In this document: positions 1 through 64,000 of the stretch, one piece after another
Position numbering within the stretch: position 1 is the stretch's first letter
How the letters are laid out: each line of letters begins with the position of its first letter
Source of the DNA: Luteibacter aegosomatis
Lineage (GTDB): Bacteria > Pseudomonadota > Gammaproteobacteria > Xanthomonadales > Rhodanobacteraceae
Direction: 5' to 3'
DNA length: 64,000 nt
Assembly: GCF_023078455.1 (NCBI RefSeq)
Contig: NZ_CP095740.1
Location: 2,778,001 to 2,842,000 of the forward strand
The notes under the pieces: model-generated
What the model saw: only the letters and a program-made list of their open reading frames with translations
Databases searched by the model: none
What the model was told of the DNA's origin: nothing
Translations under genes and position numbers: made by a program

Positions 1-12
1 CGGGCCGTTCAT
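1..12 (-). CDS. Start of a gene continuing beyond the left edge
   Basis: Only the first codons (ATG at 12-10, reading M-N-G-P) lie in the window. The ATG overlaps the TGA stop of the catalase-like gene in an ATGA junction, which is the sign of a translationally coupled operon. In many proteobacteria a SrpA-type catalase is followed by a cytochrome b561-type gene, so that is the best guess. Nothing in these 12 bases can confirm it. Confidence 0.4.
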
Positions 13-1085
13 CGGGAAGCCTCCTTCTTGGATGCCGTTCCCGGCAGGTGGCCCTCTTCGGAGGTCCGCCTCAGGTAGGAGTCCGCATAGGCGGCCGACC
101 GGGCGGCGAGCAGCGGATCGTTCGACACCTCGATGCCGCGCGGAAGCACGGTCGGATCGTAGTTCACGTCACGGCAGGCACCACTGTCCTGCGGCGTCAC
201 GCTGGCGACCACCACCGTGCCGGCATCGACCTCCTTGCGGCCGTCGGGCCAGACGCTGGCGGCATCGTCCACCGGATCGCCGTCCGCGGCGAAGGTCATG
301 ATCATGTGCCAGCGCAGCGGGCCCGTGGCGAGCCGGCTGTCGAGGTCGGCGTCGAGGTAATTCTTCTCGCCCGTGGGCGGTGCGGCGCCGGGAGAGGCGG
401 CATCGGGCACGACTTTCCAGCGCACCGCCCGCCGATCGCCTGCCGCGTCGCGCAGGTAGAAGGCGTTGATGCTGTTGTAGGTTTCGGTGGCGAAGCTCGG
501 CGAGGGTTTGGCGGTCTTCACCCAGGCGAGAAAGGCGGTGGTCTCCGGGTGCGAGGCGAAGAACGCCTTCATACGCTCCGGATCGGGCTTGCCCGTGGTC
601 GGGTCGGGCCGACTCGCCACCTGCTGTTCGTAGAACGCTTCGGGCGTGGAGACCGGAAAGACCGGCATCGCGTTCATGCCCGTGCGCCACTGCTCGCCGT
701 CGGCGAGGTCGAAGCGGAGGGCGAAGCTGCGGATCGGCACCGAGCTGTCGGGCGCGTATGGGTTGCCGCCGGGGATGGCGAAGCGGCCGACGAACGGCGT
801 ACGGCCCGGGCCGAACATGGGCGACGACGAATACGGCGCGAGGGCGCCATCGGACTCGAAGTACCCGGCCACGCAGATGCCCTTGGCGTGGTTGCGCCGG
901 TAACCCGGATGGGCGCCGCCGCTGTTGGCCTGGAGGGTATCGATCATCTTCGCGGGGCTGAGCCGGCCTGGGGCCAGCCAGCCGCCGACGTAGCCAAAGG
1001 CGGCCGCCGAGCCCGCCACGGCGGCGAGGATCAGGGCCCAACGCCCGATCGGGTGTGGCGGCCGCTTCGAGGGAGTGTCGCGCAT
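9..1085 (-). CDS. Membrane-anchored catalase-related peroxidase (SrpA-like)
   Basis: A 358-residue heme catalase-family peroxidase, expected to break down hydrogen or organic peroxides in the periplasm. One hydrophobic segment (about residues 15-38) looks like an uncleaved anchor or signal. The short-catalase hallmark follows: R-N-H-A-K-G near residue 65, with the distal histidine, then a later Y-N-S-I-N-A-F stretch and an R-W-K-V-V-P core. A D-A-A-S-V-W-P-D-G-R-K motif near the C terminus is typical of the catalase-related (SrpA) branch, which is shorter than the roughly 480-residue classical catalases. It is divergent from an ECF sigma gene and has a matching ECF promoter, so it is probably a main target of that sigma factor. 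It is coupled by ATGA to the next gene off the left edge. Confidence 0.88.
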   Translation of the reverse strand: MRDTPSKRPPHPIGRWALILAAVAGSAAAFGYVGGWLAPGRLSPAKMIDTLQANSGGAHPGYRRNHAKGICVAGYFESDGALAPYSSSPMFGPGRTPFVGRFAIPGGNPYAPDSSVPIRSFALRFDLADGEQWRTGMNAMPVFPVSTPEAFYEQQVASRPDPTTGKPDPERMKAFFASHPETTAFLAWVKTAKPSPSFATETYNSINAFYLRDAAGDRRAVRWKVVPDAASPGAAPPTGEKNYLDADLDSRLATGPLRWHMIMTFAADGDPVDDAASVWPDGRKEVDAGTVVVASVTPQDSGACRDVNYDPTVLPRGIEVSNDPLLAARSAAYADSYLRRTSEEGHLPGTASKKEASR

Positions 1086-1127
1086 GGTGGTATGTCTCCG
1101 TCCTCGGGATCGAGGTTTACAGGGTGG

Positions 1128-1152
1128 GACGCACGTCCACGACTTTTATTCC
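1128..1152 (-). promoter_or_regulatory. ECF-type promoter for the catalase-like gene
   Basis: On the minus strand GGAAT (1152-1148) is followed by exactly 16 bases and then CGTC (1131-1128), the classical ECF -35/-10 layout. The element sits 43 bases upstream of the catalase-like ATG. An identical motif with identical spacing faces the other way towards the sigma gene. Confidence 0.65.
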
Positions 1153-1160
1153 CTCGCGGG

Positions 1161-1185
1161 GGAATAATCAGCCTCGCCAATCGTC
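1161..1185 (+). promoter_or_regulatory. ECF-type promoter for the sigma/anti-sigma operon
   Basis: GGAAT at 1161-1165, a 16-base spacer, then CGTC at 1182-1185, 38 bases before the sigma-factor ATG. With the mirror copy at 1152-1128, this suggests the sigma factor activates both its own operon and the catalase. The two -35 boxes are only 8 bases apart, back to back in a near-palindrome. Confidence 0.65.
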
Positions 1186-1223
1186 GTACCTCCGTGCGAC
1201 ACGCTCAGGCACGAGGCCAGGCC

Positions 1224-1742
1224 ATGACCGACCCACACATCGACGAAGCCCTGCGCACGCTGCTTCCGCGATTGCGGCGCTTCGCCCTTTGGCTGGCCCG
1301 CGACCCCAATGCCGCGGACGATCTCGTGCAATCGACGGTGGAACGGGCCCTCTCCCGGTGGTCGACCCGCCGCGAGGCCGAAAGCCTACGTGCCTGGCTG
1401 TTTGCGATCTTGTACAGGATTTACCTCGACGGCAAACGCCGGGCCGGTTTCTACGCTCGCATCCTGGGCTCCCTGGCCCAGGAGGAAGAACCCACCTGGC
1501 CGTCGGCGGAACGCGTGGCGGTGGCCCATTCCACCCTGGCCGCGTTCGCCTCGCTTCCGGTGGAACAGCGCAGCCTGCTGTTGTGGGTGACCGTCGAAGG
1601 CATGAGCTACCAGGAAGTGGCCGACATCCTGCAAGTGCCCATCGGTACCGTCATGTCGCGGCTCTCCCGCGCGCGCCGCGCCCTCCGCCAGTTGGGTGAA
1701 GGCCACGTCCCCGAATCCCCTGCCCTCCGGCTCCTGAAATGA
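1224..1742 (+). CDS. ECF-family RNA polymerase sigma factor
   Basis: A 172-residue group IV sigma factor. Region 2 is seen as R-L-R-R-F-A-L-W-L-A-R-D-P-N-A-A-D-D-L-V (about 15-34), and region 4 as the E-G-M-S-Y-Q-E-V-A-D-I-L helix-turn-helix followed by V-M-S-R-L-S-R-A-R (about 128-155). The ATG at 1224 gives the normal family length; the frame is open upstream, but the ECF promoter at 1161-1185 lies there, so longer starts are unlikely. The stop overlaps the next gene's ATG (ATGA), coupling it to its anti-sigma factor. It is expected to respond to oxidative or envelope stress, because the divergent gene is a catalase. Confidence 0.93.
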   Translation: MTDPHIDEALRTLLPRLRRFALWLARDPNAADDLVQSTVERALSRWSTRREAESLRAWLFAILYRIYLDGKRRAGFYARILGSLAQEEEPTWPSAERVAVAHSTLAAFASLPVEQRSLLLWVTVEGMSYQEVADILQVPIGTVMSRLSRARRALRQLGEGHVPESPALRLLK

Positions 1743-2488
1743 CCCAGACCCCACCCAACGAGCACGACATCCACGCCTATGTCGACGGCCATCTCGATGG
1801 TCCGGCCCGTGGCGAAGTCGAGCGCTACCTGGCGCGGAATCCGGAACGGGAAGAAGAGGTGCTGGCATGGCGGCAGGACGCCCAGCAGCTGCGGGCCCTA
1901 CTCGCCGGCGACATGGTGCCCTCGGCTACCCTCGACCCCGCCCTGGTGCGCGCGCGGAAACGACAGAGGCGAATCGCACGCCTGGCCATGGCCGCCGCGT
2001 TCGTCTTGTGCCTGGCCGTGGGTGGCGTGGCCGGCTGGGCGGCCCGCGGCATGGGCGCCGGCGACAGCCAGCCGATGGCCGATGCCATGGAAGCCTATCG
2101 CTTGCTTGCGGTGGATCATGGCCTGGGCATGGACATCACGACAGGCAACGAGGGCGACCTGCGCTCGTGGGTGGCCGGTCGCGTGGATCCCGACGTTCAT
2201 CTTCCCGATCTGGCCGATGCCGGTTTCCGTCCGATGGGCGGACGGCTGTTCGCCACCAGCCAGGGCCCGGCCGCCATGCTGCTCTACGACGACGGCAACG
2301 GGCACACGGTGAGTTTCTACGTACGGCCGCCGGGTCCGGTGCGTCACCTGTTGCCGCGTGGACAGCGCGAGCAGGATGGCTTGCTCGCGGATTACTGGTC
2401 GCGCGATGGGCACAACTACGCCGTGGTCGCGCTGGCCGATGCAGCGGGCCGGCTGGCGGCGCAGCGTGTGGTGGGGCGTTCGATCTAG
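1739..2488 (+). CDS. Transmembrane anti-sigma factor
   Basis: A 249-residue protein with a cytoplasmic N-terminal domain (about 1-78), one membrane helix (about 83-103) and a periplasmic C-terminal domain. The N terminus (H-D-I-H-A-Y-V-D-G-H-L-D, then R-Y-L) has the shape of anti-sigma ZAS-like domains but lacks the CxxC zinc ligands, so it is a non-zinc variant. It starts inside the sigma gene's stop codon, the usual arrangement for a sigma/anti-sigma pair. It should hold the sigma factor at the membrane until stress releases it. The trigger cannot be read from the sequence. It converges on lolD with a 49-base gap. Confidence 0.85.
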   Translation: MTQTPPNEHDIHAYVDGHLDGPARGEVERYLARNPEREEEVLAWRQDAQQLRALLAGDMVPSATLDPALVRARKRQRRIARLAMAAAFVLCLAVGGVAGWAARGMGAGDSQPMADAMEAYRLLAVDHGLGMDITTGNEGDLRSWVAGRVDPDVHLPDLADAGFRPMGGRLFATSQGPAAMLLYDDGNGHTVSFYVRPPGPVRHLLPRGQREQDGLLADYWSRDGHNYAVVALADAAGRLAAQRVVGRSI

Positions 2489-2537
2489 CCCCGCTTCCCA
2501 AGCGTGCATCGAACCGGCCTGCGCCGGTGCGACGAGC

Positions 2538-3227
2538 CTACCGCTCGTGCAACTCGCCGTTATGCAGTTCGAGCGTGCGGTCCATCCGCCCCGCCAATCG
2601 CGAGTCGTGCGTGACCAGAACGAAACTCGTGCCGATTTCGCGGTTGAGTTCAAGCATCAGCTCGTAAACGTGAGCCGCATTCGCCTCGTCGAGGTTGCCG
2701 GTGGGCTCGTCGCCCAGCACGCAGGCGGGGCGTGTCACCAACGCCCGCGCCACCGCGCAACGCTGGCGCTCGCCGCCGGACATCTCCGCCGGGCGATGGC
2801 GCAGGCGCGAACCCAGCCCCACGCGCTCGAGCAGGGCCGTGGCTTCCTTCTGCGCCTGCGAGATCGACACGCCCCGGATCAGCAGCGGCATGCAGACGTT
2901 CTCCAGCGCCGTGAATTCCGGCAGCAGGTGATGGAACTGGTAGATGAAACCGAGCGAACGGTTGCGCTCCCGGCCGCGCTCGGCGTCGGAAAGGTCCGAC
3001 AGCACGCGCCCGTTCACCTCGACCGACCCGGCGCTGAGCGTATCCAGGCCGCCGATGATGTGCAGCAAGGTGGACTTGCCCGAGCCCGACGCTCCCACGA
3101 TGGAGAGCGTCTCGCCCTTGCGCAGGCTGAAGTTCACGTTGGAAAGCACGCCCGTGCGAAGGTCGCCTTCTTCGTAGACCTTGGCGACGCCCGTGGCGCG
3201 CAGCACGATATCGTTGGAATCATTCAT
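2538..3227 (-). CDS. lolD: Lipoprotein-releasing system ATPase LolD
   Basis: A 229-residue ABC ATPase that powers extraction of lipoproteins from the inner membrane for transfer to LolA. Walker A is G-A-S-G-S-G-K-S-T, the signature is M-S-G-G-E-R-Q-R, Walker B is [11 protein letters not shown], and a switch histidine follows in V-T-H-D. The M-N-D-S-N start at 3227 was preferred over the longer 3263 start because it gives the normal LolD length and overlaps the upstream lolC stop by only 8 bases, indicating coupling. It forms a two-gene operon with the permease. Confidence 0.95.
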
Positions 3228-4461
3228 AACGAAGCGCCTGGGCAGGCTGAGTGCGCGAGGCACGCCATGCCGGATAGAGCGTGGCGAGCAAGGAGAAGGC
3301 GAAGGTGACCAGCACCACCCAGCCCACGTCGGACCAGAGCAACTGGCTCGGCAACTCGCTGATGTAATAGACGTCGGGCGACAGGAAGGTCTGCCCGGTG
3401 ACGTGTTCGACCCACTTCACCAGGGCGGGGAGGTTGTACGAGAGCAAGGCGCCGAGTGCCACGCCGAACCCGATGCCGACGACGCCCACCAGGACACCCT
3501 GCACCATGAACATGCCCATGATGCTACGTGGCGTCGACCCGAGCGTGCGCAGGATGGCGATATCGGCCTGCTTGTCGGTCACCAGCATCATCAGCATCGA
3601 AATCAGGTTGATCACCGCGACGAGGATGATCAGCGAGAGGATGATGAACATCACCTTCTTCTCCATGTCGATGGCACGGAAGAAGTTGGCGTGGGTGTCC
3701 ATCCAGGTTTCCACGCGGTACGACTGGCCCAGTTTGTTGACCAGTTCCTGCGCCACCGGAAAGGCCTCGCGCATGTCGTCCAGCTTCAGACGGATGCCCG
3801 TGGGGCCGTCGAAACCGTTGAGACGCTCGGCGTCGGGCATCGAAATCAGCGCCAGGTTGGCGTCGTATTCCTGCATGCCCAGTTCGAAGATGCCGCTGAC
3901 CGTGAAGCTGCGCAGCTTGGGCACCGCGCCCATCGGGGTGGCCGTGAATTGCGGCACCACCACCGTCACCTTGTCGCCCTTCTGCACGCCGAGCGTCAGG
4001 GCCAGCTCACGGCCGAGCACGATGTTCCAGCTGCGGTCGGTGAGGTCGGTCATCTTGCCCTCGACCATGTGCTTGTCGAGGTCGGACACGTCGGGCTCCA
4101 TCGACGGCACCACGCCGCGAATGAGCGCGCCGCTGGAACGTCGGGCCTGCAGGAAGGCCTGGATTTCCACGTAGGGCGCGGCCCCCTTCACGTGGCCGAT
4201 GCCCTTCGCCGTGGAAACGGCTTTCTGCCAGTCCTGCACGGTCTCGTCGATGCCGGACACGGTCACGTGCGACACGGCGCCGAGGATGCGCGTGCGCAGC
4301 TCGGCGTCGAAGCCGTTCATCACCGACATCACCGTGATGAGCGCGGTCACGCTGATCGCGATGCAGACGATCGACACCGTCGAAATGAACGAAATGAACT
4401 GGTTGCGTCGCTTGGCCCGCGTGTACCGGAGGCCGACGAAAAGCTCGAGGGGTCTGAACAT
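3220..4461 (-). CDS. lolC: Lipoprotein-releasing system permease LolC/LolE family
   Basis: A 413-residue FtsX-type permease with one N-terminal membrane helix, a large periplasmic domain (about 50-270) and three C-terminal helices. The start [18 protein letters not shown] at 4461 matches the conserved family N terminus, so the in-frame ATG at 4497 was rejected. Only one permease accompanies LolD, as in bacteria that use a single homodimeric LolF-type subunit; a second permease could lie elsewhere. The product drives sorting of outer-membrane lipoproteins, and several candidates occur in this window (10965-12049). Confidence 0.93.
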
Positions 4462-4538
4462 ACCTGTCGGAAAGCCTTGTGAAGGGGGAGCCGCCACGAA
4501 AGACGGTCACCGCGCGGCAGAGTGCCCGATGCCGGGGC

Positions 4539-4964
4539 CTACGGCAAGGTCGCGCCGGATCGGCCGGCGAACCGGACCCGCAGCACCCGCAGGTCGTCGG
4601 GATGGGCGTTGTCGTCGCAAAGGAAGACCGGGCTTCGCCCGTTTTCCCAACGCAGCCTCAGCAGCACCCAGGTACCGACCACGCGAAAGCCTTCGAGTTC
4701 GGCCGGAAACACCTCACCATGCCGGTCGATCACCACCCAGACGCCATCGGAAGCCCATTCGGCCACCGCCAATGGCCCCCTGACGAGCCGCCTGATCCGA
4801 ACCAGCCCATGCGCGGCCAACGCCATCGAGAGGGACCAACCCGCGTACCAGGGCCAGTCGGTGAACAGCGGCGCCACGGCGCCGGCACCTACGACGAACC
4901 TCAGAAGATGGATCAGCGCGACCGGCGGCCGGGTTTCAAAGGTGATGCCTCGAGCGGATCTCAT
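4539..4964 (-). CDS. ygfX: YgfX/CptA-like membrane protein
   Basis: About 141 residues, with two hydrophobic segments near the N terminus (around L-L-R-F-V-V-G-A-G-A and W-S-L-S-M-A-L-A-A-H-G) followed by a soluble tail rich in W, R and V, as in YgfX. It overlaps the sdhE stop by 29 bases. The sdhE-ygfX pair is the known neighbour arrangement of E. coli (cptB-cptA). In E. coli YgfX has been described as an inhibitor of cytoskeletal proteins paired with YgfY/SdhE, but that toxin role is debated. The ATG at 4964 was chosen over 5003 to limit overlap; the true start is not certain. Identity rests on topology and position more than on strong motifs. Confidence 0.68.
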   Translation of the reverse strand: MRSARGITFETRPPVALIHLLRFVVGAGAVAPLFTDWPWYAGWSLSMALAAHGLVRIRRLVRGPLAVAEWASDGVWVVIDRHGEVFPAELEGFRVVGTWVLLRLRWENGRSPVFLCDDNAHPDDLRVLRVRFAGRSGATLP

Positions 4965-5184
4965 CGATGATGGCCTGCCAGTCGTCGCGCGGGGCGCGGG
5001 CATGGCCCATCACCCAATCCCAAAGATCGGGATCCTGCACGTCGAGCAGCTCGTCGAATGCCAGTCGCGCCGATTCGTCGACGTGGGCGAAACGCTCGTC
5101 GAGCCACCAGCCGAACAGGCGATCGAGTTCTCGCGTACCGCGGCGGGTGCGCCAGCGCAGGCGTTTGAGGCGGGCTTCTTCCAT
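4936..5184 (-). CDS. sdhE: Succinate dehydrogenase assembly factor SdhE (SDHAF2 family)
   Basis: An 82-residue protein that helps attach FAD covalently to SdhA. It carries the family hallmark R-R-G-T-R-E-L-D (the RGxxE motif, residues 14-21) and the conserved W-V-M-G-H ending. It lies 123 bases downstream of sdhB on the same strand; a long palindrome (5213-5296) fills this gap and may attenuate or process the message between them. With the SDHAF4-like gene at 8735-8902, the sdh locus carries two assembly factors. Confidence 0.93.
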   Translation of the reverse strand: MEEARLKRLRWRTRRGTRELDRLFGWWLDERFAHVDESARLAFDELLDVQDPDLWDWVMGHARAPRDDWQAIIDEIRSRHHL

Positions 5185-5212
5185 TCGAGGGCTCCGGCTA
5201 GCGAATCGCGAT

Positions 5213-5296
5213 CCCCATCGCGGACAGGGTCCGCTCCCACCCTCCGGTAGAAACCTTGCTACCGGAGGGTGGGAGCGGACCCTGTCCGCGATGGGG
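5213..5296. repeat. REP-like palindrome with 38-bp perfect arms
   Basis: The left arm 5213-5250 is the exact reverse complement of the right arm 5259-5296, with an 8-base loop (AAACCTTG). The core of the arm reads GGACAGGGTCCGCTCCCAC. Partial copies of the same word occur at 19871-19887 and 29056-29097, so this is a dispersed family, resembling in design the Pseudomonas REP elements (GTGGGAGCGGG...CCCGCGA). It lies between sdhB and sdhE and could stabilise or end the upstream message. Confidence 0.9.
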
Positions 5297-5307
5297 CGCG
5301 CCGCCGA

Positions 5308-6090
5308 TCAACCGCGACGCTGAACGATCAGCTTCTTGATCTCCGCGATCGCCTTCGCCGGGTTCAGGCCCTTCGGGCAGGTGCGCGCGCAGTTCATGAT
5401 GGTGTGGCAGCGATAGAGCTTGAACGGATCTTCGAGGTCGTCGAGGCGGTTGCCCGTGTCCTCGTCGCGGCTGTCGACGATCCAGCGGTAGGCCTGGAGC
5501 AGGATGGCCGGGCCGAGGTAACGATCGCCGTTCCACCAGTAGCTCGGGCACGACGTGGAGCAGCAGGCGCAGAGGATGCACTCGTAGAGACCGTCGAGCT
5601 TCTTGCGGTCTTCCGGCGACTGCAGACGCTCCTTGTCGGCCGGGGCCGGGCTCTGCGTGCGCATCCACGGCTTGATCGAAGCGAACTGCGCATAGAAGTG
5701 CGTGAGGTCGGGCACCAGGTCCTTCACCACCGGCATGTGCGGCAGCGGGTAGATATTGACCGACTTGGTGCTGCAGTCCGAGATGGCCTTGGTACAGGCC
5801 AGCGTATTGGTGCCGTCGATGTTCATCGCGCACGAACCGCAGATGCCCTCACGGCACGAGCGGCGGAGCGTGAGCGTCGAGTCGATCTCGTTCTTGATCT
5901 TCAGCAGGGCGTCGAGAACCATCGGACCGCACGTATCGAGGTCGACCTCGTAGGTGTCGGTACGCGGGTTCTGGCCGTCGTCCGGCGTCCAGCGGTAGAT
6001 CTTGAAGGTGCGCACGTTCTTCGCGCCCTTCGCCGGAAAATGCTTGCCGGCCGTGATCTGGGAATTCTTGGGTAGCGTGAACTCTGCCAC
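5308..6090 (-). CDS. sdhB: Succinate dehydrogenase iron-sulfur subunit
   Basis: A 260-residue electron-transfer subunit of respiratory complex II, carrying electrons from FADH2 to ubiquinone. The [2Fe-2S] ligands are in C-R-E-G-I-C-G-S-C with a later C; the [4Fe-4S] ligands in [12 protein letters not shown]; the [3Fe-4S] set in [13 protein letters not shown]. The start is GTG at 6090, preceded by GAGAGG five bases upstream, a good ribosome site. It lies 21 bases after sdhA. Confidence 0.98.
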
Positions 6091-6111
6091 GATTGCCTCT
6101 CCGGTCCGGTA

Positions 6112-7896
6112 TCAGTAAACGCGCTTTTTCGGCGGCACGACTTCGACGTCGTCCGTCAGGGTGTACATGTGCACCGGGCGGAAATCGAAGCTGGACTTGC
6201 CCTCGGGATCGATCCATACCAGCGTGTGCTTCTGCCAGTCGTGGTCGTCGCGATCGGGGAAATCCTCGCGGGCATGCGCGCCACGGCTTTCCGGGCGCTG
6301 TTCGGCCGAATGCATGGTCGCCACGGCCTGGGCGAGGAGGTTCGACAATTCGAGGGTCTCGATCAGGTCGGAGTTCCACACCAGCGAACGGTCGGAGACC
6401 TTCACGTCCTTGAACTTGGCGTACACCTCGGAAATCTTCCGCGAGCCGTCCTTCAGCGACTCGCCGGTGCGGAACACCGCCGCGTCGTTCTGCATGGTCT
6501 TCTGCATTTCGGCGCGGATCTGCGCGGTCGGCAGGCTGCCGTTCGCATTGCGCAGGGCATCGAAGCGGCCCAGCACCTTGTCGAGCGCGTTGGCCGGGAG
6601 ATCCTTGTGCGGCATGCCCGGCTTGACGATCTCGGCACAGCGGTTGGCCACGGCACGACCGAACACCACCAGATCCAGCAGCGAATTCGAGCCGAGGCGG
6701 TTCGCGCCGTGCACCGACACGCAAGCGGCCTCGCCGATGGCGAACAGGCCCGGCACCACCGAATCCGGATCGTCGTCGCGCTTGGTGACCACTTCGCCGT
6801 GATAGTTGGTGGGGATGCCGCCCATGTTGTAGTGAACGGTCGGAAGGACCGGGATCGGCTCCTTCGTGACGTCCACGCCCGCGAAGATGCGCGCCGACTC
6901 CGCGATGCCCGGCAGGCGCTCGTGGATCACCTCGGGGCCGAGATGCATCAGGTTGAGGTGGATGTGGTCCTTGTTCGGGCCCACGCCGCGACCTTCGCGG
7001 ATTTCGATGGTCATCGCGCGGCTCACGACGTCACGCGAGGCGAGGTCCTTCGCGTTCGGCGCGTAGCGCTCCATGAAGCGCTCGCCCTCGGAGTTGGTGA
7101 GGTAACCACCCTCGCCGCGCACGCCCTCGGTGATGAGGCAGCCGGCGCCGTAGATGCCGGTGGGATGGAACTGCACGAACTCCATGTCCTGCAACGGCAG
7201 GCCGGCGCGCAGCACCATGCCGCCGCCGTCGCCCGTGCAGGTGTGCGCCGAGGTGGCGCTGAAGTAGGCGCGGCCGTAGCCGCCCGTGGCCATCACCACG
7301 GCGTGGCCGCGGAACAGGTGCAAGGTGCCTTCGTTCATGTCGAGCGCGAGCACGCCCACGCACTTGCCGTCCTCGAAGACGAGGTCGATGGCGAAGTATT
7401 CGATGAAGAAGGTGGCGTCGTGCGCCAGCGCCTGCTGGTAGAGCGTGTGCAGGATCGCGTGCCCGGTGCGGTCGGCCGCCGCGCAGGTGCGCTGGGCGGT
7501 GCCCTTGCCGTAGTGCGTGGTCATGCCGCCGAACGGGCGCTGGTAGATCTTGCCCTCTTCGGTGCGCGAGAACGGCACCCCGTAGTGCTCGAGCTCGATG
7601 ATGGCCGGAATGGCCTCGCGACACATGTACTCGATGGCGTCCTGGTCACCGAGCCAGTCGGAGCCCTTGATCGTGTCGTAGAAGTGGAAGCGCCAGTCGT
7701 CTTCGCCCATGTTGCCGAGCGCCGCCGAGATGCCGCCCTGCGCCGCCACGGTATGCGAGCGGGTCGGGAACACCTTGGTGATGCACGCGGCCTTGAGGCC
7801 CTTCTCGGCCAGGCCGAAGGTGGCGCGCAGGCCCGCACCACCGGCGCCGACCACGATCACGTCGTATTTGTGTTGTTGAACCTTGTAGGCTTCCAT
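6112..7896 (-). CDS. sdhA: Succinate dehydrogenase flavoprotein subunit
   Basis: A 594-residue catalytic subunit that oxidises succinate to fumarate. The N-terminal Rossmann motif is [10 protein letters not shown], and the covalent FAD histidine sits in [10 protein letters not shown]. The [12 protein letters not shown] stretch is the conserved FAD/active-site region, and the capping-domain arginines are in the usual places. Length and motifs are normal. The start lies 3 bases after the sdhD stop, so C, D, A and B form one operon. Confidence 0.98.
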
Positions 7897-7899
7897 GGA

Positions 7900-8286
7900 T
7901 CAGCTTCCGAGCGCGACGCGCACCACCGCCAGCACGCCCGTGAGCGCGGCGAGTACGGCGATGAACTTGATGACGATGAGCGAGGTCACTTCGACCCAGC
8001 GCGTATGGACGTAGTCTTCGATGATCACCTGCAGGCCGATCACGGCATGGCGGAACATCGTGACCACGAAGGCGATCAGCAGCACCGCGTTCCAGGGCTT
8101 CATCAGCGTGGCACGGGCCGTGGCGTAATCGGCGTGCAGCAGGCTCAGGATAGTGCACAGCAGCCAGACGGTGAGAAACACCAGAGCCACGGCGGTGACG
8201 CGCTGGAGCATCCAGTGGCCGACGCCGTCTTTGGCGGAGCCGAGGCCGCGGGCGCGGGCGAGCGGATTGCGCAAGTCCTTGCTCAT
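7900..8286 (-). CDS. sdhD: Succinate dehydrogenase membrane anchor subunit
   Basis: About 128 residues with three membrane helices (around residues 25-45, 55-75 and 95-115), helping to bind heme b and ubiquinone. The opening M-S-K-D-L-R-N-P-L-A-R-A-R-G-L-G-S-A is typical of the Xanthomonadales SdhD anchor. The ATG at 8286 overlaps the sdhC stop (ATGA), so longer starts were rejected. Confidence 0.92.
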   Translation of the reverse strand: MSKDLRNPLARARGLGSAKDGVGHWMLQRVTAVALVFLTVWLLCTILSLLHADYATARATLMKPWNAVLLIAFVVTMFRHAVIGLQVIIEDYVHTRWVEVTSLIVIKFIAVLAALTGVLAVVRVALGS

Positions 8287-8675
8287 GCGTGGCCTCCGGC
8301 GAGCACGTAGCCCCACACCAGCACGGTCAGCACGATGGCGGCGATGATCGAGATCCAGCTGGAACGTACGAACGACGTGATCGCGTAGCCCTTGCCGGTA
8401 TCCTGCACCAGGTGGCGGATGCCGTTGGCGAGATGATAGAAGAAGGCGAGCGTCCAGCCGATCAGCACGATCATGCCCAGGGGGCTGGCTGCGCAGGCGG
8501 TGAACGTGGCGAAGGCTTCTTCACCGGCGGCGAGGGACGCGAGCCCCCAGACGATGATCAGGCTACCGACGGCGAGGATGATGCCGGTGGCACGATGCAG
8601 GATGGAGGTAAGCATCTGCACTTGCCATTTGTAGACCTGCAGATGCGGTGAAAGCGGTCGTCCCGTTTGTGCCAT
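8283..8675 (-). CDS. sdhC: Succinate dehydrogenase cytochrome b556 subunit
   Basis: A 130-residue anchor with the signature R-P-L-S-P-H-L-Q-V-Y-K-W near the N terminus and S-I-L-H-R-A-T-G (ubiquinone/heme region), plus H-L-A-N-G-I-R-H-L carrying a heme-ligand-type histidine. Three hydrophobic helices are visible. AGGATA lies upstream of the ATG as a ribosome site. It is the first large gene of the sdh operon, with the small SDHAF4-like gene 59 bases before it. Confidence 0.95.
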   Translation of the reverse strand: MAQTGRPLSPHLQVYKWQVQMLTSILHRATGIILAVGSLIIVWGLASLAAGEEAFATFTACAASPLGMIVLIGWTLAFFYHLANGIRHLVQDTGKGYAITSFVRSSWISIIAAIVLTVLVWGYVLAGGHA

Positions 8676-8734
8676 GGCGGCTATCCTGGATTGGAATCGC
8701 TACGATGCCCAACCGCTCCCTCGTCGCCTTCCGG

Positions 8735-8902
8735 TCAGAAGTCGATGCAGCGTCCGTTCTTTTCCCAGTCGCCGTAACGCGTGGGGTCCAATGGCGCTTT
8801 CTCGACCCCTGGCTCGCCGTTCGTGGGGACGACCGGCGGTACGAGCGGTTTCGCCGGAGCGGAATCGTTCGCGTTTTCGGGCTCGGAGGGATGGTCGGAC
8901 AT
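8735..8902 (-). CDS. SDHAF4-like small protein (DUF1674 family)
   Basis: A 55-residue protein easily missed because of its size. A disordered acidic and proline-rich N terminus (about 1-34) is followed by the invariant DUF1674 tail: D-P-T-R-Y-G-D-W-E-K-N-G-R-C-I-D-F. Eukaryotic SDHAF4 binds free flavinylated SdhA and protects it before assembly, so a matching role is inferred here. Its place, 59 bases upstream of sdhC on the same strand, supports this strongly. It lies back to back with ygfZ, whose start is 126 bases away. Confidence 0.9.
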   Translation of the reverse strand: MSDHPSEPENANDSAPAKPLVPPVVPTNGEPGVEKAPLDPTRYGDWEKNGRCIDF

Positions 8903-9028
8903 GGTTATAAAGCCCTAAAAGCGTAATACCTGTGCCATCGCAGCACAACCTTCGGCTAAGCCGCCGGCCTTGGCTTGGCCTTGGCGCGACCGTATATCTT
9001 ACTCCCCTGTCCCGGATCGCGCCTGCCC

Positions 9029-9811
9029 ATGTCCAGCCGTACCACTCGCCCCATCCTCCTCGCCGGTCCCGACGCGGTCGGCTTCGCCAACGCCCAGCTC
9101 ACCAGCGACGTGCTCTCGCTGGCGACGGGCCGATGGCAGTGGAGCGGCTGGCTCGACCCCAAGGGCCGCGTGCGCGCCCTGCTCCAGGTGGCCCGCCTCG
9201 ACGACGGCCTGCTGGTCCTGCCGCGCGGTGGTGACGGCGAGGCGCTGGCAAACGACCTGAAGCGCTTCGTCTTCCGTTCGAAGGTGACGGTGACCGTTCT
9301 CGGTGCATCGCACGTGGCCGACGGCGACGCATACGACGACGGGCACGCACGCACGCTCGACGACGGCACGTTCGTCTTCGGCGAAGGCGACGCATCGATC
9401 CACGTCGGTAGGCGGGACGATGCGGATGCATGGGTCGCCCGCCACGTGCAAAAGGGATATGCATGGCTTCCCGACGAGGCTCTGAACGAATTGCTTCCGC
9501 CCGCACTCTCGATGGAACGCCTCGGTGCGGTAGCGTTCGACAAAGGTTGTTTCCCGGGTCAGGAAATCGCCGCGCGATTGCACTTCCTGGGCGGACACAA
9601 GCGTCATCTGCGCATCGTCGAATCCGACGCTCCCTTGCGCGAAGGCCGATCGTTGCGCATCGACGGCCGCGATGCGGGCATCGTACTGATGCACAACGCC
9701 TCGGCACCGAAGCTTACATCTTTGGTCGTACTCGACGACGCGTTGTCGCAGGCGGACACTGTTGAAAACGAGAGCATCCGTCTACACGTTTTATCCACGT
9801 TCGCCGCGTGA
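9029..9811 (+). CDS. ygfZ: Folate-binding iron-sulfur cluster repair protein YgfZ
   Basis: A 260-residue relative of GcvT that uses tetrahydrofolate and supports assembly or repair of some Fe-S enzymes. The family signature K-G-C-F-P-G-Q-E (about residues 179-186) is intact, and the N-terminal folate-binding fold is recognisable (Q-L-T-S-D-V). The ATG at 9029 was preferred over one at 8975 because M-S-S-R starts just before the conserved domain. It is divergent from the sdh cluster, whose SdhB subunit needs three Fe-S clusters, a sensible neighbour. Confidence 0.9.
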   Translation: MSSRTTRPILLAGPDAVGFANAQLTSDVLSLATGRWQWSGWLDPKGRVRALLQVARLDDGLLVLPRGGDGEALANDLKRFVFRSKVTVTVLGASHVADGDAYDDGHARTLDDGTFVFGEGDASIHVGRRDDADAWVARHVQKGYAWLPDEALNELLPPALSMERLGAVAFDKGCFPGQEIAARLHFLGGHKRHLRIVESDAPLREGRSLRIDGRDAGIVLMHNASAPKLTSLVVLDDALSQADTVENESIRLHVLSTFAA

Positions 9812-10298
9812 TTTCGCGGCACGCTCGTAAAAATGCGTTCCTGAACGCGTGTGAGCGGAGCCTGAACCAAGCAGTGCCTACACTTGCGCAAAAGGTGATG
9901 CGCCACTAGGCTCCGCCGATCCACTTTTCGTGGCCATGGTGTTTCACCGAGGTCACATACGCGACGAACCGTCGACGATGACGGTACTGGCGCGACCCGG
10001 CAAAGGCCGGAGGATCAAGCAGCGCGCGGCTTCCCCAGGCCAGCGCGCCGTCAGCCGACGGAGCCGCCGCAGCGCGAGCCGCTCCCTTTCGGTGCAACCC
10101 CATACCGACGGATGCGGACGTCCGTCTGGTTCAGTCACAGTGTGTGACGCCCGAGCCATTCACTTCAACGAACCCCAGTGAATGCCATCGGTTGGTCCAG
10201 GTAGTAACGGCCTGCCCGCCCGTCTACCGCTCATACGTCTCCCATGGCTCTTTTCCAAGGCCGCAAGTGACGGAAAAGCTCGTTGGAGGCAGATACAC
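9812..10298. other. 487-base stretch without a convincing gene
   Basis: Short open frames exist on both strands (up to about 83 codons) but none has a good ribosome site plus recognisable sequence. A small inverted repeat GCGTTC-CT-GAACGC lies at 9835-9848 just past ygfZ. The segment from about 10020 to 10110 is rich in CGC/GCC triplets. It probably holds the ygfZ end and the promoter region of the hydrolase at 10299. Confidence 0.5.
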
Positions 10299-10733
10299 AT
10301 GAAACTTTCCGCATTGCTCTGGATGGCGTCCGTCCTTCCAAGCCACCTCGCCGACCAGACGTGCCTGGCGACGACGGTATACCTCGAGGCACGCAGCGAA
10401 CCCACCATCGGCCAGTACGCCGTGGCGGAAGTCGCCCTTCGCCGTCGCGACCGACGCATGGGCGGCAGCAACATCTGCGACGTCGTTTCCGCACCGCGGC
10501 AATTCGCCATCACCACCACGCCGAAGGATTTCGAAGTCAACGATCTCGTCGCATGGACCAAGGCCTGGAAGATCGCCGGCGACTCCATCAACAACTGGAG
10601 CCTGCCCAAGGGCGAACGCCTGGTCTACGTGCCGCAGGCCGATCATTTCGCCACCGTCGCCGTCTCGCCCACGTGGTCGAGCAGCCGCGTGGTTCGCAAG
10701 ATCGGAGACCACGCGTTCTACGCCGTCAACTGA
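10299..10733 (+). CDS. SleB-like cell wall hydrolase (Hydrolase_2 family)
   Basis: A 144-residue exported peptidoglycan hydrolase-like protein. A short hydrophobic leader (L-S-A-L-L-W-M-A-S-V-L) precedes the catalytic domain, which shows the family stretch C-L-A-T-T-V-Y-L-E-A-R-S-E (presumed catalytic Glu) and later P-R-Q-F-A-I. GGAGG lies 9 bases before the ATG at 10299, which decides this start over upstream in-frame codons. It is a single-gene unit with a clear terminator downstream. SleB proteins were first found in spore germination, but in Gram-negatives this domain is generic for wall remodelling. Confidence 0.85.
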   Translation: MKLSALLWMASVLPSHLADQTCLATTVYLEARSEPTIGQYAVAEVALRRRDRRMGGSNICDVVSAPRQFAITTTPKDFEVNDLVAWTKAWKIAGDSINNWSLPKGERLVYVPQADHFATVAVSPTWSSSRVVRKIGDHAFYAVN

Positions 10734-10797
10734 CGAAGCGCCAAAACGTGCGGGGAAAAGGAATCGAGGCGGGCAGCTTGCGATTCCCGGGAAAAGG

Positions 10798-10823
10798 GGC
10801 CCTCGGATGAGGGTCTTTTTTTT
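10798..10823 (+). terminator. Rho-independent terminator of the cell wall hydrolase gene
   Basis: Stem GGCCCTC / GAGGGTC with a GGAT loop, followed by eight T residues. It lies 64 bases after the hydrolase stop codon. Confidence 0.88.
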
Positions 10824-10913
10824 GCCTGCGGAAAATTGCCCATGGAAAAGCCCGGCGGGGATCGGGGCAAAAATCGTTACGCGACAATTTTCGCGACGGC
10901 GCCGGCACGGATC

Positions 10914-10945
10914 AAAAAAAAAAGCCCGCCGTAGCGGGCTTTTTT
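10914..10945 (-). terminator. Bidirectional terminator after the glycine-zipper lipoprotein genes
   Basis: The stem AGCCCGC / GCGGGCT (10923-10929 and 10934-10940) is flanked by ten A on the left and six T on the right, so it can stop transcription from either strand. It lies just past the minus-strand stop at 10965. Confidence 0.88.
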
Positions 10946-10964
10946 AGCCACCTAAACATCCATA

Positions 10965-11429
10965 TCACCGACGGTACACGTGATCGCCGCGCACCTCGAC
11001 GTAGTCGCCGCGACGCAACTGCGGATCCTCGCGTTGCGTGACGGTGGCCCAACGCCCATCGTCCAGGCGAATGCGGACGCGGAACGCGGCTTCGTCACCG
11101 TTGCGCTTGCCTACCGCGTTACCGACGAAACCGCCGGCCACCGCGCCGCCGACCGTCGCGGCCGATCGTCCGTCGCCCTTGCCGATGGTGTTACCCAGGA
11201 GGCCACCCGCGACCGCGCCGATCACCGCTCCCAGCGGGGATGAATCGCGTTGCGTGTAGACCTGTTCCACGTCCTCGACGGTGCCGCACTGCTGGCACCC
11301 GCGCGGCGGGCCGGAATAGACCACGCGATCTTCCCGGTATACCCGGCGCGGCTCCTCGTAACACGCCGTGAGCGACAGGGTGGCGATCGCGGCGGCGACG
11401 ATACCCGCTTTCTGGACGAAGTTGTGCAT
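10965..11429 (-). CDS. Glycine-zipper 2TM outer-membrane lipoprotein (shorter paralogue)
   Basis: A 154-residue lipoprotein. The signal peptide ends in the lipobox L-T-A-C (about residues 20-23). A glycine-zipper region (A-V-I-G-A-V-A-G-G-L-L-G-N-T-I-G-K-G then A-V-A-G-G-F-V-G-N-A-V-G) lies at about 68-108, and the C terminus is a basic domain ending G-D-Y-V-E-V-R-G-D-H-V-Y-R-R. This is the SlyB/YMGG-like family, whose members sit in the outer membrane or periplasm and affect envelope integrity. It lies 29 bases downstream of a related gene on the same strand, a tandem duplication. The ATG at 11429 follows GAGGACGTCACC. Confidence 0.85.
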   Translation of the reverse strand: MHNFVQKAGIVAAAIATLSLTACYEEPRRVYREDRVVYSGPPRGCQQCGTVEDVEQVYTQRDSSPLGAVIGAVAGGLLGNTIGKGDGRSAATVGGAVAGGFVGNAVGKRNGDEAAFRVRIRLDDGRWATVTQREDPQLRRGDYVEVRGDHVYRR

Positions 11430-11458
11430 GGTGACGTCCTCGATGGAATGATGCTGGA

Positions 11459-12049
11459 TCAGCGGGAATCGGAAACGACGCTGACGCCTTCCTGCACTTC
11501 CACGCGGTCGCCCGGATCGTGGTCCATGCGGGTGGTGCGGGTCACGCCGTTGTACTCGTAGCGCACGTCGTAGGCGACGATCCTGTCGCTGCTCTTTCCG
11601 GGTACGGAATCGCACTTGCGCACGGTGCTGGTGACCGTGTTGGTCTCCTGGCGGCGCTCCTGGATCTCGTGTCCGGCGTAACCGCCGCCGACGGCGCCCG
11701 CCACCGTGGCGAGCGTACGGCCCTTGCCGCCGCCGACCTGGTTGCCGAGCAAGCCGCCGGCGATGGCGCCGATGGCCGTACCGGCGATCTGGTGCTGGTC
11801 CTTGACCGGCGCGCGGCGGGTCACGACCTCGTCGTGGCACTCGCGTTGCGGCGCCGTGGAAGTGGTTTCACGCACGGGCTCGACGCTGACCACCCGGCCG
11901 TACTTCGGACCGGCGGGCACGGATGCCGAGGCCGGGCCATTACCGCCGGCGGCCACGTCGGCATTCGCATCGCGATTGCAGGCGGAAAGGCTCAACACCA
12001 AGGCCGCGCCCAAACCTGCGTTCAGGACGGAAATCTTCAACCTGCTCAT
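11459..12049 (-). CDS. Glycine-zipper 2TM outer-membrane lipoprotein (longer paralogue)
   Basis: A 196-residue lipoprotein with lipobox L-S-A-C near residue 24. The glycine-zipper core I-G-A-I-A-G-G-L-L-G-N-Q-V-G-G-G-K-G-R-T (about 93-112) is followed by A-G-A-V-G-G-G-Y-A-G-H-E-I and a tail with paired cysteines and M-D-H-D-P-G-D-R-V-E-V. It shares its whole plan with the neighbour at 10965-11429, so the two probably arose by duplication and are co-transcribed to the terminator at 10914-10945. The ATG is at 12049. Confidence 0.87.
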   Translation of the reverse strand: MSRLKISVLNAGLGAALVLSLSACNRDANADVAAGGNGPASASVPAGPKYGRVVSVEPVRETTSTAPQRECHDEVVTRRAPVKDQHQIAGTAIGAIAGGLLGNQVGGGKGRTLATVAGAVGGGYAGHEIQERRQETNTVTSTVRKCDSVPGKSSDRIVAYDVRYEYNGVTRTTRMDHDPGDRVEVQEGVSVVSDSR

Positions 12050-12194
12050 AACCCTAGTCTCCTAACGAAGTCCGCGACCCCCGATGGCGCAATCGCCCAT
12101 CTTTCGAAGGAAGTCGCCTCGGTGCCATTTGACAATCGCTAAACTGAACGACGCCTTAGACTGACTATCCACACGCCATCCACGCCCTGAACGC

Positions 12195-12965
12195 ATGCCG
12201 GACCTCGTAGACACCCACGCCCACCTCGACGACGGCAGCTTCGACGTCGATCGTCCGCTCATGTTCGAGCGCGCCGAGGAGGCCGGCGTGCGTCGCTGGA
12301 TCGTGCCCGCGACGGATCGCGGCAACTGGGAGGCCATCGAACGGCTGTGCAAGTCGCGTGAAGGCGTTTTTCCCGCCTACGGGCTGCACCCCCTGTGGAC
12401 GGCGAGCCACGCGAACGCCCACCTGGAGGAACTTCCCTCCTGGCTGGACGGGCATGCCGCGGTGGCCGTCGGCGAAATCGGCCTGGATTTCTACGTGGAG
12501 GGCCTGGATGCGGCGCGCCAGCGCGAGGTGTTCGAACGCCAGCTGCAGGTCGCGAAGGAACACGACCTTCCGGTGATCGTGCATGCGCGCCGCGCCTTCG
12601 AGGAAACCATCCACACGTTGCGCCGCGTCGGCGGCATGCGCGGCGTGGTCCACAGCTATTCCGGCAGCGAGGAGCAGGCACGACAGCTGTTCGACCTGGG
12701 TTTCCATATCGGCATCGGCGGGCCGGTCACCTACGACAGGGCGCAGCGCATTCGCCGCGTGGTCGCCTCGATGCCGCTGGAGCGGTTGCTGCTGGAGACC
12801 GATTCGCCCGATCAGCCGTGCGCGCATCACCGCGGGGAACGGAACGAGCCGGCATTCATGGTGGACGTGTTGGAGACCGTCGCTGCGCTACGGGGCACGA
12901 CGATCGACGAAATCGCCGCGACCACGACACGGAATGCCGAGGCGCTGTTTTCCCTCGGCGACTGA
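12195..12965 (+). CDS. TatD-family metal-dependent deoxyribonuclease
   Basis: A 256-residue TIM-barrel hydrolase. The metal ligands are visible: D-T-H-A-H-L-D (7-13), G-E-I-G-L-D (Glu near 95), H-A-R-R (near 132), H-S-Y-S-G-S (near 155) and L-L-E-T-D-S-P-D (Asp near 205). The family covers TatD, YcfH and YjjV, magnesium-dependent DNases with possible roles in DNA repair. The sequence places it near YjjV, but the exact subfamily is not certain. It stands alone, with no obvious operon partner. Confidence 0.9.
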   Translation: MPDLVDTHAHLDDGSFDVDRPLMFERAEEAGVRRWIVPATDRGNWEAIERLCKSREGVFPAYGLHPLWTASHANAHLEELPSWLDGHAAVAVGEIGLDFYVEGLDAARQREVFERQLQVAKEHDLPVIVHARRAFEETIHTLRRVGGMRGVVHSYSGSEEQARQLFDLGFHIGIGGPVTYDRAQRIRRVVASMPLERLLLETDSPDQPCAHHRGERNEPAFMVDVLETVAALRGTTIDEIAATTTRNAEALFSLGD

Positions 12966-13014
12966 GGCCCCGGGTTTCGCGGACACTTGCCCTACGCGGC
13001 GCCGCTTGCTAGCC

Positions 13015-13038
13015 TGATATTTCACCAGCGAAATATCA
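13015..13038. promoter_or_regulatory. Palindromic operator in front of the marR-efflux operon
   Basis: TGATATTTC, six bases, then GAAATATCA: a perfect inverted repeat with 9-base arms ending 9 bases before the marR ATG. A further half-like CAGCGAAATG follows. It is most likely the autoregulatory site of the MarR protein, which would block transcription and translation start when bound. Confidence 0.75.
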
Positions 13039-13047
13039 TCCAGCGAA

Positions 13048-13566
13048 ATGTCCAGCCTGAAACCGTGCGTCGATGCCCTCTACGAGGGCGTCGAGCGTGT
13101 CGCCGACCACATTCCCGGCCTTCCCAAGTGCGAGGTGCTGCTCATCCGCTTGCTGCTGCTCAACGGCGAAGCCTTGCATCGCGACGTCGAGACGAAGCTC
13201 AAGCCGTTCGAGATGAACGACAGCGATTTCCGCACGTTGATGATGCTGTACTCGTCCGCCGACGGCACGTCCACGCCGGGCGAACTCTGCGCGCTGGCCG
13301 AGCAGAAGCCCACGAACATGACGCGCATCACCGGCATGCTGGCCAAGCGTGGCCTCATCACGCGCACCCATGCCACGCACGACCGGCGCCAGGTCGTGCT
13401 CAAGATCACGGCCGACGGCAGGCGCTTCGTGCGCAAGCTGCTGCCGCCCATGTTTCCCGAGCTGGTGGCCAAGTTCTCCTGCTTCAGCGACACCGAACGC
13501 AAGACCTTCGAGCGCCTGCTCAGAAAGCTTGCCCTGCATCTCGACCCGGTGGCCCCCAGCCCATGA
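13048..13566 (+). CDS. MarR-family transcriptional regulator
   Basis: A 172-residue winged-helix repressor. The domain runs from about 55 to 140, with the recognition region P-T-N-M-T-R-I-T-G-M-L-A-K-R-G-L-I and the wing D-R-R-Q-V-V-L-K-I-T. It is the first gene of a four-gene unit with three efflux genes. Its stop overlaps the next ATG (ATGA). It resembles the EmrR arrangement: repression of an EmrAB-type pump until a toxic ligand binds. The operator at 13015-13038 fits autoregulation. Confidence 0.9.
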   Translation: MSSLKPCVDALYEGVERVADHIPGLPKCEVLLIRLLLLNGEALHRDVETKLKPFEMNDSDFRTLMMLYSSADGTSTPGELCALAEQKPTNMTRITGMLAKRGLITRTHATHDRRQVVLKITADGRRFVRKLLPPMFPELVAKFSCFSDTERKTFERLLRKLALHLDPVAPSP

Positions 13567-15023
13567 TCCGATCCCCGCTACGCCACGCCCTGCTCGCCGG
13601 CGCGGTGGCCGTGTCGCTCGCCGCCTGCCACGTACCGGCAAAGATCGATCGGCCCGCCCTTCGCGACGAGGCACCCCTTGCCGGCCTTGCCACGACCAGC
13701 CGCCCCGGCTGGCCCGCCGCCGACTGGTGGCGCGCCTACGGCGATCCCCAGTTGAACGCGCTCATCGAGCTGGCCTTGCGCGGCGCGCCCGACCTCGCCC
13801 AGGCCAAGACCCGCGTGGACACGGCACAGCAGAACATCCGCGTGGCGGCGGCACAGGCGGGCTTGCGTGTCGGCGCCAGCGGCCAGGCCACCCGGCAGCG
13901 GCTGAGCGAACACGGCCTGATCCCGTCGCAGTTCCTCGGCTTCACCTGGTACAACCAGGCCGACCTCGGGCTGCAGGTGAGCTACGACTTCGACTGGTGG
14001 GGCAAGAAGCGTTATGCCATCGAAGCCGCCATCGACAGCGCCCGCGCCGCCGAAGCCGAGCGCTCCGCGGCATCGCTCTCGATCCAGGCGATGGTGGCCG
14101 ACACGTATTTCGGCTGGCTCACCGACGAAGCCCGGGTGGCCCTGGCGGACCAGCTCGTGGCAGCTCGCGAGCGCGCGCTGCGCATCGCCGAACTGCGCGT
14201 GAATCAGGGCGTCGACGTTCCCGATGCCGCCCAGCAGGCACGGGCCGAACTGGCCGCCGCCCGCCAGCAGAAGGTCGCCCTGCAAGGCTCCGCGGACATC
14301 CGTCGCGCTTCGCTAGCCACCCTCGTGGGTGTCTCGCCGTCGGCGCTGCCCGTGCTCACCCCCCGGCCGCTGCCCGAGGTCGCCCCCGGCCTGCCGACCG
14401 ACACGGGCACCAACCTGATGGCCCGCCGACCCGACATCGCCGCCAGCCGCTGGCAGGTCGAGGCCGCTCTGCGCAACACCGATGCCGCCCGTGCGCAGTT
14501 CTTCCCCGACGTCAGCCTCAGGGCGATGGCCGGCTTGTCCAGCATCGACATGGACAAGGTGTTTTCGCGCAGCAGCCGCGTGTTCTCCCTTACCCCGGCC
14601 ATCGACCTGCCCATCTTCGAGGGCGGCGCGCTGGAAGCCGCGCATGGCGTCAGCCGGGCCCAGCTGGGTGCGGCGATCGCGCAATACGACGCGGCCGTCG
14701 CGGCGGCCGCGCGCGACGTCGCCACCCAGGCGTTGGGTGCCGAACAGATCGCCGCACGTCGCGCGCAGCAGGCCGAACAGGTGGATGCGGCTTCGGCATT
14801 GCTCGCCAGCGCGCAGGCCCGCGCCAGGCGCGGCGTGCGCGACGATCGCGAATCGCTCGCCGCCGAGGCCGCGGCGATCCAGCAGCGCGACATGTCCACC
14901 GATCTTCATGGCCAGGCCCTGTCGACCGACGTCGGCCTCGTGAAATCGCTCGGCGGCGGTTATCGCGCCGAACCCGTCACCTCCCTTTCCTCCTCTCGCA
15001 CCGACGGAGCCCCCACCCCATGA
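13563..15023 (+). CDS. Outer-membrane efflux channel (NodT/TolC type lipoprotein)
   Basis: A 486-residue outer-membrane factor. The signal peptide ends with a lipobox-like L-A-A-C (about 18-21), so it is likely lipidated. The domain then shows W-W-R-A-Y-G-D-P-Q-L-N-A-L-I (about 58-71), a hallmark of the RND-type outer-membrane factor family, and two long coiled-coil alpha hairpins rich in Ala and Gln. It forms the exit duct for the membrane-fusion and MFS proteins encoded next, with ATGA overlaps at both ends. Confidence 0.92.
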   Translation: MIRSPLRHALLAGAVAVSLAACHVPAKIDRPALRDEAPLAGLATTSRPGWPAADWWRAYGDPQLNALIELALRGAPDLAQAKTRVDTAQQNIRVAAAQAGLRVGASGQATRQRLSEHGLIPSQFLGFTWYNQADLGLQVSYDFDWWGKKRYAIEAAIDSARAAEAERSAASLSIQAMVADTYFGWLTDEARVALADQLVAARERALRIAELRVNQGVDVPDAAQQARAELAAARQQKVALQGSADIRRASLATLVGVSPSALPVLTPRPLPEVAPGLPTDTGTNLMARRPDIAASRWQVEAALRNTDAARAQFFPDVSLRAMAGLSSIDMDKVFSRSSRVFSLTPAIDLPIFEGGALEAAHGVSRAQLGAAIAQYDAAVAAAARDVATQALGAEQIAARRAQQAEQVDAASALLASAQARARRGVRDDRESLAAEAAAIQQRDMSTDLHGQALSTDVGLVKSLGGGYRAEPVTSLSSSRTDGAPTP

Positions 15024-16219
15024 GCGCCACCCCCAACGACACGAACGCCGCGACACGGGAAAGCGGCAACGCGCCGAAGGACAAGCGCAAACGGGCACGC
15101 GCGCTGCTCGTCGTGCTGCTGGTCTTCGTGCTCGCCGCCGCCCTCTGGCTGCTGCTTTGGCTGTTCGTCTTTTCCACCCGCGAAACCACCGACGACGCCT
15201 ACGTGGGCGGCAATCAGGTGGGTATCTCCGCGCAGGTGCCCGGCATCGTCACGGCGGTCTATGCCGACGACACGCAACGGGTGAATGCCGGCCAGGTGCT
15301 CGTGCGCCTCGACCCCACGGATGCCGACGTGGCCCTGCGCAAGGCCGCCAGCGCACTGGCCCAGGCCGTGCGCCAGGTGCGCCAGCAGACCCAGTCCGCC
15401 GCCAGTGCCGATGCCGCGCTCGCCGCGCGCCGCCTCGACCTCAAGCGGGCCCAGGATGACCTCAAGCGCCGCCTGCCGCTGCTCGCCGAAAAGGCGGTGG
15501 CTCCCGAAGAAGTGCAGCATGCGCGCGACGCGGTGGACACCGCGCGGTCGGCGCTGGAATCCGCGCAACGCCAGGCCGACGCCAGCCGTGCGCTGGTCGA
15601 CGGCAGCGACGTGCAGGACAACCCCGCCGTGCAACAGGCCCGCGCCAACTACCGCCAGGCCTGGGTGGCCGCGCAGCGCAATGCCATCGTCGCGCCGGTG
15701 GACGGCTACGTCGCCCAGCGCAGCGTGCAGGTGGGCAACAGCGTGCAGCCGGGGCAGCCATTGATGACCGTACTGCCGTTGCATGACCTGTGGGTGGATG
15801 CGAACTTCAAGGAAAGCCAGTTGCGCCATGTGCGCATCGGCCAACCGGCGAAGATCGAAGCCGACATCTACGGCGGCGGCGTCGAATACCACGGCAAGGT
15901 CGTGGGCCTGGGTGCCGGCACCGGCAGCGTGTTCTCCCTGCTGCCCGCGCAGAACGCCACGGGCAACTGGATCAAGGTGGTGCAGCGCGTGCCGGTGCGC
16001 ATCGCGATCGATCCGAAGGACCTCCAGTCGCATCCGCTGCGCATCGGCCTGTCCACGGCCGTCACCGTCGACATCACCGATGACAAGGGCGACGTGCTGG
16101 CGAAGTCGCCCTCCACCGGGGCGGTGGCGCAGACCACGGTATACGACGACGTTGCCGCGAAAGCCGACGCGGCGGCCGATGCCATCGTGGCGTCGAATCT
16201 CGGGACGGACGTGCCTTGA
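15020..16219 (+). CDS. emrA: EmrA-like periplasmic membrane-fusion protein
   Basis: A 399-residue HlyD-family adaptor. It has a basic N terminus, one membrane helix (about 28-50), then T-T-D-D-A-Y-V-G-G-N (about 56-65), which is characteristic of EmrA. A lipoyl half-motif, a long coiled coil (about 105-215) and V-D-G-Y-V-A-Q-R-S-V-Q-V-G follow. It joins the MFS pump in the inner membrane to the outer-membrane channel. Its start overlaps the upstream stop, and its stop overlaps the TTG start of the pump. Confidence 0.93.
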   Translation: MSATPNDTNAATRESGNAPKDKRKRARALLVVLLVFVLAAALWLLLWLFVFSTRETTDDAYVGGNQVGISAQVPGIVTAVYADDTQRVNAGQVLVRLDPTDADVALRKAASALAQAVRQVRQQTQSAASADAALAARRLDLKRAQDDLKRRLPLLAEKAVAPEEVQHARDAVDTARSALESAQRQADASRALVDGSDVQDNPAVQQARANYRQAWVAAQRNAIVAPVDGYVAQRSVQVGNSVQPGQPLMTVLPLHDLWVDANFKESQLRHVRIGQPAKIEADIYGGGVEYHGKVVGLGAGTGSVFSLLPAQNATGNWIKVVQRVPVRIAIDPKDLQSHPLRIGLSTAVTVDITDDKGDVLAKSPSTGAVAQTTVYDDVAAKADAAADAIVASNLGTDVP

Positions 16220-17781
16220 GCGACGCCGCCGCCCTCCCCGACGCGCCGCCGGCGGGCCCCAAGCCGCTGCACGGCGGCCCGCTGGTACTGCTGACGATCG
16301 CCGTCGCGTTCTCCACCTTCATGGAGATCCTCGACATGACCATCGTCAACGTGGCCGTGCCGCACATCGCCGGCAGCCTCGGCGTAAGCGCCAGCGAAGG
16401 CACCTGGGCGATCAGCTCGTACGCGCTCGCCAGCGCCATCATGCAGCCGCTCACCGGCTGGCTCGCGCGCCGCTTCGGCGAAGTGAAGACGTTCTGCGCG
16501 TCGGTGACGCTTTTCGTGCTCTTCTCCATGCTGTGCGGCATGGCCACGAACATGCCCATGCTGGTGATCTTCCGCCTGCTGCAGGGCGCGGGGTCGGGTC
16601 CGATGGTGGCGCTGTCGCTGTCGCTGCTGCTGTCGAGCTACCCCAAGACGAAACAAGGCATCGCATTGGCGATGTGGGCGATGACCGTGGTGGTGGCGCC
16701 GATCTTCGGGCCCATCCTCGGCGGCTACCTCACCGACAATTTTTCCTGGCCGTGGATCTTCTACATCAACGTGCCCGTGGGCGCGGCGGCCGGTGTCGTC
16801 ACCTGGTCGATCCTGCGCCATCGCGAAACGAAAACCACGCGGGCGCCCATCGACACCGTGGGCCTGGCCTTGCTCGTGGTGGGCGTGGGCTCGCTGCAGT
16901 TCATGCTCGACAACGGCAACGACCACGACTGGTTCGCCTCGCCGATGATCCTCGCCCTGGGCCTGGTCGCGCTGGTGGCGCTGGTGTTCCTGATCGTGTG
17001 GGAGCTCACGGCGAAATATCCCGTGGTCGACCTCTCGCTGTTCAAGCGGCGCAACTTCACGGTAGGCGTGATCGCGCTTTCGCTGGGCATGCTGGCTTTC
17101 TTCGGCATCAACGTGGTGTTTCCGCTGTGGCTGCAGACCACGCTCGGCTACACCGCCACCTGGGCCGGCCTCGCCACCGCGCCGGTGGGCATCCTCGCCT
17201 TCCTCATCTCGCCGATCATCGGCCGCAATATCCAGCGCCTGGAACTGCGCGCCGTGGTGACCTTCGCCTTCCTGGTGTTCGCCTTCACCTCGTTCTGGTT
17301 CGCCGGCTTCAACAGCGGCGCGTCGTACGCCACGCTGGTGTTGCCGCGTTTCATCATGGGTATCGCCATCGCCTGTTTCTTCATTCCGCTCAACCAGATC
17401 TTCCTTTCCGGCCTGGCGCCCGAGCAGATCGCGGGCGCATCGGGCCTCGCCAACTTCTGCCGCACGCTGGCGTCGAGCGTGTCCACCGCCATCACCGTCA
17501 CGCTCTGGCAGCACCGTGGCGAGTTCCACCACGCGTCGCTCACCGAATACGTCAACCCCGCCTCGCCGGCCACCACGGCCTACACGCAGCGCCTGGCGGC
17601 GATGGGAGCGCACGGGCAGCCGGCGCTGGGGGTGATCGACCAGGTGCTCAACCGCGAGGCCCTCACGCTGGCGGTCAACGACGTCTTTTTCAGTTGCGCC
17701 ATCCTTTTCCTCGCCCTCATCCCCGTCCTGTGGCTTGCCAGGCCGCCGTTCGGCAATGCCGGGGGTGCCGCCGGTCATTGA
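16216..17781 (+). CDS. emrB: EmrB-like MFS multidrug transporter (DHA2 family)
   Basis: A 521-residue, 14-helix proton-driven exporter. Helix 1 carries F-M-E-I-L-D-M-T-I-V-N-V-A (motif D1), then W-A-I-S-S-Y-A-L-A, G-W-L-A-R-R-F-G-E (motif A) and G-P-I-L-G-G-Y-L (motif C). The start is a TTG at 16216 that overlaps the emrA stop (TTGA), with no in-frame ATG until the first membrane helix. With the adaptor and channel genes it forms a complete tripartite pump for hydrophobic toxic compounds. Confidence 0.93.
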   Translation: MSDAAALPDAPPAGPKPLHGGPLVLLTIAVAFSTFMEILDMTIVNVAVPHIAGSLGVSASEGTWAISSYALASAIMQPLTGWLARRFGEVKTFCASVTLFVLFSMLCGMATNMPMLVIFRLLQGAGSGPMVALSLSLLLSSYPKTKQGIALAMWAMTVVVAPIFGPILGGYLTDNFSWPWIFYINVPVGAAAGVVTWSILRHRETKTTRAPIDTVGLALLVVGVGSLQFMLDNGNDHDWFASPMILALGLVALVALVFLIVWELTAKYPVVDLSLFKRRNFTVGVIALSLGMLAFFGINVVFPLWLQTTLGYTATWAGLATAPVGILAFLISPIIGRNIQRLELRAVVTFAFLVFAFTSFWFAGFNSGASYATLVLPRFIMGIAIACFFIPLNQIFLSGLAPEQIAGASGLANFCRTLASSVSTAITVTLWQHRGEFHHASLTEYVNPASPATTAYTQRLAAMGAHGQPALGVIDQVLNREALTLAVNDVFFSCAILFLALIPVLWLARPPFGNAGGAAGH

Positions 17782-17888
17782 CGGATCATCGATTGAATCG
17801 ATCTAAAAGAGGTCGGTGAAATCGACAAGGCAATACCGTGACTTGCCGCAACTGGTGCGGCGCAATACCTCGTGGTAGCTTTCGCCGC

Positions 17889-18395
17889 ATGGCACAAACC
17901 CTACGCATCATTAAGAAGTACCCGAACCGTCGTCTTTACGACACGGAAATCTCGAGCTACATCACGCTGGAGGAGGTGCGCCAGCTGGTTCTCGACGGGG
18001 AGACTTTCGAGGTCCGCGACGCCAAGTCCGGCGAGGATCTCACCCGTTCGGTATTGCTTCAGATCATCGCGGAGCACGAGGAGCACGGCCAGCCGATGCT
18101 CTCCACGCAGCTGCTCTCCCACATCATCCGCTTCTACGGCGACCCGCTACAGGGCTTCATGGGTCCCTACCTGGAGCGCAGCCTGCAGGTCTTCCTCGAC
18201 CAGCAGCAGCAGTTCCGCAACCAGCTCAACAGCCTCATGGGCCAGACCCCCTGGTCGATGCTCAACGACATGACCGAGCGCAACCTCGACGTCTGGAAGA
18301 CGATGCAGCGCGGTTTCCTCGACGCGGCCACCGGCCGGCCGCCCGAACCGGCGCGCCCGGCCCCGCACGGCCGCACCGGCAAGAAGACCGGCTGA
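17889..18395 (+). CDS. phaR: Polyhydroxyalkanoate synthesis regulator PhaR
   Basis: A 168-residue protein. The N-terminal PHB accumulation DNA-binding domain is unmistakable: I-K-K-Y-P-N-R-R-L-Y-D-T-E (about 7-19), then S-Y-I-T-L-E-E-V-R. The central region fits the PhaR regulatory domain (D-P-L-Q-G-F, then an F-L-D-Q-Q-Q-Q-F-R-N-Q coiled stretch), and the tail is disordered, proline- and basic-rich. In PHB producers it represses phasin and synthesis genes until the polymer appears. No phaC or phasin gene lies nearby. The ATG at 17889 is favoured because the domain starts at once after it. Confidence 0.92.
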   Translation: MAQTLRIIKKYPNRRLYDTEISSYITLEEVRQLVLDGETFEVRDAKSGEDLTRSVLLQIIAEHEEHGQPMLSTQLLSHIIRFYGDPLQGFMGPYLERSLQVFLDQQQQFRNQLNSLMGQTPWSMLNDMTERNLDVWKTMQRGFLDAATGRPPEPARPAPHGRTGKKTG

Positions 18396-18488
18396 TCCTC
18401 CTGCGCCGCCGCCCGGGCTTGCCTGCGGCGGCGCTGCGGCGCACGATGCGCTGCCCCGCAATATCGCGATCCGCGGATACCGCCGCCC

Positions 18489-19868
18489 ATGCCCCGTAAC
18501 GACATCGCCGTGGTCGGCGCCGGATTGGTCGGCGCCCTGGTCGCCACCCTGCTCACCCAGCGCGGCTTTCGCGTCACGGTCTACGAGAAACGCCCCGATC
18601 CGCGCCGAGCGGGCTTCCAGGGCGGCCGTTCGATCAATCTGGCCCTCGCCGAGCGCGGCCTGCACGCCTTGCGGGCCACCGGACTCGCCGACAAGGTATT
18701 GGCCCAGGCGGTGATGATGCGCGGCCGGATGGTGCACGATCCCGCCGGGCACAGCGGCCTGCAACGCTACGGTGTCGACGACTCCGAAGTGATCTGGTCG
18801 GTGTCGCGCGGCGGGCTCAATGCGTTGATGCTCGATGCGGCGGAGGCCGCCGGGGCCACGGTACATTTCGACCAGGGCCTTGCCGGGGCCGACCTCGACG
18901 CTGGCACGCTCACCCTGCGCGACGACGCTGGCCGCGAGCGCACCGTCGACGCGCCCGTGGTGATCGGCGCCGACGGCGCCGGTTCCGCGCTGCGCGCCGC
19001 CATGCACCGGCATGCGCCGCTCGGCGAACGCGTGGAGGAACTCGGCCACGGTTACAAGGAACTGGAAATCCCTCCCGGCACGGATCCCGCCGCGCCGTTC
19101 GCGATCGAACGCAACGCGCTGCACATCTGGCCGCGGGGTCATTACATGTGCATCGCGCTGCCCAATCGCGAGGGCAGCTTCACCGTCACCCTGTTCCTGC
19201 CCAACGACGGAGAGCATCCGAGTTTCCGCAGCATCTCGGGCGCAGGCGCCGCCGAGGCGTTCTTCCGTGCCGATTTCCCCGATGCACTGGCCTTGATGCC
19301 CGACTTCGCCGCCGACTGGGCCACGCATCCGGTCGGTACCCTGGCCACGCTGTACCTCGACCGCTGGCACATCGGCGGGCGCGCCCTGCTCATCGGCGAT
19401 GCCGCGCACGCCATCGTGCCGTTCCACGGCCAGGGCATGAACTGCGGATTCGAGGATGCCGCCGAGCTGGCGTCGCTGTTCGAGGCGATGCCGGACGATC
19501 CGGCCGCCGTATTCGCGGCGTTCGAGGCGCAACGCAAGCCCAATGCCGACGCGATCGCACGCATGGCGCTGGAAAACTACGTGGAGATGCGCGACAAGGT
19601 GGCCGATCCGCGTTTCCTGCGCATGCGCGAACTCGGCACGCTGCTCGCGCAGCGCTCACCCACGCATTACATGCCGCGGTATCGCATGGTCACCTTCACC
19701 CACCTGCCGTATGCCTACGCGCTGGAGCGCGGCATGGCACAGGACGTGCTGGTGGAGCAGTTGTTGAAGGGACACGCGTCGGTGGATTCCGTCGACCTCG
19801 ATGCGGCGGTTCGCGCCCTGGAAGCCACCCTGCCGCCCTTGCCTGCACAGGCGTTCGAGCGGGATTGA
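18489..19868 (+). CDS. kmo: Kynurenine 3-monooxygenase
   Basis: A 459-residue FAD-dependent hydroxylase converting L-kynurenine to 3-hydroxykynurenine with NADPH and oxygen. The N terminus shows V-V-G-A-G-L-V-G-A-L (dinucleotide fold), then Y-E-K-R-P-D-P-R and the KMO-specific G-R-S-I-N-L-A-L-A-E-R-G. The second FAD motif is L-I-G-D-A-A-H-A-I-V-P-F-H-G-Q-G-M-N. In this group the enzyme may feed de novo NAD synthesis through 3-hydroxyanthranilate; no other kynurenine gene is nearby, so that link is inference. It stands between phaR and the ccm operon as a separate unit. Confidence 0.95.
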   Translation: MPRNDIAVVGAGLVGALVATLLTQRGFRVTVYEKRPDPRRAGFQGGRSINLALAERGLHALRATGLADKVLAQAVMMRGRMVHDPAGHSGLQRYGVDDSEVIWSVSRGGLNALMLDAAEAAGATVHFDQGLAGADLDAGTLTLRDDAGRERTVDAPVVIGADGAGSALRAAMHRHAPLGERVEELGHGYKELEIPPGTDPAAPFAIERNALHIWPRGHYMCIALPNREGSFTVTLFLPNDGEHPSFRSISGAGAAEAFFRADFPDALALMPDFAADWATHPVGTLATLYLDRWHIGGRALLIGDAAHAIVPFHGQGMNCGFEDAAELASLFEAMPDDPAAVFAAFEAQRKPNADAIARMALENYVEMRDKVADPRFLRMRELGTLLAQRSPTHYMPRYRMVTFTHLPYAYALERGMAQDVLVEQLLKGHASVDSVDLDAAVRALEATLPPLPAQAFERD

Positions 19869-19870
19869 TT

Positions 19871-19887
19871 CGCGGACAGGGTCCGCG
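19871..19887. repeat. Short fragment of the REP-like palindrome
   Basis: CGCGGAC-AGG-GTCCGCG is a 7-base-arm inverted repeat matching the core word of the long palindrome at 5213-5296. It lies in the kmo-ccmA gap, just past the kmo stop. Confidence 0.65.
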
Positions 19888-19931
19888 ACAGGCAAATGGA
19901 CAAGCCTCGCGCCTCCCGCAACAATCCCCCG

Positions 19932-20561
19932 ATGACCGCCGTTGCCCCGCCCCTGCTCGAAGCACGCGCCCTGACCTTCCTGCGCCAGGACGAACCCGTG
20001 TTCGGGCCCATCGACTTCGCGCTGCACGCGGGCGAGATCGCCCTCGTCGAAGGCGACAACGGCAGCGGCAAGACCACCCTGATGCGCGTGCTCACCGGCA
20101 TGCTGCGCGCGGGCGGCGGCGAGGTACTCCTCGACGGCACGCCGTTCGCACTGGACGAAGTGGCGGGCGAAGTGGTGTTCCTCGGCCATCAGCTCGGCCT
20201 GAAGAACGACCTCTCCCCCCGCGAGAATCTCGCCCTTGCCCAGGCGCTCTATGGCCGCCGCGAAGGGGCCTCCCTCACCGCCACCCTGGTCGAGGTGGGC
20301 CTGGGCGGCTACGAGGACGAGCCCGTGCGCCGCCTGTCGGCCGGCCAGAAGAAACGCGCGGCACTGGCACGCCTGCTTCTGCTGCCCGCCCGAATCTGGT
20401 TGCTCGACGAACCCTACGCCAACCTCGATCGCGAGGGCATCGCGCTGGTCAACCGCCTGGTCGATGCCCATGCCACACGTGGCGGCGCCGCGCTGGTCAC
20501 CAGCCATGGCGCCGTCAGTTTCGCGGGCGAAGCGCCCCGCCGCATCCGGTTGCACGCATGA
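19932..20561 (+). CDS. ccmA: Cytochrome c maturation heme exporter ATPase CcmA
   Basis: A 209-residue ABC ATPase for the CcmABCD complex, which releases holo-CcmE. Walker A is G-D-N-G-S-G-K-T-T, the signature L-S-A-G-Q-K-K-R, and Walker B W-L-L-D-E-P-Y-A-N-L-D, all typical of CcmA. An in-frame ATG at 19896 is possible, but the one at 19932 gives the usual length. It opens a nine-gene operon in which most genes overlap by 4 bases. Confidence 0.95.
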   Translation: MTAVAPPLLEARALTFLRQDEPVFGPIDFALHAGEIALVEGDNGSGKTTLMRVLTGMLRAGGGEVLLDGTPFALDEVAGEVVFLGHQLGLKNDLSPRENLALAQALYGRREGASLTATLVEVGLGGYEDEPVRRLSAGQKKRAALARLLLLPARIWLLDEPYANLDREGIALVNRLVDAHATRGGAALVTSHGAVSFAGEAPRRIRLHA

Positions 20562-21244
20562 CGCCGGGGCACCTGGGCGCCGCCTGCGCCGCGTTGCTCA
20601 GGCGCGATCTCACCCTGGCCTGGCGCCGTCGCGGAGACATCGCGATGCCCGTGCTCTACGCGCTCATCGTGGGGACGCTGTTTCCGTTCGCCATCGGTCC
20701 CGAACCCGCCCTGCTCGCGCGCATCGCGTCGGGCGTCGTGTTCGTCACCGTGCTTCTGTCGATCCTGCTATCGCTCGACACCCTGTTCCGTGGCGACATC
20801 GAAGACGGCTCGATGGAGCAGCTCATGCTCGCGCCGCAGCCGCTGGCCCTGCTGGTGGGCATGAAGATCCTCGCGCACTGGATCACCTCGGCGCTCCCGT
20901 TGATCGTCGTGGCGCCCGTGCTCGCGTCGATGCTGCATTTTCCCACCGGCACCCTACCCGTGCTGGTGCTCGCCCTCGTGCTCGCCACGCCGCTCCTGAG
21001 CCTTTTGGGCGCCGTGCTGGTGGCGTTGGCGGGCGGCGCGAAGCGCTCTGGTATGCTTCTGGCGCTGATGTTGCTGCCCTTGTGCGTACCGGTGGTGATC
21101 TTCGCCGCGGGAGCCGTCTCGGCGGCGCAGCAAGGGCTGCCCTGGATCGCGCCGATGGCGTGGCTGGGCGCGGGACTGGCGCTGGCCGTGGTGCTTGGCC
21201 CCCTGGCCTGCGCGGCGGCGCTGCGGATCGCGCTGGACAGCTGA
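20558..21244 (+). CDS. ccmB: Heme exporter membrane protein CcmB
   Basis: A 228-residue protein with six hydrophobic helices and the family opening L-L-R-R-D-L-T-L-A-W-R-R-R, plus L-D-T-L-F-R-G-D-I-E-D-G-S-M-E-Q-L. It is the membrane partner of CcmA. The ATG at 20558 overlaps the ccmA stop. Confidence 0.95.
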   Translation: MTPGHLGAACAALLRRDLTLAWRRRGDIAMPVLYALIVGTLFPFAIGPEPALLARIASGVVFVTVLLSILLSLDTLFRGDIEDGSMEQLMLAPQPLALLVGMKILAHWITSALPLIVVAPVLASMLHFPTGTLPVLVLALVLATPLLSLLGAVLVALAGGAKRSGMLLALMLLPLCVPVVIFAAGAVSAAQQGLPWIAPMAWLGAGLALAVVLGPLACAAALRIALDS

Positions 21245-21312
21245 TCCGATGCAACCGGGCACGGGACGGGAGGGACTCACCATGGATGCACCGAATTCTG
21301 TAACGAGGACCG

Positions 21313-22083
21313 ATGGCTAACTGGGTACCGCTCTGGCTCCACCGTCTGGGATCGCCACCGGTGTTTTACCGTTTCGCGGGCGCCGTGCGTCCGTGGGCCC
21401 TCGGCCTGGCCCTGGTGCTCGGCGCCGTCGCGCTCTACGGCGGCCTCTTCGTCGCTCCCGCCGATTACCAGCAGGGCGACGCCTACCGCATCATCTTCAT
21501 CCACGTGCCCAGCGCCTGGATGAGCCTGTTCATCTACGGCGCGATGGCGCTGGCCGCCTTCATCGGCCTGGTCTGGCGCATCAAGCTCGCCGAGACCGTG
21601 GCCATGGAATCCGCCCCGGTCGGCGCCGCGTTCACCTTGATCACCCTCGCCACGGGCTCGCTCTGGGGCAAGCCGATGTGGGGCACCTGGTGGACATGGG
21701 ACGCACGCCTCACGTCCGAGCTGGTGCTGCTGTTCATCTACCTGGGCGTGATCGGCCTCTACCACGCCTTCGAAGATCGCCGCCAGGGCGCGCGCGCCGC
21801 ATCTTTCCTCGTGCTGATCGGCGCGGTGAACGTGCCCATCGTGCATTTCTCGGTGAACTGGTGGAACACCCTCCACCAGGGCTCCACCATCCGCCTGCTC
21901 GGCCCGTCGCACATCGACGCCAGCATGGTCTGGCCGCTGCTCACCATGATGGCGGCCACCAAGTGCTACTACGTATCCAGCCTGTTCGCGCGCGTGCGCG
22001 CCGATCTCATCGCCTCCGAAAGCGGCAAGGGCTGGGTGCGCGAGCTCGCCCTGGGCAACGAAGCGAAGGATCCATCGGCATGA
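21313..22083 (+). CDS. ccmC: Heme-handling membrane protein CcmC
   Basis: A 256-residue protein with six membrane helices, which attaches heme to CcmE. The tryptophan-rich (WWD) motif [14 protein letters not shown] is intact. Flanking heme-ligand histidines are seen in [11 protein letters not shown] and in [17 protein letters not shown] precedes the ATG. It follows ccmB after 68 bases, the largest gap in the operon. Confidence 0.96.
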
Positions 22084-22265
22084 CCGACCTCGCCATGGGC
22101 CATTACGGCCTCTACGTGTGGTCGTCGCTGGCCATCTTCGTCGTGGTGCTCCTCATCGATACGCTGGGACCGCTCGCGCGGCGCCGGCGCAACCTGCGCG
22201 AACTGCGTGCGCGACTCGCACGACAGGAAAACCGCCGCCGGCCCGGAACCGCACAGAGTCCATGA
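22080..22265 (+). CDS. ccmD: Small heme exporter subunit CcmD
   Basis: A 61-residue protein with one membrane helix ([15 protein letters not shown], about 13-27) and a basic cytoplasmic tail with [10 protein letters not shown]. CcmD holds CcmC and CcmE together with CcmAB. The gene overlaps both neighbours by 4 bases. Confidence 0.92.
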
Positions 22266-22729
22266 ATCCCACCCGTAAACGCCGCCTCGCCATCGTGATC
22301 TCGGTGGTCATCGCCGCCTCCGTCGCGGTGAGCCTCACCGTGTTCGCGTTGCAGCGAAACATGAACTACCTGTTTACCCCCAGCCAGGTGCAGGAAGGCC
22401 AGGCCACGCAGTACGCCACCTTCCGCCTGGGCGGGATGGTGAAATCCGGCTCCATCCAGCGTGCCGGCGACAGTCTCAAGGTGAGTTTCATCGTGGTCGA
22501 CGACGGCGGCGCGATGCCCGTGGAATACACCGGCATCCTTCCCGACCTGTTCCGCGACAACCAGTCGGTGATCGCCACGGGACGCATGGCCGACGGCCGC
22601 TTCATCGCCAGCGAAGTGCTCGCCAAGCACGACGAGAACTACATGCCGAAGGAACTGAAGGACGCCATGGCCAAGGCGCACGACAAGCGCCACATCGAAG
22701 ACACGCCGACCAAGGACGCGCCCAAGTGA
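22262..22729 (+). CDS. ccmE: Periplasmic heme chaperone CcmE
   Basis: A 155-residue OB-fold protein with an N-terminal membrane anchor (about 8-29). The covalent heme-binding histidine lies in [11 protein letters not shown] (the HxxxY motif, about 122-132). V-D-D-G-G and Y-T-G-I-L-P-D-L-F are standard family blocks. It carries heme from CcmC to CcmF. Confidence 0.96.
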
Positions 22730-24693
22730 TCCCCGAACTCGGCCAGTTCGCGCTGGTGCTGGCCCTGCTGCTGGCACTGGCCCAGGGCATCCTGCCCATC
22801 GTCGGCGCCTGGCGCGGCAACGCGGCGCTGATGGCCGTGGCCCGCCCCGCCGCCGCCGGCCAGGCCGTGTTCGTGTTCGCCGCGATGGCGATCCTCATCC
22901 ATGCCTTCCTCGCCTTCGATTTCTCGGTGGCCTACGTCGCCGACAATTCCAACCTCGCGCTGCCCTGGTATTACCGCATCACCGCGGTATGGGGCGCGCA
23001 CGAGGGCTCGATGCTGCTGTGGGTATTCATCCTCAACGTGTGGTCGCTCGCGCTGGCCGCCTTCAGCCGCCACCTGCCACCGGCGTTCCTGTCGCGCGTG
23101 CTGGGCGTGCTGGGCCTGATCGGCGTCGGCTTCCTCGCCTTCATCCTGTTCACCTCCAATCCCTTCCTGCGCGAACTGCCGATGCCCGCCGACGGCGGCG
23201 ACCTCAACCCGGTGCTGCAGGATCCGGGCATGACCTTCCACCCACCGGTGCTCTACATGGGCTACGTGGGCTTCTCGGTGGCCTTCGCGTTCTCCATCGC
23301 CGCCTTGCTCGGCGGTGAACTGGAGCAGGCGTGGGTGCGCTGGGCGCGACCTTGGACCAACGTGGCCTGGGCGTTTCTCACCATGGGCATCGTCGCAGGC
23401 AGTTGGTGGGCCTACGCCGAACTCGGCTGGGGCGGCTGGTGGTTCTGGGATCCGGTGGAAAACGCCTCGTTCATGCCCTGGCTCGTCGGCGTTGCGCTGA
23501 TCCACGCGCAGGCCGTCACCGAAAAGCGCGGCTCGCTGCCCGCATGGACGGTGCTGCTGTCGCTGTTCGCCTTCTCGCTGTCGCTGCTGGGTACCTTCCT
23601 GGTGCGTTCGGGCGTGCTCACTTCCGTGCACGCCTTCGCCTCCGATCCGCGCCGCGGCCTCTACATCCTCGGTTTCCTGGTGGTGGTGATCGGCGGTTCG
23701 CTGCTGCTCTACGCCATCCGCGCGCCGAAGGTGGCCACCGGCAAGCCGTTCGACGCGATGTCGCGCGAGACCGGCATCATGGTCGCCAACCTGCTGTTCA
23801 CCACGGCGGCGGCGATGGTGCTGCTGGGTACGCTGTTCCCGCTGATCGGCGACGCCTTCAACCTCGGCCGCATCTCGGTCGGGCCGCCCTATTTCGGTTT
23901 CCTCTTCGTGCTGCTGATGGCGCCCGCGGTACTGCTCTTGCCGTTCGGTCCCTACCTGCGCTGGGGCCGTGCCGAAGGACGTCAACTCACCGCCATGAGC
24001 CTCCGCGCGGGCGTGGCCGCGATGATCTGCGCCCTCGCCGCCGCCTGGTTCGCCGACGGCCGCCTGCGCGCCGTCGCCGGCGTGGCCGGTGCCGTCTGGG
24101 TGGCGGCCGGCACGCTCACCTATACGGTCAAGCGCTGGCGCGAGATGCCGTTCGGCCGTCGTTATCCCGCGGAGATGGCGGGCATGCTGGTGGCGCACGC
24201 CGGCGTGGCGATCTTCATCGTCGGCGTGATGCTGTCCGAATCGCTCAGCGTCGAGCGCGACGTTCGCCTCGCGCCGGGGCAGACCGAATCCGTGGGCGGC
24301 TACCAGTTCCGTTTCGACGGCGTGCGCGAAACCGAAGGCCCCAACTGGACCGCCGACGAAGGCGAGGTGGCGGTCATGCGCGACGGCGCGCTGATGACCA
24401 CGATGCATCCGCAAAAGCGCACCTATTCGCGCGGCCAGGTGCAGAGCGAATCGGCCATCGATCCTGGCCTGTTCCGCGACGTGTACGTGGCGCTGGGCGA
24501 ACCCATGGACGCCAACCATCCCGAAGGCGCCTGGGCCGTGCGCCTCTATCACAAGCCTTTCGTGCGTTGGATCTGGTTGGGGGGCCTGTTCATGATGGCC
24601 GGCGGCTTCCTCGCCGCCGCCGAACGGCGTTTCCGCGTGAAAAAGCAGGTCCGCGAGGCGGTGGCCGCGCCGGCGACGGAGTCGGTCGCATGA
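22726..24693 (+). CDS. ccmF: Cytochrome c heme lyase subunit CcmF
   Basis: A 655-residue polytopic membrane protein that joins heme to apocytochrome c. The WWD heme motif [14 protein letters not shown] is present (about residue 237 onward), with [11 protein letters not shown] upstream. The start is a GTG overlapping the ccmE stop (GTGA). Its length is normal for the family. Confidence 0.97.
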
Positions 24694-25232
24694 GCCGCCT
24701 CGCACCGTTGTTCGGCTTCCTGCTGCTCGTGGCATTGTTCGGCTTCGGCATCTGGTGGAACACGCGGCACGACCAGCACGAGATCGTGTCGCCCCTGATC
24801 AACAAGCCGGCGCCTGCCTTCGTGCTGCCCCGCCTCGACGATCCCTCGCGCACGGTGAGCAAGACCGACCTCCTGGGCAAGCCCTATTTCCTCAACGTGT
24901 TCGCCAGCTGGTGCATCGAGTGCGTGCACGAGCATCCCGAGCTGATGGGGCCGATGAAGCAGCTCGGCCTGCCGCTCGTCGGCTTCAACTACAAGGACGA
25001 TCCGCAGGCGGCCACCGCGTGGCTCGGCGAGCACGGCAATCCCTTCGACGCCATCGTGGCCGATCGCGACGGCCGCGCGGGCCTGGACTTCGGCGTGTAC
25101 GCGGCGCCGGAAACCTTCCTCGTCGACGCGAAGGGCATCGTCCGCTACAAGCGCATCGGCCCCATCACGCCGGACGTCATCGAGAGCGAGATCAAGCCCG
25201 CCCTCGCCGCGCTGGCGAAGGAGTCGCCGTGA
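24690..25232 (+). CDS. ccmG: Thiol:disulfide oxidoreductase CcmG/DsbE
   Basis: A 180-residue thioredoxin-fold protein anchored by one N-terminal helix (about 5-23). Its active site is W-C-I-E-C (about 73-77); the WCxxC pair fits CcmG, which reduces the CXXCH cysteines of apocytochrome c or CcmH. The G-V-Y-A-A-P-E-T-F block carries the cis-proline and is CcmG-specific. Confidence 0.95.
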   Translation: MSRLAPLFGFLLLVALFGFGIWWNTRHDQHEIVSPLINKPAPAFVLPRLDDPSRTVSKTDLLGKPYFLNVFASWCIECVHEHPELMGPMKQLGLPLVGFNYKDDPQAATAWLGEHGNPFDAIVADRDGRAGLDFGVYAAPETFLVDAKGIVRYKRIGPITPDVIESEIKPALAALAKESP

Positions 25233-25678
25233 TCCGCCGCCTGTGCGCCTTGCTCGCGTTCGCGTTGCTGCCCCTGCTCGCGATGGCGCAGGCGATCCAG
25301 CCGCTGCCCTTTCGCGACCGCGCGGAAGAAGTCCGCTTCCAGAAACTGAGTACCGAACTGCGTTGCCCGATGTGCCAGAACGAAACGCTGGCCGATTCCA
25401 ACGCGCCCATCGCGCACGACCTGCGCCGCCAGGTGTTCGAGATGATCCAGGCAGGCAAGAGCGACGCCGAGATCAAGCGTTACCTCGTCGACCGCTATTC
25501 CGACTTCGTGCTCTATAAGCCTCCCGTGCAGCCCTCGACCTGGTTCCTGTGGTTCGGCCCGTTCGTGCTGCTGCTGGCCGGGGCGCTGGTGGTGTACGTG
25601 AACGTGCGCCGTCGCCGACGGCTCCAGGCCGGTGCCACGCCGCCGGCTTCCAACATCGATGACGGGGACGATTGGTGA
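25229..25678 (+). CDS. ccmH: Apocytochrome c thiol reductase CcmH (CycL/NrfF domain)
   Basis: A 149-residue protein: signal peptide (1-21), then L-R-C-P-M-C-Q-N-E-T-L-A-D-S-N-A-P (redox CxxC near residue 47), then one membrane helix (about 103-122). It starts with GTG overlapping the ccmG stop. CcmH and the TPR protein are separate genes here, unlike the fused E. coli CcmH. Confidence 0.95.
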   Translation: MIRRLCALLAFALLPLLAMAQAIQPLPFRDRAEEVRFQKLSTELRCPMCQNETLADSNAPIAHDLRRQVFEMIQAGKSDAEIKRYLVDRYSDFVLYKPPVQPSTWFLWFGPFVLLLAGALVVYVNVRRRRRLQAGATPPASNIDDGDDW

Positions 25679-26346
25679 CTGTCGCGTTCTATCTCGTCGC
25701 CGCGGCGATGCTCGCGGTGGCCCTCGCGCTCCTGCTCGTTCCCCTCGTCCGCCACGGCCGTCGCCAGGGGCGCTCCCGCGGCGTGTTCGCCACGGCCGTC
25801 GCCATCGCCGTGCTCGTACCGCTGGCCAGCGTCGGCACGTACCTGCTCGTCGGCCGTCCGGCCACGCTCGGCGGCGTGGCACCCGCCGAGGAAATGACCG
25901 TCGACCAGGGCATCGTCGCGCTTCGCGCCCAGGTCAAGGCCCATCCGGACGACCTCCAGTCGTGGCTGCTGCTGGGCCAGACCTTCACGATGCTCAAGCA
26001 ACCCGCGCAAGCCCGCGAGGCCTACGACGGCGCCTTGCATGCCGACGCGCGCAACGTCGTCGCGATGGTGGGTTGGGCCGAGTCCGATTCGCTCGTGCGC
26101 GACGACCACCTCATCGAAGGGCGCTCGCGCGAACTGCTCGAATCCGCCCTCGCCATCGAGCCGACCAGCCAGCGCGCGCTGTGGCTGCTCGGCATCAGCG
26201 ATTTCCAGCAGCAGCGCTATGCCGAGGCATCGGCCACGTGGAAGAAACTGCAACCGCTGCTCGATCCCGACTCGAACGTGGCACGCGCCGTGGCGAAGCA
26301 GATCGCGCTGGCGGACGAGCGTTCGGCGAAGCCCACCTCGAACTGA
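25675..26346 (+). CDS. ccmI: TPR-containing cytochrome c biogenesis protein CcmI
   Basis: About 223 residues, with two membrane helices (near 3-22 and 38-57), then tetratricopeptide repeats (D-L-Q-S-W-L-L-L-G-Q-T-F, then R-A-L-W-L-L-G-I-S-D). It matches the periplasmic apocytochrome-binding C-terminal half of CcmI/CcmH. GTG at 25675, overlapping the ccmH stop, is preferred over TTG at 25672 because GTGA and ATGA junctions are the rule in this operon. It is shorter than classical CcmI, a form common in gammaproteobacteria, and is the last gene of the ccm operon. Confidence 0.88.
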   Translation: MTVAFYLVAAAMLAVALALLLVPLVRHGRRQGRSRGVFATAVAIAVLVPLASVGTYLLVGRPATLGGVAPAEEMTVDQGIVALRAQVKAHPDDLQSWLLLGQTFTMLKQPAQAREAYDGALHADARNVVAMVGWAESDSLVRDDHLIEGRSRELLESALAIEPTSQRALWLLGISDFQQQRYAEASATWKKLQPLLDPDSNVARAVAKQIALADERSAKPTSN

Positions 26347-26403
26347 GTAGGCGCACGCGCGCCCTTCGTGCCACCATCCGCGGATCGCAAGAAGGAGCTC
26401 CCC

Positions 26404-27507
26404 ATGGGTGATGCCCGCCGCTACCACGCCCTCCCGTCGCCGTTCCGCATGAAGCGTGGCGGCGAACTGCACGGCGCCCGCGTGGCCTACGAAACCTGGG
26501 GCACGCTCAACCAGGCGCGCGACAACGCCGTGCTGATCCTCACCGGCCTGTCGCCCAGCGCTCATGCCGCGTCCAACGCGGACGATCCCGCGCCGGGCTG
26601 GTGGGAAGCGATGATCGGACCCGGCCGCGCGTTCGACACGAACCGTTTCCACGTGATCTGCGTCAATTCGCTCGGCAGCGACAAGGGCTCCACCTGCCCC
26701 GCGTCGATCGATCCGGCCACCGGCGAGCCCTATCGCCTCAGCTTTCCCGAACTGTCGTTGGAAGACGTCGCCAACGCCGCGTACGAAACGGTGAAGGGCC
26801 TGGGCATCGCTCGGCTCGCCTGCCTCGTCGGCTGCTCGATGGGAGGCATGAGCGCGCTGGCCTACATGTTGCTGCATCCCGGCGCGGCCCGCACGCACAT
26901 CAGCGTGGACACCGCGCCCCAGGCGCAGCCCTTCGCCATCGCCATCCGCTCGTTGCAACGCGAAGCCATCCGCCTGGACCCTCACTGGAACGAAGGCCGA
27001 TACGAAGGCGACGAATGGCCGGAGCACGGCATGAGCATCGCGCGCAAGCTGGGCGTCATCACCTATCGCTCGGCCATGGAGTGGAACGGTCGCTTCGCGC
27101 GCATCCGGCTGGATGCCGACGAACGGGACGGCAACGAACCGTTCGGTTTCGAGTTCCAGGTGGAGTCCTACCTCGAAGGGCATGCGCGCCGCTTCAACCG
27201 CCAGTTCGACCCCAACAGCTACCTGTACCTTTCGCGCGCCAGCGACTGGTTCGACGTGTCCGAATACGGCGAGGGCGACGTGATGCGCGGGCTGGAACGC
27301 ATCCGGGTCGAGCGCGCGCTCGTCATCGGCGTGAGCACCGACATCCTGTTCCCGCTGGAACAGCAGGAGACCATCGCGCGCGGCCTCGAGGCGGCAGGCG
27401 CCTCGGTGGATTTCGTCGCGCTCGATTCGCCGCAGGGGCATGATGCCTTCCTGGTGGACATCGAGAATTACAGCCGGGCGATCGGCGGGTTTCTCGCCTC
27501 GATCTAG
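26404..27507 (+). CDS. MetX-family acyltransferase, probably serine O-succinyltransferase
   Basis: A 367-residue alpha/beta-hydrolase fold acyltransferase. The nucleophile elbow G-C-S-M-G-G-M (about 140-146) carries the catalytic serine, and the His is in G-H-D-A-F-L near the C terminus. The R-L-D-P-H-W-N block and W-F-D-V-S-E-Y are MetX-like. Xanthomonadales proteins of this type have been assigned to serine O-succinyltransferase, giving O-succinylserine for cysteine synthesis, rather than homoserine acetyltransferase. I favour that reading, but the substrate cannot be settled by eye. The ATG at 26404 follows AAGGAG. A cysteine dioxygenase lies next, so production and breakdown of cysteine are side by side. 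Confidence 0.82.
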   Translation: MGDARRYHALPSPFRMKRGGELHGARVAYETWGTLNQARDNAVLILTGLSPSAHAASNADDPAPGWWEAMIGPGRAFDTNRFHVICVNSLGSDKGSTCPASIDPATGEPYRLSFPELSLEDVANAAYETVKGLGIARLACLVGCSMGGMSALAYMLLHPGAARTHISVDTAPQAQPFAIAIRSLQREAIRLDPHWNEGRYEGDEWPEHGMSIARKLGVITYRSAMEWNGRFARIRLDADERDGNEPFGFEFQVESYLEGHARRFNRQFDPNSYLYLSRASDWFDVSEYGEGDVMRGLERIRVERALVIGVSTDILFPLEQQETIARGLEAAGASVDFVALDSPQGHDAFLVDIENYSRAIGGFLASI

Positions 27508-27633
27508 CTATCCGTCGCACCGGCGCCGCGCAAGTGCAAGCGACATTTTGGCGTGATCGCCTCCCGGCCGGCCTGTTATGATGTACGCCAGCCGCGCCCT
27601 CCCGCGGCGACGCATCCGAAGAGGCCCCACCCC

Positions 27634-28212
27634 ATGATCACGGTCGAGTTCCCCGGCTGTCGCAAGCTGATCGAGGCCATCGACGCCTCCGTCGCCCAGC
27701 CCACCACGCCCCAGATCACCGACACCCTGCGCAACCAGCTGTGCAAGCTGATCCGGTCGAAGGAAGTCGAACTGCCCGCCTGCGTATTCGAGACCGCCGG
27801 CGACCGCTATGCCCGCCGCGAGCTCTACCGTAGCGACGAGCATGGGTACAGCGTGGTCGCCATGACCTGGGGGCCTGGCCAGGGCACCCTGATCCACGAT
27901 CACAGCGGCATGTGGTGCGTCGAGGGGGTATGGAACGGCGCGCTGGAAATCGTCCAGTACGAACTGCTCGGACACGAGGCGGAGCATTACCGCTTCCGTG
28001 CCGTCGGCTCGATCCAGGCCGGTCCCGGTTCGGCCGGCAGCCTGATTCCGCCGCACGAGTACCACACCATCCGAAACCCCAGCGACGACGCCGTGGCGGT
28101 CAGCCTGCACATCTACTCGGGGCGCATGACCCAGTGCGCCGTATTCAATCCCGAGGGCGGCGATCTCTACCAGCGCATGGAACGCCAACTGGGTCTCGAC
28201 CGCGTCCACTGA
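27634..28212 (+). CDS. Cysteine dioxygenase (cupin)
   Basis: A 192-residue non-heme iron cupin oxidising L-cysteine to cysteine sulfinate. The metal histidines are in H-D-H-S-G-M-W-C (about 89-96), and the third is in E-Y-H-T-I-R-N-P-S-D (about 147). The cysteine after the HxH corresponds to the residue that forms the Cys-Tyr cofactor in mammalian CDO; bacterial CDOs vary here. H-I-Y-S-G-R-M supplies the conserved Tyr. The ATG at 27634 lies 9 bases after GAAGAGG. It is probably transcribed apart from the MetX-family gene (126-base gap). Confidence 0.88.
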   Translation: MITVEFPGCRKLIEAIDASVAQPTTPQITDTLRNQLCKLIRSKEVELPACVFETAGDRYARRELYRSDEHGYSVVAMTWGPGQGTLIHDHSGMWCVEGVWNGALEIVQYELLGHEAEHYRFRAVGSIQAGPGSAGSLIPPHEYHTIRNPSDDAVAVSLHIYSGRMTQCAVFNPEGGDLYQRMERQLGLDRVH

Positions 28213-28235
28213 TTCGCGCATAATCGCGGGTTCAA

Positions 28236-28322
28236 GCCGAAATGGCGGAATCGGTAGACGCAGCGGACTCAAAATCCGCCGGTAGTGATATCGTGTGGGT
28301 TCGAGTCCCACTTTCGGCACCA
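28236..28322 (+). tRNA. tRNA-Leu (anticodon CAA)
   Basis: An 87-base class II tRNA. The acceptor GCCGAAA pairs with TTTCGGC and an encoded ACCA follows. The anticodon stem GCGGA/TCCGC holds the loop CTCAAAA, anticodon CAA, reading UUG codons. The long variable arm lies around 28280-28297, and the T loop GTTCGAGTC is intact. Confidence 0.97.
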
Positions 28323-28330
28323 ATGGCTAA

Positions 28331-28353
28331 AGCCGCTTTCGAGCGGCTTTTTT
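28331..28353 (+). terminator. Terminator after tRNA-Leu
   Basis: AGCCGCT-TTCG-AGCGGCT followed by a run of T, 8 bases after the tRNA 3' end. The UUCG tetraloop and perfect stem make it strong. Confidence 0.92.
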
Positions 28354-28408
28354 CATGCCCCGGGCGTGCCCGCGCGGCCTCCCTTCGCATGAGGTAAAGT
28401 CCCAGCCC

Positions 28409-29038
28409 ATGGCATTCCTTCCCATTCCCGGCGGCCTGCTCATCGCCATCGAGGGCATCGACGGCGCCGGCAAGACCACCCTCGCCCAGACCCTTCGCGA
28501 CACCCTCGCCGCCGGGGGCACGACGGTCATGCTGAGCAAGGAGCCGACCCATGGTCCATGGGGTACGCGGCTGCGCGAATCGGCCTCCACGGGTCGTCTC
28601 ACGCCCGACGAAGAACTCGACCTGCTCATCAAGGACCGCCGCGAACACGTCGACACCCTGATCCGCCCCGCCCTGGAACGCGGCGAGGTCGTGATCCTCG
28701 ACCGGTATTTCCCCTCGAACGTGGCCTACCAGGGTGCCGCGGGGCTGGACGTGGGCGCCGTGCTGGCGAAGAACGATTTCGCCCCCCGCCCGGACCTTCT
28801 GCTGCTGCTCGACCTCGAGCCGTCGGTGGGCCTGGAGCGTATCCGTCGGCGTGGCGACAAACCCAACCACTTCGAGACCGACGACAATCTCGCCCGCTGC
28901 CGAGCCATCTTCAAGGCGATGACGCTCGAGCATAAGGTTCAGATCGATGCGACGGCATCGGCCGAGGTCGTATGGAAGCAAGCGATGGATGCGGTGACCG
29001 AAGCCATGTCGCGCAAGAGGGTCGCCGCTTCGGCATGA
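28409..29038 (+). CDS. Thymidylate kinase-like protein
   Basis: A 209-residue P-loop nucleoside-monophosphate kinase. The P-loop is [10 protein letters not shown] (about 13-22); the DRY-type motif is [12 protein letters not shown] (about 97-108). The usual dTMP-binding loop R-E-P-G-G-T is replaced by K-E-P-T-H-G-P-W-G, as in a divergent Tmk-like branch. Canonical tmk normally sits with holB or mltG, and neither is here. It could be the true dTMP kinase or a paralogue acting on another nucleotide. No operon partner is seen; the tRNA-Leu terminator precedes it. Confidence 0.78.
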
Positions 29039-29055
29039 AGACATCGCTCCGCGGG

Positions 29056-29097
29056 CATCGCGGACGCGGTCCGCTCCCACTCCTCCGCCTCCGGTAG
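29056..29097. repeat. Half copy of the REP-like element
   Basis: ATCGCGGACGCGGTCCGCTC followed by CCAC and CCTCCGGTAG repeats the left-arm word of the palindrome at 5213-5250 with a few changes and an insertion, but lacks a second arm. It lies just past the kinase stop. Confidence 0.7.
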
Positions 29098-29178
29098 CCA
29101 GGCTCGGAAGAACCGATGGCCGAGGACGGGAGTCGATCCTATCGGCAACGAATTCGCGACAAGCTCAAGAGGTACGCC

Positions 29179-29793
29179 ATGTTCGACGTCCACGCCATCG
29201 CCATCGTTCTCTCCGTCTACGTCGTCGGCGTGATCGTGCCCGGTCCGAACTTCGTCGCCGTGGCGCACAAGGCCGCCTCCACTACCGTGCACGAGGCATT
29301 CGGCACCGTGGCGGGCATCGTGCTGGTGAACCTGTTCTGGGCCAGTTGCGCGATCCTCGGCGTCGGCATCGTCTTCGCCGCGTTCCCTTGGATCGCGCTG
29401 GCGGTGAAAGTCGCCGGTGCCGGCTATCTCGTCTGGTTCGGCGGCCGGCTGATCTGGAAAGCCGGCGCGCAAGGCGAAACGCCCACGACGGCCCGACAGG
29501 GCGGCGTTCGTCGGGCGTTCCGCGAAGGCATCGCCACCAACCTGGTCAATCCGAAGTCGATGGCGTTCTTCGCCGCTGTGTTCGCCGCCGCCGCGCCGGC
29601 CCACGTGTCGATGCCCACCTTTCTGGGCATGCTCGGCACGGTGGCCGTCGTGGCGTCGTCATGGTACGGCGCGGTGGCGATCCTGTTCGCCACCCCGCGC
29701 GTCGCCCACCGCTATCGTCGCCACAAGGCCTGGATCGACCGCGCCTGCGGCTCGATCATCGTGGCGCTGGGGCTTCGCCAGTTGGCGAAATGA
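29179..29793 (+). CDS. LysE/RhtB-family amino-acid exporter
   Basis: A 204-residue inner-membrane protein with about six helices. V-P-G-P-N-F (about 21-26) is the family signature, and N-P-K-S-M-A-F-F (around residue 120) the second. AAGAGG sits 7 bases before the ATG at 29179, which is preferred over 29116 because the longer form would add a hydrophilic tail before helix 1. It exports an unknown amino acid or analogue. It converges on the SDR gene with a 7-base gap. Confidence 0.88.
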   Translation: MFDVHAIAIVLSVYVVGVIVPGPNFVAVAHKAASTTVHEAFGTVAGIVLVNLFWASCAILGVGIVFAAFPWIALAVKVAGAGYLVWFGGRLIWKAGAQGETPTTARQGGVRRAFREGIATNLVNPKSMAFFAAVFAAAAPAHVSMPTFLGMLGTVAVVASSWYGAVAILFATPRVAHRYRRHKAWIDRACGSIIVALGLRQLAK

Positions 29794-29800
29794 CCTTCGC

Positions 29801-30535
29801 TCAGGCGAGGTAACCGCCGTCCACCGTCAGCTTGGCGCCGTGCACGTAACGCGCCTCGGGACCGGCGAGGAACGCCACCATGCCGGCGATTTCCCAGTCT
29901 TCGCCGATGCGCTGCTGGGCGATCAGGCCCTTCAGATGGTCGTGCCACTCCTCCGGGTTCATCGCGGTGAGCGTCGGGCCCGGCGAGACGTTGTTGACGG
30001 TGATGCCACGCGGACCGAGGTCTCGCGCCAGACCGCGCGTCAACGATTCCACGGCACCCTTCGTGGCCGAATAGAGAGCCCCGTTGGGCGACCCCGAGCG
30101 ATCGCTCACCACGCTGCCGAGGTTGACGATGCTGCCACCGGCTTTCATGTGCGGCACGGCGGCATGAGTGCCGGCGTACACCGCGCGAACATTGACGGCA
30201 AAGATCTTGTCGTACGCTTCCACGCCGGCTTCGTCGATCGAACCGAGCGAGATGATGCCGGCGTTGTTCACCAGCACGTCGATGCCTCCCTCGCGCTTCG
30301 CGGCGTCGTCGATGGCCGCCGCCAGGGCCTGGACATCCGCGCTGTCCGCACGCACGGCGCGCGCCGTGCCGCCGTCGTTGGCGACCTCGGCGACCACGGC
30401 CTGGGCCGCTTCCTCGGACGATACGTAAGTGAACGTCACCTTGGCACCCTCGCGCGCCAAGCGGCGGACGATGGCCGCGCCGATACCGCGGGAGCCGCCC
30501 GTCACGAAAGCATGTTTACCGTTCAACGTAGCCAT
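29801..30535 (-). CDS. SDR-family oxidoreductase
   Basis: A 244-residue short-chain dehydrogenase. The cofactor motif is T-G-G-S-R-G-I-G (about 12-19), N-N-A-G follows (about 91-94), and the catalytic set is a serine near 144, then Y-S-A-T-K-G-A (Tyr near 156, Lys near 160). The C-terminal V-D-G-G-Y-L is standard. The S-R rather than acidic residue after strand 2 suggests NADP(H). It lies 119 bases downstream of a TetR gene on the same strand; the gap holds a palindrome, so the TetR protein probably controls it. The substrate is unknown. Confidence 0.9.
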   Translation of the reverse strand: MATLNGKHAFVTGGSRGIGAAIVRRLAREGAKVTFTYVSSEEAAQAVVAEVANDGGTARAVRADSADVQALAAAIDDAAKREGGIDVLVNNAGIISLGSIDEAGVEAYDKIFAVNVRAVYAGTHAAVPHMKAGGSIVNLGSVVSDRSGSPNGALYSATKGAVESLTRGLARDLGPRGITVNNVSPGPTLTAMNPEEWHDHLKGLIAQQRIGEDWEIAGMVAFLAGPEARYVHGAKLTVDGGYLA

Positions 30536-30557
30536 GATTTACCTCTATTTTAGATTG

Positions 30558-30567
30558 ATTGATCAAT
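30558..30567. promoter_or_regulatory. Palindrome in the SDR promoter region
   Basis: ATTGATCAAT, embedded in an AT-rich GATTGATTGATCAATTATTA stretch 22 bases before the SDR start. It resembles known TetR-family sites built on TTGATNATCAA. A second TetR-linked half word, TTATGGACT, lies at 30644-30652. Confidence 0.5.
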
Positions 30568-30654
30568 TATTAGGCGAAAGAAAAGGCCTTCGACTCAAAA
30601 GCGAACGCTCTGGCCGCTCTTGTCTCGAAGGCCTTACCGTTATTTATGGACTAA

Positions 30655-31239
30655 TCATTCCACAACAAGGGCGCGCAGCGCAAGGTCCGCGATCCGGCGG
30701 AGTTCGTCCGCCCCCGCACCGCCTCGCGCCGCGATTTTCAGCCCGACCAGGGTCGCCATGAAGAATCCGCCCCCGGTAGCCGGCTCTACCCAACGGGCGA
30801 TTTCACCACGCTCGAGCCCTTCTCGGAGCCTAGCCTCGACGGCTCGCTGGGTCTTGTCGCCCATGGCGACGTTGATGGCGTTCACCTCGGCCGACGAGGT
30901 GCCGAATTCGGCGACCGAGTGCACGCCCAGGCAGGCCCGCGCGGGGTCCGCCATGGCTTCATCGATGAAGCCGTAAAGGGATCGGCGCAGCCCTTTCGCC
31001 ACGGAAGGCTCCGAGAAAAGCCTGGAGATCGTGCCGGACGTGCTTTCTTCCGAATAACGGGAAAGGCTTTCCAGGTACAGCGAGCGCTTGTCGCCGAAAG
31101 TGTCGTAGAGGCTCTGCCGGCCGATCTTCATCGCTTCCAGCAGCATGGGCGTGGAGGTGCCCTCGAAGCCGTGCGCGGAAAAGACTTCGATGGCACGCTT
31201 CAGGGCGGTATCCCTGTCGAATTCGCGTGGCCTGGCCAT
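30655..31239 (-). CDS. TetR/AcrR-family transcriptional regulator
   Basis: A 194-residue repressor. The N-terminal helix-turn-helix (about 5-50) shows A-I-E-V-F-S-A-H-G-F-E-G-T-S and I-G-R-Q-S-L-Y-D-T-F-G-D-K, the classical TetR DNA-binding core. The C-terminal domain carries A-C-L-G-V-H-S. A dyad 13 bases upstream of its start (31252-31267) is the likely self-regulatory site. It lies directly upstream of the SDR gene, its probable target. Confidence 0.92.
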   Translation of the reverse strand: MARPREFDRDTALKRAIEVFSAHGFEGTSTPMLLEAMKIGRQSLYDTFGDKRSLYLESLSRYSEESTSGTISRLFSEPSVAKGLRRSLYGFIDEAMADPARACLGVHSVAEFGTSSAEVNAINVAMGDKTQRAVEARLREGLERGEIARWVEPATGGGFFMATLVGLKIAARGGAGADELRRIADLALRALVVE

Positions 31240-31251
31240 GGATCACCATTA

Positions 31252-31267
31252 TGGACTGTTGAGTCCA
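31252..31267. promoter_or_regulatory. Inverted repeat upstream of the tetR gene
   Basis: TGGACT-GTTG-AGTCCA, a perfect 6-base-arm dyad. The half word TGGACT recurs at 30647-30652, upstream of the SDR gene in the tetR-SDR gap, so one protein could bind both places. Confidence 0.62.
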
Positions 31268-31298
31268 ACATGGTACCACTTGCCGTGGAGGCAAGGCC

Positions 31299-33254
31299 CT
31301 ACTGGAGTTCGCGTACCACGCGGAAGCCCACGCGGGCGCTGCGCACGTCGGCCGAGGCACCCTGCCGATAGGCCGAGCGCACCATATCGGGCGCACTGCC
31401 CCAGGAACCGCCGCGGATCACCCTCCGGCTACACCCCGGGTTTACCCAGGCCTGGGCGTCGCGCGGCGCGCGAATGTAGTTGTCGTGCCAGCAGTCGGCC
31501 GTCCACTGCGAGACGTTGCCGCCCATGTCGTACAGGCCGAAGGCATTGGGGGAGAAACTCATCGCCGGAGCGGGCCCCCAGTAGCCGTCCTTGTACCCGA
31601 CGAAGGCATTGCTCCAGCGACGTCCGGACGACGAGCGGTCGTTGCCGCCGGTGAGGTTTTCCACGCGGCTGGCGGGCGTGCCGTCGCCCCACCAGTAGCG
31701 CGTGGTGGTACCGGCCCGCAACGCATACTCGAACTCGGCCTCGCTCGCGAGGCGATATTTCTTGCCGGTGCGCTGCGAGAGCCAGTCGGCATAGGCCTTG
31801 GCGTCGTTCCACGACACGTTCACCACGGGCAGGCGTTCCTGCCCGGGCCGCCCCAGGTAATCGTCTTCCCAGGTGGCCCCGCCATCGTCGCGCAGGCCGC
31901 CGCTGGCTTCGTCGTACACGCTGCCGCCCTGCAACGATTGCGATTGCGGCACGTAGCCGCTCGCGCGCACGAAATCGCGGAACTGGCCGATGGTGACCGA
32001 GCTGCGCGCCATCGCGAATCCCTTGTCGACCTGCACTTCATGCACGGGCGACTCGTTGGCATCGTGACCGCGCTCGCCGTCGGGCGAGCCCATCAGGAAC
32101 TTGCCGGTGGGTATCACCACCATCGCCGGCGCCTGGCCCGCGCTGTCGACGAAGCGGTCGGCGAACACCTGGCCCGGCTTGTAGCTGGCGTAGAGGCGCG
32201 CGTTGGTGAGGCGTTCGTTGAAGTCGTCGATACCGGCGACGTCGGGGCTGATCTGTTGCGCCTGCGCGGCGAGCTGCTGGGCGAGTTCGATGTTGCCGGC
32301 GTCGAGCGCCGAGCGCGCCTGCGCCAGCACGCCCGAGGCGCTTTGCCGGCGCATGCCCTCGATGCGGCCACGCGTATCCTGCAAGGCCTGGGACTCGGGC
32401 TCGATGACGGCCGCTTCGGCGAGGGCCGCGTCGGCCGATTTGAAATCGTTCTGCGCCACGGCCGCCAACGCCCTGTCGAGCACCACGTGCTGCACCTGGG
32501 CGACACCCTGCACGGCCACGGCGTTATCCGGGTCCAGTTCCAGCACCTGGCGATAGGTGTCCAGCGCACTGTCGCCGCGCGGCTGGGTGGCCTTGTTGTC
32601 GCGCAATTGATCGGCCGCCTTGCCCAACAGCGGTCGCACCTTGTCGAGCACGCCCAACCGCTGTTGCAGCGGTCCGACATCGCCGGCACTGTCGGGAAGC
32701 GACTTGAGGGCGCCCAGCGAATCGCGGGCCGCGTCGGCGTCACCCAGCGCGATGTCCTGTTCGATCTCGGCGACGAGACGCGCGCGTACTTCGCTCATGC
32801 CCTGGGTAGCGCGCTGGCTGTCGGCCTTTTCCTTGAGCGCGGCCATGAAAAGGGAGGAGGCGCTGTCCTTGCCCACCAGGCGGTCGGACGACAGCGCCTT
32901 GTCGGCGCGGTCGAGCAAGGCCGTGAGTTCGGGGCTGTCCGGCGTTTTCTGCGCGGGTAGCTGGATCTCGTCGTTCTTCTCTCGACGACGCGCGGCGATC
33001 ACGGAGGCCGGGGCCAGCACCAGCGGCGGCCCGGCATCCACTTCCGAGGCCATGACGGGCGCGGCGGCCTGCGGACGCTGGTCGAAGCCCATGGGGGTCG
33101 GCTGGCCGCGCAGCGGAGAACGCGGCGTGTTCTGGCTGGGCTGCACGTGCAGCAGCTGCGGGAAAAAGTGATAGAACAAGGCAAAACCGAGCACGGCGAC
33201 ACCCATCGCGCCGCCAATGGCACGCTGTCGGCGGACGGTCTCGGTGTTGGGCAT
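31299..33254 (-). CDS. Membrane-anchored formylglycine-generating-enzyme (SUMF1)-like protein
   Basis: A 651-residue protein in three parts: a short cytoplasmic tail with a membrane helix (about 12-31); a long linker of Ala/Asp-rich helices (about 95-345) that looks like repeat or coiled-coil structure; and a C-terminal FGE-sulfatase domain (about 380-650). The last part shows V-V-I-P-T-G-K-F-L-M-G-S, then P-V-V-N-V-S-W-N-D-A, G-G-N-V-S-Q-W and I-R-G-G-S-W-G-S. The paired copper cysteines of true sulfatase-activating FGE are not evident and no sulfatase is near, so formylglycine formation is unlikely. More likely it is a periplasmic binding or structural module. It is divergent from rnd. Confidence 0.82.
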   Translation of the reverse strand: MPNTETVRRQRAIGGAMGVAVLGFALFYHFFPQLLHVQPSQNTPRSPLRGQPTPMGFDQRPQAAAPVMASEVDAGPPLVLAPASVIAARRREKNDEIQLPAQKTPDSPELTALLDRADKALSSDRLVGKDSASSLFMAALKEKADSQRATQGMSEVRARLVAEIEQDIALGDADAARDSLGALKSLPDSAGDVGPLQQRLGVLDKVRPLLGKAADQLRDNKATQPRGDSALDTYRQVLELDPDNAVAVQGVAQVQHVVLDRALAAVAQNDFKSADAALAEAAVIEPESQALQDTRGRIEGMRRQSASGVLAQARSALDAGNIELAQQLAAQAQQISPDVAGIDDFNERLTNARLYASYKPGQVFADRFVDSAGQAPAMVVIPTGKFLMGSPDGERGHDANESPVHEVQVDKGFAMARSSVTIGQFRDFVRASGYVPQSQSLQGGSVYDEASGGLRDDGGATWEDDYLGRPGQERLPVVNVSWNDAKAYADWLSQRTGKKYRLASEAEFEYALRAGTTTRYWWGDGTPASRVENLTGGNDRSSSGRRWSNAFVGYKDGYWGPAPAMSFSPNAFGLYDMGGNVSQWTADCWHDNYIRAPRDAQAWVNPGCSRRVIRGGSWGSAPDMVRSAYRQGASADVRSARVGFRVVRELQ

Positions 33255-33361
33255 GGTGTGCTGTTCCGCGTGGGCCTGCTATCGTGCGTTGCCACCTTAG
33301 GGAATCGCGCGCTGCAGGGCAACACGCAGACGCGTGTCCCCGATCCCACAAGGACCCATGC

Positions 33362-34483
33362 ATGCCACCGAGCGATCTCGCTCCCCACGCTCCCTGGATC
33401 GACCGCCACGACGCCCTCGTGGAATGGCTCGCCCCGATCGGTCCCGGCGCCGTCGTCGGACTCGACACCGAATTCATGCGGCGGAACACGTTCTATCCGC
33501 AACTGGCCCTGCTCCAGCTGGCCTACGACGGACGCTACGCGCTGATCGACCCGCTCGCCGTCCCGTTCGGCGACACGCTGGCGCGCACGTTCACCGCGCA
33601 GCCCGTCGTCACCGTGATGCACAGCGCCGGCGAAGACCTCGAAGCCTTGTCGCCCTTCCTGCCCGAAGGCCCGCACACGTTGTTCGACACGCAGATCGCG
33701 GCGGCCTACGTCGGCATGGGCCTGGGCATCAGCTACCGGGCCCTGGTGGCCGAACTGGTGGGCGACGAACTCGACAAGGGCGAAACGCGCAGCGACTGGC
33801 TGCAACGCCCGCTCACCGAATCACAGAAGCGCTACGCGGCCCTCGACGTGGTGCACCTGCATCCCGTGCATGCGATCCTCGCCGAGCGCCTGGCCCAGCG
33901 CGATCGCACCCGATGGCACGCGGAAGACTGCGCCCGCATGAAACGCCGCGCCAGCCAGCGCGACGGCGATCCGCAGCCGCAACGCGGCTTCAAACCCGCG
34001 GCCGAATGGAGTTCCGAGCGCCAGGCCCTTCTCCGCCGCGTGCTGCGCTGGCGCGACGCCACCGCACGCGCGCTCGACAAGCCGCGCTCTTGGTTGCTCG
34101 AAGACGCCCATGCCCTCGACCTCGTCGACAAGCCCGCCACCTCGCTCGGCGCTCTGGAAGAGCGTACGCGCGGCACGCGCGCGCTGCGCTCGCAACAGCG
34201 CAATGAACTGTTCGCCGTCTTGCAGCGCCCCGTCGAGCCGGACGAAATCGAGGCCACGGCACCGGTGGTCGGTCATCCCTTCGGCGATGCCAAGCGAGCC
34301 ATCAACGACATGCGCACGGCGGTGGACGAGATCGCGACCCAACTCGACCTCCCCGCCGGCCTGCTGTGCTCGCGCCGTTCGCTGGAGGAATTCGTGATGA
34401 GCGGGGGCGCCTGGCCCGAGGCCCTTGAAGGGTGGCGCCGCGACGTGCTGCACGAACGGCTGTCCTCGCTGCTGCCAAGCTAG
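33362..34483 (+). CDS. rnd: Ribonuclease D
   Basis: A 373-residue 3'-5' exoribonuclease that trims tRNA precursors. The DEDDy residues are visible: G-L-D-T-E-F (ExoI), then H-S-A-G-E-D-L-E (ExoII), and Y-A-A-L-D-V-V-H-L (ExoIII, with Tyr and Asp). HRDC-type helices follow from about 210. The ATG at 33362 is preferred; an in-frame ATG at 33284 lies in the divergent promoter region. Confidence 0.95.
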   Translation: MPPSDLAPHAPWIDRHDALVEWLAPIGPGAVVGLDTEFMRRNTFYPQLALLQLAYDGRYALIDPLAVPFGDTLARTFTAQPVVTVMHSAGEDLEALSPFLPEGPHTLFDTQIAAAYVGMGLGISYRALVAELVGDELDKGETRSDWLQRPLTESQKRYAALDVVHLHPVHAILAERLAQRDRTRWHAEDCARMKRRASQRDGDPQPQRGFKPAAEWSSERQALLRRVLRWRDATARALDKPRSWLLEDAHALDLVDKPATSLGALEERTRGTRALRSQQRNELFAVLQRPVEPDEIEATAPVVGHPFGDAKRAINDMRTAVDEIATQLDLPAGLLCSRRSLEEFVMSGGAWPEALEGWRRDVLHERLSSLLPS

Positions 34484-34502
34484 TGGGAAAGAGTTAGTTC
34501 AG

Positions 34503-34540
34503 CCTAACCTCGTGTCAAAAATATTTGACACGAGGTTAGG
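34503..34540. promoter_or_regulatory. 17-bp-arm perfect palindrome before the membrane protein/Xre pair
   Basis: CCTAACCTCGTGTCAAA (34503-34519), loop AATA, then its exact reverse complement (34524-34540). There is no T tract on the plus strand, so it is not a standard terminator of rnd, though it lies just 19 bases past the rnd stop. It ends 44 bases before the next ATG. It could be an operator for the Xre protein encoded downstream or a structured leader. Confidence 0.6.
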
Positions 34541-34584
34541 CCGGGCATACATTTCGGTCACCCATTGCCAGGAGTGACCCGTCA

Positions 34585-35007
34585 ATGTTGCCGAGAGAGC
34601 GTTTCGCGTTCGTATGGGTGGGTGCGCAGGTCATCGTGTTCGGTGCCTACTTTTCGTTCCTGACCCTGGCCAAACCCCGCTTGTCGCTATCCGTCGGCCA
34701 GCAGATCAGTCTTCTGGCGATCGTGCTGGGCTCACTGGGCCTCGTCGCGGCCGGCACCTGGCTCGCCCAGTATCTTCGCCGCACCCGTGACGACGCGGAA
34801 GACGAGCGCGACCGCGCCATCGAGAACAAGGCATCGGCCGTGGCCTATCGCGTACTGATGGCGGGCATCATCCTCGTCGGTTGCGTCATGCCGTTCGGTG
34901 CCGGCGGCTGGGATATCGTGAACGCCGCCGTCCTGGCCATCGCCGTGGCCGAAGTGGTGCACCACGGCCTTATCATCGTCGGTTACCGCCGGGGCCTGCG
35001 TGTCTGA
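34585..35007 (+). CDS. Small four-helix membrane protein (DUF2178-like)
   Basis: A 140-residue protein with hydrophobic stretches at about 8-28, 42-62, 90-107 and 112-133, and a charged loop R-R-T-R-D-D-A-E-D-E-R-D between helices 2 and 3. AGGAGTGA lies upstream of the ATG. It overlaps by 8 bases with a small Xre-type regulator, a pairing commonly seen for DUF2178-like proteins. The function is unknown; the pair may form a membrane-sensor and DNA-binding switch. Confidence 0.75.
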   Translation: MLPRERFAFVWVGAQVIVFGAYFSFLTLAKPRLSLSVGQQISLLAIVLGSLGLVAAGTWLAQYLRRTRDDAEDERDRAIENKASAVAYRVLMAGIILVGCVMPFGAGGWDIVNAAVLAIAVAEVVHHGLIIVGYRRGLRV

Positions 35008-35209
35008 GCGGCGCATCACCAACACCATCCGCACGCTGCGCTTCATGGCGGGCGAAATGACCCAGGCCGATCTCGGTCGACGGGTGGGCGTCACGCGCCA
35101 GACCATCGCCGCCGTGGAGGCGGGCAAGTATTCGCCCAGCCTGGAGTGTGCTTTTCGCATCGCCGAGGTCTTCGGAAAGCCCATCGGGGACGTTTTCTCG
35201 TGGGAATGA
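35000..35209 (+). CDS. Small Xre/Cro-family regulator
   Basis: A 69-residue single helix-turn-helix protein: M-T-Q-A-D-L-G-R-R-V-G-V-T-R-Q-T-I-A-A-V-E is the DNA-binding core, and the tail G-K-P-I-G-D-V-F is typical of the YozG-like short Xre branch. The start is GTG at 35000, inside the upstream gene. It probably controls its own two-gene unit, perhaps through the palindrome at 34503-34540. Confidence 0.9.
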   Translation: MSERRITNTIRTLRFMAGEMTQADLGRRVGVTRQTIAAVEAGKYSPSLECAFRIAEVFGKPIGDVFSWE

Positions 35210-35282
35210 CGCACCGCACCGACATCGCCTCGCTGCCCGCGTGATTGTCTAACACCGCTCGCCGCACCTATCCTCGCCCGCC

Positions 35283-35657
35283 ATGCCTTCCCGTCCGGCC
35301 AACGTGTTCCGATGCCTGCGCTCCCACAAGGGAGCGTGGATGCTCGTGTTCGCGGCGATCCTCATCAAGATCATGACGGCCACGGCATGCATGCTGGACG
35401 GCCCGCGCGTCGTCGATGCCACCGCGGTCGCCGCGAGCGAGATCGCGATGCAGGCACAGACGATCGACGATCAGGGTGACGACTGCCTGCTCGGCGAATC
35501 CGGCGGTTGCCATTGCGCCTGCGCCCACGCCATGACGTTGCCGGCCGTCGCCTTCCACCTCGCACTGACGGTTCGCCCGATGCCCGTGGACATCCATCCA
35601 CCGGTCACGCCCTCGTTGCGCACCATCGGCTCCCTGTTACGCCCACCCATCGCCTGA
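35283..35657 (+). CDS. Cysteine/histidine-rich CopL- or DUF2946-like protein
   Basis: A 124-residue protein with a hydrophobic N-terminal segment (about 18-37). Its metal-binding-looking cluster is D-C-L-L-G-E-S-G-G-C-H-C-A-C-A-H-A (about 67-83). Similar short proteins lie ahead of copper or Czc operons in Xanthomonadales and are called CopL-like regulatory or metal-binding proteins. It sits 67 bases before the czcC-like gene on the same strand. A role in sensing or buffering metal is inferred from position and Cys/His content only. Confidence 0.65.
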   Translation: MPSRPANVFRCLRSHKGAWMLVFAAILIKIMTATACMLDGPRVVDATAVAASEIAMQAQTIDDQGDDCLLGESGGCHCACAHAMTLPAVAFHLALTVRPMPVDIHPPVTPSLRTIGSLLRPPIA

Positions 35658-35724
35658 GTGCCCGATAGGCGCGCCGCCGCATTCGCGGCGGCGCGAATCG
35701 TTCGTGCCTTAGGAGATATCCCCC

Positions 35725-36999
35725 ATGTTTTTTCGACGTGCAGCGCCGCGCGGCGCCTTGTGCGTGTTGCTTGCCGCCTCCGCCATGACCGGCGCCGGCG
35801 CGGCGGAAACCACCGCGCTTCCCCCTTCCCCGCCCCCCGTGCGCCGTGCCATCCGCGAACTGTGGGATACGAATCCCCAGGTGCAGGCCGCCGAGGCCAT
35901 GCTTCGTGCCGCGCGGGAGCGCACGCGTGGCGCCGCCCGGCCGGTCTACAACCCATCGATCCAGCTCGAAGGAGAAAACGCCGACGTCGATCGGCGCACC
36001 GCGGGTGCCAGCCTCACGCTGGACCTCTTCGGCAAGCGCAGGGCTCGCGTCGGCGAAGGCGATGCGAACGTACGCCTCCAGCAGGCGACGTACGTCCTCG
36101 CGCGTCGCGATGCCGCCCTGGACTGGTTGAAAGCCTGGTCCGGGGCAATCCTGGCGCGTGAGCAAAGCGAACTCGGTCGTCGCCGCCTGGAACTCATGCG
36201 GCGTTTCGACGAGCTCGCCGCGCAACGGCTGAAAGTGGGCGACGTCAGCAGCCCCGAACGCGACCTGGCCGGACTGGCGCTGGGCGAAGCCCAAATGCAG
36301 CAAGCGTCACTCGACGCCCAGCGCGCCGACGCGCTCGCCACGCTCGCCTCCCTTGGCGGCGATCCGAACGGCGATCTCCCTGCCCTGACTCACGACCTTC
36401 CGCCGGAGACGGCGTCGGTGTCGGCCGTACCGGTCGATGAACGCCCCGAGCTGATTCGCGCAGGGGCGGAGCAAGCGCGAGCGGAAGCCGCCGTCGTCGT
36501 CGCCGATCGCGCCCGTCGGCCGGATCCCACCGTCAGCCTGGCCGGCGGCAGCGTTCGCAGCGGTCCCCGCACGGATCGCGTGATCGGCGTCAGCGTATCG
36601 ATTCCGCTGCCCGTGCTCGACAACGGTCGTTACGCGGTGAGCGCCGCCCGGGCGGAAGCGGATGCGGCGTTCGCCTCGCACCGCGCGGCGATGCTGCGCT
36701 CGGAGGCTCGTCTCAAGCAGGCGCGGGCCACCTACGACGCGATGCGCGCGGCCAGCGAGGGGTTTCGCCGTGGCCGCACGGGTGCGTTCGACGAACGGGC
36801 GCGGCTGCTCGACCGCCTGTGGCAGGCCGGGGAGATCAGCACTTCCGATTACCTCGTGCAGTTGAAGCAGAGCCTCGACACCGCCCTCTCCGGCATCGCC
36901 CTCGAAAACCAGACCTGGCGGGCGTGGTTCGACTACCTCGCCGCCGCCGGCCGCCTGACCGAATGGGTCGACGGCTCCCTCAAGGATTCCTCCCCATGA
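35725..36999 (+). CDS. czcC: CzcC-like outer-membrane efflux protein
   Basis: A 424-residue outer-membrane factor of the TolC/CzcC branch. There is a signal peptide of about 26 residues and no lipobox. Two long alpha-hairpin regions with R-R-D-A-A-L-D-W-L and E-I-S-T-S-D-Y-L-V-Q-L-K-Q-S are recognisable. TAGGAGAT before the ATG is a strong ribosome site. The stop overlaps the next ATG (ATGA). Confidence 0.9.
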   Translation: MFFRRAAPRGALCVLLAASAMTGAGAAETTALPPSPPPVRRAIRELWDTNPQVQAAEAMLRAARERTRGAARPVYNPSIQLEGENADVDRRTAGASLTLDLFGKRRARVGEGDANVRLQQATYVLARRDAALDWLKAWSGAILAREQSELGRRRLELMRRFDELAAQRLKVGDVSSPERDLAGLALGEAQMQQASLDAQRADALATLASLGGDPNGDLPALTHDLPPETASVSAVPVDERPELIRAGAEQARAEAAVVVADRARRPDPTVSLAGGSVRSGPRTDRVIGVSVSIPLPVLDNGRYAVSAARAEADAAFASHRAAMLRSEARLKQARATYDAMRAASEGFRRGRTGAFDERARLLDRLWQAGEISTSDYLVQLKQSLDTALSGIALENQTWRAWFDYLAAAGRLTEWVDGSLKDSSP

Positions 37000-38087
37000 C
37001 GCGCACCTACTTTCGTTTTACCGTCGTCGCCTTTTCCTTGGCCCTTGCCCGCGCACCGGCCGCCTTCGCGCAGGACGCCGGTCCCCTCCTCCTCGATGCC
37101 GCCGCTATCAAGGCCGCCGGCATCACCGTCAGCACCGCGAACCGGCGCACATTGACCGACCAGGTGCGCGCGCCGGGCGAGGTGAAGGTCGATGCCTATT
37201 CCACCGCGCTGGTCTCGCCGCGCGTGGCATCCCAGGTCGTCGCGCGCAAGGCGAAACTCGGTGACGTGGTGAAAGCCGGCCAGCCGTTGGTGGTGCTTTC
37301 CAGCGTCGAGGTCGCCGACACCCAGGGACAGCTCATCGTCGCCAGCCAGGACTGGAACCGCGTGGCCTCGCTCGGTCCCCAAGCCGTGTCCGCGCGACGC
37401 TACAACGAGGCGCTGGTCCAGCGTGACCAGGCCAAGGCCAGGCTGAAAGCGTACGGGCTCTCCGACGGCCAGATCGCCCACCTCGTCAAACGCGGTTCCG
37501 CCGCTGCCGACGGCCGTTTCGAATTGCTCGCGACGCAAGCCGGACGCATCACCACCGACGACTTCGTCGTGGGCGAACGCATCGAGCCGGGCCGCGTCCT
37601 GTTTACGCTGGCGGCGGAATCTTCCGTATGGGTCGAAGCGCGGCTGGCGCCGGACATGGCCGAACAGGTGCGTCCCGGTGCATCCGTGACCGTTCTCGCG
37701 CACGGCGCCGAGCGAAAAGGTCGCGTCATACAGCGTTCCCACCAGACCGACGAGAAGACGCGCACCGTCGCCGTGCGCATCCAGGTGCCGAACGAGAACG
37801 ACCTGCTCCATCCCGGCGAACTGGTGGAATGCCGCATTACCATGCCGTCCACGACCGAACGCCTGGCGGTGCCCGCGGAATCCGTCGTGCTGTTGCAGAA
37901 CCAGCCCAGCGTGTTCACCCGCGGCAAGCGGCCCGGCCAGTTCGAAGCGACCGCCGTCGACGTCGGCGACACCCGCGACGGCTGGACCGAGATCAAGCGA
38001 GGACTCTCCACCGGCACGCCTTACGTGAGCAAGGGCGCGTTCGTCCTGAAGGCGCGCGTCCTGCGTTCGCAGCTGGGAGACGAGTGA
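36996..38087 (+). CDS. czcB: CzcB-like periplasmic adaptor
   Basis: A 363-residue membrane-fusion protein with a cleavable signal peptide ending A-F-A. The order is the usual barrel-sandwich/lipoyl region (G-E-V-K-V-D-A-Y, about 55-115), alpha hairpin, beta barrel, then R-T-V-A-V-R-I-Q-V-P-N-E-N-D-L-L-H-P-G, the HlyD_D23 hallmark of metal adaptors. It links CzcA-like pump and CzcC-like channel. No His-rich N-terminal metal-binding stretch is seen. Confidence 0.92.
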   Translation: MTRTYFRFTVVAFSLALARAPAAFAQDAGPLLLDAAAIKAAGITVSTANRRTLTDQVRAPGEVKVDAYSTALVSPRVASQVVARKAKLGDVVKAGQPLVVLSSVEVADTQGQLIVASQDWNRVASLGPQAVSARRYNEALVQRDQAKARLKAYGLSDGQIAHLVKRGSAAADGRFELLATQAGRITTDDFVVGERIEPGRVLFTLAAESSVWVEARLAPDMAEQVRPGASVTVLAHGAERKGRVIQRSHQTDEKTRTVAVRIQVPNENDLLHPGELVECRITMPSTTERLAVPAESVVLLQNQPSVFTRGKRPGQFEATAVDVGDTRDGWTEIKRGLSTGTPYVSKGAFVLKARVLRSQLGDE

Positions 38088-41000
38088 TGCTGGCACGCCT
38101 CGTCGAACTGTCCTTGAAGTACAAGGTGCTGGTACTCATCGCCTTCGCGGTGATCGGCGCGCTGGGTTACCGGGCGGTGAGAAGCCTGCCGATCGACGCG
38201 TTTCCCGACGTGACCCCGGTACAGGTCAACGTCTACACCGAGGCGTCCGGCCTCGCCGCCGAAGACGTCGAACAACTGCTCACCACCCCGGTCGAATCCG
38301 CCCTGGCCGGCCTGCCGAAGGTGCAGGACATCCGCTCGGTGAGCCTCTTCGGCCTGTCCTACGTGTCGGTGTACTTCGACGACGACGTGGACATCTACTT
38401 CGCGCGGCAACAGGTGAACGAGCGTCTGCAGCAGGTGGGCGACCGCCTGCCCGCGGGCTACGGCAAGCCCGAGATGGGGCCCAACACCTCCGGTCTCGGC
38501 CAGGTGTTCTGGTATACGGTGGAGCGCGCCGACGACACCCTGAAGAACGCGCCCTCCGACATGGACCTGCGCACGCTCCAGGACTGGACGGTGCGCCTGA
38601 TCCTGCGCACCGCGCCGGGCGTGGACGACGTCACGTCGTGGGGCGGCCGGCAGAAGCAATACCAGGTGCGCATCGATCCCATGCGGCTGATCGCGCACGA
38701 GCTCGGCTTCAAGGACGTGATCCAGGCGCTCGAGGCGAACAACGCGCAGGTCGGCGGCAACGTCATCGACGTGGGTCGCGAACAATACCTGGTGCGCGGG
38801 CTCGGCCTGGTGAAGGACGCGAAGGACATCGGCAACATCGTGCTCAAGAGCGAAGACGGCACGCCGGTCTACGTGCGCGATGTCGCCAGCGTGACCGAAG
38901 CCGGTGCGCCGCGCTCGGGGGCCGTCACCCGCGACGGCAAGGAAGTGGTGATGGGCCAGGCCCTGGCCCGCATCGGGGAAAACGCCAAGAGCGTGGTCGA
39001 TGCGGTCAAGGCGAAGCTCGACACGGTGAAGCGGGCCTTGCCCGCAGGCACCGTCGTCAAACCCGTCTACGAGCGCACCGACCTCGTCGACGCCGCCGTC
39101 GGCACCGCCGTGCGCGCGCTGGTGGAAGGATCCATCCTCGTCGCGGCGATCCTGTTCCTCTTCCTCGGCGAACTGCGCAGCGCGTTCATCGTGGTGGTGA
39201 CGCTGCCGCTGGCGATGCTGATCGCCTTCATCGGCATGGAACGGGCGGGCCTCTCGGCCAACCTGATGTCCCTGGCCGGACTCGCCATCGGCATCGGCAT
39301 GATGGTGGACGGCGCCGTGGTGATGGTGGAAAACGCCTTCCGCATCATGGCGGAGACGAAGGCACGCGGCGAACCCGTCGACAAGACCGCCGCCGTACTC
39401 CACGCAGCGCGTGAAGTGGCGAGCCCCGTCGCCTTCGCGATCCTCATCATCATCGTGGTCTTCCTGCCGCTGTTCGGCCTGCAGGGTCTCGAAGGCAAGA
39501 TGTTCAAGCCGATGGCGTTCAACATCGGCTTCGCGATGGCGGGATCGCTGCTGCTCTCGCTGACCCTGATTCCCGTACTCGCCGCCTTGATCCTCAAGCC
39601 CAAGGAGGAAAAAGACACCCGCCTCGTCGCCTGCCTCAAGCGCGCCTACGGAAGGGTACTGGCGTGGTCGCTAGGCCATCGCAAATCGGTGATCGGCATC
39701 GCGGCCGTTGCCTTGCTGGGCGCCCTCGCCCTGTTTCCCTTCCTCGGCAAGGAGTTCATGCCCAACCTGCGCGAGGGCGCGATCATGTGGCGCATCACCT
39801 CCATTCCTTCGGCGTCGCTGGATGAATCCATCGCGATTTCCCACCGGGTAGCCGAGCGGATCAAGTCACGCTTCCCCGAAGTGGACACCACGCTGGCGAT
39901 GATCGGCCGCGCGGAAAAGGGCGAAACCGCCGACGTCAATTACATGGAGGTCTACACGCCGCTCAAGCCGAAAGCGCAATGGCGCAAGGGGCAGACGCTC
40001 GAAGGCATCGAGGACGACATGCAGGCGGAATTGACCGACCTCCTGCCCACCGCGGTGGTGAGCTACACCCAACCTATCCAGATGCGTATCGAGGAACTGA
40101 TTTCCGGCGTGCGTGCCACCCTCGCCTTGAAGCTCTACGGCGACGACCTGGGCGAGCTCGACCGCACCAGCGCGAAGATCAAGAACGTACTGGCCGGCGT
40201 GCCGGGCGTGGCCGACCTTGCCCTGGAGGCCAACCTCGGCAAGCCGCAGGTCCGCATCGACGTGGATCGCGACGCGCTTGCCCGGTATGGCCTGAACGCC
40301 GAAGACATCCTCACCGTGGTACGCAACGGCATCGGCGGCGAGCCGGTCGGCACGCTGCTCGACGGCGTGAGGCGATTCGACATGACCGTGCGCCTGGACG
40401 ACGCGAACAAGGCCACGATCCAGGATATCGAACGCATCCCCATGCGCACGCCGTCGGGTGCGTTGGTACGGCTCGACCAGGTGGCGACCGTGAGCACGGC
40501 CGAGGGCTACTCGTTCATCCGCCGCGAACAGCTCCAGCGCTACGCGGTGATCCAGATGGACGTGCGCGGCCGCGACATCGACGGCTTCGTGCAGGACGCC
40601 AACGCGGCCATCGCCCGGGCGGTGAAGCTACCGACCGGCTATTACACCGAATGGGGCGGCGCCTTCGAGAACCAGCAACGCGCCCTGAAGCGCCTGGCCG
40701 TCATCGTACCGGCGACGATCTTCCTCATCTTCGTGCTGCTCTACACGGCGTTCAACTCGGTGCGCCATGCGGCGCTCATCCTCGCCAACGTACCGTTCGC
40801 GACCATCGGCGGCATCGTCGGCCTCTACGTCACCGGGCAATACCTGTCGGTGCCCTCGGCCATCGGCTTCATCGCGGTCTTCGGCGTGGCGATGCTCAAC
40901 GGCATCGTGCTGGTGAGCTTCCTCAACGAGCAACGACAGGCCGGTTTGGGTATCCGCGAATCGGTGGTGAGGGGCACCGCCCTGCGCCTGCGGCCCGTGC

Positions 41001-41221
41001 TGATGACGGCCAGCGTCGCCATCCTGGGCCTGGTGCCCATGTTGCTGTCCTCGGGCGTAGGCGCCGAGACCCAGCGGCCGCTGGCGACGGTGGTGGTGGG
41101 CGGCCTCATCACCTCCACCCTGCTCACCCTGGTGCTGCTGCCGGTGCTGTATGACGGCATGGAGCGGCGACGGGAGAAGCGGCTTGGCGGGCCTGCCGAC
41201 GGACCATCCGGCCATCGGTGA
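38087..41221 (+). CDS. czcA: CzcA/CusA-type heavy-metal RND transporter
   Basis: A 1,044-residue proton-driven pump. The N terminus S-L-P-I-D-A-F-P-D-V-T-P and T-E-A-S-G-L-A-A-E-D-V-E-Q are the HME-RND opening. Twelve helices and two large periplasmic loops are apparent. The helix 4 motif reads G-I-G-M-M-V-D-G-A-V-V-M-V-E-N: DGA resembles CzcA (Zn/Co/Cd), but the AIGIG spacing before it resembles CusA (Cu/Ag). The metal is therefore undecided. It starts one base inside the czcB stop (TGATG). The operon has no two-component regulator in view. Confidence 0.93.
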   Translation: MLARLVELSLKYKVLVLIAFAVIGALGYRAVRSLPIDAFPDVTPVQVNVYTEASGLAAEDVEQLLTTPVESALAGLPKVQDIRSVSLFGLSYVSVYFDDDVDIYFARQQVNERLQQVGDRLPAGYGKPEMGPNTSGLGQVFWYTVERADDTLKNAPSDMDLRTLQDWTVRLILRTAPGVDDVTSWGGRQKQYQVRIDPMRLIAHELGFKDVIQALEANNAQVGGNVIDVGREQYLVRGLGLVKDAKDIGNIVLKSEDGTPVYVRDVASVTEAGAPRSGAVTRDGKEVVMGQALARIGENAKSVVDAVKAKLDTVKRALPAGTVVKPVYERTDLVDAAVGTAVRALVEGSILVAAILFLFLGELRSAFIVVVTLPLAMLIAFIGMERAGLSANLMSLAGLAIGIGMMVDGAVVMVENAFRIMAETKARGEPVDKTAAVLHAAREVASPVAFAILIIIVVFLPLFGLQGLEGKMFKPMAFNIGFAMAGSLLLSLTLIPVLAALILKPKEEKDTRLVACLKRAYGRVLAWSLGHRKSVIGIAAVALLGALALFPFLGKEFMPNLREGAIMWRITSIPSASLDESIAISHRVAERIKSRFPEVDTTLAMIGRAEKGETADVNYMEVYTPLKPKAQWRKGQTLEGIEDDMQAELTDLLPTAVVSYTQPIQMRIEELISGVRATLALKLYGDDLGELDRTSAKIKNVLAGVPGVADLALEANLGKPQVRIDVDRDALARYGLNAEDILTVVRNGIGGEPVGTLLDGVRRFDMTVRLDDANKATIQDIERIPMRTPSGALVRLDQVATVSTAEGYSFIRREQLQRYAVIQMDVRGRDIDGFVQDANAAIARAVKLPTGYYTEWGGAFENQQRALKRLAVIVPATIFLIFVLLYTAFNSVRHAALILANVPFATIGGIVGLYVTGQYLSVPSAIGFIAVFGVAMLNGIVLVSFLNEQRQAGLGIRESVVRGTALRLRPVLMTASVAILGLVPMLLSSGVGAETQRPLATVVVGGLITSTLLTLVLLPVLYDGMERRREKRLGGPADGPSGHR

Positions 41222-41268
41222 GTCCCTGTTGGCAGAGCCGAACATCGCTGATAAGATGCACGGCTCGT

Positions 41269-41344
<76 letters not shown>

Positions 41345-41357
41345 ACTATCCAGAGAC

Positions 41358-41388
41358 AAAAGGCCAGGGCATCGCGCTCTGGCCTTTT
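41358..41388. terminator. Bidirectional terminator between tRNA-Ala and the hydrolase gene
   Basis: AAAAGGCCAG (41358-41367) pairs with CTGGCCTTTT (41379-41388) around an 11-base loop. The T-rich end serves the tRNA; the A-rich end gives a U tract for the minus-strand hydrolase gene, whose stop is 5 bases away. Confidence 0.9.
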
Positions 41389-41393
41389 GTTTT

Positions 41394-42296
41394 CTATCGG
41401 GGTGCCGTCGCAAGCCACTTCAGCAGGGCCTGCGAGAGCTCCGTCCGCTTGTCCGAGTACGCATGATCGGTCGGCAGGTGAAGTGTCGCTATCCGCGCAT
41501 CGCCCGCCTGACGAAGTGCATTAACGAACGCCTGATTGGCGGACGCGAGCCCGTCGTCCGAGGTGACCACAAGCACCGGCCGATCCTTGATCGCCTTAGC
41601 CTTCGAGACCAACGCCCAGTCCGCCGCATGATCCGACAGCTCCGTCGCCAGGCTATCGGGCGTGCATCCGCTGAGCGGCGCCATGCCTTCGGCGGCCAGC
41701 GCCGACGCCGTCTTCGTGATCGCGTTCGCCCGGGAATCCCGTTCCTGCAACTGCCCTGCCCGCCCGGCCATGTCGGCGGCCGAGATGAGGGCCACGCCCT
41801 GGATGGCGGGGTCGGCGGCCGCGGCCTGCACGGCCATCATCCCGCCCATGCTGTGGCCGACGAGCACGATCCTCGACGGGTCCAGGCGCAGGCGTTTGGC
41901 ATTCTCCGGCTCGCGCAGATAGGCCAGCGCCGCCGCCACGTCCTCGATGGCGTGCGAGAAGGAGAAATCCCCCGGTGTGCCCCATGCACCACGGTAATTG
42001 AAGTAGAGAACGTCCCATCCCGCCCGGCGCATGTCCTGTGCGAGATCGAGGTTTCGTTCGTTGCCCGGGAAACCATGCAGCAGCACGACCACCGGATGCG
42101 GACCGGCGCCCGCGGCCACGTAGACCAACGCATTCATCGGCGATCCGTGGCTGGGGATCTGCATGGTTTCCATCGAGGCTTTCGCTTCGTTCGACGATGT
42201 CGAAGCGACATTCCCGCCACGGGCGTGTGCGGGAACAAAGGCGGCGCATAGCGAAAGGCAAACCGCGAACCACGCGGACGTGACGTAGACCTTCAT
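41394..42296 (-). CDS. Exported alpha/beta-hydrolase (dienelactone hydrolase-like)
   Basis: A 300-residue protein with a signal peptide (M-K-V-Y-V-T-S-A-W-F, cleaved after A-H-A). The oxyanion block is V-V-V-L-L-H-G-F-P-G-N (about 69-79), the nucleophile elbow is G-H-S-M-G-G (about 143-148), and acid and His follow near T-S-D-D-G and D-H-A-Y-S. GAGGAGG lies 6 bases before the ATG at 42296. Secreted hydrolases of this shape act on esters or lipids; the substrate is unknown. It is a single-gene unit. Confidence 0.87.
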   Translation of the reverse strand: MKVYVTSAWFAVCLSLCAAFVPAHARGGNVASTSSNEAKASMETMQIPSHGSPMNALVYVAAGAGPHPVVVLLHGFPGNERNLDLAQDMRRAGWDVLYFNYRGAWGTPGDFSFSHAIEDVAAALAYLREPENAKRLRLDPSRIVLVGHSMGGMMAVQAAAADPAIQGVALISAADMAGRAGQLQERDSRANAITKTASALAAEGMAPLSGCTPDSLATELSDHAADWALVSKAKAIKDRPVLVVTSDDGLASANQAFVNALRQAGDARIATLHLPTDHAYSDKRTELSQALLKWLATAPR

Positions 42297-42836
42297 GTAG
42301 CCTCCTCGATTGAGCATCCCGAAACATGTCCGGCGCGCTGCGCAGGATGACAGACAACCCGACGTTGTTTTGCTGGGGCAGTCGCGTTGCCCGCGCTCTT
42401 GCCATGTACGCGTCGCGGGCAAACATCGCTCGATGCGGTGAAGACGCGCGGGCCGGAGGTGTTTCGACCACCTCCGAGCTGCTCACCAAAACCAACTGTC
42501 CAGGAGTTGATCGTGGCTGACCACCATCATACGGCACCCGTTCGCCCGCCGAATCCCCCCGGCGACATCCCCGCCGGTTACCGGGCCGTCTGCGTCCCCC
42601 GCAGACACGGTGGAAGAACCGCGGCGCAGCCGTCTTTTTACGATATCTCTCGGCCGTTTCACCCGGCGGGTAGCCGCGTGGGCCGATGGCTCTGGCGTTG
42701 GAGGCCATCGCCACGCTGATGCATATGGGTGTGCAGTGTGCCGCGCAAGCCCATGCGCGCATGACGTGGGCGCAGGCGGAATGCCCGGATACCTGACGTC
42801 ACGGCACACGTCAGGTATTCGTGGAGTACCGACGCG
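42297..42836. other. 540-base stretch with only doubtful small ORFs
   Basis: The region lies between an outward hydrolase promoter and mqsA. It holds a hairpin CGGAGGTG-TTTCGAC-CACCTCCG at 42454-42476, followed by CAGGAG and a GTG at 42513 that opens a 68-codon frame rich in Pro, Arg and Trp. A separate 36-codon frame, M-A-L-A-L-E-A-I-A-T-L-M, runs at 42686-42796 and looks more helix-like. Neither is recognisable. They may be gene remnants. Confidence 0.45.
42513..42719 (+). CDS. Possible small protein of unknown function
   Basis: A 68-codon frame starting with GTG, preceded by CAGGAG at a good 6-base spacing. It opens A-D-H-H-H-T-A-P-V-R-P-P-N-P-P-G-D and ends with a Trp/Arg cluster. No family was recognised, and the basic Pro-rich content could be chance in GC-rich DNA. 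I keep it only because of the ribosome site and the hairpin just upstream. Confidence 0.25.
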   Translation: MADHHHTAPVRPPNPPGDIPAGYRAVCVPRRHGGRTAAQPSFYDISRPFHPAGSRVGRWLWRWRPSPR

Positions 42837-43244
42837 TCAGGCGAGCCTGACTTCGTCCAGTAGATCAGGATGGCGATCCAGCAATCTGAGCAGCTTGACC
42901 AAGGCTAACGGCGGCCTCGTCTTGCCGTTCTCGTAGCGGGAGAACGCATTGACGCCGCCACCGAAGATCTCGGCCGCCTCACGCTGGTCCAGGTGAAGTT
43001 TTTTGCGCACGCTTGCAATGAACTGGGGGTCGACGATGGCGGCATTCACCTGCTTGTTGAACTGCATCATCAGTTCGCTGGTTCGGATCGACTCGCCCAT
43101 GTCGAGAACGGCTTCGCCACAGGTTGGGCAAAATTGGCCGGCCACGGATGGAATGACCGTGGTCTCACCCTTGTAGGTGTAAGGCATATCCCGACTATCG
43201 CGAATCAGTTCGGCGGCACCACACGCAGGGCATTTCATCGTCAT
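42837..43244 (-). CDS. mqsA: MqsA antitoxin
   Basis: A 135-residue antitoxin. The N-terminal zinc domain shows C-P-A-C (about 5-8) and C-P-T-C (about 39-42). The C-terminal Xre-like domain shows L-H-L-D-Q-R-E-A-A-E-I-F-G-G-G-V-N-A-F-S, then Y-E-N-G-K. It binds and blocks MqsR and represses the operon. The order toxin-then-antitoxin with an ATGA overlap is the mqsRA order. Confidence 0.95.
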   Translation of the reverse strand: MTMKCPACGAAELIRDSRDMPYTYKGETTVIPSVAGQFCPTCGEAVLDMGESIRTSELMMQFNKQVNAAIVDPQFIASVRKKLHLDQREAAEIFGGGVNAFSRYENGKTRPPLALVKLLRLLDRHPDLLDEVRLA

Positions 43245-43537
43245 AGCTCCTTGAAGGACACGATCACCACCTCGTCGATGATCGTCAGCTTCAGATACAC
43301 GTCACCCACCCGCGTACCGACACGGTAGACGTCATGCCACAGGGTGTGATCGGCGTAGGTGGTCATGCTCTTGTAAAAATCCGTCGACGACAACGCCATG
43401 AGTACATCCAGCATGCCCGACATCTCGAGGCCTAGATGGGACGCTCCGCGCGTCGCGGAGTACGTAGCGCGAACCCTGCCCGCTTCCACCCATGCCCTGA
43501 CGACAGACAGCTTGTGGTGAGGAGTTCCTTTCTCCAC
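43241..43537 (-). CDS. mqsR: MqsR mRNA interferase toxin
   Basis: A 98-residue RelE-like ribonuclease that cuts mRNA at GCU/GCA sites in E. coli. It aligns without gaps to E. coli MqsR as I recall that sequence: M-E-K-x-T-P-H opens it, and D-F-Y-K-S-M-T-T-Y plus D-H-T-x-W near residues 53-67 match. Key residues Lys56, Tyr81 and Lys96 are kept, but position 68 is His, where E. coli has Gln. The start is GTG at 43537; the frame has a stop just upstream. The operator lies 10 bases further up. Confidence 0.95.
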   Translation of the reverse strand: MEKGTPHHKLSVVRAWVEAGRVRATYSATRGASHLGLEMSGMLDVLMALSSTDFYKSMTTYADHTLWHDVYRVGTRVGDVYLKLTIIDEVVIVSFKEL

Positions 43538-43546
43538 GGCTCATCC

Positions 43547-43561
43547 TAACCTAGTTGGTTA
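43547..43561. promoter_or_regulatory. MqsA operator
   Basis: TAACC-TAGTT-GGTTA, closely like the E. coli mqsRA site TAACC-N5-GGTTA. It sits 10-24 bases upstream of the mqsR GTG. The half word AGTTGGTTA recurs at 43572-43580, exactly 19 bases further, so two repressor dimers might bind side by side. Confidence 0.78.
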
Positions 43562-43992
43562 TTTTTTGGCAAGTTGGTTAATGGCTGACGGCGGCGGCCA
43601 CCGTGGGCACGAAGCCTCAAGCCTTGCGCTCGTGATTCGTGACCGGCACGGACCTCTTGCCTGAGGAAGCTGGAGGATAAAGGGGTTTCCGAGGCCCTTC
43701 TTTAAGCACTCGTCTCGTACGTGCGCGGCCGAACTCGGAATAACGCGTCCGCTCAAACCTTCGCGAACGATCCCGACATCACGGCGGCGAAATCGGCCTG
43801 TCCCGCAGGCACGGAACTGACGGCAATCGCACGGAGGAAACAGGGAGGCGACATCCCAGCGGAAATGTCATGAGGTGCGGGTCGGTCCGGAACCACACAG
43901 GGGTTGGGATGCACGACGGCGTTCCCTTCCCGGCGATCCGGCAAGACGTTGAATCCCGAGCGGTCCGGATTCGTCACGGAAAACCGGGGCCT
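43562..43992. other. 431-base stretch, no supported gene
   Basis: The region covers the upstream flank of mqsRA and the end of the autotransporter unit. Two minus-strand frames of 65 and 74 codons exist, but they have no ribosome site or recognisable sequence. The composition is slightly less GC-rich than the surroundings near 43560-43600. Confidence 0.5.
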
Positions 43993-44032
43993 TTTCCATG
44001 GCTGGGGGCGTGTTCGCCCCCAGCCATGGAAA
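43993..44032 (-). terminator. Hairpin after the autotransporter gene
   Basis: TTTCCATGGCTGGGGGCG (43993-44010), loop TGTT, and its exact reverse complement (44015-44032): 18 perfect base pairs, 21 bases beyond the autotransporter stop. It lacks a U tract, so it may work as an mRNA-stabilising or Rho-assisted end. Confidence 0.7.
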
Positions 44033-44053
44033 CCACGCCATGGTCATGGCAGA

Positions 44054-47000
44054 TCAGAAGTTCCAGCGGAACCCGAGGTTCACCGAATCGCTCTTCGTGT
44101 GCGACGCGCGATCGGCGTTGTAGTACACGTACGTGCTCGCGGCGGGCGTGATGTCGAAGCTCATGCCCACGCCGGCCTGCCAGTGGTTCTTCACCGGACG
44201 CGAACCCTGCACCGTGAAGCCGGTGGTCGGCACGCCGGCGAAGGCGTTGTCCACCGTCACCGTGTCGTCCTTGGTGTTGTGCAGGTAGCGCACGATCACG
44301 ATCGGGTGCAGTTTGGTGCCCTCCACGCCCAGGTCCACGTCGCCGACCAGTCGCGCGCCCACGCCGTATTGCATGCTGCGCGCTTCGATGCGGCCCACGC
44401 GCAGGTCCGCGTCGCCGGCACCGCGCTCGGTGAAGCCGTCGTACTTCACCTTGGTGTAGTACGCGCCGACGAACGGCTCCAGGTGCATGCTCTGGCCGAG
44501 CGGGAAGCGGTAGCCGCCTTCCAATGCCGCGTTCGTGGTCTTGCCGTCGTAACGTCCCGTGGCTTCCGGGTTGAACGGACCGACCGCCACGCGACGCGAG
44601 CTGTCGGCGTTCTGCCAGCCGTACGAGGCCAGGCCCTGGAACCACCACTGGTGCTCGTTGAAGTACTGCGCGTGCACGCCCACCGCGTACTGGTCCACGT
44701 CGGTGTAGTCGCCGCGACGATCCACCTCGGTGCGCGAGTTGGCCACGTTGGCGTGCACGCCGATGCGCAGGTCGGGCGTCACCGGCGCATCGGCGCCGAT
44801 CACGATGCCGTTGATGCGGTAATCGGTGCGCGCCACGTCGACGCTACGCGACAGGTCGCTGCTCGAGGTATACGGCTCGGCCCAGACGGCCGCGCCCTGC
44901 TCGTTCGTGTCGCGTTCCAGCTTCAGGCGATAGAACACCGAGTCCTGGTACTGGCTCTGGCCCTGCAGCTCCGCCGTGGCGGCCGACGCATAGGTTTCGC
45001 CGGTGAGCGAGTCGAACGCCCGATCCACCTGGTCGCCGGTCAAGCCGCGCACGTAGCCGAGCAAGGTCGGCAGCGGATCGCCGCCCGAGGTGGCGATGGT
45101 CTGCAACGCCGCGGCCATGCCCTGCTGGTTGCCGTTGAGGCCGGCGAACTGGTCGAACGGGGTGCCACCTGTCCCCGCGCCACTGCCGGCCTGGGTCAGC
45201 GTCAGGATCACCTGATTGCCCTGCTGGCTCACGCTGGCATCGAGGAACGGGAGCGTGTTTTGCACCACGCTGGCGTAACTGCCGGTGACGCCACCGGTGG
45301 CGTTGATGATCGAATAGTTGGTAACCGGCGCATACGTGCCTGCCGACGGCAGCGTCACGAGCTGGCCGCCGACGGTCGCGGGGCCGTTGACGTTGATGCT
45401 GTCGTGCGCTCCGCCCGCGTTGGTGCGGATCTGCGTCGTGGAGCCGGCGGCGAGAACGAGACCGCCGGTGTTGAGGGTCGTACCCGGCGTACCGCTGCCA
45501 CCGGCAGGACCCGTGGCGCCATCGATGCCGCTCGGGGCGATGGTGCCGCCGTCGCCGACCGTCACCGGTCCGCCGACGGTGCCGCCGCCGACCACGCCGC
45601 CACCCGGATTGACCGTCACCGGACCGCCGAGATTGCCGTTCACCACCAGGTTGCCGCCGATCGTCGTACCGCCATTGAAGCTGACCGAGGTACCCGCATC
45701 CACCGACAGCGTGCCCGCATCGACGTTGAGGTTCGTGATGCCGTTGAGCGATGCGCCCGGCAGGCTCGCCTGGCCGTTGCCGGTGATGTTCAGCGTGGTG
45801 CCCGGCGCCGTGCCGTTGACCGTGCCGGTCACGGTCGGCAGGTCGCCGTAGCTCACGTCGAGGCTGCTGTCGCCACCGAGGTTCAGCGTGCCGGCGATGG
45901 GACCGGCGACCGTCAGCACGTTGCCGCTGCCGTCGAGGTTGGCCGTGGCGCCCGCGCCGACGGAGATGCCGCCCTGGTACGGATGGCTCGCCGTGAGCGT
46001 GCCCGCGTTGACGGCGAACTTGCCGCTGAAATTGGCCAGCAGGCCATGGAGCACCAGGCTGCCGCTGCCTTCCTTGACCAGACCGCCGCTGCCGGCGAGG
46101 TCGCCGTCGAGCGTGAGGTTCTGCGCGCCCGTGACGGTCGCGCCGTTGGCACCAAGGATGACGTTGTTGGCGAGGGTCACCGCCGTGCCGGCTTCGAGAC
46201 TGGCACCGTCGATCGAGAGATCGCCGGTACCCAGCGCCGTGTCGCTGCCGACGACGAGCGATCCACCGTTGACCGCGGTACCGCCGCTGAAGGCGCTCGA
46301 GCCATTGAGGGTGAGCGAACCCGCACCGTTCTTGGTCAGGCCACCCACGCCGGAGATCTCGCCGTCGAGGGTGAGCGCGTTGTTGCCCGACAGGGTCAGC
46401 CCGGCGTTCAAGGTCACGTCGTTCGCCAGCGTCAACGGTGCGCTCGTATCCAGCGCACCGCCGTTCACGGTCAGGCTGCCCGTGCCGAGCGAGGCGTCGT
46501 TGCCGAGCGTGAGGCCGCCCGCGTTGAGGGTCACGCCACCGGTGAAGGTATTCGCGCCGTTGAGCACCTGCACGCCAGCGCCGTTCTTCACGAGGCCGCC
46601 CGCACCGTCGATGACGCCGTCGAACGTCGCATCGGCCGTACCGCCCAGCGTCAGCGTGCTGCCACCCAGCGTGACGTTGCTTCCGGCCACGCCCGCGAGC
46701 GAGCCGACGGCCTGATCGCCGCCCGCGGCGATGTCCAGCGTGGCACCCGCACCGGCGAGGTTCACCGCGCTGGCAGGCGACAGGCTGCCGCCCGCACCGA
46801 TCGCCAGCGTGCCGTCGTTGACGAGCGTGCCGCCGGTGTATGAGCTCGCGCCGCTCAGCGTCAGCGTCGCCGCGCCGTTCTTGGTAAGACCGCCCGCGCC
46901 GGTGATGGCGCCGCCGAGGGTCACGTCGTTGCTGCCGAGCACGGTGAGGCCCGCGTCGAGCGCCACGTCGTTGGCGAGCGTCACTGCCGTGCTCGCGTCG

Positions 47001-50000
47001 AGCGTGGCCGCGCCGCCCACCGTCAACGCGCCCGACCCGAGCGACGCGTCGTCGCCCACCACGAGCCCCCCCGCGTTCAACGCTACGCCGCCACTGAAGG
47101 TGTTCGCGCCGCCGAGCAGTTGCACGCCCGCGCCCTCCTTCACCAGGCCGCCCGTACCGCCGATCGTGCCGTTGAACGTGCCGTTGCCGACGCCATTCAG
47201 GGTGAGCGTGTTGCCGCCGAGCGTCACGTCGCTGCCGGCCACGCCGTTCAAGGCGCCGATGGCCTGGTTACCGCCGCCGGAAATGTCGAAGCCGGTGCCC
47301 GCCGCCGCGAGCGTCACCGCGCCGGTGGGCGAAAGGCTGCCGCCCGCGCCGATCGCGAGGATGCCCGCGTTGATCAGCGTGCCGCCGGTGAAGGTATTGG
47401 TGCCGGTCAGCGTCTCGGTGCCGGTGCCTTCCTTGACGAGGCCGCCCGAGCCGCCGATGGAGCCGCTGAACGTGCCGTCCGTGGGGCCGCCCACGGTGAG
47501 ATCGTTCGCGCCGAGGTTGACCGTGCCGTTGCCGGTCAGCGTACCGAACACCTGCGTGCCGTTACCCGCGGAGAGATCGAACGTGGCGCCCGTGGCGATG
47601 TCCACGATGCCCGCGGCGGCGAGGCTCGCGCCGGCACCGAGGGCCAGCGTGCCGGCGTTGATCTGGGTGCCGCCGGTATAGGTATTGGCGCCGTTCAAGG
47701 TCAGCGTGGCCGCGCCTTCTTTCGTGAGCCCGCCCGTGCCGGTGAGATCGCCGTTGAAGATCATGTCGTTCGTGCCCAGCACCGTCAGGCCGGCGTTGAG
47801 CACCATGTCGTTGGCGAGCGTCACCACGCCGCTCGAGTCCAACGTCGCGTTGCCGCCCACCGTGAGCGAGCCGGTACCCAGCGCGGCATCGTTACCCAGC
47901 AAGAGGCCGCCCGCGTTGAGGGTCACGCCGCCGCTGAAGCTGCTCGCGCCGTCGAGCGTCTGCACGCCCGCACCGCTCTTCACCAGGCCACCGTTACCGA
48001 TGATGCTGCCCGCGAACGTGGTGTCGCTCGTGCCGCCGAGCGTGAGCGTGCCGCTGCCGAGCGACACCGTGCTGCCCGCCACGCCCGCGAGTGAACCGAT
48101 GGCCTGGTTGCCGCCGGCCGAGATGTCGAACGTGCCCGTGCCGGTGAGGTTCACCGCCCCGGTGGACGACAGGCCGCCGCCCGCGCCGATCGCCAACGTG
48201 CCGTCGTTGATCGTGGTGCCGCCGGTGTAGGTATTCGCGCCGGTGAGCGTGATCGTCGCCGCACCGTTCTTGATCAGCCCGCCCGCGCCGACGATCGGAC
48301 CGCCCAGTGTCAGCGCATTGCTGCCGAGCAGGTTGAGGTTGATGCCCGAATCCAGGTCGATGGCGTTGGAGAGGTTCAGCGCCGCGCTCGTGTCCAGCGT
48401 GGCGTCGCCGCCGACGGTGAGCTGGCCCGTGCCCAACGCACTGCCGTTGCCGAGCACCAGGCCGCCGGCGTTGAGACCCACGCCGCCGCTGAACGTGTTC
48501 GCGCCACCCAGCGTCTGGATGCCGAGGCCATTCTTCACGAGGCCTCCGGTGCCGGCCATGACACCGTCGAACGTGCCATTCGCGACGCCACCCAGCGTGA
48601 TCGTATTGCCGCCGAGCGTCACCGTGCTTCCCGCAACCCCGTTCAATACGCCGATGGCTTGGTCGCCGCCCGCCGAGATGTCGAAACCGGTACCGGGTGC
48701 GGCCAGGGTCAACGCGCCGGTCGCGGCGAGGCTGCCACCCGCGCCGATGGCGAGCGTGCCCGCGTTGATCAGCGTGCCGCCGGTGAAGGTGCTGGCGCCG
48801 GTCAGCGTCTCGGTGCCGACGCCTTGCTTGATGAGGCCACCGGTGCCGCCGATGGAACCGCTGAAGATACCGTCGGCGGGACCGCCGATGGTGATGTCGT
48901 TCGCGCCCAGGTTGACCGTGCCGTTGCCGGTCAGCGTGCCGAACACCTGCGTGCCGTTGCCCGCGGAGAGATCCAGCGTGGCGCCCGTGGCGAGGTTCAC
49001 GACGCCGCTGGCGGCGAGGCTTGCACCCGCGCCGAGCGCCAGCGTGCCCGCCGCGATCTCGGTGCCGCCGGTGTAGCTGTTGATGCCGTTGAGGGTGAGC
49101 GTGGCGGCGCCCTGCTTCGTCAGTCCACCCGCACCGGTCAGCGCGCCGCCGAGCGTGATGTCGTTGCTGCCCAACACGGTGAGGCCCGCGTTGAGTACGA
49201 TGGCATTGGTCATCGTCACCGCCGCGTTCGCGTCGAGCGTGGCCGCGCCACCGACGGTCAGCGTACCGATGCCCAGCGCCGCGTCGTTGCCGACGATGAG
49301 TCCACCGGCGTTCAACGACACGCCACCGCTGAACGTGCTGGCGCCGCCGAGCGTCTGCACGCCCGCGCCGACCTTCACCAGCGAACCGTTGCCGCCGATG
49401 CTGCCGCCGAAGGTCTGGTCGGTCGCATCGCCGAAGGTCAGCGTATTGCCGCCCAGGTTGATCGCCGTGCCGGCGACGCCCGATAGCGCGGCGATCGTCT
49501 GGCTGGTGGTACCGGAGATGTCGAGCGTGGCACCGGCCCCGCCCAGGCTTACCGCGCCGGTCGAGGCGAGGCTGCCGCCCGAGCCGAGCGCGAGGGTGCC
49601 CAGGTTGACCGTCGTGCCGCCGGTGTAGGTGTTCGAACCGGTGAGGGTCAGCGTCGCCGCACCGTTCTTGATCAGTCCGCCCGTGCCGGACACCACGCCA
49701 CCCAACGTCAGGGCGTTGCTTCCCGCGACGCTCAGGTTCGCTCCCGCGGCCAGTCCCACGTTGTTGGCGAGGTTGATCGGGGCGCTCGTGTCGAGCGTGG
49801 CGTTGCCGCCGACGTTGAGCGCACCCGTACCCAGCGCGCTTCCGTTGCCGAGCAGCAGGCCACCCTGGTTGAGGGTCACGCCGCCGGTAAAACTGTTCGC
49901 GCCGTCGAGGGCCAGCAACGAGGCGCCGTTCTTCACCAGGCCACCGGTGCCCGTTACGGCACCGGCGAGTGTGATGTCCTGGCCGCCCAGCAGGTTGAGG

Positions 50001-53000
50001 GTACTGCCTGCGCCGAGGTTCACCGCGTTGGCGAGGTTGGCCGCCACGCTGGTATCCAGCGTGACCGCGCCGCCGACGTTCAGCGCGCCGGTACCGAGAG
50101 CGCCGTCGTTGCCGAGCACCAGGCCGCCCGCGTTGGCGGTGAGTCCACCGCTGAACGTATTGGCGCCGTTCAACGTGAGTACCGAGGCGCCGTTCTTGAT
50201 GAGGTTGCCCGTGCCCGCCACCACGCCACCGAGGGTGATGGCCTGACCGCCCAGCAGGTTCAGGGAGCCGCCGAGGTTCACGGCGTTGCCCAGGTCGAGC
50301 GCCGTCTTGCCGTCGAGCGTCGACGCGCCGCCGACGTTGAGCGCACCCGTGCCGAGTGAATTGCCGTTGGCGAGCAGCAAGCCGCCGGCGTTGAGGTTGA
50401 GTCCGCCGCTGAACGTGTTCGCGCCGTCCAGCGTGAGCAGCGAGGCGCCGTTCTTCGTGAGGCTGCCCGTGCCGGACAGGACACCGCCCAGCGTCACGTC
50501 CTGGGTGCCCGGCAGCGTAAGTGCCGCGCCGAGGTTGACGGCGTTGGTCAGGTTGAGTGCCGTCGTACCGTCGAGGGTGGCGGCGCCGTTCACGGTCAAT
50601 GCGCCGGTTCCGATCGCGCCGCTGTTGCCGAGCAACAGACCACCGGCGTTGAGGGTCGTGCCGCCGCTGAACGTATTCGCGCCGGTGAGCGTCTGCGTTC
50701 CCGTGCCGTTCTTCACCAGCGATCCCGTGCCGCTGATGATGCCGGCATAGGTCTGGCCGGTGGCGTCGCCGAACGTGAGCGTGTTGGCGCCGAGGGCGAC
50801 CGTCGTGCCGAGCACGCCCGACAGCGCGCCGATGGTCTGGTCGCCACCGAGGGAGATATCGAGATTGGCACCCGCCCCGCTGAGCGTCACCGCGCCGGTG
50901 GCGGCGAGGCTGCCACCCTCACCGAGCGCGACGGTGCCCGCCGCGACGTTCAGTCCCCCAGTGAACGTGTTGGCTCCATTGAGCGTGAGCGTGGTCGCAC
51001 CGTTCTTGACCAGGCCACCGGCGCCGGACATGGCGCCGCCGAACGTGAGCGCCTTCGAGCCCAGCACGTTCAGCGTGGAGCCCGCGGCGAGGTTCACGTC
51101 GTTGCTCAGCGCGAGGCCACCGGCGGGAGCCGACGACGAGCCGTCGATCGTCGCCGTGATCCCCGTGATGCCGTCGCCGACGGTCAGGGCTCCGGTACCC
51201 AGGGCCGTGTCGGTACCGAGCAGCAGGCCGCCCCCGTTGACGGTGAGGCCGCCACCGAACGCGTTGGCGCCGTTGAGGGTCAGCGACGAAGCACCATTCT
51301 TGACCAGGCTGCCCGCGCCGGAAACCGTTCCGCCGAGCGTGAGATCCTGTCCTCCGGTCAAGATCAATGAAGCACCCGTGCCGAGATTCAGCGCGTTGCC
51401 CAACGAGAGCGACGTCGTACCATCCAGCGTGACGCCGCTGCCGCCGACGCTGATCGCGCCCGTGCCCGCCGACGTGTTGCCGCCGAGCAACAGGCCACCA
51501 CCGTTCAAGGCGATGCCGCCGCTGAAGCCGACGTTGTTGCCGCCGAGTGTCTGCACGCCCGTGCCGACCTTGATGAGGCCGCCCGTGCCGGCGATGGTGC
51601 CGGCGTACGAGGTGTTCGTGTTCAACCCGCCCAGCGTCAACGATCTCGCGCCGAGATTGACGGCGCCCCCGGTGCCCGCCAGCGAGCCGATGGTCTGGTC
51701 GGCGTTCGCGGCGGAGATGTCCAGGCTGGTCCCGGGCAATAGGCTGATCGCTCCCGTGGCGGAAAGGCTGCCGTTCGCGCCCAGCGCGAGGCTGCCGCCG
51801 GTCAGGGAGAGGTTGCCGGTCAGCCCGTTCGCGCCGCCCAGCGTCAGCGTACCCGCGCCACCTTTGGTGAGGTTGCCCGCGCCGGACAACGTGCCGTTGA
51901 GTGCCAGCGCGTTGCTGCCGAGCAGGTTGAGCGTCGCCCCGCCATTGACGACGATGCTGTTGGCGAGATTGAAGTTGGCGGCGGTCGTATCGAGGGACGC
52001 ATTGCCCCCGACGGTCAGCGTGCCGCTGCCGAGCGCGCCGGCATTGCCGAGCAGGAGCCCACCCGCGTTGAGGTCGATTCCCCCGCTGAAGAGATTCCCG
52101 GCGCCGAGACGGACCACGCCCGTGTCGTTGACGGTGAGTCCCCCCGCGCCCGACAACACGCCGTTCAGGCCGAAGCCGTTGGTACCGCCGAGCGTGAGCC
52201 GTCCGACGTTGAGGGACACGTTGTTCGCCAGCGAGAGTCCCGCCGCCGACGCGGCGATCGCGCCGCCGTTGGCATTCAGCGTGCCGCTGCCGAACGCGCC
52301 GGCGTTGTTGAAGTTGACCAGGCCATCGTTGATCGTGGCATCGACACCGGCGACGGCACCCAGCAGGTTCCATGTGCCGCTGTTGACGATCAGGTGCTGG
52401 AAATCGATGTATTGCGCCGCATCGATCGAGGACACGGCGCCGCCGGTGCCCGCGCCCGGACCCGTGGCCGAATTCTGCAGCACCAGGCGATTGTCGTTCA
52501 GGCCACCGCCGTCGACGATGCCCGCGGCACTTAGCGTGACGTTGATGCTGAGAAACGGAAGCACGACCGACAGGCCATCGCTCTGCACCGACGATCCCGA
52601 CACGGCCGTGAAGGTGTTTCCGGTCACGGAGTTGCCGAGGTTGACGCTTCCGTTGATGCTTCCGGCATTGAGGAACGTATTGCCCGCGCCCGCAGTGGTC
52701 GACCCGGCGAACGCCACGCGCCCGTCCATCGCGCCGGTCGCGCTGTTGGTGAGGTTGGTCTGGCCACCGCCATAGGAAATGATGGCCGGCGCATCGGAAA
52801 CCTTCAGCGCGCTCACGCCGAAGATATCCATGCCGATGTCGCCGTCGTTGCGTATGTTGGTGACGCCGCCCGCGGCGTTTCGCGTGGCGATCGCCTGCCC
52901 TCCCACACCCACCAGCGAACCGACGTTGACCACCCCCTTGATCACGCCCCGGTTCGAGCCGTTGACGAGGTTGCTGATGTTGATCGTATTGGCGACACCC

Positions 53001-53347
53001 GACGCGTTGCCTGCCTCGATGCCCGCCGAGACGATGGTCAACAGGCCCGGATCGATCGATCCGCTGTTGTTGACCGTGATGCCGTTGCCGGTCAACGTCA
53101 TCGCCGTGCCGCCTAGGGCCGGCAACGGTGACACGCTGGCTCCCGTCTGCACGTTCACGGTGACGCCATTGGTGGGGCTCGTTACGGGAAGATTGGCGTC
53201 GGTGCAGGTAATGACCGTGCCGGCCTGATTACACACCGCGTACGCGGTGGTACTGAACATCGGCATCGTCAATAACGAGGCGAGGGCCAGCCCCACGCTC
53301 CGGCTGATGGATTTGCGGCGGAGGAATTCAAGACGGCGCTGGCTCAT
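44054..53347 (-). CDS. Giant autotransporter adhesin (type Va) with PATR repeats
   Basis: A 3,097-residue surface protein. The extended signal opens M-S-Q-R-R-L-E-F-L-R-R-K-S-I and ends at A-Y-A near residue 37. The passenger is built of Gly/Asn/Thr/Leu-rich repeats of the passenger-associated type (G-G-L-V-K-N-G-A-G, A-N-T-F-S-G-G, L-N-A-G-G-L), predicting a beta helix. The last about 280 residues are the 12-strand barrel, with A-A-V-W-A-E-P-Y at its start and the terminal F-R-W-N-F. Start ATG at 53347 (GGGAG upstream); a longer start at 53434 was rejected. It should mediate adhesion or aggregation, in keeping with the pga genes next door. It contains a 1,395-bp super-repeat. Confidence 0.93.
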   Translation of the reverse strand: MSQRRLEFLRRKSISRSVGLALASLLTMPMFSTTAYAVCNQAGTVITCTDANLPVTSPTNGVTVNVQTGASVSPLPALGGTAMTLTGNGITVNNSGSIDPGLLTIVSAGIEAGNASGVANTINISNLVNGSNRGVIKGVVNVGSLVGVGGQAIATRNAAGGVTNIRNDGDIGMDIFGVSALKVSDAPAIISYGGGQTNLTNSATGAMDGRVAFAGSTTAGAGNTFLNAGSINGSVNLGNSVTGNTFTAVSGSSVQSDGLSVVLPFLSINVTLSAAGIVDGGGLNDNRLVLQNSATGPGAGTGGAVSSIDAAQYIDFQHLIVNSGTWNLLGAVAGVDATINDGLVNFNNAGAFGSGTLNANGGAIAASAAGLSLANNVSLNVGRLTLGGTNGFGLNGVLSGAGGLTVNDTGVVRLGAGNLFSGGIDLNAGGLLLGNAGALGSGTLTVGGNASLDTTAANFNLANSIVVNGGATLNLLGSNALALNGTLSGAGNLTKGGAGTLTLGGANGLTGNLSLTGGSLALGANGSLSATGAISLLPGTSLDISAANADQTIGSLAGTGGAVNLGARSLTLGGLNTNTSYAGTIAGTGGLIKVGTGVQTLGGNNVGFSGGIALNGGGLLLGGNTSAGTGAISVGGSGVTLDGTTSLSLGNALNLGTGASLILTGGQDLTLGGTVSGAGSLVKNGASSLTLNGANAFGGGLTVNGGGLLLGTDTALGTGALTVGDGITGITATIDGSSSAPAGGLALSNDVNLAAGSTLNVLGSKALTFGGAMSGAGGLVKNGATTLTLNGANTFTGGLNVAAGTVALGEGGSLAATGAVTLSGAGANLDISLGGDQTIGALSGVLGTTVALGANTLTFGDATGQTYAGIISGTGSLVKNGTGTQTLTGANTFSGGTTLNAGGLLLGNSGAIGTGALTVNGAATLDGTTALNLTNAVNLGAALTLPGTQDVTLGGVLSGTGSLTKNGASLLTLDGANTFSGGLNLNAGGLLLANGNSLGTGALNVGGASTLDGKTALDLGNAVNLGGSLNLLGGQAITLGGVVAGTGNLIKNGASVLTLNGANTFSGGLTANAGGLVLGNDGALGTGALNVGGAVTLDTSVAANLANAVNLGAGSTLNLLGGQDITLAGAVTGTGGLVKNGASLLALDGANSFTGGVTLNQGGLLLGNGSALGTGALNVGGNATLDTSAPINLANNVGLAAGANLSVAGSNALTLGGVVSGTGGLIKNGAATLTLTGSNTYTGGTTVNLGTLALGSGGSLASTGAVSLGGAGATLDISGTTSQTIAALSGVAGTAINLGGNTLTFGDATDQTFGGSIGGNGSLVKVGAGVQTLGGASTFSGGVSLNAGGLIVGNDAALGIGTLTVGGAATLDANAAVTMTNAIVLNAGLTVLGSNDITLGGALTGAGGLTKQGAATLTLNGINSYTGGTEIAAGTLALGAGASLAASGVVNLATGATLDLSAGNGTQVFGTLTGNGTVNLGANDITIGGPADGIFSGSIGGTGGLIKQGVGTETLTGASTFTGGTLINAGTLAIGAGGSLAATGALTLAAPGTGFDISAGGDQAIGVLNGVAGSTVTLGGNTITLGGVANGTFDGVMAGTGGLVKNGLGIQTLGGANTFSGGVGLNAGGLVLGNGSALGTGQLTVGGDATLDTSAALNLSNAIDLDSGINLNLLGSNALTLGGPIVGAGGLIKNGAATITLTGANTYTGGTTINDGTLAIGAGGGLSSTGAVNLTGTGTFDISAGGNQAIGSLAGVAGSTVSLGSGTLTLGGTSDTTFAGSIIGNGGLVKSGAGVQTLDGASSFSGGVTLNAGGLLLGNDAALGTGSLTVGGNATLDSSGVVTLANDMVLNAGLTVLGTNDMIFNGDLTGTGGLTKEGAATLTLNGANTYTGGTQINAGTLALGAGASLAAAGIVDIATGATFDLSAGNGTQVFGTLTGNGTVNLGANDLTVGGPTDGTFSGSIGGSGGLVKEGTGTETLTGTNTFTGGTLINAGILAIGAGGSLSPTGAVTLAAAGTGFDISGGGNQAIGALNGVAGSDVTLGGNTLTLNGVGNGTFNGTIGGTGGLVKEGAGVQLLGGANTFSGGVALNAGGLVVGDDASLGSGALTVGGAATLDASTAVTLANDVALDAGLTVLGSNDVTLGGAITGAGGLTKNGAATLTLSGASSYTGGTLVNDGTLAIGAGGSLSPASAVNLAGAGATLDIAAGGDQAVGSLAGVAGSNVTLGGSTLTLGGTADATFDGVIDGAGGLVKNGAGVQVLNGANTFTGGVTLNAGGLTLGNDASLGTGSLTVNGGALDTSAPLTLANDVTLNAGLTLSGNNALTLDGEISGVGGLTKNGAGSLTLNGSSAFSGGTAVNGGSLVVGSDTALGTGDLSIDGASLEAGTAVTLANNVILGANGATVTGAQNLTLDGDLAGSGGLVKEGSGSLVLHGLLANFSGKFAVNAGTLTASHPYQGGISVGAGATANLDGSGNVLTVAGPIAGTLNLGGDSSLDVSYGDLPTVTGTVNGTAPGTTLNITGNGQASLPGASLNGITNLNVDAGTLSVDAGTSVSFNGGTTIGGNLVVNGNLGGPVTVNPGGGVVGGGTVGGPVTVGDGGTIAPSGIDGATGPAGGSGTPGTTLNTGGLVLAAGSTTQIRTNAGGAHDSINVNGPATVGGQLVTLPSAGTYAPVTNYSIINATGGVTGSYASVVQNTLPFLDASVSQQGNQVILTLTQAGSGAGTGGTPFDQFAGLNGNQQGMAAALQTIATSGGDPLPTLLGYVRGLTGDQVDRAFDSLTGETYASAATAELQGQSQYQDSVFYRLKLERDTNEQGAAVWAEPYTSSSDLSRSVDVARTDYRINGIVIGADAPVTPDLRIGVHANVANSRTEVDRRGDYTDVDQYAVGVHAQYFNEHQWWFQGLASYGWQNADSSRRVAVGPFNPEATGRYDGKTTNAALEGGYRFPLGQSMHLEPFVGAYYTKVKYDGFTERGAGDADLRVGRIEARSMQYGVGARLVGDVDLGVEGTKLHPIVIVRYLHNTKDDTVTVDNAFAGVPTTGFTVQGSRPVKNHWQAGVGMSFDITPAASTYVYYNADRASHTKSDSVNLGFRWNF
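47283..49351 (-). repeat. 1,395-bp super-repeat inside the autotransporter passenger
   Basis: Three separate anchors in the gene recur with exactly the same offset: 49351 and 47956 (GCGTCTGCAC), 48916 and 47521 (CCGTGCCGTTGCCGG), and 48678 and 47283 (ATGTCGAA). The segment 48678-49351 therefore repeats at 47283-47956, 465 codons apart, with scattered differences. The protein repeats the block with N-G-T-Q-V-F-G-T-L-T-G-N-G-T. Confidence 0.85.
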
Positions 53348-53678
53348 GGTGCTCCCGGTATGCACGCGTTGATTTACGCTGCGGTCCGACGTCGCGAGGC
53401 CGCAAGGAACCCGCCCCTGTCGTTCGTCGGGCAAGCGTTAAAAGGCGGGTTGGGGAATGATTGCCGTGGAGCCTACGCGACCATCGGTTTCATCGGATGC
53501 ATAAATTTGGCAACCGATCTACAAGCGTGCAAATGCGTTACGCATTAGCCGCGGGCTGCGCTTTATTCGGCGGAAATGGGCAATTACGGCATGACCGATA
53601 TCGAATCGGCAAAATGTGATTCGAGCCGGTATAAAACAGGGATTCAAACCGTTCCGATAATCGCGAAGCGAAACCCGT
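53348..53678. promoter_or_regulatory. Autotransporter upstream region with a palindrome
   Basis: A 331-base gap between the autotransporter and the small membrane gene, both on the minus strand, with no gene seen. It contains a perfect palindrome AATGCGT-T-ACGCATT at 53532-53546, next to AT-rich DNA (CATAAATTTG at 53500-53509) suitable for a promoter. It probably carries the control of the adhesin. Confidence 0.55.
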
Positions 53679-54308
53679 TCATTCCTTGTCGAGCGCGCGA
53701 TACGTCCTGTCCATAGCGACCACCAGCATTTGCAGATAGGTCAGGCGCATCTTGGCCACCGCCAGGCGATCGATCGCCGTCGCCATGCGTTCCGGTGTCC
53801 ATTGTCCCGCGTCGGGAACGCTTTCCACGGTCGCCGCCGCATCCATGACGTCCTTGATCACCTGTTCCTGCGCGCCACGGAATTGATCCTGCATCGCGTA
53901 GACGGTGGAGAAGTCCTGCGCATCCTCGTAGGCCATGTACGTGAAGGCGCCCGACGTCTGGGCCGTACGCCACGCCGCATCCTTCAACGCCCCCATCTCC
54001 ATGTTGAAGCTCAGGTGCTGGCCTTCGGCGGACGCGTTGGCGATCTTCGCCAGGACGGCGCGGTCGTCGTCGAGCATCTTCAGCTCCTTGTCGATCTGCG
54101 TACGGATCCGGGAGAGGTCACGGGCATTGTCCGCGACCTCCCTGCGCATCGCGGCTTCGGCCTGGTGCACGAGATGCCGGTGATGCACGGACTCGACCAG
54201 CCCTTCCAGGCTCAACGCAATGAACAGGCCCACGGTGATGGTGAGGATGTGCAGCAGGAATTCCTTGACGCCATCGATCTTCCGGTGGGGCGGATGAACA
54301 TCGAGCAT
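53679..54308 (-). CDS. Single-pass membrane protein of unknown function
   Basis: A 209-residue protein with one membrane helix near the N terminus (F-L-L-H-I-L-T-I-T-V-G-L-F-I-A-L, about 17-32) and a helical, coiled-coil-like rest. No motif was recognised; the layout recalls proteins of the DUF6090 kind. It is divergent from pgaA with a 246-base intergenic region, and its stop lies 331 bases before the autotransporter start. A link with surface or envelope functions is inferred from the neighbours only. Confidence 0.72.
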   Translation of the reverse strand: MLDVHPPHRKIDGVKEFLLHILTITVGLFIALSLEGLVESVHHRHLVHQAEAAMRREVADNARDLSRIRTQIDKELKMLDDDRAVLAKIANASAEGQHLSFNMEMGALKDAAWRTAQTSGAFTYMAYEDAQDFSTVYAMQDQFRGAQEQVIKDVMDAAATVESVPDAGQWTPERMATAIDRLAVAKMRLTYLQMLVVAMDRTYRALDKE

Positions 54309-54389
54309 GACGATTCCTCGAGGCGCGGGCCGTATTCACGAAAGTATGCGCGGACTTATCTGCACATGGCCATCACGTTCCTTTCGACA

Positions 54390-54404
54390 CCGTTCTCAGA
54401 ACGG
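54390..54404. promoter_or_regulatory. Dyad upstream of the pga promoter
   Basis: CCGTTCT-C-AGAACGG, a perfect 7-base-arm dyad, flanked by CTTTCG (54381-54386) and CGAAAG (54412-54417). It lies about 30 bases upstream of the -24 element. It may be an activator or repressor site for pgaA or for the divergent gene. Confidence 0.45.
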
Positions 54405-54430
54405 AATTGGCCGAAAGTGATAAGAACGTC

Positions 54431-54444
54431 GGCACGCTTCTTGC
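54431..54444 (+). promoter_or_regulatory. Candidate sigma-54 promoter for pgaABCD
   Basis: CGGCACG-CTTC-TTGC matches the -24/-12 consensus TGGCACG-N4-TTGC at all positions but the first, with GG and GC exactly 10 bases apart. Transcription would begin near 54456, giving a leader of about 100 bases before the pgaA ATG. Single matches also occur by chance in GC-rich DNA. Confidence 0.55.
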
Positions 54445-54554
54445 GGTTATCATGGTGGGCTGCCGCCGGGAAGTGGGGAGACGACGGCGGAACATTTAAC
54501 TTCCCTGGCCGGATAAGCACGTCCGCCAAGGCAGATCGCGGATCAACAGGCAGG

Positions 54555-56624
54555 ATGGATTTGATTCACACGACACCTCCGCGCTCCGCGCGCGTGCCCC
54601 GGGCGAGGCTGTGCCTGGCGCTGATATGGGCCTTGCAGGGCTCCGTTGCCCTGGCTTCCACGCCGTCGCCCGATCGCGATGCGCTCATGGCGCAGGTGCG
54701 CGCCGAGCGGGCGCAGGGGCATCGCGTCGATGCCCTGGCCACGTGCCAGGCGATCCTCGACCGCTGGCCCGCCGACCGCGAGGCCCTGTCCATGAACGTC
54801 ACTTTGTTGACGGAACTGGGCGCGACGACGCGCGCCAAGGAACTGGCGGCCCGCCTCGATCCGCCGCAGAGCGTGGAAGACCGCTTCCACCTGCATGCCG
54901 ACGACGTGGGCCACGAGATCCGCTGGGCCGACGGCGAGCCGGCCGACCTTCGCACGCCCTACGCCGAGGCGGATCGCGCCGTGGCCGATGCCCGGGCGCT
55001 GGCCGAGGATGCCGGCCTGCCGAAGGACCTTCGTCGCCGCGAACGGTTCGACCTGCTGGTGGCGCTCGACCAGGCGGGCCAGACGGCGGAAGCCGTGAAG
55101 CGTTACGACGCCACCCGAAAGGACGACGCCCCGTTTCCTCCCTATGTGGAACGCGCGATGGCCGATGCCCTGCTCGCGCAGCGCCGGCCCGCCGAGGCGG
55201 CCGCGCTCTTCGAAGACGCCATCGCCAAGGATCCCGGCCCCTACGACCCTTCCGAACCTGAGCCGCGCATCGGGCTCATGTACGCCTACCTGGAATCCAA
55301 CCAGGTTCCGAAGGCCATCAAGACCATCGACGAACTCACCGCGAAGGAACCCGCGTGGGTTCGCGTTCCCGGTATCCGCCTGCCGCTGGAAAACCCGCGC
55401 AAGGTCGATGCCGACGTGGCCGCCGCGACGCTGCGCGAATACGTCGACATGCCGGCCGCGGCTTACGCCCGGCTTGAGCCGCTCAGCCGGGAAGCCCCGG
55501 CCAATGCGCAGCTTCGCAGCGAACTGGGCATGACCGAACTGGCCCGCGGGTGGCCGCGCCGTGCCGAGGAAGACATCGACATCGCCGGCACGCTCGACGA
55601 ACGCGACGTGGGCATCTACGTCGGACGGTCCGAAGCGGCGCGCGCGCTGCATGACTACGACGAGGTGGATGACGACCTCGCCGTCGCGCACGCGATGGCC
55701 GACCGCAACGGACGCGTCGACCGATCGATGCGTTCATGGGATCGCGAGCGCGGCTGGCAGTTCGACATCACCACCGAGCGCGGCAAGGGCTCCAGCCCCG
55801 ACTTCGGCGACCGTGACGGCGACACCCAGGCGACGGTCGCCAGCCCGTTGATCGACGACCATTGGCGGGTGCTGGCCCTGGCCCGCTATGCCACGGCCGA
55901 CCTGCCCGAAGGCAGCGTGCGCCGCAGCCGGGTGGGCCTGGGGCTGCGCGGTTATGCGCGCGGACTCGAAGCCTATGTCCAGGCGCTGCCCGCGGCCGAC
56001 CGCTACGTGGGCAAGACGGCCATCGAGGCCGGCGTGAACTGGGCGATGAGCGACCACTGGTCGGTCAACGCCGACTTCAGCACGGCCGGCGACGATACCC
56101 CGCTGCGCGCGCAGTACTACGGTATCTCGGCCAAGACGCTCGCCACGGCGGTCACCTACCGCAGCAGCGAGCTGTTCGAGGCGAAGCTCGGCCTCACCCG
56201 CGACCATTTCAGCGACGGCAACCAGCGCACGGGCTGGCTCGCCACCGTCGTGCAGCGCCTGCATACCGCGCCCTACCTCACCCTCGACGGCGGCGTGGAA
56301 GTCGGCGGCTCGATGAATACGCAGACCGAGCGTCCGTACTTCAATCCGCGACGCGACAAGAGCTACGCTCTCACCGGCCGGCTGGAAAACGTGCTCAGCC
56401 AGTTCTACGAACGCACGTGGACGCAGCGCGTCGACGTCGCGGTCGGCCGCTACGACGAGCAAGGCTTTTCCAGCGACTGGATGGCCACCGTACGCTACGG
56501 CCAGATTTTCGCCCCGATGCCGGGCTTCCGCCTCGGCTGGGGCATCGGCTGGCACAACCAACCCTACGATGGCCGCCGCGAACACCGCGTCGTCCTCGAC
56601 CTGACCCTGCACTGGGGAGATTGA
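54555..56624 (+). CDS. pgaA: Outer-membrane exporter of poly-N-acetylglucosamine, PgaA
   Basis: A 689-residue protein. A signal peptide (about 1-35, L-C-L-A-L-I-W-A-L) leads into periplasmic TPR helices (about 40-400; e.g. G-H-R-V-D-A-L-A-T-C-Q-A-I-L) and then a C-terminal beta barrel (about 410-689) with R-V-V-L-D-L-T-L-H-W-G-D at its end. It pulls the polymer through the outer membrane and works with PgaB. It has the standard length for the family. The start lies close after CAGG; upstream is a candidate sigma-54 promoter. Confidence 0.93.
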   Translation: MDLIHTTPPRSARVPRARLCLALIWALQGSVALASTPSPDRDALMAQVRAERAQGHRVDALATCQAILDRWPADREALSMNVTLLTELGATTRAKELAARLDPPQSVEDRFHLHADDVGHEIRWADGEPADLRTPYAEADRAVADARALAEDAGLPKDLRRRERFDLLVALDQAGQTAEAVKRYDATRKDDAPFPPYVERAMADALLAQRRPAEAAALFEDAIAKDPGPYDPSEPEPRIGLMYAYLESNQVPKAIKTIDELTAKEPAWVRVPGIRLPLENPRKVDADVAAATLREYVDMPAAAYARLEPLSREAPANAQLRSELGMTELARGWPRRAEEDIDIAGTLDERDVGIYVGRSEAARALHDYDEVDDDLAVAHAMADRNGRVDRSMRSWDRERGWQFDITTERGKGSSPDFGDRDGDTQATVASPLIDDHWRVLALARYATADLPEGSVRRSRVGLGLRGYARGLEAYVQALPAADRYVGKTAIEAGVNWAMSDHWSVNADFSTAGDDTPLRAQYYGISAKTLATAVTYRSSELFEAKLGLTRDHFSDGNQRTGWLATVVQRLHTAPYLTLDGGVEVGGSMNTQTERPYFNPRRDKSYALTGRLENVLSQFYERTWTQRVDVAVGRYDEQGFSSDWMATVRYGQIFAPMPGFRLGWGIGWHNQPYDGRREHRVVLDLTLHWGD

Positions 56625-56630
56625 CCCGTC

Positions 56631-58505
56631 ATGCGCTCGTTGTTGTCACTGCTGGCCTTGATCGGTCTCGCCCTGCCCGCCTTCGCCCAGCCCGCGGCGC
56701 CCGTGCACGCGCCGCTGATCGTGCTGGCCTACCACGACGTCCGCGACGACGTCGGCCAACAGGCCGACCGCGATCCGGACGCGACCAGCACCGATCACCT
56801 CATCGCCCATTTCGACTGGCTCAAGGGCAACGGCTACAACATCGTGAGCCTCGAGCAGGTGGCTCAGGCCGGTCATGGCGGCGCGCCGCTGCCGCCCAAT
56901 GCGGTGCTGCTCACCTTCGACGACGGCCTGGAGAGCTTCTACACGCGCGTCTATCCCTTGCTGCGCGCCTACCACTACCCCGCCCTCGCCGCGCTGGTGG
57001 GTTCGTGGATGGACATGCCCGCCGGGAAGCGCATGCCCTACAACGGTTCCGACTGCGACCGCTCGTGCTTCCTGAGCTGGGACCAGGTGGCGGAGATGCA
57101 GAAGTCGGGCCTGGTCGAATTCGGTTCGCATTCCTGGGCGCTGCACCAGGGCATGGAAGGCAACCCGCAGGGCAACCTGCAACCGGCCGCCGCCTACGTG
57201 CACTACGACGCGGCCACGAAGCACTACGAAACCGAAGCCGAGTACACCGCGCGCGTACGCGCAGACCTCGCGCACAGCGCCAACGAGATCGCCGAGCATA
57301 CCGGGGTGCATCCGCGCGCCATGGTCTGGCCCTACGGTGCCTACACCCAGGTCGGGCAGAACATCGCCGCCGGCGAAGGCATGACCTTTTCCTTCAGCCT
57401 CGGCGACCGCCTGCCGAAGGTCGGCGGCGGCGGTACCATCCCGCGCCTGCTGGTCAGCGGCAACATCACGGCCAACCGCCTGGGCTGGCTCATGCGCCAT
57501 CTCTCGCGCGTCGACCCCGTGCGCGCCGTGCAGGTGGACCTCGATTACGTCTACGACCCCGATCCCGCCCAGCAGGACCGCAACCTGTCCAAGCTGCTCG
57601 ATCGCATCAAGCGCATGCATCCCAGCCAGGTGTGGCTGCAGGCCTATGCGGACCCGGACGGCGACGGCGTGGCCAACGCGGTGTATTTCCCCAACCGCCA
57701 CCTGCCGATGCGTGCCGACCTCTACTCGCGCGTGTCCTGGCAGTTGCGCACCCGCGCGGGCGTGCGCGTGTACGCGTGGATGCCCGTGATGGCGTTCCGC
57801 TTTCCCGACGGCAAGGATCTCCCTTCGCTCGCGGGCGAGCCCAAGCCCGGCGGCGACCACTTCCGCCTGGCGCCGTACGACCCCAAGGTGCGGCAGATGA
57901 TCGGCGACGTCTACGAAGACCTCGCCATGCATGCCGACGCGGCGGGCATCCTGTTCTCCGACGACGCCTACCTGCGCGACACGGACAACCTCGGCCCCTG
58001 GGCCCACGACACGCCGACGCAGAAGACGCAGGCCCTGATCGCCTTCACCCAGGAGCTGATGACCCGCGTGCATCGCTGGCGTCCACAGGCGCGCAGCGCG
58101 CGCAACCTTTACGCACTGCCGGTGCTGACGCCCAAGGCGGAAGGCTGGACGGCGCAGAACCTGGCGGCGTTCAACGAGGCCTACGACTTCACCGCGCTCA
58201 TGGCGATGCCGCAGCTCGACAAGCAGCGGGATACCCTGCGCTGGTACCGCACGCTGGCCGACGCCGTGGCCGCCACGCCCGATGCGTTCGACCGCACGGT
58301 ATTCGAATTCGCCGCGCAGGACTGGCGTACCAAGGCGCCGATCCCGGCCGCGGCCATGGGCGAGCGAATGCGCGCGGTGCAGGCCCTGGGCGCGCGCCAC
58401 ATCGGTTATTACCCCGACGACTTCCTCAAGGACCGACCGGCGCTGGAGAGCATCCGTCCGTTCATCTCCGCCGAAGACTATCCCTATCCGGAACCCGCGC
58501 GATGA
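56631..58505 (+). CDS. pgaB: Poly-N-acetylglucosamine deacetylase/hydrolase PgaB
   Basis: A 624-residue periplasmic protein. The deacetylase half shows Y-H-D-V-R-D-D (about 33-39), T-F-D-D-G-L-E-S (metal Asp pair near 104) and G-S-H-S-W-A-L-H (about 165-172, metal His pair). The C-terminal GH153 half shows L-D-Y-V-Y-D-P-D, then I-L-F-S-D-D-A-Y-L. The signal peptide ends A-F-A-Q with no lipobox, whereas E. coli PgaB is a lipoprotein. It partly deacetylates the polymer so that it can pass PgaA. It lies 6 bases after pgaA. Confidence 0.94.
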   Translation: MRSLLSLLALIGLALPAFAQPAAPVHAPLIVLAYHDVRDDVGQQADRDPDATSTDHLIAHFDWLKGNGYNIVSLEQVAQAGHGGAPLPPNAVLLTFDDGLESFYTRVYPLLRAYHYPALAALVGSWMDMPAGKRMPYNGSDCDRSCFLSWDQVAEMQKSGLVEFGSHSWALHQGMEGNPQGNLQPAAAYVHYDAATKHYETEAEYTARVRADLAHSANEIAEHTGVHPRAMVWPYGAYTQVGQNIAAGEGMTFSFSLGDRLPKVGGGGTIPRLLVSGNITANRLGWLMRHLSRVDPVRAVQVDLDYVYDPDPAQQDRNLSKLLDRIKRMHPSQVWLQAYADPDGDGVANAVYFPNRHLPMRADLYSRVSWQLRTRAGVRVYAWMPVMAFRFPDGKDLPSLAGEPKPGGDHFRLAPYDPKVRQMIGDVYEDLAMHADAAGILFSDDAYLRDTDNLGPWAHDTPTQKTQALIAFTQELMTRVHRWRPQARSARNLYALPVLTPKAEGWTAQNLAAFNEAYDFTALMAMPQLDKQRDTLRWYRTLADAVAATPDAFDRTVFEFAAQDWRTKAPIPAAAMGERMRAVQALGARHIGYYPDDFLKDRPALESIRPFISAEDYPYPEPAR

Positions 58506-59752
58506 ACGGCGGCATCCTCCACGTACTGCTCGAATTCGCGTTCTTCTATCCGCTGATCATGTCGCTCATCTGGATGAGCGGCGGCGTGATCTACTTCCTG
58601 CGCTGGGAGCGCAACGAGCCCCTGCGCGTGAGGCCCCCGGAGCTGGCCGAATACCCGATGGTCTCGCTGGTGGTGCCGTGCCACAACGAAGGCGAGCAGG
58701 TACGCGAAACCATCGCCCACCTGGCCTCGCAGCAATATCCCCACTTCGAGATCATCGCGATCAACGACGGTTCCACCGACGACACGGGCGCGCAGCTCGA
58801 TCAGTTGATGCAAACGTATCCGCGCCTGCGCGTGATCCACATGTCGAGCAACCAGGGCAAGGCGATGGGCCTGCGCGCCGCCGCGCTGGCGTCCAACGCC
58901 GACTTCCTGGTCTGCGTCGACGGCGACGCCCTGCTCGACGACTACGCCACGCACTGGCTCATCTCGCACATGCTGGAAAGCCCGCGCGTGGCCGCCGTCA
59001 CCGGCAATCCGCGCATCCGCAATCGCTCCACCCTGCTGGGCAAGCTGCAGGTGGGCGAGTTCTCGTCGATCATCGGCCTGATCAAGCGTGCGCAACGCGT
59101 GTATGGGCGTATCTTCACCGTGTCGGGCGTGATCGCCTGTTTCCGCAAGAGCGCCCTGCACGACGTGGGCTACTGGAACACCGACATGGTCACGGAAGAC
59201 ATCGACGTGAGCTGGCGCCTGCAGATGCGCCACTGGGAAATCCGCTACGAACCCAACGCGCTGTGCTGGATCCTCATGCCCGAGACCCTGCGCGGCCTGT
59301 GGAAGCAACGCCTGCGCTGGGCGCAGGGCGGCTCGGAAGTGCTGCTTCGCTATACCGGCAAGCTGCTGAAATGGCGCCAGCGCCGCATGTGGCCCGTGGC
59401 CTTCGAGTATGTGGCGAGCCTGGTGTGGTCGTACACCATGGCGATCATCATCACGCTGTGGCTGCTGGGCCTGTTCGCGCCGCTGCCGCCGTCGCTGTAC
59501 ATCGACACGCTCTTGCCGCAGTGGCACGGCGTCGTGCTGGGCGCGATCTGCCTGTTGCAGTTCCTCATCAGCCTGCTCGTGGACCGCCGCTACGAGACGC
59601 GCATCGGACGCAATTACTACTGGATGATCTGGTATCCGCTGGTGTACTGGCTGCTCAACACGGCGACCTCGATCGTCGCGATGCCCAAGGCGCTGATGAA
59701 GCGCAAGGGCACCCGCGCGGTATGGGTCAGCCCGGACCGGGGACTGCGATGA
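58502..59752 (+). CDS. pgaC: Poly-N-acetylglucosamine synthase PgaC
   Basis: A 416-residue family 2 glycosyltransferase in the inner membrane. The catalytic set is visible: V-V-P-C-H-N-E-G (about 54-61), N-D-G-S-T-D-D, V-D-G-D-A-L-L, V-T-E-D-I-D-V-S and Q-R-L-R-W-A-Q-G. One helix precedes the domain and three to four follow. It polymerises UDP-GlcNAc and pushes the chain across the membrane. In E. coli it is activated by c-di-GMP through PgaC/PgaD. It overlaps pgaB and pgaD by 4 bases each. Confidence 0.96.
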   Translation: MNGGILHVLLEFAFFYPLIMSLIWMSGGVIYFLRWERNEPLRVRPPELAEYPMVSLVVPCHNEGEQVRETIAHLASQQYPHFEIIAINDGSTDDTGAQLDQLMQTYPRLRVIHMSSNQGKAMGLRAAALASNADFLVCVDGDALLDDYATHWLISHMLESPRVAAVTGNPRIRNRSTLLGKLQVGEFSSIIGLIKRAQRVYGRIFTVSGVIACFRKSALHDVGYWNTDMVTEDIDVSWRLQMRHWEIRYEPNALCWILMPETLRGLWKQRLRWAQGGSEVLLRYTGKLLKWRQRRMWPVAFEYVASLVWSYTMAIIITLWLLGLFAPLPPSLYIDTLLPQWHGVVLGAICLLQFLISLLVDRRYETRIGRNYYWMIWYPLVYWLLNTATSIVAMPKALMKRKGTRAVWVSPDRGLR

Positions 59753-60189
59753 AAGCCGAAGCGATCATGATCCAGCGCCCCGAGCGCCAGTCCGCGGCAC
59801 AGAAAGCCGTATTCACCACCGTCACGGTCATCGCCTGGCTGTTCTGGGTGTTTCTCTGGCTGCCCCTGGTCACGCTCGGCGCGTGGGCCTTCGGCCTGCG
59901 CAACGCCTGGGTGCAATTGCACGTGAATCGGCTCGGCGACGGCGGCGACATCAACATCGTGTTCATCTGCGCCCTGGTTTGCGCGCTCGTCTTCACGAGC
60001 TGGTCGGGCTACAACTACCGGCGCTTCGCCGGCAAGCAGAAGCGCCGGGGCAACCTGCCCGTGGGCGTGGCCGAGACGGCCGCCGCCATCGGTGCCACCA
60101 CGGACGATGCCTTACGCATGCAAGGACATCGTCGCGCGGTGGTGAGCGTGGCCCAGGACGGCTTCATGACGGTGGACGACGCTCGCTGA
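59749..60189 (+). CDS. pgaD: PgaD-like accessory subunit of the PNAG synthase
   Basis: A 146-residue protein with two membrane helices (about 21-48 and 70-90), like PgaD, and a cytoplasmic tail with basic residues (R-R-F-A-G-K-Q-K-R-R). PgaD binds PgaC and is needed for c-di-GMP control in E. coli. It starts within the pgaC stop and converges on the egt fusion gene (8-base gap). Identity rests on position and topology. Confidence 0.85.
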   Translation: MKAEAIMIQRPERQSAAQKAVFTTVTVIAWLFWVFLWLPLVTLGAWAFGLRNAWVQLHVNRLGDGGDINIVFICALVCALVFTSWSGYNYRRFAGKQKRRGNLPVGVAETAAAIGATTDDALRMQGHRRAVVSVAQDGFMTVDDAR

Positions 60190-60197
60190 ACCCAGCG

Positions 60198-62366
60198 CTA
60201 CACCGCCTTCAACACGAACACGCCGAACGCGGGATCGTCCGACACCCACTGCCGCTCCACCTCCCAGCCACCCGACCTCGCCAACGCCGCGAACGAGGCC
60301 GGCGTGAACTTGTGCGAGTTCTCGGTATGGATGGTTTCGCCCTCGGCGAAATCGAACACCTGCCCCGCCACCGTCACGCGCTGCGCGCGCTGGCTTGCCA
60401 GGTGCATCTCGATACGCGCCATCTCCGCGTTCCACACCGCGCGATGCTCGAAGGAACCCACGTCGAAGTCGCCGCCGAGTTCGCGGTTGATGCGCACCAG
60501 CATGTTTCGATTGAAGGCAGCCGTGACGCCCTCGGCATCGTCGTACGCCGCGGTCAGGGTCGGCACGTCCTTGACCTGATCCGCACCGACGATGAAGCGC
60601 GCCTCGGCGCCGAGCCGGTGGCGCACCGAGCGAAGCAGTTCCACCGCATCCTCGGCTTCGAAATTGCCGATGGTCGACCCGGGAAAGAAAGCCACCACCG
60701 GGTGCCCTTCCAGGGCGAGGGGCACGTCGATGGAACGGGTGAAGTCGGCCACCACCGGATGCACCGCGAGTGCGGGATAGGCCGACGCCAGCCGTTCGGT
60801 GGCACCGTCCAGCGCATCCACGCTGATGTCCACCGGCACATAGGCGACGATCCCGGGCGCGGCGTCGAGCAGCAGGCGCGTCTTCTCGCTGGCGCCGCTG
60901 CCCAGTTCGAGCAGTACCGCGCCCTCGGGAATGTATGAGGCCAGTTCGGGGGCGATGCCGGCCAGCAAGGCCTTCTCCGTGCGCGTCGGGTAATACTCCG
61001 GCGTCCCGCAGATGGCTTCGAACAACGCCGAGCCCGCGCCGTCGTAGAAATACTTCGGCAACATCGTCTTCGGCGAGGCGGACAGCCCCGCCAGCGTATC
61101 GCGCAGGAACACGTCGCGTTCGTCCTCGCGCTCGCGATGCACGTCGCGCGCCAGGCGCAGCCCGGAGAACATCCAGCGCTGTCCCGGCCGGTAGAAGTTC
61201 CGGTACGACGGACGGCTGTGCCAAGGCGGTGTCACCGATGCGCCGCCACGCAGCACCATCTGGCCGCTCATGAACTTGCCGTTGTACTCACCCACCGCGT
61301 CGTCCGCCGCGCGAAACCCGGGATAGGGCGTATAGGCACTCGCGGTCCACTGCCATGCCACGCCGTCCACCTGTTCCAGCCCTTGGCGCGAACGCACCGC
61401 ATGTTCCCATTCCGCTTCGGTCGGCAGACGCGCACCGGCCCAGCGTGCGTAAGCCTCGGCTTCGTAGTAGCTGATATGGGTGACCGCGGCGTCCGGATCC
61501 ACGGGACGCCAGCCGGCCGGCGTCATATGCGACCAGACGTCGCCGTCGCGATGCCAGTACAGCGGTGCTTCCCAGCCTTCTTCGCGACACTGCGCCCAAC
61601 CGTCGGACAGCCAAAGGTCCGCGCGGCGATAGCCGCCCAGCGCCATGAACGCCATCCACTGCCCGTTGGTCACCAGGCGGTCGGCGATGTCGAAAGGCTC
61701 CAGCCATACCGTGTGGCGAGGGCCTTCGTTATCGAACGAGAACGGCTCGTCCTGTGCGCCGATGCGCACCGGACCGCCGCCGATGCGATGAAAGCGCGCG
61801 ACGCGTCCCGGCGAAGGCAGCGCCCATCGCGAATCGAACGCCGGCTTCAGCGGCGACTGGGCGAAGAGATGCTGCACGTCCATCACCAGCAATTCCTGAT
61901 GCTGTTCCTCATGGGCGAGGCCCAGGCGCAGCAATGCCTCGATGTCCGCCTCCAGGGGATGGGAAAGCAACTCGCCCATGTACCGGTCGACGTGGCGGCG
62001 ATAGTCGAACACGCGTTCCACCGACGGCCGCGTGAGCAGGCCACGCATGGGCCTGGGATGGCGTGGCCCCACCGCTTCGTAGTACGAATTGAAGAGAAAC
62101 CCGAAGGTCTCGTCGAACACCCGATAACCCGGCAGGTTCGGCCCGAGCAGGAAGGTTTCGAAGAACCACGTGGTATGCGCGAGGTGCCACTTCGCCGGAC
62201 TGGCGTCCGGCATGGACTGCACCACCATATCTTCCGCATCGAGGGTCGCCACCAGGGCTTCGGTGCGGCCGCGCACGGCGGCATAGCGCCCTGCCGCCGT
62301 CGAGGGCACGCAAGCGGCGGAGGCGGCGACGCGTGCCGCCGGTTCGATATCGACAATGGCTTGCAT
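60198..62366 (-). CDS. EgtB-EgtD fusion: ergothioneine synthase plus histidine methyltransferase
   Basis: One 722-residue protein joins two ergothioneine enzymes. The first half is EgtB: a DinB-like domain (about 25-165) with H-L-A-H (61-64) and the iron motif H-E-E-Q-H-Q-E (152-158), then the FGE-type sulfoxide-synthase domain (about 190-408) with G-G-A-S-V-T-P-P-W-H. The second half (about 415-722) is EgtD: L-P-K-Y-F-Y-D-G-A-G-S, then E-L-G-S-G-A-S-E-K-T (SAM site), G-S-T-I-G-N and I-H-T-E-N-S with the histidine-binding Glu682 and Ser684. EgtD makes hercynine, EgtB adds sulfur. The order is opposite to fungal Egt1. The ATG at 62366 gives this length; upstream is the DUF427 gene. No egtA, egtC or egtE is nearby. 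Confidence 0.93.
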   Translation of the reverse strand: MQAIVDIEPAARVAASAACVPSTAAGRYAAVRGRTEALVATLDAEDMVVQSMPDASPAKWHLAHTTWFFETFLLGPNLPGYRVFDETFGFLFNSYYEAVGPRHPRPMRGLLTRPSVERVFDYRRHVDRYMGELLSHPLEADIEALLRLGLAHEEQHQELLVMDVQHLFAQSPLKPAFDSRWALPSPGRVARFHRIGGGPVRIGAQDEPFSFDNEGPRHTVWLEPFDIADRLVTNGQWMAFMALGGYRRADLWLSDGWAQCREEGWEAPLYWHRDGDVWSHMTPAGWRPVDPDAAVTHISYYEAEAYARWAGARLPTEAEWEHAVRSRQGLEQVDGVAWQWTASAYTPYPGFRAADDAVGEYNGKFMSGQMVLRGGASVTPPWHSRPSYRNFYRPGQRWMFSGLRLARDVHREREDERDVFLRDTLAGLSASPKTMLPKYFYDGAGSALFEAICGTPEYYPTRTEKALLAGIAPELASYIPEGAVLLELGSGASEKTRLLLDAAPGIVAYVPVDISVDALDGATERLASAYPALAVHPVVADFTRSIDVPLALEGHPVVAFFPGSTIGNFEAEDAVELLRSVRHRLGAEARFIVGADQVKDVPTLTAAYDDAEGVTAAFNRNMLVRINRELGGDFDVGSFEHRAVWNAEMARIEMHLASQRAQRVTVAGQVFDFAEGETIHTENSHKFTPASFAALARSGGWEVERQWVSDDPAFGVFVLKAV

Positions 62367-62388
62367 GGTTGCTCCCTTGGCTTCCGGC

Positions 62389-62766
62389 TCAGTCCGGAAG
62401 GTGTTCGATCGTGACCCGCTCGGGATAGAACGCCAGATGATCGCGTATGGCGGCCACCGCGTCGTGCGGGGCCTCATAGCTCCACACCGCGTTGATCGCC
62501 CGTTCCGAGTGGCCCGGCAGGCTGAAGTACGAGGCCTCGCCCTTATAAGGGCACCACGTGTGATGCGCCGTCTTGCTCAGGGCAGCCATGTCGGCATCTT
62601 CGCGGGGCACATAGAATACGGGTGGATAGCTGGCCTCTTTCAGGCGCAAGGCATGGCGCGAGTCGACGACCACGCGATCGCCGTCGCGGACGATCACGCG
62701 TCCGCCGGCCGGCGTGATGTCGATGGGATGGTCCGGTCCGGGAATGCGTACGGGGCGGGACGTCAT
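62389..62766 (-). CDS. DUF427-domain protein
   Basis: A 125-residue protein with the family blocks Y-P-P-V-F-Y-V-P (about 51-58) and C-P-Y-K-G-E-A-S-Y-F (about 74-83) and no signal peptide. AAGGAG lies 7 bases before the ATG at 62766, which decides this start. It stops 22 bases before the EgtB-EgtD gene on the same strand, so the two probably share one message. The function of DUF427 is unknown; an accessory part in thiol or redox metabolism is only a guess from this position. Confidence 0.83.
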   Translation of the reverse strand: MTSRPVRIPGPDHPIDITPAGGRVIVRDGDRVVVDSRHALRLKEASYPPVFYVPREDADMAALSKTAHHTWCPYKGEASYFSLPGHSERAINAVWSYEAPHDAVAAIRDHLAFYPERVTIEHLPD

Positions 62767-63045
62767 GGTGATCTCCTTCGCGACGGAAGCTTTCATCCTG
62801 TGGCCCCGGCCGGGGGATTCCAAGCCACCTGCATCGCAAAGCTGCCCGTACCCGCCCGCACGAATGGCAGGATAAGCCTCGTTTTGTCCGATGCCGACAC
62901 TCGAAGGCGCCCCCGGCGGCGCCTGCCGGGTGACCATCGACCCGGTTCATTTCGCCGGCTCGCGCCGTAATATGGCGCACATGATCTTTCACCGTCGCCG
63001 CCTCGCGGCCGCTCCCTCCCCCGGCACGGATCGCCTGCGCATCCC

Positions 63046-64000
63046 ATGAAGGCGTTGCTGTTAGCGATCACCGTCGTCATCACGCACGTCATGCTCCTGG
63101 CCACCGGTGCGCGTCACGGGATGGCGGTGTCCTACGCATGCTATTTCGTCATGGGCAGCCTGGCCACCGGGAGCACGTGGGTTGCCTGGCGGCGCCAGGA
63201 CGGCACGCGCGACCCTCGATGGTGGCTGCTCGTCGCGAGCATCGTCCTGTGGATGGTGGCCATGGCCCTGGCGGCGCGGCAGAGCTACGTGATGGACAAC
63301 GACAATCCCACGCCCGGCGACAGCATGTTCGCCTACGTGCTCTACGTGCTGCCCGTGCTGCTGGCGATATCGTCGGCGCCGGTGGCCGTGCGCAAGCGCT
63401 GGGCGCTCGCCATCGACCTTGTCCTCGCCCTCCTGCTGGGCGTGCTCTTCTACGCACACACCTTTTCCATCGTCTCGCTGCACGGTGCGGCCGACGTGGC
63501 GGGCGCGCTCCAGGTCGCCTGGGTGCTCGACGCGGAGAACGTCTGCCTGGCACTGGCGGCCCTGTTGCGCTTCGTGGCGACCGACAGCCCGGACGACCAT
63601 CGCTTCTTCCGCGCGGTGGCCGCCTTCTTCGTCACCTATGCCGTCGCGGGATTCACGTACAACCACTACATCGCCCTGGGCGGGCATCCCGCGTTCGGCG
63701 ATACGCCTTGGGACGCCCTGCTCGACCTGCCGTTCGCCGTGCTCGTCGCCGTGCTCGCCATGGAGCCCACGCGCCGTCACTGGCATCCGCCGGTATACCT
63801 CGTGCGTTTCGTACAGGGCGCGAGCCCCACGTTTCTCGCGATGAGCGTTCTCACCTTCGGGCTGCTGGTGATGGCCGAGCATCCCGAACTGGGCATCACG
63901 GCGGCCATCGCCGCGGTGATGGGCATCGGCCTGCGCGGCACGCTCGCCCAGGTGGACCTCGTCGACGAGGAACACCGCCAATGGCGCCTGCGCGACGAAC
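63046..64000 (+). CDS. Polytopic membrane protein, N-terminal part (right edge of window)
   Basis: At least 318 residues are visible and the frame runs off the edge. Eight or nine hydrophobic helices (about 3-21, 28-47, 60-78, 95-115, 120-143, 165-180, 190-210, 235-252, 265-300) are followed by a hydrophilic stretch V-D-E-E-H-R-Q-W-R-L-R-D-E, a typical hinge into a cytoplasmic output domain. A GGDEF domain is common after such a sensor and would suit the neighbouring c-di-GMP-linked pga operon. This is inference; no catalytic motif lies in the window. It is divergent from the DUF427/egt unit. Confidence 0.7.
   Translation, partial: MKALLLAITVVITHVMLLATGARHGMAVSYACYFVMGSLATGSTWVAWRRQDGTRDPRWWLLVASIVLWMVAMALAARQSYVMDNDNPTPGDSMFAYVLYVLPVLLAISSAPVAVRKRWALAIDLVLALLLGVLFYAHTFSIVSLHGAADVAGALQVAWVLDAENVCLALAALLRFVATDSPDDHRFFRAVAAFFVTYAVAGFTYNHYIALGGHPAFGDTPWDALLDLPFAVLVAVLAMEPTRRHWHPPVYLVRFVQGASPTFLAMSVLTFGLLVMAEHPELGITAAIAAVMGIGLRGTLAQVDLVDEEHRQWRLRDE

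Follow-up and report, generated by a model that had tools for sequence, protein, structure and literature searches.

The egtBD locus

The window analysed here is a 64,000-nucleotide stretch of the Luteibacter aegosomatis genome. It contains a fused gene, egtBD, and a DUF427 gene directly upstream on the same strand, as follows.

60198..62366, minus strand: egtBD, an EgtB-EgtD fusion of 722 aa, open from the ATG at 62366
61140..62303, minus strand: EgtB half, residues 22-409, DinB_2-like plus FGE-like, a predicted type II sulfoxide synthase (TIGR03440; alignment to 6o6l)
61116..61139, minus strand: short linker, about residues 410-417 (gap between the EgtB and EgtD matches)
60207..61115, minus strand: EgtD half, residues 418-720 (TIGR03438; alignment to 4uy6)
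62389..62766, minus strand: DUF427 gene (PF04248, 105.7 bits, cut-off 22.1), about 125 aa from the ATG at 62766, with AAGGAG upstream

The mechanical open reading frame of egtBD runs 37 codons further upstream, to 62477, and the ATG at 62366 is preceded by a ribosome-binding-like AAGGGAG (62378-62372). The DUF427 gene ends 22 bp upstream of egtBD, and a Shine-Dalgarno-like sequence stands before each start. A search for a sigma-70-like promoter found none, and terminator-like sites are in no clear excess over shuffled sequence. Three Pfam domains are found in the fusion, each above its cut-off: DinB_2 (28-158), FGE-sulfatase (194-326) and Methyltransf_33 (422-720).

The initial annotation described one intact 722-residue frame, and named a frame error at the junction as one way in which its reading could fail. 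Of 23 same-genus genomes, 19 carry the frame without interruption; therefore, a sequencing frame error is ruled out as the source of the fusion. The gene is missing from the other four genomes, one of which (G007) is 80% complete.

Convergent with egtBD lies a pgaABCD-like operon for poly-N-acetylglucosamine (54600-60189, plus strand), which encodes a PgaA barrel, a PgaB deacetylase/GHL13 protein, a PgaC glycosyltransferase and PgaD. A membrane-protein-like open frame (62971-63999, plus strand), with no Pfam match, continues past the window's end. Further, a separate 659-aa frame at 31302-33278 (minus strand) carries a full C-terminal FGE-sulfatase domain and a weak TPR match.

Family assignment of the two halves

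Both halves of the fusion pass the cut-offs of NCBIfam equivalog models. In particular, the EgtB half scores 533.9 bits against TIGR03440 (cut-off 360) and the EgtD half scores 376.2 bits against TIGR03438 (cut-off 290.9), and their nearest solved relatives are Chloracidobacterium thermophilum EgtB (6o6l, 418 bits) and Mycobacterium smegmatis EgtD (4uy6, 211 bits). The synthase match covers residues 22-409 and the methyltransferase match residues 418-720, in agreement with the annotated order of an N-terminal EgtB and a C-terminal EgtD. The EasF model is not reached (143.8 bits, cut-off 205.55).

The order of synthase and then methyltransferase is also that of OvoA, and the chain finds a weak match to the OvoA N-terminal model TIGR04344 (equivalog-domain, 79.3 bits) and a match to the SenA model NF041186 (equivalog, 342.3 bits), as would be expected of an OvoA-like (ovothiol) enzyme or a selenoneine synthase. 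However, these scores miss cut-offs of 400 and 420 bits while those of EgtB and EgtD are passed; OvoA or SenA identity is ruled out on this basis, and we consider an ovothiol or selenoneine enzyme highly improbable. The OvoA methyltransferase belongs to another family, and the profile searches place the C-terminal half with EgtD, as first proposed.

The C. thermophilum type II EgtB (6o6l, 8qf6, 6qki) has a domain layout, three-histidine iron site, tyrosine pair, RxxR and hercynine residues in common with the fusion, but it is a stand-alone enzyme, whereas the fusion's EgtB is joined to EgtD and has a shorter loop after EWE; this short loop is also present in many unfused enzymes. Likewise, M. 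smegmatis EgtD (4uy6, 4pim) shares its family and substrate residues with the EgtD half, but stands alone. Fungal Egt1 has the methyltransferase first, an order that the fusion does not follow. Egt1 (type III) resembles the fusion in carrying a methyltransferase and a sulfoxide synthase on one chain, and the excerpted sources give cysteine as its donor. In Methylobacterium, a tandem egtB-egtD ('egtBD', PMC4621440, in part) has the gene order of the fusion, but as two genes rather than one chain, and its deletion abolished ergothioneine. Overall, by its profile matches and domain layout, the fusion joins on one chain an EgtB and an EgtD that are both ordinary.

Conservation of active-site residues

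Residue conservation was assessed on an alignment of 118 rows, comprising 44 fused and 74 unfused enzymes. Three motifs are located as follows.

62079..62084, minus strand: Tyr95-Tyr96, the aligned counterpart of the catalytic Tyr93-Tyr94 in type II EgtB, in 118 of 118 rows
61893..61913, minus strand: HX3HXE, residues 152-158 (H152-E-E-Q-H156-Q-E158), from the alignment to C. thermophilum
60315..60326, minus strand: TENS, residues 681-684 (T681-E-N-S684), with E in 118 of 118 rows and S in 117 of 118

A review (PMC10903977, in part) describes the EgtB iron as bound by three histidines and assigns roles to the catalytic Tyr93-Tyr94 in type II EgtB. In the alignment, H152, H156 and Q155 correspond to C. 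thermophilum H153, H157 and Q156 and are invariant across all 118 rows, and H64 is the counterpart of C. thermophilum His62. We take the iron ligands to be H64 (from WHxxH), H152 and H156, and the final E of HX3HXE not to be a ligand. The initial annotation's claim of intact motifs stands, as H152-E158 and T681-S684 are present where it placed them, with one amendment: the third iron ligand would be H64 rather than the final glutamate.

Another review (PMC9103826, in part) numbers the hercynine- and donor-binding residues of C. thermophilum EgtB, whose counterparts in the fusion by alignment are Q155, N390, F391, R105 and R108. None of the 118 rows departs from the tyrosine pair, the iron histidines, Q155, N390, F391 or R108, and R105 is found in 117 of them. 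The type II EgtB residue set (three iron histidines, Tyr-Tyr, two donor-binding arginines and the hercynine Gln, Asn and Phe) is complete in the fusion. In the EgtD half, Y458, N568, Y608, M654, E682 and S684 are kept. The last five presumably correspond to the histidine-binding N166, Y206, M252, E282 and S284 of M. smegmatis EgtD, so that the E and S of TENS would be E282 and S284.

A short FGE loop was considered as a mark of the fusion and is ruled out by loop lengths, which are 11-19 residues in 35 of 74 unfused rows and 35-37 residues in 7 of the 20 fused rows outside the main clade.

Sulfur donor and predicted reactions

The initial annotation noted that egtA, egtC and egtE are missing nearby, and none lies beside the fusion. 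Profile searches of the whole genome give a best EgtC match of 29.2 bits (cut-off 218.65), an EgtA-like ligase of 169 bits (cut-off 370.8) and a best EgtE match of 88.6 bits (cut-off 400), the last being a SufS-type desulfurase; each of the three models also passed in 0 of 14 control genomes, and no positive control was seen. Moreover, EgtE is over its cut-off in 0 of 14 further fusion-bearing genomes. The five-gene actinobacterial egtABCDE pathway is accordingly not found in this genome, with EgtA, EgtC and EgtE all below their cut-offs.

The annotation had left the sulfur donor open. The conserved type II residues, and the lack of any EgtC or EgtE match above its cut-off in the genome, narrow the choice. 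Cysteine is the donor of type II enzymes in the accessible portions of two papers (PMC11993508, PMC12071650). From the type II pattern together with the EgtC and EgtE results, cysteine is likely the donor of the fusion, with a predicted lyase completing the pathway.

The fusion is very probably a bifunctional enzyme of ergothioneine biosynthesis. The EgtD half would consume three SAM to trimethylate histidine at its amino group, forming hercynine. Next, the type II EgtB half, with a three-histidine Fe(II) and O2, would link cysteine to the C2 position of hercynine's imidazole ring, yielding hercynyl-cysteine sulfoxide. Ergothioneine would be freed by a C-S lyase whose gene lies elsewhere and which is probably a general PLP enzyme. 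This explanation draws on domain identity, intact residues, conservation, phylogeny and gene context; we infer the activities, the cysteine donor, the lyase, operon transcription and horizontal gain. The direct passage of hercynine from one half to the other, raised in the initial annotation, would be conjecture.

Distribution of the fusion

The initial annotation stated that EgtB and EgtD are separate in most bacteria. The fusion is indeed the less frequent arrangement, but its architecture is not exceptional. EgtD (E<=1e-30) occurs in 103 genomes of an even sample of 398 Pseudomonadota, and the fusion lies in one frame in 9 of these 103, a denominator that is irrespective of egtB presence. 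Two long EgtD frames (G321 and G281) were considered as extra fusions and are ruled out as overlapping separate frames. As for the architecture, both PF10017 and PF03781 are present in all of the at least 120 homologs (617-898 aa) among the matches listed from at least 8000 candidates scored. These listed homologs include proteins of Luteibacter, Dyella, Panacagrimonas, Asticcacaulis, Silvimonas, Herbaspirillum and Pseudomonas, with several of the best named ones from Luteibacter and Dyella. Among the matches listed in 119 relatives, no uninterrupted fusion was found outside the genus.

The EgtB-EgtD fusion architecture is therefore common in databases, where many fused homologs are annotated just as EgtB or 'dimethylhistidine N-methyltransferase'. 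No description of a bacterial EgtB-EgtD fusion was found in the literature searched, which excluded subscription papers and does not imply absence from print. One 76% identical fusion (P0028) is filed under 'Bacillus sp. NP157', an odd host for an otherwise proteobacterial clade, and is perhaps a mislabelled record.

A second egtB-egtD pair in the genome

The genome also contains an unfused egtB-egtD pair at G000:C1 3269495-3271665 (L004 7496-9666, minus strand), which adjoins mfd and rlmKL-like genes and passes both equivalog cut-offs. Given this further complete pair, the fusion may be redundant, or it may have shifted to a different substrate or product. The resident EgtB and EgtD are 53% and 44% identical to the fusion, respectively, and the resident EgtD carries Thr at the position of a Met in M. 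smegmatis EgtD, which we take to be Met252. Two complete sets this divergent in one genome, together with that substitution, are what a division of labour would produce, in which the fused or the resident system makes a different product or takes another amino acid or donor, giving two related compounds per genome. Against it, the sole difference among the EgtB positions compared is at C. thermophilum A420 (Gln in the fusion, Ala in the resident enzyme), Ser or Thr occupies the EgtD position in 27 of 74 unfused EgtDs, and the SenA scores of both systems are below the cut-off; we consider a division of labour unlikely.

The fusion is not always accompanied by a second system. Most fusion-bearing genomes of other genera (7 of the 8 checked) have it as their sole strong EgtB/EgtD match; the match in one genome (G372) appears as two pieces of one frame. 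The eighth, a 7.8-Mb genome (G433, fusion at C4:448853-450976) has a further EgtD-like protein (40%) and a 469-aa EgtB-like frame.

Origins of the fusion

In the EgtB tree, the window's EgtB falls within a 24-row, all-fused clade (SH-aLRT 100) that includes its own genus, Dyella, Panacagrimonas, Asticcacaulis, Silvimonas, Herbaspirillum, Pseudomonas and Cupriavidus, and so spans distant Proteobacteria. The resident pair clusters instead with five other unfused pairs of its family (SH-aLRT 100). The EgtD tree also unites the same 24 fused rows, but on a branch with almost no support (5); it supports a 12-row all-fused set around the window at 97 and the resident clade at 100.

Within the genus, the window's pgaC/pgaD flanks are matched in 17 of 18 other same-genus fusion loci (tblastx counts; L016 is the exception). 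Given these matching flanks, a single entry of the DUF427-egtBD unit within the genus, followed by loss in some species, is probable. The unit beside pgaABCD was probably acquired by an ancestor within the genus and added to an older, unfused egtB-egtD pair.

The distribution of the fused state requires four changes on the EgtB tree and three on the EgtD tree, at least two of which are forced. For example, the Stutzerimonas enzyme L066 is fused, whereas its sister G410 is unfused (EgtB tree, 99). On a subset of 47 rows, the AU test rejects the best tree that unites all fused rows (p 8e-35; p 0.0024 without L066); the group tested was named after a tree was seen. In unfused loci where both genes were found, egtB precedes egtD. 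Because of this, the order described at first as 'reversed' with respect to fungal Egt1 is that expected from loss of a stop codon. On these trees, the fusion has more than one origin, each with the order egtB-egtD that is usual for the separate genes.

These repeated origins bear on whether joining the two enzymes brings a special benefit. Fusion may instead be neutral: adjacent egtB and egtD would have lost the intervening stop codon, their joint product would act just as the separate enzymes do, and the second copy would contribute nothing but dosage. The recurrence of same-order fusions, as in Stutzerimonas beside its unfused sister, the rejection of a single origin for all fused rows and the commonness of adjacent unfused egtB-egtD pairs all point this way, and we regard neutral fusion as somewhat probable. 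In the other direction, the large fused clade runs without a break through distant genera, which we take as more than drift would leave. Neutrality is a rival to a special benefit of fusion and is compatible with the enzyme's identity. The bifunctional enzyme would be a compact two-step catalyst for hercynyl-cysteine sulfoxide that evolved more than once, of use both in asking what difference it makes to link EgtD to EgtB and as a one-gene part in ergothioneine production.

A DUF427 gene recurs beside egt genes

The initial annotation mentions neither the second egtB-egtD pair nor the DUF427 gene at 62389-62766. PF04248 has no match in the genome other than this gene. Of the 19 same-genus genomes with the fusion, 16 carry DUF427 directly upstream of it; the exceptions have DUF427 elsewhere (G004) or are without it (G017 and G022). 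Speaking against a tight link, in 8 fusion-bearing genomes outside the genus DUF427 is absent from five and located elsewhere in three. One of the genomes outside the genus (G433) carries three DUF427 genes, one about 10 kb from its fusion.

Across 80 named egt loci with 6 kb flanks, DUF427 is the family found most often as a neighbour (19 loci, 18 of them on the egt strand), spanning Proteobacteria, Bacteroidota and one Dadabacteria contig. By domain positions, it lies within about 220 bp of egt genes in 10 of the 80 loci: three fused ones (Pseudomonas, Cupriavidus), five from Bacteroidota, one Dadabacteria contig and one gammaproteobacterial MAG. In Bradyrhizobium-type loci the linkage is loose: the distance is 1.8-2.5 kb in three of them, and in L061 an opposed frame intervenes. 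Moreover, one database protein (P0108) carries EgtB, EgtD and DUF427 on a single chain.

Co-occurrence extends to whole genomes. Among 119 relatives, with EgtB/EgtD presence called at our own cut of about E 1e-40, DUF427 is found in 47 of 82 genomes with EgtB/EgtD versus 0 of 37 without, counts that are uncorrected for shared ancestry or genome size. DUF427 is present in 95 of the 398 Pseudomonadota genomes: 53 have DUF427 and EgtD, 42 DUF427 alone, 50 EgtD alone and 253 neither, an odds ratio of 6.4 that is likewise uncorrected for ancestry and genome size. The two genes are at most 6 kb apart in 16 of the 53 genomes with both, of which 10 belong to a single family (f58) and the other six to four families.

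A DUF427 tree of 81 rows, which has few columns and weak resolution, places egt-adjacent members at scattered points on both main branches, and adjacency requires 12 changes, at least four of them forced. An ergothioneine-only DUF427 family is ruled out by this scatter and by the 42 of 95 DUF427-bearing genomes without EgtD (E<=1e-30). The DUF427-egt link is a recurrent one, but the family also occurs outside ergothioneine makers.

The near-invariant positions of DUF427 are Y, P, CPxKG, W and Y; within CPxKG, the Cys and the Lys are each present in 36 of 37 egt-adjacent rows. In the portion of PMC4287342 consulted, DUF427 shares a beta-tent fold with the sulfoxide reductase MsrB but contains no zinc, does not resemble MsrB significantly in sequence and has no function assigned to it. 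No paper treating ergothioneine and DUF427 together was found in the literature searched, exclusive of subscription papers. That DUF427 is an overlooked component of ergothioneine metabolism is a tentative proposal, which we hold to be possible rather than probable. We would guess that its Tyr/Trp and Cys residues could engage the trimethylammonium group of hercynine or ergothioneine and react at the sulfur, for instance to reduce the sulfenic acid that the lyase leaves or to recycle oxidised ergothioneine. A role as a general EgtE substitute is weakened by a class-V aminotransferase near egtB, egtD and DUF427 in a Flavobacteriaceae locus (L094). If the link holds, it would offer a clue to the function of a widespread, uncharacterised family and possibly a missing step in ergothioneine handling.

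Other recurring neighbours

A gene recurs near egtB, egtD and DUF427 in the Flavobacteriaceae loci L094, L096, L098, L101, L102 and L109; in the first of these it is the aminotransferase, a possible EgtE. The third commonest egt neighbour family is a KGG-repeat small protein, presumably of a stress type, which occurs in 10 of the 80 loci, nine of them fused (L051-L055, L057, L058, L068, L078 and L114). In Sphingopyxis, the general stress regulon includes egtB and egtD, according to an excerpt of PMC7083833.
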